Shown here in pieces: positions 1 to 21,083 of a DNA stretch of 21,083 nucleotides (positions within the stretch are counted from its first letter, which is position 1; each line of letters opens with the position of its first letter). Source of the DNA: a virus. A program made the position numbers and the translations under genes. The stretch lies in the IMG/VR virus record IMGVR_UViG_3300033145_000949, positions 1 to 21,083 of that record. One strand, written 5' to 3'. The notes under the pieces are model-generated. The model had not been told where the DNA came from. It saw nothing but the letters and a program-made list of their open reading frames with translations, and made no database searches.

Positions 1-1
1 T

Positions 2-82
2 AAGAAAAATTTTGTAAAAGACGCAAAAGAAAAAATGCTGGTTAATATACAAAAGGATATGTTCTTAAATGGAAAAATATAA
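2..82 (+). CDS. 3' end of an upstream gene (partial, unknown)
   Basis: An open frame enters from the left edge and stops at TAA 80-82, giving 26 Lys-rich residues that end in LNGKI. The frame has no stop before the edge and its codon use looks like that of the following genes. The remnant is too short to identify. It is separated from the next gene by about 120 bases holding a promoter-like sequence, so it probably belongs to a different transcript. It could also be chance, because an open run of 26 codons is not rare. Confidence 0.4.
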   Translation, partial: KKNFVKDAKEKMLVNIQKDMFLNGKI

Positions 83-133
83 ACGCCGCATTACTTATAC
101 CAATAAATAATAGTTAGTAAATATAAATACTTC

Positions 134-162
134 TTGACAAAAAAGAAAACATATAGTAGTGT
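134..162 (+). promoter_or_regulatory. probable sigma-70-type promoter for the modification operon
   Basis: A perfect -35 TTGACA at 134-139 is followed after 17 bases by a weak -10, TAGTGT at 157-162. The DNA around it is very AT-rich. It lies 42 bases before the first ATG (204), which has its own AGGAGG site at 194-199. The position suits transcription of the ParB-CmoA-methyltransferase-ParB group and perhaps the terminase genes. The poor -10 match is the weak point; an activator could compensate. Confidence 0.5.
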
Positions 163-203
163 TATCCTGCGTAGTTTAACAGAGAAATTTAGCAGGAGGC
201 ATT

Positions 204-686
204 ATGCGGAAAAAATTAACTTGGAAAACAACAAAAAGAAAAGTAAATGACTTAATCCCATATAGCAAAAATCCCCGAAGGCTAACAGATAAACAGAAAG
301 CCGACTTACAGAAAAGTTTAGAAAAATTTAATTTAGTAGAAATTCCCGCAATAAATACAGATAATAAAATAATAGCCGGACATCAAAGAATAAAAATACT
401 TCAATTACTTGGGCGTGGCGACGAAATAATAGACGTTAGAATACCTGATAGAAAGTTAAATGAAAAAGAATATAAAGAGTATCTAATCCGAAGTAATAAA
501 AATACGGGTGAGTTTGACTTTGAATTACTTGCGGATTTTAATAAGGATTTATTAAAAGATATAGGATTTGATGATATTACAATATCTATAATTTTTCAGA
601 TTGAAGATGTGCTAAAAGAAAAAGAAATTGATATAAATAAAATATCAGAAGGCTGTAAGTGCCCAAAATGTGGCTATGAGTGGTAA
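204..686 (+). CDS. ParB/Srx-fold protein with C-terminal zinc-ribbon tail
   Basis: 160 residues. The N-terminal two thirds is a ParB N-terminal (ParB/sulfiredoxin-like) domain: a start like VNDLIPYSKNPR, a helix LQKSLEKF, and the signature AGHQRIKIL at about residues 58-66. No HTH or dimerisation domain follows, so this is not a full chromosome-partition ParB. The last residues hold a Cys knuckle (CKCPKCGYEW), probably half of a zinc site completed by a dimer or partner. The start ATG 204 has a strong AGGAGG at 194-199. The 3' end overlaps the CmoA-like gene. Stand-alone ParB-fold proteins are common beside phage DNA methyltransferases and terminases, where a DNA-binding or nucleotide-dependent accessory role is suspected but mostly unproven. 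A second protein of the same build lies at 2306-2836. Confidence 0.8.
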   Translation: MRKKLTWKTTKRKVNDLIPYSKNPRRLTDKQKADLQKSLEKFNLVEIPAINTDNKIIAGHQRIKILQLLGRGDEIIDVRIPDRKLNEKEYKEYLIRSNKNTGEFDFELLADFNKDLLKDIGFDDITISIIFQIEDVLKEKEIDINKISEGCKCPKCGYEW

Positions 687-1314
687 TTTCTCTTTTAATA
701 CGGTTAAACAATTTGATAAGCATATAAATTATTCTATCCCAAATTACAATATTTTAATAAAGGCAATAATAAGTATTTCTACCTATTTTTTAGATAAAGA
801 TTATAGTGTATACGATTTAGGAAGTTCTACCGGACGTTTATTATCTATGCTTAAATTTAAAGGAAGAAAAATCGGGGTAGAAATATCAAAAAATCTAATA
901 AAAGAGAGGGCAGGTATTAAAATTATAGAGTTTGATTTAAATAAGCAAATTATTTTTCAAAAAAGCTGTATTATTTTTTCTATATTTACCCTATGTTTTC
1001 TTAAAAAAGAAAGTCGTATAAATTTAATAAATAATATATATCAGTCTTTAGTTACGGGGGGAGCTTTTATATTTACAGAAAAGGTTTATAGTGAATCTGG
1101 TTTATTCCAAGATATTTTTACATTTAGTTATTATGATTTTAAAAAAAGAAACTTTAGTGAAAATGAAATTCTTGAAAAAGAAAAGAGCTTACGGAGAATA
1201 CAAAAACCGAATATATCAAGTGAAAATATGGAAATAATTAAAAATGCGGGGTTTAGAAAAATAAGTATGTTTTATAAGTTTTATAATTTTGAGGGGTATA
1301 TATGTATAAAGTAA
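676..1314 (+). CDS. cmoA-like: CmoA-family carboxy-S-adenosylmethionine synthase-like protein
   Basis: 212 residues, class I SAM-dependent fold. CmoA converts SAM plus prephenate to carboxy-SAM. The match covers most of the protein. The N-terminus has an F...F..HI..SIPNY pattern like that of bacterial CmoA. SAM motif I is DLGSSTG (47-53) and the acidic end of strand 2 is GVEIS. FTLCFL (104-109) parallels FTLQFL of CmoA. It also has GGAFIFTEK, then YDFKKRNFSENEI (153-165; CmoA has HDFKRANGYSELEI) and a terminal FYNFEG (CmoA has CFNFGS). GTG 670 is an alternative start; ATG 676 is preferred, and the gene overlaps the previous one either way. The gene is more AT-rich than its neighbours. No CmoB partner or tRNA gene is seen, so tRNA modification is unlikely. 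The overlap with the methyltransferase suggests carboxy-SAM supply to it. A caveat is that the position matching E. coli Arg199 appears to be Glu169. An ordinary methyltransferase cannot be excluded. Confidence 0.82.
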   Translation: MSGNFSFNTVKQFDKHINYSIPNYNILIKAIISISTYFLDKDYSVYDLGSSTGRLLSMLKFKGRKIGVEISKNLIKERAGIKIIEFDLNKQIIFQKSCIIFSIFTLCFLKKESRINLINNIYQSLVTGGAFIFTEKVYSESGLFQDIFTFSYYDFKKRNFSENEILEKEKSLRRIQKPNISSENMEIIKNAGFRKISMFYKFYNFEGYICIK

Positions 1315-2309
1315 TTTCTACTTTTTCGGGAGTTGGCGGCTCATCTCTTGGTTATAGGCTTGCGGGGTTTAAGGTTATTGCCGCTATTGAGTTTTTAGAT
1401 TATCAGGCAAATAATTATAGGATAAATAATAAAAATACAAAATTATATTATAATGATATTAGACAATTAGACCCGTTAAGCATATTAAAAGAAGCTAATC
1501 TTAAGTGTGGTGAGTTAGATATTTTAGATGGCTCTCCGCCTTGTGCTGCTTTTTCTATATGTGGTAAACGGGAAAACGTATGGGGAAAGGTAAAAAAATA
1601 TGGAAATAAGAAACAAAAAGTTGATGATTTATTTTTTGAGTTTATACGATTTTTAGATAAAATACAACCGAAGGTTTTTATTGCGGAGAATGTTACCGGA
1701 TTAGTTAAGGGTAAAAACGCAATAGGGTATTTTAAGCTAATATTTAATAAATTAGAAAAATGTGGTTATAATATACGTACTAAAGTATTAAATTCAAAAT
1801 ATTATAAAGTTCCACAATCAAGACAAAGATTATTTTTTATAGGCGTTAGAAAAGATTTAAATATTATCCCAAGTTTTCCCCTACCAATAAAAAAATTAAT
1901 TACTGTAAATTCCGCATTTTTAGGGGTAAAAAATACAGCCCTTAATTTAAAAAATGCGAGAATACAAGAAAATTTTATTTTACCGTATCTCCCACTTATG
2001 AAGCCCGGCGAATCAGCGAGTAAATATAATAAAAAAGGTAGTTATTTTAATAAGTGCAGGATTTATAAAAATCGTCCGGCGCAAACAATTACACAAACAA
2101 AAAATCTTTATCACTATAAAGAAAATAGGCATTTAACTATTCCAGAATTAAAAAGGTTAATGTCTTTCCCAGATAATTTTATTTTAGAAGGTAGTTTTTT
2201 AAGGCAATGGGAGGCCTGTGGTCGTTCTGTTCCGCCGAATATGATGAAAGCGATAGCTCTTAATATAAAACATAATATATTAAATAAGCTAAAGGTAGGT
2301 AAATTATGA
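1302..2309 (+). CDS. cytosine-C5 DNA methyltransferase with Asn-to-Arg motif X (possible DNA carboxymethyltransferase)
   Basis: 335 residues with every C5-methyltransferase landmark in order. Motif I is FSGVGG (8-13). Motif IV is DGSPPC with catalytic Cys81. Motif VI is ENV (129-131). Motif VIII is QSRQR (172-176). A short target-recognition region (about 190-255) follows, then motif IX RPAQTIT (258-264) and motif X at 306-312. Motif X reads CGRSVPP: Arg308 (codon 2223-2225) replaces the near-invariant Asn of GN[SA]VPP. That Asn lies by the cofactor methionine; in M.MpeI, N374K/R gives carboxy-SAM use and 5-carboxymethylcytosine in DNA. The upstream overlapping CmoA-like gene would make that cofactor. 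ATG 1302 has GAGGGG at 1291-1296. The stop overlaps the next start as ATGA. No restriction endonuclease is nearby, so it acts as a solitary modifier. Methyltransferase class is certain; carboxymethyl transfer is inferred. Confidence 0.95.
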   Translation: MYKVISTFSGVGGSSLGYRLAGFKVIAAIEFLDYQANNYRINNKNTKLYYNDIRQLDPLSILKEANLKCGELDILDGSPPCAAFSICGKRENVWGKVKKYGNKKQKVDDLFFEFIRFLDKIQPKVFIAENVTGLVKGKNAIGYFKLIFNKLEKCGYNIRTKVLNSKYYKVPQSRQRLFFIGVRKDLNIIPSFPLPIKKLITVNSAFLGVKNTALNLKNARIQENFILPYLPLMKPGESASKYNKKGSYFNKCRIYKNRPAQTITQTKNLYHYKENRHLTIPELKRLMSFPDNFILEGSFLRQWEACGRSVPPNMMKAIALNIKHNILNKLKVGKL

Positions 2310-2836
2310 ACTGGCTAATGATTTCTATAAACGATTTAATAAAAGCCAAATGGAACTATAAAACCGATGACCCCGAAAAAGCCGAAGCCCTGAAAAACAA
2401 CATAAATAAAAACGGGCAGATTGAAAATATAATAGTCCGGCAGGTCGGCAATAAATACGAAGTTATAAACGGCAACCATAGATTAGATGTCTTCAAAGAG
2501 TTATTATATACTAAAGTATACTGTTATAACTTAGGTATAATAACAGATAGTATGGCAAAGCGTATTTCCATTGAAACAAACGAAACAAAATTTGTAACAG
2601 ACTTCATAAAATTAGGCGGCTTAATAAAAGACCTTAAACTTGATTTTAATTTTGATGACCTTGAAAAAACTATGCCCTTTTCAAAAGACGAATTATCTAA
2701 GTTAATAAAGTTATCTGAATTTGATTTTGATAAAAATAAAAAAAACTTACTTGATAATCAATTACAGTCATCTGATAATATAAAAGAAGGTCATATAATA
2801 AAATGCCCTGAATGCGGGCACGAATGGGAGGTATAA
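2306..2836 (+). CDS. second ParB/Srx-fold protein with C-terminal zinc-ribbon tail
   Basis: 176 residues. The ParB N-terminal domain covers about residues 5-100, with KNNINKNGQIENIIV and the signature INGNHRLDVFKEL. A helical region follows. The protein ends in a Cys knuckle, IKCPECGHEWEV, nearly the same tail as the ParB-like protein at 204-686 (CPKCGYEW), while the rest of the two proteins has diverged. The ATG overlaps the methyltransferase stop (ATGA), so translation is probably coupled; ATG 2318 is an alternative start. The shared tail suggests that both bind the same partner or both complete a zinc site. An accessory role in DNA modification or terminase recruitment is possible; nothing in the sequence decides between them. 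Confidence 0.78.
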   Translation: MNWLMISINDLIKAKWNYKTDDPEKAEALKNNINKNGQIENIIVRQVGNKYEVINGNHRLDVFKELLYTKVYCYNLGIITDSMAKRISIETNETKFVTDFIKLGGLIKDLKLDFNFDDLEKTMPFSKDELSKLIKLSEFDFDKNKKNLLDNQLQSSDNIKEGHIIKCPECGHEWEV

Positions 2837-2841
2837 AATAA

Positions 2842-3309
2842 ATGGCTAAAAAACGAAAATCAAGAAAAAAGCCTGAATCCGAAAAACAGAAAGTCGGACG
2901 CAAGTGGTTTGACGGCAAAGACGAAGATAAGGTCATTGCGAATCTTATGCAAGTCTGGGGAATCGGAGGCTCTGATGCGGAGGCGGCTTTTTACGCCGAT
3001 ATTACTACTTGTTCTTTAAGTAGATACTTAACAGCCCATCCTGAAATTTCGCAACGCAAAACATCGCTTTTGAATAAGCCAATATTAAAAGCCCGTCAGG
3101 AAGTAGTAAAAGGGCTTGACGCAAGGCCTGAATTTTCGCTGAAATACTTAGAAAAAAAACGTTCCGACGAATTTAGCTCTAAATATGTTCTTGATATAAA
3201 AGGCGTTAACTCTGTAATAGCACAGATTATAAGTGTAATAGATATACACGTTAAAGATGCTGATACGAAATTAAAGATAGCGGAGGAGTTAAAAAATATT
3301 AAATTTTAA
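2842..3309 (+). CDS. terS: terminase small subunit
   Basis: 155 residues. A Lys/Arg-rich N-terminus is followed by a helix-turn-helix-type segment (about 45-75: GSDAEAAFYADIT..SLSRYLTAHPEI), in which a HTH reads stepwise 'age' cues as in many phage small terminases. A helical C-terminal part includes SLKYLEKKRSDEFSSKY, a phrase typical of small terminases of the phage HTH type, which probably drives oligomerisation. It would recognise the packaging site and load the large subunit. GGAGG at 2827-2831 precedes ATG 2842. It lies immediately before the large subunit gene, the usual order. Confidence 0.8.
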   Translation: MAKKRKSRKKPESEKQKVGRKWFDGKDEDKVIANLMQVWGIGGSDAEAAFYADITTCSLSRYLTAHPEISQRKTSLLNKPILKARQEVVKGLDARPEFSLKYLEKKRSDEFSSKYVLDIKGVNSVIAQIISVIDIHVKDADTKLKIAEELKNIKF

Positions 3310-3319
3310 CTGAAAATTT

Positions 3320-4930
3320 ATGCTTGATATCACAGAAATAGCAAAAGCCGGGGAAAGTAACGTAAGGGATTTTATGTTGCAGTCTATCGCAGAAGGCTTA
3401 GGCGCAAGCAATAAGGGGCTTGAAATAGCAAAGAATTTAACTTGTGCTGAATTTTGCGCAAAGTATATGCGTACAGAAAAAGACCTTAAAGTTGATTTTG
3501 ACAAAAGACCGTATTTAGTTAAACTCTATAACGATTTATCCCCTGAACAAGTTTATATGAAGGCTTCGCAGGTAGGAGCAACAGCTATGTTTATGAATAA
3601 GATGATTTATATGTCGCTAAAACAGGGGCTAACGATTATCTTTACGCTACCGACCTCTGGCGATGCCGGAGAATTATCAGCAAGCAGGTTTAACCCGTCT
3701 ATGAGGTTTTCGGAAATAGGGACGTTCTTTAATGCTGATATAGACAACGTTAAGATAAAGCAGATAAATAACTCTTATATATATTTCAGAGGAACGTGGA
3801 ATGAGCGGCAGGCTATTTCAATCCCGGCTGACCTTAATATTCACGATGAGTTAAATTTTTCACGCCCGGATATTATTGGAATTTTCCAGCCTCGGCTGGG
3901 TGCGTCAAATTTCAAAGGAACGTGGCTGGCCTCGACACCGACAATGACAAAGTTTCTGATAGACAAAGAGTTTGAGAACTCAAATAAACAATTCTGGATG
4001 ATACCCTGCCCTAAGTGTAAAAAAGAACAGCATATTATTTTTGAGAACATAAAAAAACTTGACGGTATTTATAAATACTGCTGTAAGTTTTGCGGTGCTG
4101 AAATAACAGAGGATGATAAGTTAAAAGGGCGCTGGCTTGAAACCAAAAAACATAAGCGTAACGGTTATTTTATGAACCGGCTGTTAGTTTATGGCGAAAC
4201 GGCTCAAGTAGTTTATGATAAATACGAAAAAGCCAAAGAAAAAAACAAGTTAAATATATTTTATAACTTTGTTTTGGGTTTGCCGTATGTAGAAGAAACA
4301 AGCCGAGTATTAAACTGGGATATATTCGCTATTAAATGCGCAAAGGATTACGATTTGATTACGGCATCTAAGAATTCGACGATAATGGGCGTTGACCAAG
4401 GCGACAATTTGCATATTACGATAGCTGATACGAAAAACATACGGAAAATAATTTATCTGGAAATGGCAAATAACTTTGAGCGGGTAGAACAGTTAATAAG
4501 ATTATTTAATGTTGGGGTTGCTGTTATAGATGCATTGCCGAATAAACATTCCGCCCGTAAGGTTAGAGATAAGTTTCCGGGCAAAGTATTTCTGAATTAT
4601 TACAATGATTCCATAAAAAAAGACTGGCAACAGGGTAACGAAGTCTGGGAGATAGTTTCAAATAGAACAACAATGTTAGATATAACGGCCTATGAAAAAA
4701 TGGACGGCAAATGTGAAATCCCGAAACTTAATATTCCGATAGTTAAAGAATTTGTTACGCAAAGTTGTAATATGGTACGGGAAATTGTTGAAGATAAGCA
4801 CGGCATAAAAAAAGTCGTCTGGAACGACGTGGGGGCAGACCATTGGAGGCACTCGGATTTGTATTGTTATCTTGCGGGGCTATTGCTAAAGAAGGCATTA
4901 AGAAGTAAGGTTAGTGTATCGGTTTTATAA
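3320..4930 (+). CDS. terL: terminase large subunit (GpA-like ATPase-nuclease)
   Basis: 536 residues. The N-terminal ATPase has a deviant Walker A KASQVGAT (81-88), a strand ending in HDE (175-177) as Walker B plus catalytic Glu, and a coupling-type LASTPT (203-208). A four-Cys zinc ribbon follows (CPKC 230-233; CKFC 255-258), typical of the GpA-like terminase family. The RNase H-like nuclease starts at GVDQGD (357-362) with further acidic residues after AVIDALPN. Length is normal. It packages DNA into proheads as an ATP motor and cuts concatemers. The Shine-Dalgarno site is weak, so expression may depend on coupling with the small subunit gene, which ends 10 bases upstream. Confidence 0.92.
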   Translation: MLDITEIAKAGESNVRDFMLQSIAEGLGASNKGLEIAKNLTCAEFCAKYMRTEKDLKVDFDKRPYLVKLYNDLSPEQVYMKASQVGATAMFMNKMIYMSLKQGLTIIFTLPTSGDAGELSASRFNPSMRFSEIGTFFNADIDNVKIKQINNSYIYFRGTWNERQAISIPADLNIHDELNFSRPDIIGIFQPRLGASNFKGTWLASTPTMTKFLIDKEFENSNKQFWMIPCPKCKKEQHIIFENIKKLDGIYKYCCKFCGAEITEDDKLKGRWLETKKHKRNGYFMNRLLVYGETAQVVYDKYEKAKEKNKLNIFYNFVLGLPYVEETSRVLNWDIFAIKCAKDYDLITASKNSTIMGVDQGDNLHITIADTKNIRKIIYLEMANNFERVEQLIRLFNVGVAVIDALPNKHSARKVRDKFPGKVFLNYYNDSIKKDWQQGNEVWEIVSNRTTMLDITAYEKMDGKCEIPKLNIPIVKEFVTQSCNMVREIVEDKHGIKKVVWNDVGADHWRHSDLYCYLAGLLLKKALRSKVSVSVL

Positions 4931-4949
4931 AACCGAAGGGGTTTATATT

Positions 4950-5039
4950 ATGAAAAATAAAGGATTAACTATTTTGGAATTGTGTATGGCTGTTACTATT
5001 TTGGCGGGTTTGTTTTTGTTAATACCGATGGGGGGATAA
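4950..5039 (+). CDS. 29-residue membrane peptide with a prepilin-like N-terminus
   Basis: MKNKGLTILELCMAVTILAG is followed by a hydrophobic stretch and IPMGG. The start follows AAGGGG (4935-4940) at normal spacing, and the stop is one base before the next ATG. The N-terminus fits a type IV prepilin signal: basic leader, Gly at -1, Glu at +5 (LTILE), then about 20 hydrophobic residues. Nothing resembling a pilin globular domain follows. It may be a tiny membrane protein that only resembles a prepilin, or a captured or degraded host pilin N-terminus. Function is unknown. Confidence 0.6.
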   Translation: MKNKGLTILELCMAVTILAGLFLLIPMGG

Positions 5040-5040
5040 A

Positions 5041-5193
5041 ATGGCAGAATTAAAATCTGAACTTACTGTGAAAATTAAATTTGATAAAAAATTGGAAAAG
5101 GCTTTTGAGAAATCAAACAGAAATTATAAGTCTTTAATGAAAATAATTAAAGACTTAGATAAAAGATTAACAAAGTTGGAAAAGAAAAGATGA
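5041..5193 (+). CDS. small coiled-coil protein, unknown function
   Basis: 50 residues, very rich in Lys and Glu, probably helical: KLEKAFEKSNRNYKSLMKII continuing to DLDKRLTKLEKKR. The start sits in the leader GGGGGATAAAATG (5031-5043), the same leader used by the portal gene at 5396-5409, which supports active translation. Such short helical proteins between terminase and portal are common and mostly uncharacterised. It follows the prepilin-like peptide by one base and probably forms one transcript with it. Confidence 0.65.
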   Translation: MAELKSELTVKIKFDKKLEKAFEKSNRNYKSLMKIIKDLDKRLTKLEKKR

Positions 5194-5206
5194 AAATGTT
5201 AATACT

Positions 5207-5238
5207 GCCAGCCCTTCGCTTAAAGCCTATTGGCTGGC
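5207..5238 (+). other. perfect 7-bp inverted repeat (RNA hairpin)
   Basis: GCCAGCC at 5207-5213 pairs exactly with GGCTGGC at 5232-5238 around an 18-base loop, which itself contains GCTT-A-AAGC. It is unusually G+C-rich for this area. It has no run of T afterwards, so it is not a classical terminator. It may control translation or stability of the transcript just before the portal gene, or be incidental. Confidence 0.5.
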
Positions 5239-5248
5239 TTATACTATT

Positions 5249-5419
5249 ATGAAAAATAAAAATATAGAAGAAGATTGCCGGAAATGTCACAACAGAGTAT
5301 ATTGTATAAATCAGGCATACAAAAATGGAGAGATTGAAGACCTTAACTATGATAATACGAATTTGAAAAATAAAAATTGTTCTACGATAATTTATGGGGG
5401 GATAAAATGGAAAAAGTAA
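5249..5419 (+). CDS. small Cys-rich protein, possibly zinc-binding
   Basis: 56 residues starting MKNKNIEEDCRKCHNRVYCI. Cys10, Cys13, His14 and Cys19 form a compact possible metal site, with a further Cys near residue 46. There is no good Shine-Dalgarno site. The start overlaps the stop of a doubtful 20-codon frame (5190-5252), and the 3' end runs into the first codons of the portal gene. The Cys spacing is the main reason to believe it is real. No function is recognised. Confidence 0.45.
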   Translation: MKNKNIEEDCRKCHNRVYCINQAYKNGEIEDLNYDNTNLKNKNCSTIIYGGIKWKK

Positions 5420-6987
5420 AAACCGTGAAGGCGTATATTCTGGGTGATGGCAGTTTAATTAAACAGGACGATATTCCGAAGGTAACCCATTCAAGCGAAC
5501 AGATTAAAGACAGTGATATTTTCGGCAGCTTATATAATACTGGTAAGATATACGAGCCTGTTGTTAAATTAAATCAGTTAGTTGACTTACTTTACTCTAA
5601 TTTTATCCATTATCGCTGTATCAATCAAAAAGTTTCCGATGTTGTCGGACAGGGCTATCTCATAACATCCGGCAATAGTGAGGTAGACGAGGCGCAAAAA
5701 GAAAATATAGAAAAAATTGAAGCATTATTTAAGTCGCCGAACAGTAGCAATGAAACGTTCTCTGAAATCCTTAAAAAATTTTGGAATGATTACGAGGCTT
5801 TAGGGCAGGCTTATCTTGAAATATCTATGGACAAAGAAAAAATACCTGTTGCCCTATGGCACGCTCCCGCTCAAACAATGAGGATATGTGTGGGCGATAC
5901 TTTTTATGTTCAGATAATAAATAACAAAAAGAAATACTTTAGAAAATTCGGCATTACAGATAAGCAGACAGAAAAAGGTATTTCAGATTTAAATATACAA
6001 GCTGGAGAACTATCAGAGCATTTCGTATTCAGTATGCATAATTACAGCCCTAAAGATGTTAATTACGGCGTGCCGGATTACTATCCTGTAATGTCATCTA
6101 TACTACTGGACAAATATAGAGGTGATTTTAATATATCGTTCTTTGAAAATAACGCCGTCCCCCGCTATGCTGTTATAGTTACGGGTGCTGATATAAAAGG
6201 TGATGTTGAAAATGCCATTAAGGCATATTTCCAGAGTCATATAAAAGGACAGGCGCATAAGACGCTGGTAATATCGGTTGGCGACAAAGAAGTCACTATA
6301 AAGTTTGAAAAATTAGCCGTAGAAATGCAGGAAAGCTCTTTCAGGCTACTTCATCAGGACGCTTTATACGATATTTGTTTAGCGCACGGCGTACCGCCTC
6401 GGTGGGTTGGAATAGCCGAAAAGGGAAGTCTCGGCGGCAGCAAAGAGAGCGAAAGCCAGTCACGTAATTATAAGACTAATTATATTGACCCGAATCAGCG
6501 GTTACTTGCCGGGAAGTTAACAGATGTTATTATTCGGCAGGGCTTTAAGATTGAAGAAATAAATATTATGTTTAGCGAAATAGATATAACCGATGTATTG
6601 GCGGACGCGAAAGTCGGAGACACTTACTTAAAAAATGGCGCATTATCTATAAACGAATTCAGGACAATGTATTTAAGTCTTAAAAAGTTAGATACGCCTT
6701 CCGCTGATAAACATATAATTTACTCTAAAGGGCAAGCAATAATGTTAGAGGATTTGGACAGCGGCGCACAGGAGTTAATTGAGCGGAAAGCTGTAAAAGA
6801 GGAAGAAAATAAGTTGTTTAAATACTTTACTAACAGAATTGCCAATGAGTTTGGAAGTAAGTTAAATGAGTTAAAAGATGAGTTAGAAAAGCAGGAGATA
6901 AAACATCAGGAAGAAAGTAAGACTATTTTTGAGAAGATGTTTCACTTTTTCAAGGGTGTTGGAAAGCGGGAGAATAATAAACAATGA
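5407..6987 (+). CDS. phage portal protein
   Basis: 526 residues, of the usual size. It resembles PBSX-type portals. The core contains WHAPAQTMRI, then FSMHNYSPKDVNYGVPDYYP (about 208-227), then SILLDKYRGDFNISFFENNAVP (231-252), and a later HGVPPRWVGI. The last 60 residues form a charged coiled coil. The portal is the dodecameric ring at one capsid vertex through which DNA enters and leaves and to which the connectors attach. ATG 5407 is chosen because GGGGGG at 5396-5401 is correctly spaced; a start at 5377 would add 10 residues with no such site. It overlaps the next gene by ATGA. Confidence 0.9.
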   Translation: MEKVKTVKAYILGDGSLIKQDDIPKVTHSSEQIKDSDIFGSLYNTGKIYEPVVKLNQLVDLLYSNFIHYRCINQKVSDVVGQGYLITSGNSEVDEAQKENIEKIEALFKSPNSSNETFSEILKKFWNDYEALGQAYLEISMDKEKIPVALWHAPAQTMRICVGDTFYVQIINNKKKYFRKFGITDKQTEKGISDLNIQAGELSEHFVFSMHNYSPKDVNYGVPDYYPVMSSILLDKYRGDFNISFFENNAVPRYAVIVTGADIKGDVENAIKAYFQSHIKGQAHKTLVISVGDKEVTIKFEKLAVEMQESSFRLLHQDALYDICLAHGVPPRWVGIAEKGSLGGSKESESQSRNYKTNYIDPNQRLLAGKLTDVIIRQGFKIEEINIMFSEIDITDVLADAKVGDTYLKNGALSINEFRTMYLSLKKLDTPSADKHIIYSKGQAIMLEDLDSGAQELIERKAVKEEENKLFKYFTNRIANEFGSKLNELKDELEKQEIKHQEESKTIFEKMFHFFKGVGKRENNKQ

Positions 6988-8348
6988 ATTTAAGTCCCAT
7001 TTATGATTACTTAAATAAAAGTCAGGCTATCTTAAATAAATTAGCTGATGAGTTGTTTGTAATGGATATATTAAATAAGTTAAATGCAGAGGCATATGTT
7101 AAAATCGTTGCTTTTTATAATGAGCTGTTTAAGAAGTTTTTAATAATGGAAAAACTGAACGGGTGGCTTGATAATTTATCCAGAATTAAAATTCTTAAAG
7201 CCAGCCTTATCGGATTAGATAAGCGCTCGGCTCAATTTGATACTGTATTAGAGTTACAGGGTGAAATGACAATGGAGTGGCAGGAATACGTCAATAAGAA
7301 AGTCGCGACAACAAAAGTAACTGAAAATCTTTTTAAGGCGGGATATATTCAAGGCAGTAAGATAGCAACCGGCAGATTAAACATAACTGAAAGTTTTAGG
7401 TTAAGGGCGTTGCCGCTAACCGATGCTTTTGTCGCAAGGAAAAAGATTTTAGACGAAGCAATGTCAGATGGTATGATAAAATCAGTTAATAACACAATCG
7501 CTGACCTATACGCAAATAAGGGTATGCACCCGGACGCTATCGCTAAGTTAATAAAAAACAAAGTCCCCGAAACTTATAAAAACAGAGCAAGAACAATCGC
7601 CAGAACCGAAACTAACTTTGCGGCTTCACACGCTCAATACGATACTTATAAACGAAATGGAATAACCCGTAAAGAATTACTGGTAGAATCAGATGCCTGC
7701 CCGATTTGCGTGGAAGCGCAGATAAGTATGGAGAATAGTAATATAGATAAAACGGCAATGGATAGTTTTGGGCAGTTTGTAATGTATCCGCCATTTCATC
7801 CGAATTCATATAGCAAGGATACGGAAATTTATACAGAATTCGGATGGATAAATATAGCTGATGTAAAAATAGGAGATTTATGTTTATCTTATAGTCCGCA
7901 CGAAAGAGATTTATCTTATATAAAAGTTATTAAAACATATAAGCATAAAGTTAAAAGAATGATACATTTTTATAAATCTCTTTACGATGACGCAATTGAT
8001 TTATTAGTTACGGAAGACCATAATATGTGTTGGTGGGATTGGGATGAGATATTTCATTTTAGAAAAGCAATAGAGCTATTTAATTCAAGAGATGGCGCTC
8101 TTTGCAGTAAAGTTGAAAAATTTTCAGCTATTTCAAAATGGCAACCATTTTTATCAGAGTTAAAACTTATAAAAAAAGAAATTGTTAATTATAACGATTA
8201 TGCTTATTGCGTAGATATTGAAAAAAATCACACGCTTTGGGTGCGACGAAATGGCAAAACATGCTGGTCTGGGAATTGCCGCTGCGCCATAGTCCCGCTT
8301 GTGGATGTTTCGGGATTAGAAGATATAACAGTTATGGAAAAAATTTAA
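6984..8348 (+). CDS. MuF/SPP1 gp7-type minor head protein interrupted by a mini-intein
   Basis: 454 residues as translated. The extein is a head morphogenesis protein: a helical N-terminal half, then RTIARTETNFAASHAQYDTY (about 202-221), CPIC (239-242) and HPN (272-274), continuing after the intein with CRCAIVPL (432-439). Removing residues 275-431 rejoins HPN to CRC, restoring the conserved HPNCRC motif, and leaves a 297-residue protein of normal family size. The protein sits with the portal inside the head and takes part in assembly or early injection events. Its ATG overlaps the portal stop (ATGA), as usual for this gene pair. Unspliced protein would have its most conserved metal-binding-like motif disrupted, so splicing is probably needed for function. 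Confidence 0.88.
   Translation: MNLSPIYDYLNKSQAILNKLADELFVMDILNKLNAEAYVKIVAFYNELFKKFLIMEKLNGWLDNLSRIKILKASLIGLDKRSAQFDTVLELQGEMTMEWQEYVNKKVATTKVTENLFKAGYIQGSKIATGRLNITESFRLRALPLTDAFVARKKILDEAMSDGMIKSVNNTIADLYANKGMHPDAIAKLIKNKVPETYKNRARTIARTETNFAASHAQYDTYKRNGITRKELLVESDACPICVEAQISMENSNIDKTAMDSFGQFVMYPPFHPNSYSKDTEIYTEFGWINIADVKIGDLCLSYSPHERDLSYIKVIKTYKHKVKRMIHFYKSLYDDAIDLLVTEDHNMCWWDWDEIFHFRKAIELFNSRDGALCSKVEKFSAISKWQPFLSELKLIKKEIVNYNDYAYCVDIEKNHTLWVRRNGKTCWSGNCRCAIVPLVDVSGLEDITVMEKI
7806..8276 (+). other. in-frame mini-intein (157 residues, Ser1, Asn-terminal)
   Basis: Hint-fold landmarks are clear. Block A is SYSKDTEIYTEFGW..IADVKIGD, aligning Ser1 with the usual Cys1 and keeping D5-T6. Block B is LVTEDHN, with the TxxH motif. 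Block F is AYCVDIEKNHTLWVRRNGK. Block G is CWSGN followed by Cys+1 (codon 8277-8279). The residue before the terminal Asn is Gly, not the usual His. There is no room for a homing endonuclease. G+C is lower than in the extein (hand count 28% for 7861-8160 against 39% for 7321-7620), suggesting separate origin. Confidence 0.88.
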
Positions 8349-8361
8349 GGAGGGAAATAAA

Positions 8362-9636
8362 ATGAATTTATTTGAAATTAATCCGATTAACTTAAAAAAA
8401 GAACAGCGGGAGGAAATTGTAAAACTTCATAAGCAGTTACATTTAATATCTAAGAATGTCCGAAGCGGTGATAAGAACATTTTTAATGTATGTAATAAAC
8501 TATTGATTATGCACACGCTGGTAGCAAAAGAGATGAGCAACAGAGATATAGACCACGACATAAAAGAAACTCTTTTCAAAGCCGCAAGCATAGACAGCAC
8601 TTATACGCCGCCGACGATGACGGATGTCGCCGATTTTTCTTTTCAGGAATCATTAACAATGGATGATGATAAATTAAAAAAGGTACACGAGAATTTACAT
8701 TATCTTTTCTGGGACGCATCTCTTGAAGACAAAGAAACTATAATATCATTACACGATATTGCGGCAAGAGAAATGATAAGCAGGGGGATAGAACACGAAA
8801 AGTGCTCTGCTCTGGCAATGCCTGAACAGCAGTTAAAAGCAGGAACAGAAGTAGAATGTGGGGCTTGTGGAAATGTATTTGATTATGGCGCAGAACCCGA
8901 AATATCAATGGGGGCAGTTAAATGTCCTAAATGTGGGGCTACAATTAATCAGATGGGAGAAGAATTAAAAGCAAAAGTTAAAGAAGAATTGCAATATATT
9001 TCCAAACCTTACCCTAATGAACATAGTGCCAGAATAAATGCCCCCGGTAAATATATACGTATTCGCAGGAAAAATGATTATTTTAAGTCTGGCATTGACG
9101 CGATTTTCGGTATAACGAAAGATGAAAAAACGGAAGTACAGGCCATAAGATTTGATAAAGATAAATTTACTGTTACTAAAGCAAAAGCGTGGTTAAAGAA
9201 AAATGACTTTGATTATATTTCTTTTGAAGCCGCTAAGGAAGAAAAAAAGAAAGTAGAAACTAAATGCTCAATTTTCAAAGTAGATAAGAAAAAACAAATA
9301 GTTTACGGCGTTGTAATGGAGCCGGATGAAGTTGATACTGATGGCGAATGGCAGAATGCCGCAGAAATAGAAAAGGCATATTATAAATTTATGGACAACC
9401 CGGATACTCATTTTGATATTCAGCATCAGGAAACATTAACAGTAGATAAAAACGTCAGAGTAGTTGAAATTTATTTAGCGCCCGCCGACTTCACAATAGA
9501 AAAAACGGGCGAGAAAATAAAAAAAGGCAGTTGGGTAATGGCATTAAAAATTCTGAATGATAGTCTCTGGCAGTTAGTTGAAAAGGGCGAGCTATCCGGC
9601 TTTTCAATTGAAGGATACGGGTATTCAAAATGCTAA
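8362..9636 (+). CDS. XkdF-type prohead maturation protease with N-terminal helical repeats and zinc ribbon
   Basis: 424 residues. Two copies of a helical unit come first (about 21-66 and 107-146), each built as [VL]H..LH... then H..[VI]A.EM..R.I.H[DE]. A zinc ribbon follows (Cys166, 169, 188, 191), then a segment seen in phage head proteins (PYPNEHSARI...FGIT..KTEVQAIRFDKDKFT, about 216-270). The C-terminal part is XkdF-like: YGVVMEPDEVDTDGEW (315-330), His355, then GSWVMALKI and LSGFSIEGYG with Ser415. His355 and Ser415 are the likely catalytic pair of this S78-type serine protease. It would cleave the scaffold and/or capsid during maturation. AAGGAGGG precedes ATG 8362. The extra N-terminal domains are larger than the minimal family. 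Confidence 0.8.
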   Translation: MNLFEINPINLKKEQREEIVKLHKQLHLISKNVRSGDKNIFNVCNKLLIMHTLVAKEMSNRDIDHDIKETLFKAASIDSTYTPPTMTDVADFSFQESLTMDDDKLKKVHENLHYLFWDASLEDKETIISLHDIAAREMISRGIEHEKCSALAMPEQQLKAGTEVECGACGNVFDYGAEPEISMGAVKCPKCGATINQMGEELKAKVKEELQYISKPYPNEHSARINAPGKYIRIRRKNDYFKSGIDAIFGITKDEKTEVQAIRFDKDKFTVTKAKAWLKKNDFDYISFEAAKEEKKKVETKCSIFKVDKKKQIVYGVVMEPDEVDTDGEWQNAAEIEKAYYKFMDNPDTHFDIQHQETLTVDKNVRVVEIYLAPADFTIEKTGEKIKKGSWVMALKILNDSLWQLVEKGELSGFSIEGYGYSKC

Positions 9637-9651
9637 AAGGTGTTTTCCCTA

Positions 9652-9680
9652 TTGACAGTTTTGAGATACTCAGATATAAT
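9652..9680 (+). promoter_or_regulatory. consensus sigma-70 promoter before scaffold and capsid genes
   Basis: TTGACA (9652-9657), a 17-base spacer, and TATAAT (9675-9680): both hexamers and the spacing are perfect. A second TATAAT follows directly at 9681-9686. It lies in one of the few non-coding gaps (9637-9745), upstream of the scaffold gene (ATG 9746). It would boost transcription of scaffold, capsid and downstream tail genes by host RNA polymerase. Confidence 0.85.
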
Positions 9681-9745
9681 TATAATACAATTAAGATATA
9701 CATTAAGAATCAGAACGAAAATCAATTTTTAAGGGAGGTCGCATT

Positions 9746-10465
9746 ATGCCTAAAGGCAGAGAAATAATAAATATAAATGTGGACAGAGTGTCGCTGGTCA
9801 ATAAGGCGGCGAACCGCAGAAAATGGATAATGCTTAAAGCACAAAAACAGGAGGGTAAAATGGATTTGAAAGAATTGGTGAAGATGGGATTATTGACAGA
9901 GCAGGACGCGGAATTTCTTATGAAGTCGGAAAAAAGCGAATCGCTAAAAGACAGCGATATTGTTTCCAAGGTAAAAGACCTTATGAAGTCGCTTACTGCG
10001 TCTGTAGTTGAACAGAAAAAGGAAGGGGCGGAACTCAAAGACGACATTGTTAAATCAGTTAAACAGCAGATAACAGATGCCGTTGCGTCACTTCACAAAG
10101 AGGAAGAAGACGCTAAAGCGGCTAATGAAAAAGCCGAGGCAGACAAGAAAGCGGCCGATGAAAAAGCAACATCTGACAAAGAACAGGCCGACAAGGATGC
10201 GGAAGTTAAGGAAAATCTCGAAAAGATGACCGCCCGCATAGAAGGCTTGAAAAAAGCAGAGAACATAGATGAAATTATGAAGATTGTAAAAGAGATTAGG
10301 GGCGAATCCGGCACAGCGGATTTGAAAGTCGTTGAAACGCTTACGAAAAAGATTGAAGCATTAGAGGCAGACATTCTGGATATGAGAAAAAGTTCAGACC
10401 AGATAAAAGACAAACAGTTAAAGAGTGCCGGTGGCCATTTTAGCTGGGGAAACATTTTTAAGTAA
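9746..10465 (+). CDS. capsid scaffold-like protein with XkdF-tail-like N-terminus
   Basis: 239 residues. Residues 1-38 hold INVDRVSLVNKAANRRKW, which resembles the V..VSLVDKPAN.R.F.. phrase at the end of XkdF-type proteases, here carried by a separate gene. The rest is highly charged and helical, with Ala/Lys/Glu/Asp-rich repeats (about 113-155), ending in a short basic-hydrophobic tail (HFSWGNIFK). That composition and the position between protease and major capsid gene fit a scaffolding protein. GGGAGGTC at 9733-9740 precedes ATG 9746. A second strong start lies inside at 9860, so two products are probable. Alternatively the first 38 residues are a leader removed by the protease. Confidence 0.7.
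   Translation: MPKGREIININVDRVSLVNKAANRRKWIMLKAQKQEGKMDLKELVKMGLLTEQDAEFLMKSEKSESLKDSDIVSKVKDLMKSLTASVVEQKKEGAELKDDIVKSVKQQITDAVASLHKEEEDAKAANEKAEADKKAADEKATSDKEQADKDAEVKENLEKMTARIEGLKKAENIDEIMKIVKEIRGESGTADLKVVETLTKKIEALEADILDMRKSSDQIKDKQLKSAGGHFSWGNIFK
9849..9862 (+). promoter_or_regulatory. internal ribosome binding site and nested start of the scaffold
   Basis: AGGAGGGTAAAATG: a perfect Shine-Dalgarno with 5-base spacing to an in-frame ATG at codon 39 of the scaffold gene. The same leader style starts the tail tube gene (AGGAGGGTAAAATG before 13785). Starting here gives a 201-residue product (MDLKELVKMG...) without the protease-like leader, in the manner of lambda Nu3 within gene C. Confidence 0.65.
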
Positions 10466-10502
10466 GTTTTAACCGTTGATAATAAGTAAGGAGGATAATA
10501 AA

Positions 10503-11483
10503 ATGACTATTGAGCAGATGTTGCAGAAAGCAACAATTGAAACTGATGATTTTTCCGCTGGCGGGCTGTTGAAGCCCGAAGTAGCAAACAAGTTTATTGA
10601 CTATGTCATAGACGAAAGCGTTATGAAGAATAACGCCCGTATGGAAAGGATAACTCCCGACCAGAAAGAAATTGACAAAGTCGCCGTTGGTAGTAGAGTG
10701 GCCGTACCGAAGACTGAAGCGACTGACCCCGAAACCCGCAGAGGTGTAGTAACGTCAAAAATTACTATCACTACGAAACCGATTGCCGTACCGTGGGCAA
10801 TTTCAAGGGAAACCTTGGCAAGGAACATTGAGAAAGAAAACTTTGAAGATACTGTCGCAAGACTTATGGCTACTCAGCTTTCCAATGACCTTGAGGAGCT
10901 TTTTGTTACGGGTGATACCGACAGTGCGGATACTTTTCTGGCAATGGCTGACGGCTGGGCAAAGCTGGCTTTGTCCGGGCACGTTGTTGATGCCGAAAGA
11001 AAAGATTTGACAAGCGTTACTAACGCAAAGGCAATTTTCGGCGGACTTATTCGGGCACTCCCGACTAAGTTCAAAAGAAACCGGAAAGACTTAAGATTTT
11101 TTGTTGCTGACAATGTGGCGCAGGATTATATTGACGCTCTTTCAACGAGAGCGACTGGTCTTGGCGATTCCGCGTTACAGCGGTCTATTAACCTTACGCC
11201 TTTCGGTATTCCGATGGTGACAGTACCGTTACTGCCGAGCGATATAGCCTATGGTTCGCCTGCGACAAGCGATAACTCCTATATTATGTTGACGCATTAT
11301 CAGAATCTTATTGCGGCAATGGAAGTGCAGTATACAGGAAGTGCATCAGGTATAGAGTTGCTGAAAGACCGCAATATTTATGCCAACACCAGAGAGTATT
11401 GCCTGCACCTTTCGGCGGGTTGTCAGATTCAGGAAACCGATGCGGTGGCTATCGCTAAGAACGTTAAATCAAGCGACGGCTAA
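10503..11483 (+). CDS. major capsid protein (HK97 fold)
   Basis: 326 residues. The pattern fits phage HK97-fold capsids. The N-arm is TDDFSAGGLLKPEVANKFID. The E-loop and spine-helix region contains RVAVPKTEATDPETRRGVV...PWAISRETLARNIEKENFED and LATQLSNDLEELFVTGD-like residues. The A-domain follows (KDLRFFVADNVAQDYIDALS, FGIPMVTVPLLPS), and the chain ends YANTREYCLHLSAGCQIQE. There is no long N-terminal delta domain, consistent with a separate scaffold. ATG 10503 follows AGGAGG (10490-10495); an earlier non-ATG start at 10476 lacks a site. A hairpin follows the stop at once. Confidence 0.9.
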   Translation: MTIEQMLQKATIETDDFSAGGLLKPEVANKFIDYVIDESVMKNNARMERITPDQKEIDKVAVGSRVAVPKTEATDPETRRGVVTSKITITTKPIAVPWAISRETLARNIEKENFEDTVARLMATQLSNDLEELFVTGDTDSADTFLAMADGWAKLALSGHVVDAERKDLTSVTNAKAIFGGLIRALPTKFKRNRKDLRFFVADNVAQDYIDALSTRATGLGDSALQRSINLTPFGIPMVTVPLLPSDIAYGSPATSDNSYIMLTHYQNLIAAMEVQYTGSASGIELLKDRNIYANTREYCLHLSAGCQIQETDAVAIAKNVKSSDG

Positions 11484-11496
11484 AGAAGTTTGTTTT

Positions 11497-11555
11497 AGAT
11501 AGTGGGTGCGCAAGGGTATTATTCGTAATATCGCTTAGCAAACCCACTATCTTTT
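11497..11555 (+). terminator. large branched hairpin after the capsid gene, terminator or attenuator
   Basis: AGATAGTGGGT (11497-11507) pairs perfectly over 11 bases with ACCCACTATCT (11542-11552), followed by a short T run (11552-11555). Inside lies a second perfect stem, TATTA-TTCG-TAATA (11517-11530), closed by a TTCG tetraloop. The T run is only four bases, so partial termination or a 3'-stabilising structure for the capsid message is more likely than full stop, because the tail genes downstream show no promoter of their own. Confidence 0.7.
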
Positions 11556-11570
11556 AACAAGGAGGATAAA

Positions 11571-11891
11571 ATGATAAAAATTAGACTAAAGAATTGTTTG
11601 AGTTTTACTACTGGCGGCAAAAATTATGTAAAGGGCGAGGTTTATGATGTTAGCGAAAAAGACGCTAAGGTTTTACTTTCTTCGGGGCTGTTTATTGTCA
11701 GCGCAAAAGAGGAAGTCGCCTCAAAAGAAGCCCCGCAGGGAGTTATATCAATGAGTGATGACGGCAAACAGGTTATTACAAAAGATATTTCAGAAATAAA
11801 ATGCCCTTACTGCGATAGAGTTTTCAAAACAGAAAAGGCATTAAAAATTCATATAGGGCGCTCGCACAAAGATGTCAAAAAGAAGGGTTAA
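11571..11891 (+). CDS. small head/connector-region protein with C-terminal C2H2 zinc finger
   Basis: 106 residues. The N-terminal 45 residues (KIRLKNCLSFTTGGKNYVKG..YDVSEKDAKVLLSSGLFI) resemble short beta-rich proteins often encoded just after phage capsid genes. A linker follows, then a classic C2H2 finger: Cys78-X2-Cys81-X12-His94-X4-His99. GGAGG (11561-11565) precedes the ATG. It may bind the head-tail interface or DNA; the N-terminal part alone would suit a decoration or connector-accessory role. The role is not established. Confidence 0.65.
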   Translation: MIKIRLKNCLSFTTGGKNYVKGEVYDVSEKDAKVLLSSGLFIVSAKEEVASKEAPQGVISMSDDGKQVITKDISEIKCPYCDRVFKTEKALKIHIGRSHKDVKKKG

Positions 11892-11897
11892 ACAAAA

Positions 11898-12518
11898 ATG
11901 TCACGATACTATTCTATTGAGCAAGCCAAAAATGATTCTGTGGACGGCGGACAGGATGACGCTACATTACAAAGGACAATAAATGAAGTAGAGGCAATTT
12001 TTGAAAGCGTTACCGATAGGCGTTTTGACAGCAGAGAATTACCATTAACTTTTGACGGTGACGGCAGTACGATGCTTTATATCCGAGAGTATCCTATTAT
12101 ATCAATTACATCATTAACAATAGATGATGTGCTTATTCCGGCTACATTTTATGCGGTTTATAACGACAGAATACAGATAATACAGAATTACCGCTTGAAT
12201 ATTTATGCTGGTACAAGCTCATACGCTTTTACAAAAGGTACGCAGAATATAGATGTAGTAGGTACTTTCGGATTTGCCGCTGACGCTGATGCTCTTATAA
12301 TGGTAACACGGGCAATAAGGTTAATGACAAAGGCGGCAACGGGCGGAAGTTTAACAAAGGAAGATATGGAGAGCGAGAAAATAGGCGATTATTCCTATAA
12401 AAATAGAACGGGTTCAGGCAGTAATCAGGGCGGAGACCAGTCGCCATCCGTATTCGGCAAAGAAGTTGACACAATTATCCGGCAATTAAAAAGGAGAATA
12501 AGTTTACAAGTAATATGA
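11898..12518 (+). CDS. head-tail connector (adaptor) protein, gp15/gp6-like
   Basis: 206 residues. The N-terminal helices (YYSIEQAKNDSVDGGQDDATLQ..INEVEAIFESVTDRRF), then a beta region with REYPIISITSLTIDD, then a further helix, match the phage head-tail connector family (HK97 gp6 / SPP1 gp15 / YqbG type) that docks under the portal. A Gly/Ser/Asn-rich segment near 165-185 precedes the C-terminal helix, which would meet the portal clip. It overlaps the next gene by ATGA. Confidence 0.8.
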   Translation: MSRYYSIEQAKNDSVDGGQDDATLQRTINEVEAIFESVTDRRFDSRELPLTFDGDGSTMLYIREYPIISITSLTIDDVLIPATFYAVYNDRIQIIQNYRLNIYAGTSSYAFTKGTQNIDVVGTFGFAADADALIMVTRAIRLMTKAATGGSLTKEDMESEKIGDYSYKNRTGSGSNQGGDQSPSVFGKEVDTIIRQLKRRISLQVI

Positions 12519-12853
12519 GCATCCTCGACAAACTTCCAACAATTGCGCTGATATACAGCTTTTCAACTACCTCTGACGGTGCGGGCGGACATAAAAGAGT
12601 TTGGACAGAATCTCCAGTCACCACAAAAGCAAGATTATATACCCGCCGGGGTAAAATGATAATCGCCGAAAGCGGAATAGATAACGAAATTCAGACGAAG
12701 GCGATGTTTAACATTTCCGACAGGAATAATCTCGCGGAAGGCTATAAAATAGTAATGGACAATATTGAATATCTGGTAAAACGTGCCGATGTTATCTACG
12801 ACAAAGATGTGGCTCATCATATACAGGCAGTTTTGGAGTTGTACGAAAAATGA
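12515..12853 (+). CDS. head closure (stopper) protein, SPP1 gp16-like
   Basis: 112 residues with the compact beta-barrel pattern of head-tail joining proteins: LIYSFSTTSDGAGGHKRVW..SPVTTKARLYTRRG, then TKAMFNISDRNNLAEGYKIVMDNIEYLVKRADVIYD and a terminal strand. It would close the connector and bind the tail. Both gene ends overlap neighbours by ATGA, as in other connector operons. Confidence 0.72.
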   Translation: MSILDKLPTIALIYSFSTTSDGAGGHKRVWTESPVTTKARLYTRRGKMIIAESGIDNEIQTKAMFNISDRNNLAEGYKIVMDNIEYLVKRADVIYDKDVAHHIQAVLELYEK

Positions 12854-13359
12854 TTACGGTAGATACTAAAGAATTTACAAAAAGCTCTAAGGCTTTGCAG
12901 AAACAACTCCGTAAATTTCAGAGCGAGATAGAAACAAAAGTTGCCCCTATTTTAATTCAGTCAGGCGCAATTATCCAAACGCAGGCACAGAGAAACGCTC
13001 CTGTTTTAACGGGAACTTTACGGCGTTCAATACATACCAGCAACAAAATGGAAAACGCTCAGCATAAAGACGATTTTGAAAAGGCAAAACAGCTTGAAAT
13101 TCCAAATACAAAAGTTACGATACGGAAAAAAGGAATATTCCATAAAATAATAGTCGGGACTTGGTTAAATTATGCGGCACGGCGGGAGCGTGAGCCGGTC
13201 ACGGCGGGAACATATATGCACGAAGGTAAGTTAATAACTAAGATACCGGGGCGTGACCATTATATGTACCGGGCATTTGAGGCAAAATGGGAATTAACCG
13301 TAAGATATTTTTATACACATCTAAAACGGTTAGTAACTGAAATAGGAGCAAGGGCGTGA
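12850..13359 (+). CDS. tail completion / head-tail joining protein, HK97 gp10-like
   Basis: 169 residues. The family phrase APVLTGTLRRSIHT (about 55-68) is present after a long N-terminal helix, with a C-terminal HYMYRAFEAKWE. HK97 gp10-like proteins act at the neck or tail terminator stage in siphophages and pair with the stopper gene upstream, as here. It starts at ATG 12850 in an ATGA overlap. Confidence 0.82.
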   Translation: MITVDTKEFTKSSKALQKQLRKFQSEIETKVAPILIQSGAIIQTQAQRNAPVLTGTLRRSIHTSNKMENAQHKDDFEKAKQLEIPNTKVTIRKKGIFHKIIVGTWLNYAARREREPVTAGTYMHEGKLITKIPGRDHYMYRAFEAKWELTVRYFYTHLKRLVTEIGARA

Positions 13360-13775
13360 CTGAAACTTGGACATTAGTATACGGATTATTTACGGGTTGC
13401 GCAGAGTTAGTCGCTAAGTTAGGGCATACCGCCGAAACTCCGAGAATACACCGCTCACAGCAATATAAATTGATAAAAAATCAAGACCATATTATAACAT
13501 TTAAGACAGAAGATTTTGAATTAACAGAAGCGACATCTTTGCCGAAAAATACAGCGTTATATGTTAATATTTTATCAAAAATAGACGATAGAGATGCCGA
13601 AGAAATTGCCGAAATTATTTTAACCGAATTAGACAGAAAATATATAACAGATGATAATTTATATTTACACGGAGATATCTATTGGGATAATTATAAAACT
13701 CCGCCGGAATGGGATGAGAATAATAAATGTTGGTTTATTGAAATGCGGTTTAAGTTACCAGTTTCAAAAAAATAG
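13356..13775 (+). CDS. probable tail terminator / minor tail protein, SPP1 gp17-like
   Basis: 139 residues. It starts with GTG overlapping the previous stop; AGGAG at 13344-13348 supports it. No strong signature is seen. A helical N-terminus precedes strands (HIITFKTEDFEL, ALYVNILSK), a helix (DAEEIAEIILTELDRKY) and a terminal WFIEMRFKLPV strand. Size, alpha-beta order and position between the gp10-like and tail tube genes fit a tail terminator. Assignment rests mainly on position. Confidence 0.6.
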   Translation: MTETWTLVYGLFTGCAELVAKLGHTAETPRIHRSQQYKLIKNQDHIITFKTEDFELTEATSLPKNTALYVNILSKIDDRDAEEIAEIILTELDRKYITDDNLYLHGDIYWDNYKTPPEWDENNKCWFIEMRFKLPVSKK

Positions 13776-13784
13776 GAGGGTAAA

Positions 13785-14279
13785 ATGAGTGTAGAACAGA
13801 TTTTAGTGGGGGCAGGAACTTTGAAAGTTGACGGAGTGTCTCTTGGTTACACGGAAGACGGTGTTACCATTACCAATGACAGAGATTATTACGATGTTGA
13901 GGCAGACCAGAGTATAAATGTATTAAGAAAAAATAAGATAAAACAGGTGGTAACAGTTGCCACCAATATCTTAGAATCTACGCTGGCTCACCTTAAAATT
14001 GTATGGGATGAGGAAAATTCTGTTGAGGAAACAGAAGGTTATCAGCGGTTAAGTTTTGGCGGCGGAACAACGGTTGCAGAACACTCGCTTGAATTTAACG
14101 GAACGAGACCCGACGGCAAAAACAGAAAATTTGTTGCGTATAAAGCTGTTTCCGTAGAGGGCGGAGAGCATAGCTATAAAAAGGGCGAGAAAACCTTAAT
14201 ACCTGTGATGTTTCACCTGATAGAAGATACGACTAAAGAGGCTGGCAAGCGTCTGGGATATTACGAAGACGCAGTATAA
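13785..14279 (+). CDS. major tail tube protein
   Basis: 164 residues, beta-rich: GAGTLKVDGVSLGYTEDGVTI, YYDVEADQSINVLRK, KQVVTVATNILESTLAHLKIVWD, a variable loop, and GGEHSYKKGEKTLIPVMFHLIED. This order is typical of the siphophage tube subunit, with a conserved GxL.vdG.d.G start. AGGAGGG with 4-5 base spacing precedes ATG 13785, a strong site suited to a protein needed in many copies. Confidence 0.82.
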   Translation: MSVEQILVGAGTLKVDGVSLGYTEDGVTITNDRDYYDVEADQSINVLRKNKIKQVVTVATNILESTLAHLKIVWDEENSVEETEGYQRLSFGGGTTVAEHSLEFNGTRPDGKNRKFVAYKAVSVEGGEHSYKKGEKTLIPVMFHLIEDTTKEAGKRLGYYEDAV

Positions 14280-14283
14280 GGCA

Positions 14284-14511
14284 ATGAAAATCGGACTTAA
14301 TGGAACTACGAAGTGGGTGGCAGGACTTGTATTTGGTGCGGGTATGTTATACGCAACAACGAAGATAGGGCTAAAAGAACAGGCAGTTACACGGCTTATG
14401 GCTATAAGAAATGACACCCGATTAACACGGCTTGAAACAAAGTTTGAACTTTTTATGGAAGATAACATTGAAATTAAGCGTGACATAAAAACACTATTAA
14501 AAAGAAGATGA
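14284..14511 (+). CDS. small membrane protein with C-terminal coiled coil
   Basis: 75 residues. One transmembrane helix (about 10-28, WVAGLVFGAGMLYATTKIGL) is followed by a charged helix (RLTRLETKFELFMEDNIEIKRDIKTLLKRR). The build recalls small holin/hemolysin-type phage proteins, but their usual order (coiled coil first, membrane helix last) is reversed and a lysis gene would not be expected between tail tube and chaperone. The ribosome site is weak (AAGG). The role is unknown; a membrane-linked accessory or a holin-like protein are options. Confidence 0.6.
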   Translation: MKIGLNGTTKWVAGLVFGAGMLYATTKIGLKEQAVTRLMAIRNDTRLTRLETKFELFMEDNIEIKRDIKTLLKRR

Positions 14512-14539
14512 AAATAAAATGAAGACGGAGGTAAAAAAA

Positions 14540-14815
14540 ATGAAGAAAGATTTAAGTATTGACGCTGGCGAAAAGTTTGAGTATGTATTCAAAGACCTTT
14601 ATATAACAGCTTTTTTGTTATGTAAGGGCGGAATAATGCGACAAGTGCGACCTGATAAACAGAATAAGAATATAAAAATTTTTACGCTTATTTTTGACCG
14701 CGAAATTGAAAAAGATTTGCAGGATTACTATAATGAATTAGCTACCGTAAATCCAAAGCAGTATAAGTCAAAAATTCAAGATTTGAAATCGCTTATTCAT
14801 AGGGACAACATATGA
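14540..14815 (+). CDS. DUF5659-like small protein
   Basis: 91 residues from ATG 14540, chosen because GGAGG at 14527-14531 is well spaced; ATG 14519 would add seven residues and lies upstream of that site. The phrase FKDLYITAFLLCKGG.MRQVRPD...KIFTLIFD..IEKDLQDYYN...VNPKQYKSKIQDLKSLIH fits my memory of the DUF5659 family (small phage and bacterial proteins of unknown function). Position between tail tube and chaperone suggests a tail-morphogenesis role, unproven. Confidence 0.6.
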   Translation: MKKDLSIDAGEKFEYVFKDLYITAFLLCKGGIMRQVRPDKQNKNIKIFTLIFDREIEKDLQDYYNELATVNPKQYKSKIQDLKSLIHRDNI

Positions 14816-14871
14816 TTTTAGAATGTATAGATAGAATAAATTTAGATTTAATGTAAATATAAGGAGGCCAA

Positions 14872-15288
14872 ATGTCAAATATAGAAGAAATTAAAAATTT
14901 TCTACCAAGTAAAAAAAAGGAAGTTGAATTACAGGGACAAACTTGTGAGATTAGACCGTTTAATTTAGAGGACTGTGTTAAGTTAGTTAAGGATTTTGTT
15001 GTTATCTTTGAGAAAATAAACACACTGGCAAAGAAAAAAGGCGTGGATATCGGCGACCTTGAACTTTCGCAGGTTTGTGATTTCGGATTTATCGCAAATT
15101 CTTTTGATAATTTCAAAAGTCTTATCTGTCATTCCTCAAATATTACTGACGGCGCTTTCGCCCAGTTGGAATTAAAGAGTGTATCAAAGTTAATAGTTAC
15201 TATAATAGAACTTAACAATATACAGGAGATTATAAGAAATTTTCAACAGGCGGGACAACTTCTGGAAGTAAAGAAAATAGAGAAGTAG
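14872..15288 (+). CDS. tail assembly chaperone, upstream (G-like) part
   Basis: 138 residues, mostly helical, with EVELQGQTCEIRPFNLEDCVKLVKD at the N-terminus, the kind of phrase seen in siphophage chaperones lying between tube and tape measure. AAGGAGG precedes ATG 14872. The next open frame is in the -1 register, overlaps its end from 15216 on and encodes the typical second chaperone segment, so a minor longer fusion is likely. Chaperones keep the tape measure soluble before tube assembly. Confidence 0.7.
   Translation: MSNIEEIKNFLPSKKKEVELQGQTCEIRPFNLEDCVKLVKDFVVIFEKINTLAKKKGVDIGDLELSQVCDFGFIANSFDNFKSLICHSSNITDGAFAQLELKSVSKLIVTIIELNNIQEIIRNFQQAGQLLEVKKIEK
15270..15273 (+). other. possible -1 frameshift site (A-AAG) in the chaperone
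   Basis: At codons GTA-AAG-AAA (15268-15276) the Lys tRNA on AAG can slip back to AAA. This moves reading into the -1 frame, which is open from 15216 through 15572. The fusion would read ...LLEVK-ENREVEKSPAGLL... and continue into the downstream chaperone segment. The site is 13 bases before the upstream stop (TAG 15286-15288). It is not an ideal heptamer, so the position is tentative. Confidence 0.35.
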
Positions 15289-15326
15289 AAAAAAGTCCCG
15301 CAGGCTTATTAGTGGGGGTGATAGAT

Positions 15327-15572
15327 ATGATTGCAGATGCTTATGGCTGGACATTGCCCGAAATTTTTGCGTTAACATTATATCAAACTCATAAGTTAAT
15401 ACAAGCCATACAATACCGTAGTAAACAGGAGCATAAACAGCGGATAATAGAAATAAGATTAGGCTATAACGCATCTAAAAAAAGTTTATTAAATTATTTA
15501 AGCGGGAAAGTAGAATCCGGCGGCGTATCTATTTTAGCTGATTCAGGTTTTGAAAAAAGGACAAAGAAATGA
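15327..15572 (+). CDS. tail assembly chaperone, downstream (T-like) part
   Basis: 81 residues from ATG 15327; GTG 15312 is an alternative start. IADAYGWTLPEIFALTLYQTHKLIQAI is typical of the second chaperone segment of siphophages, which is usually made only as a -1 frameshift fusion. Here GGGGG at 15314-15318 before ATG 15327 also allows independent translation. The C-terminus is charged. It overlaps the tape measure start by ATGA. Confidence 0.65.
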   Translation: MIADAYGWTLPEIFALTLYQTHKLIQAIQYRSKQEHKQRIIEIRLGYNASKKSLLNYLSGKVESGGVSILADSGFEKRTKK

Positions 15573-17773
15573 CAGTAAAAGAATTGATAATCCCAATACG
15601 TACCGATATTTCTAAAATGACTGCCGGTTATGATAAGGCAATGGCCAAGACGAGAAAATTACAACAGGATATGCACCATATGGGGACGAAGTTTTTAAGA
15701 TACGGCGCAGTAATGACGGGTGTGGGCGTAATAGCGGTTAAAACTTTTGGCAATTTTGAGCAGGGGTTAAATGAAATAAATTCTTTACTTGATAAAAGCG
15801 ATGAAAAGCACTTAAAAAAATATAAAGAATCAATTTTAGACCTGTCTAAAAAATACGGAGAGGGCACAAAAACTATTACAAAAGGTTTATATGATATAAT
15901 TTCCGCCGGAATAGATGCCGCAAAAGCCACAGATGTTTTAGAAGCTTCAATTATAACGGCGAAAGCCGGATTAACCGATACCGGGGTTGCCGCCGACGCT
16001 ATAACTACGATTTGGAATAGTTATGCGGGTGAAGTAAAATCCGCCGCAGATATTTCAGACCTTCTCTTTAGTATCGTCAAGAAGGGCAAAACTACAATGG
16101 GCGAACTTGCTCCGTCTATTGGTATGGTTGCGTCATTGGCTTCGTCCGCCGGGTTAAATATGGATGATTTGGGGGCTTCACTGGCGACAATGACAGCCGC
16201 CGGATTAAATACCCGCATTGCCATAACTTCATTAAAGGGAATTTTAACTACATTTCTAAAACCTCAGCAAGACGCTATAGAAGTAGCGAGGAAATACGGC
16301 ATTGAGTTAAATTCGCAAACACTTAAAACAATAGGACTTGGAGGCGTTCTTGAAAAATTAAAAAATGCACGGCAGGAAGATATTGCGGTGATATTCAGTA
16401 ACGTGCGGGCATTAACCGGCGTATCGGCTATGCTTAAAAATACAACTAAATATACTGAAAACTATACTGCTATGGTTAATCGTGGCGGAGCGGCGCAGAA
16501 AGCATTTGAGAAAGTAGCGAAAGGTGTTAATTTCAGAATGTCAGTAATGTGGGCAAAGGTTAAAGTACTTGCTATTATAATGGGCGAAAAATTAGTCCCG
16601 ACTTTTAACAAAGTTACGGCGACAATAGAAAGATTAACAGGGAAAATTTCAAATTTAAGTAATGCTCAACTATCATCTATCGCAAACTGGATAGTCCTTG
16701 CGACAAAAATTACTTTAGTAGCGGGAACGATTTTAGTTCTTGTGCCTAAAATTATAGATTTAATTAAATATACAAAAATATTGATGTCTGTTATGGTCGC
16801 TCATCCCATAATTGCCGTAGCCGCCGCAATAGGTATATTAACAATGGCAATATCAAAAAATATTGCAGAACAGGATAAAGCCGCAAGTAGATATGCCTCA
16901 ATGCAGGGACGGTATGATGACCTTGCTAGAATGACAAAAAGATTAAAACTTTTAGAGACTGAATATGCCGAAAACAACTCTGAGCAAACATTAAAAGTAA
17001 TAGAAAATTTAAGAATGAAAATTGCCGGTATGAGAAAATTTATAGAAATTACGGAGGAGCAAAAAAATAAGAGCACCGAAGCAACAGGCATTGAATTAAC
17101 GCTTGCGCAGGAAGCGGCTGAACAAAAAAGAATGATTTCAGAAAAATATTTTGAAGATATGATTTTAGCTACTAAAAATGCGGCAGATAGAATAAAACTT
17201 ATAGAGAAAAAAAGATTATCCGACCTTGCCGCCGCGTTTAAGTCATTTTCCGATGGTATCGCTAACGCTTGGGCGGGAAGTCTTTCAAAATTTGTTATAG
17301 AAGGCGGAAAAGCAAGTGACGCTATAAAAAACATATGGACGGATATACGTAATCACGTAATAAATATGATTGCTCAAATGATAGCAAGATGGCTTACCTT
17401 TCAGGCATTAACGGCGGCGTTCGGGCCGGGCGGTGGTATTATGGGAAAGCTAATGGGTTTTGCGGGCGGCGTTACTAATTTTAGGGGCGGGATGGCTCTT
17501 GTCGGTGAACAGGGGCAGGAAATTGTTAATTTACCGCCGGGGTCTGATGTTATTTCTGCGCCTCAAACCCGGAGAATATTAGATAATACTACGCCGTCTA
17601 AAACTTTTATAACTAATATAAATAATGATTTATCAGGCGCTGTATTTACCGAAGGGAAAATAGAGGATACACTCAAGCGTATAACAGAAGCTACAAAAGA
17701 CGGAGTAATTGAAGCTGACGAAATGGTGAGGGCGGTTAATTCACGTGCGAGCGATATAGGGAGTGAGGCATAA
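15569..17773 (+). CDS. tail tape measure protein
   Basis: 734 residues. The N-terminal part (LIIPIRTDISKMTAGYDKAM...) leads into the tape measure core (about 60-340: GLYDIISAGIDAAKATDVLE, TIWNSYAGEVKSAADISDLL, LASSAGLNMDDLGASLATMT). A hydrophobic region follows (about 370-425, AHPIIAVAAAIGILTMAI preceded by WIVLATKITLVAGTILVLV), then a long helix and a Gly-rich C-terminus with MALVGEQGQEIVNLPPGSDV, a standard tape measure ending. Tape measures set tail length at about 0.15 nm per residue, so the tail should be near 110 nm. The hydrophobic segments may insert into the host membrane at injection. Confidence 0.93.
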   Translation: MTVKELIIPIRTDISKMTAGYDKAMAKTRKLQQDMHHMGTKFLRYGAVMTGVGVIAVKTFGNFEQGLNEINSLLDKSDEKHLKKYKESILDLSKKYGEGTKTITKGLYDIISAGIDAAKATDVLEASIITAKAGLTDTGVAADAITTIWNSYAGEVKSAADISDLLFSIVKKGKTTMGELAPSIGMVASLASSAGLNMDDLGASLATMTAAGLNTRIAITSLKGILTTFLKPQQDAIEVARKYGIELNSQTLKTIGLGGVLEKLKNARQEDIAVIFSNVRALTGVSAMLKNTTKYTENYTAMVNRGGAAQKAFEKVAKGVNFRMSVMWAKVKVLAIIMGEKLVPTFNKVTATIERLTGKISNLSNAQLSSIANWIVLATKITLVAGTILVLVPKIIDLIKYTKILMSVMVAHPIIAVAAAIGILTMAISKNIAEQDKAASRYASMQGRYDDLARMTKRLKLLETEYAENNSEQTLKVIENLRMKIAGMRKFIEITEEQKNKSTEATGIELTLAQEAAEQKRMISEKYFEDMILATKNAADRIKLIEKKRLSDLAAAFKSFSDGIANAWAGSLSKFVIEGGKASDAIKNIWTDIRNHVINMIAQMIARWLTFQALTAAFGPGGGIMGKLMGFAGGVTNFRGGMALVGEQGQEIVNLPPGSDVISAPQTRRILDNTTPSKTFITNINNDLSGAVFTEGKIEDTLKRITEATKDGVIEADEMVRAVNSRASDIGSEA

Positions 17774-18147
17774 TGATAGGATATTTTGGTTTTTATGAAG
17801 ATGCGGCAAAAGCCACAACTATAATAGAATCCGGGCTTAACTTTTTAACAACATCAAGGCGAAAAGACTGGCGGCTTGGCGGTGATTATAGACTTACTAA
17901 TGGCACACTTATAACTTTTAGTGAAGTGGATAAGTACGAAGAAATTTTAACATTAAAAAATGTAAGCAAGACCGATAGAAATACACTGAAAACCGAATAT
18001 AATTTACATCGGGAATTTTATTACTATCCTGATGTAATAAACAGGGCAACAGAATACTATAAAGTTAAATGGGTTGGGGCGTGGAATGAGGATTGGAATA
18101 AGCGAATACAACTTTATACGATTGTTATTAGCTTAAAAGAGGTTTGA
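17773..18147 (+). CDS. probable distal tail protein
   Basis: 124 residues. It starts on the last base of the tape measure stop (TAATG). It has no clear signature: GYFGFYEDAAKATTIIESGL, then DWRLGGDYRLTNGTLITFSEV, a charged helix and a beta C-terminus (YYKVKWVGAWNED..KRIQLYTIVISL). The position right after the tape measure, together with a beta-rich C-terminus containing a Trp-rich strand pair, suits a small distal tail or tube-initiator protein. The assignment is positional. Confidence 0.5.
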   Translation: MIGYFGFYEDAAKATTIIESGLNFLTTSRRKDWRLGGDYRLTNGTLITFSEVDKYEEILTLKNVSKTDRNTLKTEYNLHREFYYYPDVINRATEYYKVKWVGAWNEDWNKRIQLYTIVISLKEV

Positions 18148-18148
18148 A

Positions 18149-20437
18149 ATGCAAACAGTTGACGCAGATTTTTTAGCCGAACAAAATAAAACGACGCAGA
18201 AATATTTTAATCATATCGTATTGTATAGGCAAACTTGGAACGGGTCAAAATATGTTTTAGACGGCGGCACAAATATTGACGCTTATATTAAAAACATCAG
18301 CAGGATAAGTCAATCCTCCGACGAGAATTTTCAAGAATTCAAAATGGACAACCTTGACATTACTGTAAAAAACACCGGGCGTGAGTGGGGCAGGGTTACA
18401 CCCTCGGGATTTTGGGATGGCTATATTCCAGAGTTTTCCGAAATCACAATAGAGTTCGGCTATGTTGACGACGACGACGCTGAACACGGTTTAATTATTT
18501 TCCGTGGGGTTTTAACCGCCGACGCTGTTAGAGAAGATGTAAATAATAAAACAGCAATTATACACGTTCGGGGTTACGGTGATATTCCTGATAAATTTTC
18601 CGCTGAAGATTTGCCGGATAATCAACGGACGGGGGTTGCGCTTGTGGGTGCGGTCAATGGCGTTAATACTACCTTTACAACTTCTGATAATGGCGTGGGA
18701 ATTGTAAGAGCTGTTTATCTTGACGGCGTTGAATTTGATGTAAATGATTATACGGTTTCCGGCGAAAATGTTGCGGCATCCCCGGCAACAATTGAAATGG
18801 ATTTACCTCCGGCGGCGGGGTCAATGACGGCGGATTATGTTTACTGGTATCAGGATAAAACAATTGGCTATTTAATTGAAAAACTTATAGAAAACGCCGG
18901 GATTACTAATCACGAAATTGAGGAAGTTATTTTCCCGAATAGCGTTATACATACTGTTAAATATGATACAAAAACGAAGTTTGATTTGGGTACAAAAGAA
19001 AATACTTATACAAGGGCGGCTGACAATAGGTTATTTGTTGATATTATAAATCATAGTGAAACTGTTTATACATCTGAAACGATTACAGGATTTGATACTT
19101 TAGGACAAAGTTTTATACTTTTTAATGATGCTACGGAATGCACTTTCGGAGTAAAACTTGAAGTTCTTGGTGTACCAGCTACACAAGTTAGTTTGAGTGT
19201 AAAAAATGATTCAGCTGGTGAACCGGGGGGAGTGACACTTGGCGTTGTAAATGAAATTCTCCCTGATGGAAGTTCTGATTATTATACGTTTAACATAACT
19301 GCTAACCTCGTGGCTGGAACTACCTACTGGTTGGTTATTCAGCAACTTCTTGGTAACGCCGGATTCCACTCATACAGAACATCTTCAGGTACAGGAACTT
19401 ACTCCGATGGAAAATTGATGAAACGTGTCGGAGCGATATGGTCTGACTTAAATAAAGATTTAATATTTTCAGTAAAGCCAGTAGTCACTCAAAACACTTG
19501 GATGTCCGACACAGTGGATACAGGGGGGACTTTGGTAAGCTGGGGGGCTTATACGGCGAATACGTCGCCTAATGGCATATTTGCCCTATATACACGCTCA
19601 CAGGCGGCAGATGTGGACTGGCCGGAGGCTTTTAACGCGGCGGAATGGGAATTAGTTACAGGCGGCGTTATAAACAGCGATTTAAGGCGATATATCCGCT
19701 TTGCGGTGGTTATCACTTATACGCCTACAATAACGGACTATTTCCCTAATTCCATTCCATATATCAATGAATTAAAATTGATTTACAACACTTCCACATT
19801 CTCAATGAGTTTGGCGAATTTCACTGGGCTGTCAAATAATGATGCAATAAAAGATTTAGCTTTAATGTGCGATTATCAGCACGGTTTTAAGTCGGACGGC
19901 AAATTTTATTTCAAGTCAAAAAAAACGGGCGACGCAATAGATATGCAGATATTCGGAGTAACGAAAATTATAAACTACCGCCCGGACTGGGACAGATTAA
20001 AAAATTATATTACGGCAAGTTTCGGTAGTTATACAAAAATAGTTTCCTCGGTTACGGAAGGCGAAAGCGCGCCGAACTCAATTAACAAATATGGGATTCG
20101 GAAAATGGATGTTTCCGGCGGGAATATTCTTGACGATGAAAGTATAGATATAGCGACAGGGGCGGCGCAAGTTTATTATAATAGATATAAAGATATAAAG
20201 CGCCGGGGGCGGGTATCTGTTAAAATTATTCCGCAACTTGAAGTCGGTGATGTTATCCGTTTACAGTATTATTCCGGCGGAACGTCTATTATGATGTTCG
20301 GCGGGCACGTTTTTAACGGCTACACTTTTGGAAATGATACGTCAATGCTTGACCCGTATGATATGGCGGTGCGGATTATGAAGATTGAATTTAATATGGA
20401 TAAAAAGCAAATGATATTAGATATTTTGGAGGTATGA
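18149..20437 (+). CDS. tail-tip (Tal/baseplate-hub-like) protein with inserted beta-sandwich domain
   Basis: 762 residues. The N-terminal region (1-160) with NISRISQSSDENFQEFKMDNLDITVKNT and RGYGDIPDKFSAEDLPDN is like phage tail-associated proteins. Residues about 163-236 form a beta domain of the VGAVNGVNTTFTT...YLDGVEFDVNDYTV type found in phage tail and adhesin proteins. Residues about 307-448 form an inserted beta-sandwich (LGQSFILFN...SLSVKNDSAGEPGGVTLG...LVAGTTYWLVIQ...SDLNKDLIFSVKP), built like surface carbohydrate-binding-type modules. The hub part resumes in the C-terminal third (NNDAIKDLALMCDYQHGFKSDGKFYFKSK and GDVIRLQYYSGGT). It probably anchors or forms the receptor-binding tip. 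Confidence 0.75.
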   Translation: MQTVDADFLAEQNKTTQKYFNHIVLYRQTWNGSKYVLDGGTNIDAYIKNISRISQSSDENFQEFKMDNLDITVKNTGREWGRVTPSGFWDGYIPEFSEITIEFGYVDDDDAEHGLIIFRGVLTADAVREDVNNKTAIIHVRGYGDIPDKFSAEDLPDNQRTGVALVGAVNGVNTTFTTSDNGVGIVRAVYLDGVEFDVNDYTVSGENVAASPATIEMDLPPAAGSMTADYVYWYQDKTIGYLIEKLIENAGITNHEIEEVIFPNSVIHTVKYDTKTKFDLGTKENTYTRAADNRLFVDIINHSETVYTSETITGFDTLGQSFILFNDATECTFGVKLEVLGVPATQVSLSVKNDSAGEPGGVTLGVVNEILPDGSSDYYTFNITANLVAGTTYWLVIQQLLGNAGFHSYRTSSGTGTYSDGKLMKRVGAIWSDLNKDLIFSVKPVVTQNTWMSDTVDTGGTLVSWGAYTANTSPNGIFALYTRSQAADVDWPEAFNAAEWELVTGGVINSDLRRYIRFAVVITYTPTITDYFPNSIPYINELKLIYNTSTFSMSLANFTGLSNNDAIKDLALMCDYQHGFKSDGKFYFKSKKTGDAIDMQIFGVTKIINYRPDWDRLKNYITASFGSYTKIVSSVTEGESAPNSINKYGIRKMDVSGGNILDDESIDIATGAAQVYYNRYKDIKRRGRVSVKIIPQLEVGDVIRLQYYSGGTSIMMFGGHVFNGYTFGNDTSMLDPYDMAVRIMKIEFNMDKKQMILDILEV

Positions 20438-20438
20438 T

Positions 20439-20672
20439 ATGGCGGATAAATTAGATACAAGGGTTGAGGGCGATGTTATACTGGCGAAACATAATGAGAT
20501 TGTTACGGTGATAAACAACGGGAATTATGGACAACCGTTTACACAAGACCAGATAAATGCAATTTTAGACAGTGATAATACGATAGAATTAATTGCACGC
20601 AATACGGACTCAGGACAAATTGAATACTGGTTTGTAAAAGACGGGCAAAAAATACGGAGGAAATTAGGATGA
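20439..20672 (+). CDS. small tail-module protein, unknown function
   Basis: 77 residues. The N-terminal half is helical (EGDVILAKHNEIVTVINNGN, FTQDQINAILDSD) and the end is beta (QIEYWFVKDGQKIRRKLG). GGAGG at 20427-20431 precedes ATG 20439. It overlaps the next gene by ATGA. It lies between the tail-tip and fibre-like genes, so a joining or attachment role is plausible, but no family is recognised. Confidence 0.6.
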   Translation: MADKLDTRVEGDVILAKHNEIVTVINNGNYGQPFTQDQINAILDSDNTIELIARNTDSGQIEYWFVKDGQKIRRKLG

Positions 20673-21083
20673 AAAAATTACTATTATGTTTGTTTATATT
20701 TGCGGGCTTTTTGTTTGCCGACGATGAGCAATACGGTAAATATTCAGGCGACAAAATAGATACTACCACGATAATGGAGGTTGATAGATTAAAAGGGAAC
20801 TTTGAAATAGGCTCGTCAACGTGGGCGAGGGCGGATACGTGGTCGCCGAATATAATCTTATACGGGACAGGGGCGGTCAAAACTATTTATGTAATAGCGT
20901 CCAGTTATACATATCCAAACGGGAGTAATATTACTGATTTATTTGCGTTACTCGGCGGGACGCAAGCTTTCACGGGATTAAATTCTTTTGAAAAATATAT
21001 CCGTGTAATTTCTACTGATATTTTAGTTACTAATGGGCTTATAAAAGCAATAACTGATAGCGCAACACTTCCGGCTATTATAG
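20669..21083 (+). CDS. fibre-like protein with N-terminal signal peptide (partial, runs off the window)
   Basis: The first 138 codons are visible and remain open at the window end. The N-terminus MKKLLLCLFIFAGFLFADDE is a typical Sec signal peptide with a likely cleavage near FA-DDE. A Ser/Thr/Tyr-rich beta region follows, then LGGTQAFTGLNSFEKYIRV, a phrase type common in phage tail fibre repeats. GGAGG at 20656-20660 precedes ATG 20669, which overlaps the previous stop. A secreted form of a fibre-like protein is unusual for a phage structural gene; it could be a surface-exposed virion or lysogen-expressed protein. Confidence 0.65.
   Translation, partial: MKKLLLCLFIFAGFLFADDEQYGKYSGDKIDTTTIMEVDRLKGNFEIGSSTWARADTWSPNIILYGTGAVKTIYVIASSYTYPNGSNITDLFALLGGTQAFTGLNSFEKYIRVISTDILVTNGLIKAITDSATLPAII

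Follow-up and report, generated by a model that had tools for sequence, protein, structure and literature searches.

Substrates of prepilin peptidases carry a leader ending in Gly or Ala, a hydrophobic stretch of 20-25 residues and, often, a glutamate at position 5 (Glu5), which pairs with the N terminus of the neighbouring subunit (PMC10191384). Damping of type IV pili by phages has been established for proteins of other kinds, PfsE, Gp05 and Aqs-1 (PMC8764522, PMC11436027). PfsE of Pf4 (PA0721) consists of 30 residues, binds PilC, suppresses twitching and type IV pili, and prevents superinfection (PMC8764522). D3112 Gp05 and DMS3 Aqs-1 inactivate PilB (PMC11436027). A PilE-like ORF is mentioned in Vibrio phage ValKK3 (PMC13142089). 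The word pilin was absent in a term search of a review of phage small proteins (PMC11323111), and the literature matches listed, with most subscription journals outside the search, include no study of short prepilin-like phage ORFs as a class. Passing GenBank notes on such ORFs are already on record. The note in Aeh1 reads 'similar to N-terminal sequence of bacterial secretion protein pilin', and that in PX29 reads 'similar to N-terminal part of fimbrial protein (pilin)'.

Aeh1 ORF040c (AAQ17699.1, 28 aa) and PX29p038 (ADQ52757.1, 31 aa) each comprise a basic start, a Gly, a T-x-x-E motif and one hydrophobic helix. Equivalents of ORF040c in Ah1, AsFcp_2 and avDM12-TAAL have the same build and are not listed as genes. 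These five Aeromonas phages were examined from 8 and 5 matching records. Between nrdB and nrdD, the genomes of Ah1, AsFcp_2, avDM12-TAAL and Aeh1 carry MKGFTLIELIVVVAILGILF..., and that of PX29 carries a variant. The motif KGFTLIE is present in the 28-31 aa ORFs of all five phages, and their pN/pS is 0.50, which is weak. Viral contigs with 28-31 aa peptides match PX29 and Ah1 at 100% over the compared stretches.

A longer form, of 60-67 aa, lies upstream of thymidylate synthase in KVP40-type phages (KVP40.0030 type), and its proteins carry the annotation PF00114 or PilE in places. Ten of the 49 matching records were aligned. KGFTLIE and a C-terminal QxMQCTP segment are each conserved in 10 of 10, with a pN/pS of 0.34 in columns 1-28 and of 0.45 beyond. 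Ah1, PX29 and KVP40 served as pattern seeds and the remaining phages were reached through DNA similarity of the region, so motif conservation in the non-seed phages is not a product of the pattern.

The window, that is, the whole stretch of viral DNA analysed here, is 21,083 bases long with 36.6% G+C. Its packaging and structural region encodes the small and large terminase subunits, portal, minor head protein, head maturation protease, major capsid, head-tail connectors, major tail protein and tape measure, an array that appears siphovirus-like. The following features surround the ORF of interest.

3320-4930, + strand: terminase large subunit (GpA type), the upstream neighbour (PF05876, 4.2e-17; phrog_675, 2.5e-87).
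4936-4941, + strand: ribosome-binding site AAGGGG, with a spacer of 8 nt to the ATG.
4950-5039, + strand: prepilin-like micropeptide ORF, 29 aa, MKNKGLTILELCMAVTILAGLFLLIPMGG (motif and chance tests; TIGR02532, 14.8 bits against a cut-off of 16.3).
4950-4964, + strand: leader MKNKG, with a predicted prepilin-peptidase cut after Gly5 (Gly -1) by the class III signal peptide rule (PMC10191384).
4965-5036, + strand: predicted mature helix LTILELCMAVTILAGLFLLIPMGG, 24 residues, with Glu +5 (Glu10 of the ORF; codon 4977-4979), followed by no globular head.
5030-5035, + strand: GGGGGG, which probably serves the 50-aa ORF as ribosome site and shares bases with the two Gly codons that close the micropeptide.
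5041-5193, + strand: 50-aa ORF, next downstream, of no convincing known family (phrog_12015, unknown function, E 0.0015).
5249-5419, + strand: 56-aa Cys-containing ORF in a parallel slot before the portal gene.
5407-6987, + strand: portal protein, the structural neighbour downstream (PF04860, 1e-24; phrog_12, 7.7e-39).

The sequence-only reading had described a 29-residue ORF with a good ribosome site, located between the terminase and portal genes and encoding a basic leader, Gly at -1, Glu at +5 and a hydrophobic helix. The coordinates and sequence are exact, AAGGGG lies 8 nt before the ATG, and translation of 4950-5039 gives the described anatomy, with Leu at +1. The location needs a qualification: terminase and portal do flank the ORF, but two more small ORFs (5041-5193 and 5249-5419) precede the portal gene. 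The micropeptide ATG follows the terminase stop by 19 nt, and the start of the 50-aa ORF follows the micropeptide by 1 nt. The 50-aa ORF, possibly translationally linked to the micropeptide ORF, has GGGGGG as its probable ribosome site, and these bases also code for the final Gly-Gly of the micropeptide. If the micropeptide ORF is disregarded, the spacer measures 110 nt and is among the two largest gaps of a tightly packed region, with the 56-aa ORF counted.

Elsewhere in the window, two ParB-like genes (204-686 and 2306-2836) lie just upstream of the terminase genes. Between them are a gene resembling tRNA methyltransferases (670-1314) and one for a C5 cytosine methylase (1302-2309). The window is also mosaic. 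Among named phages, its terminase (3320-4930) is nearest to those of Acinetobacter phages, at about 26% identity, and its portal and capsid genes (5407-11483) are nearest to those of Stanwilliamsviridae Streptomyces phages.

In sequence, the micropeptide is built as a class III signal: its leader ends in Gly, 24 mainly hydrophobic residues follow, and Glu stands at +5. The second half of a pilin, comprising the C-terminal half-helix and the globular head, is absent, since the reading frame closes where the hydrophobic helix ends. The ORF that follows lies in a different frame and has no pilin match in Pfam or PHROGs. The micropeptide fits a kind of short phage ORF of about 28-50 aa that encodes a leader and a hydrophobic helix only. 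It shares the basic start, the Gly, the T-x-x-E and the single helix with the Aeh1 and PX29 ORFs. However, theirs carry KGFTLIE, lie between nrdB and nrdD and belong to Straboviridae, whereas the window ORF carries KGLTILE, with Leu rather than Phe at +1, and follows the terminase gene in an unrelated siphovirus-like phage. The comparison points to a likeness in kind and not to an established descent. Like the KVP40-type Vibrio phage proteins, the micropeptide has a prepilin signal without a full pilin head, but it lacks their conserved C-terminal QxMQCTP segment. PfsE is similar as a phage protein of about 30 residues. The analogy is one of function only: PfsE is not known to be prepilin-like, and an aromatic YAWGW motif to which its study points (PMC8764522) is absent from the micropeptide.

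The prepilin motif of the micropeptide exceeds chance expectation, by motif definitions drawn up after the peptide was seen. In a start-anchored scan for the motif plus an uncharged helix over the window and 80 capsid-relative loci, the window ORF is the sole match. None of 200 dinucleotide shuffles of the whole window yields a prepilin-like ORF. The local 112 bases (4931-5042) were also shuffled and read on the forward strand. The loose motif arises once in 60,000 shuffles, and the strict motif, G[FLM][TSN]xxE plus helix, in none of 60,000.

Profile searches give weaker signals. The best named model for the micropeptide is TIGR02532 (NCBIfam prepilin), with a score of 14.8 bits below the cut-off of 16.3 (E 0.019). 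PF07963 (N_methyl) and Pfam-A do not match it, and phrog_13280, the sole PHROG at E <= 1, matches weakly (E 0.065). The same PHROG is listed for all ten phage prepilin-like peptides searched. Together with phrog_11263, 10597, 27437 and 11596, all of unknown function, and phrog_3433 (pilin, moron / host takeover), it matches the short phage prepilin-like proteins. These profiles are 59-187 positions long and match mostly over their first 20-50 positions. A viral-trained profile was built from 119 viral 26-mers, each of which is KGFT-like because the scans selected for this. It gives the micropeptide 8.6 bits, a score that 6 of 4,984 scored permutations reach, yet the micropeptide frame ranks 6th of 24,486 stop-to-stop frames with an E of 6.3.

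The codon usage of the micropeptide is unlike that of the other genes. Its mean codon log-odds places it at the 3rd percentile among segments read in the true frame, and as high a value is reached by 17.5% of off-frame segments. Its synonymous score exceeds that of only 1.5% of true-frame segments, with an off-frame figure of 65%, and is low mainly through TTG leucines, which account for 5 of 7 Leu codons. These values are compatible with non-coding DNA or with a gene acquired recently.

The two ends of the ORF lie within exact repeats, as follows.

4946-4961 and 5245-5260, + strand: TATTATGAAAAATAAA, exact repeat at the starts of the micropeptide ORF and the 56-aa ORF.
5028-5044 and 5394-5410, + strand: ATGGGGGGATAAAATGG, exact repeat covering the slot end and the start of the 50-aa ORF; the other copy covers the start of the portal gene.

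TATTATGAAAAATAAA (16 nt) and ATGGGGGGATAAAATGG (17 nt) are the only exact direct repeats of at least 16 nt in the window, and a repeat of that length occurs in 5 of 3,000 shuffles of 4850-5450. The repeats bound two parallel small-gene slots, 4946-5055 and 5245-5421, between terminase and portal. The 29-aa and 56-aa ORFs open with identical MKNK codons, and both slots close with an identical ribosome-site and start segment. This arrangement suggests duplication of, or recombination at, gene borders. It speaks for inheritance of the ATG at 4950 as a start codon but also means that selection for a prepilin function need not explain the basic leader.

Two further elements lie near the slots. A perfect 18-nt palindrome, TCGGTTTTATAAAACCGA, at 4919-4936 spans the terminase stop codon and touches the micropeptide ribosome site. 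Its RNA fold is not unusual (z -1.25). A role for it as a terminator or promoter was rejected, as the palindrome is absent from the terminator listing and the promoter-like matches number 6 against a shuffle mean of 3.3 (sd 2.0). A hairpin, GCCAGCC / GGCTGGC, occupies 5207-5238 in the gap before the 56-aa ORF (-15.4 kcal/mol, z -2.44, with 3 of 200 shuffles as stable).

These results bear on an unlikely alternative, that there is no gene at all. The 110-nt spacer, built on a duplicated segment with a gene start and ribosome site, would merely happen to read as prepilin-like, and the helix would be hydrophobic because the DNA is rich in T and G. The aberrant codon usage and the E of 6.3 from the viral-trained profile are consistent with such a spacer. 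So are the ORF ends shared with the 56-aa slot through the exact 16- and 17-nt repeats, by which neither MKNK nor MGG needs selection, and the failure of the terminase, portal and capsid searches described below to find a homologue. Against it stand the local shuffles, which almost never give the motif plus the helix, the good ribosome site, and the existence of comparable phage ORFs.

Relatives of the locus were sought by several routes. Short exact stretches of the terminase and portal used as queries found no relative in viral contigs, and those of the terminase found none in genome contigs. Alignment searches kept 80 capsid loci (33-44% identity over the best segment) and 80 portal loci (27-38%), two sets that overlap in some contigs. 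The sole cellular relative of the capsid is a 35% match in a Myxococcales MAG. A match to the window terminase at E 1e-4 occurs in none of the 80 capsid loci and none of 79 portal loci, many of which are short, so that a terminase may sit beyond the fetched stretch in some. The fetched stretches contain no prepilin-like ORF, either in the 80 capsid-relative loci (895,346 bases) or in the 79 newly fetched portal-relative loci (552,158 bases). For conservation of the frame, Gly-1 and Glu+5, the viral-contig and genome-contig searches and the capsid and portal searches supplied no relative with the same terminase-portal junction. A tblastn search against named phages returned one record for the micropeptide, and one and none for phage prepilin-like peptides of 69 and 66 aa; helices of this sort are probably masked by the low-complexity filter, and the scarcity is not evidence of absence. 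In the searches made, the micropeptide is an orphan, with no homologue of this very peptide.

ORFs of the same build were sought more widely by scanning IMG/VR with DNA patterns for a prepilin start and translating from start codons. Judged by these translations, short prepilin-like ORFs occur in many unrelated phages. The scans yielded at least 153 distinct prepilin-like entries, at least 137 of them with a hydrophobic helix; the pattern-selected contigs hold the motif by construction. Among the matches listed, 123 entries close within their locus: 15 are of at most 50 aa, 36 of 51-90 aa, 22 of 91-130 aa and 50 of more than 130 aa. One ORF of at most 50 aa is tallied under both of its starts, and alternative starts bring in at least two ORFs twice. 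The tally covers the pattern loci minus L001-L006 and L008-L010, which were viewed separately, and leaves out the non-pattern loci L011-L018 and L138-L218. A first strict pattern scan had given ten loci, of which L007 holds a real short prepilin-like ORF and the other nine hold spurious frames. The TIGR02532 cut-off is passed in 7 of 7 re-searched viral records, all chosen for such peptides, in one of them only if neighbouring residues are counted. A bacterial control by DNA pattern gave no hit in 37 genomes of one phylum. A bacterial comparison used 8 genomes of that phylum, in which 3 of the 72 matches to TIGR02532 fall in open frames of at most 90 aa (stop to stop); the viral pattern scan and the bacterial family search select differently, so the size contrast is indicative only.

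The genomic contexts of these ORFs vary. The ORF of L007 lies directly before a tRNA-Met gene, that of L019 near replication and integrase genes, and that of L229 near a recombination gene. In an unrelated 210-kb contig, L116, a 29-aa peptide, MNQKGFTLIELMIWLLSIFGPCAFGAFYL, ends 96 nt before the terminase frame (phrog_2, 2.4e-51), which is followed by a portal gene (phrog_213, 7.6e-54). A terminator-like hairpin with a T-run, GAGACACACCGTGTCTCGTTTTTTT, read by eye at 4219-4245 of L116, lies between the 29-aa ORF and the terminase, so the peptide may belong to the upstream transcript and not obviously to the packaging transcript. A further 22 loci have a terminase related to that of L116 but no copy of the L116 peptide, though several include little upstream DNA; this absence would fit a moron-like gene.

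Some loci display additional arrangements. Neighbouring short prepilin-like frames occur in a 345-kb viral contig, L031 (G044:C1:13189-13254 and 13388-13453, in open frames of 69 and 53 aa). Tandem helix repeats, either real or an assembly artefact, are present in the prepilin-like ORFs of L137 (at 1573, IELLITLVIAA three times) and L112 (at 3010, IELLICCAIGG twice). L027, L232, L269 and L112 contain a phage family of 64-74 aa with a prepilin start and the ending K(Q/E)(S/Q)C...GGKW(S/T)EG...TQLCTYN.

The proposal that the window encodes a prepilin-like peptide thus stands in part. Its anatomy, the similar short peptides in unrelated phages and the GenBank notes in Aeh1 and PX29 favour it; the lack of a homologue in the searches made, the sub-threshold profile score, the deviating codon usage and the Leu at +1 count against it. 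The window ORF probably belongs, as an orphan, with the short phage prepilin-like ORFs, a kind that has hardly been described.

We tentatively favour, at somewhat less than an even chance, the reading that the ORF is a real accessory phage gene encoding a 'micropilin', which would interfere with assembly of a host type IV filament as a decoy or poison. A micropilin would keep only the class III (prepilin) signal of a type IV pilin and its first, transmembrane half-helix; the head would be missing. The peptide would be translated and inserted in the inner membrane with MKNKG on the cytoplasmic side, and the host prepilin peptidase would recognise it and probably cut after Gly5. The cut peptide would then compete with real prepilins at the peptidase, at a PilC-like platform or at the base of the growing filament via Glu5. 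Because a headless micropilin would itself be unable to extend a filament, pili, competence pseudopili or type II secretion would be damped. The likely benefit would be to close the pilus route to later phages, or to keep progeny off pili.

Three other readings accept a gene, or the remnant of one. A decidedly unlikely one is a generic single-pass membrane peptide, holin-like, antiholin-like or a small membrane-active toxin, in which the prepilin pattern is coincidental or irrelevant. A product of 29 residues with a basic N terminus and a single hydrophobic helix is consistent with such a peptide, and PHROGs identify no lysis gene among the 28 other window ORFs, in a record that may be a fragment. 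However, the Glu five residues after the Gly conforms to the prepilin pattern, and as the only charge of the helix it would be costly if the helix were a plain one. The ORF also lies in the packaging region, and the micropeptide has no PHROG lysis family at E <= 1.

It is improbable that the peptide is a minor-pilin mimic built into the host filament or its tip, altering the filament, for example by stabilising it or changing its retraction, rather than blocking it. The N-terminal pattern and Glu5 are as in assembled pilins (PMC10191384), and the longer phage forms keep the C-terminal QxMQCTP past the helix in 10 of 10, a segment that a pure poison would not need. The window peptide, though, ends at the helix without a surface part.

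More improbable still is a truncated remnant of a captured host pilin gene without present function. The divergence of its codon usage from that of the phage genes agrees with a captured origin, as does the frequency of longer pilin-like genes in viral contigs (the 50 of 123 closed entries above 130 aa, among the matches listed), but the next two ORFs have no pilin match, the stop is neatly fused to the ribosome site of the 50-aa ORF, and the short form is present in other phages across related genera. A quorum-peptide role for the cleaved leader was dropped for want of supporting evidence.

The micropilin reading can be extended from this ORF to its kind, though the extension is quite unlikely on present evidence. 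It holds that unrelated tailed phages have repeatedly evolved headless micropilins as decoy substrates that use the host prepilin peptidase and filament platform to turn off pili, competence or type II secretion. The window peptide would then be a siphovirus-like case encoded next to packaging genes, and the 29-aa peptide of L116 a convergent second. If true, many phages would carry a minimal inhibitor of type IV filaments that annotation has missed or labelled hypothetical, such peptides being missed because they are under 50 residues. The micropilins would also offer a cheap and direct test of how little of a pilin engages the prepilin peptidase and the platform, and they would represent a new phage route to the control of receptors, DNA uptake or secretion.
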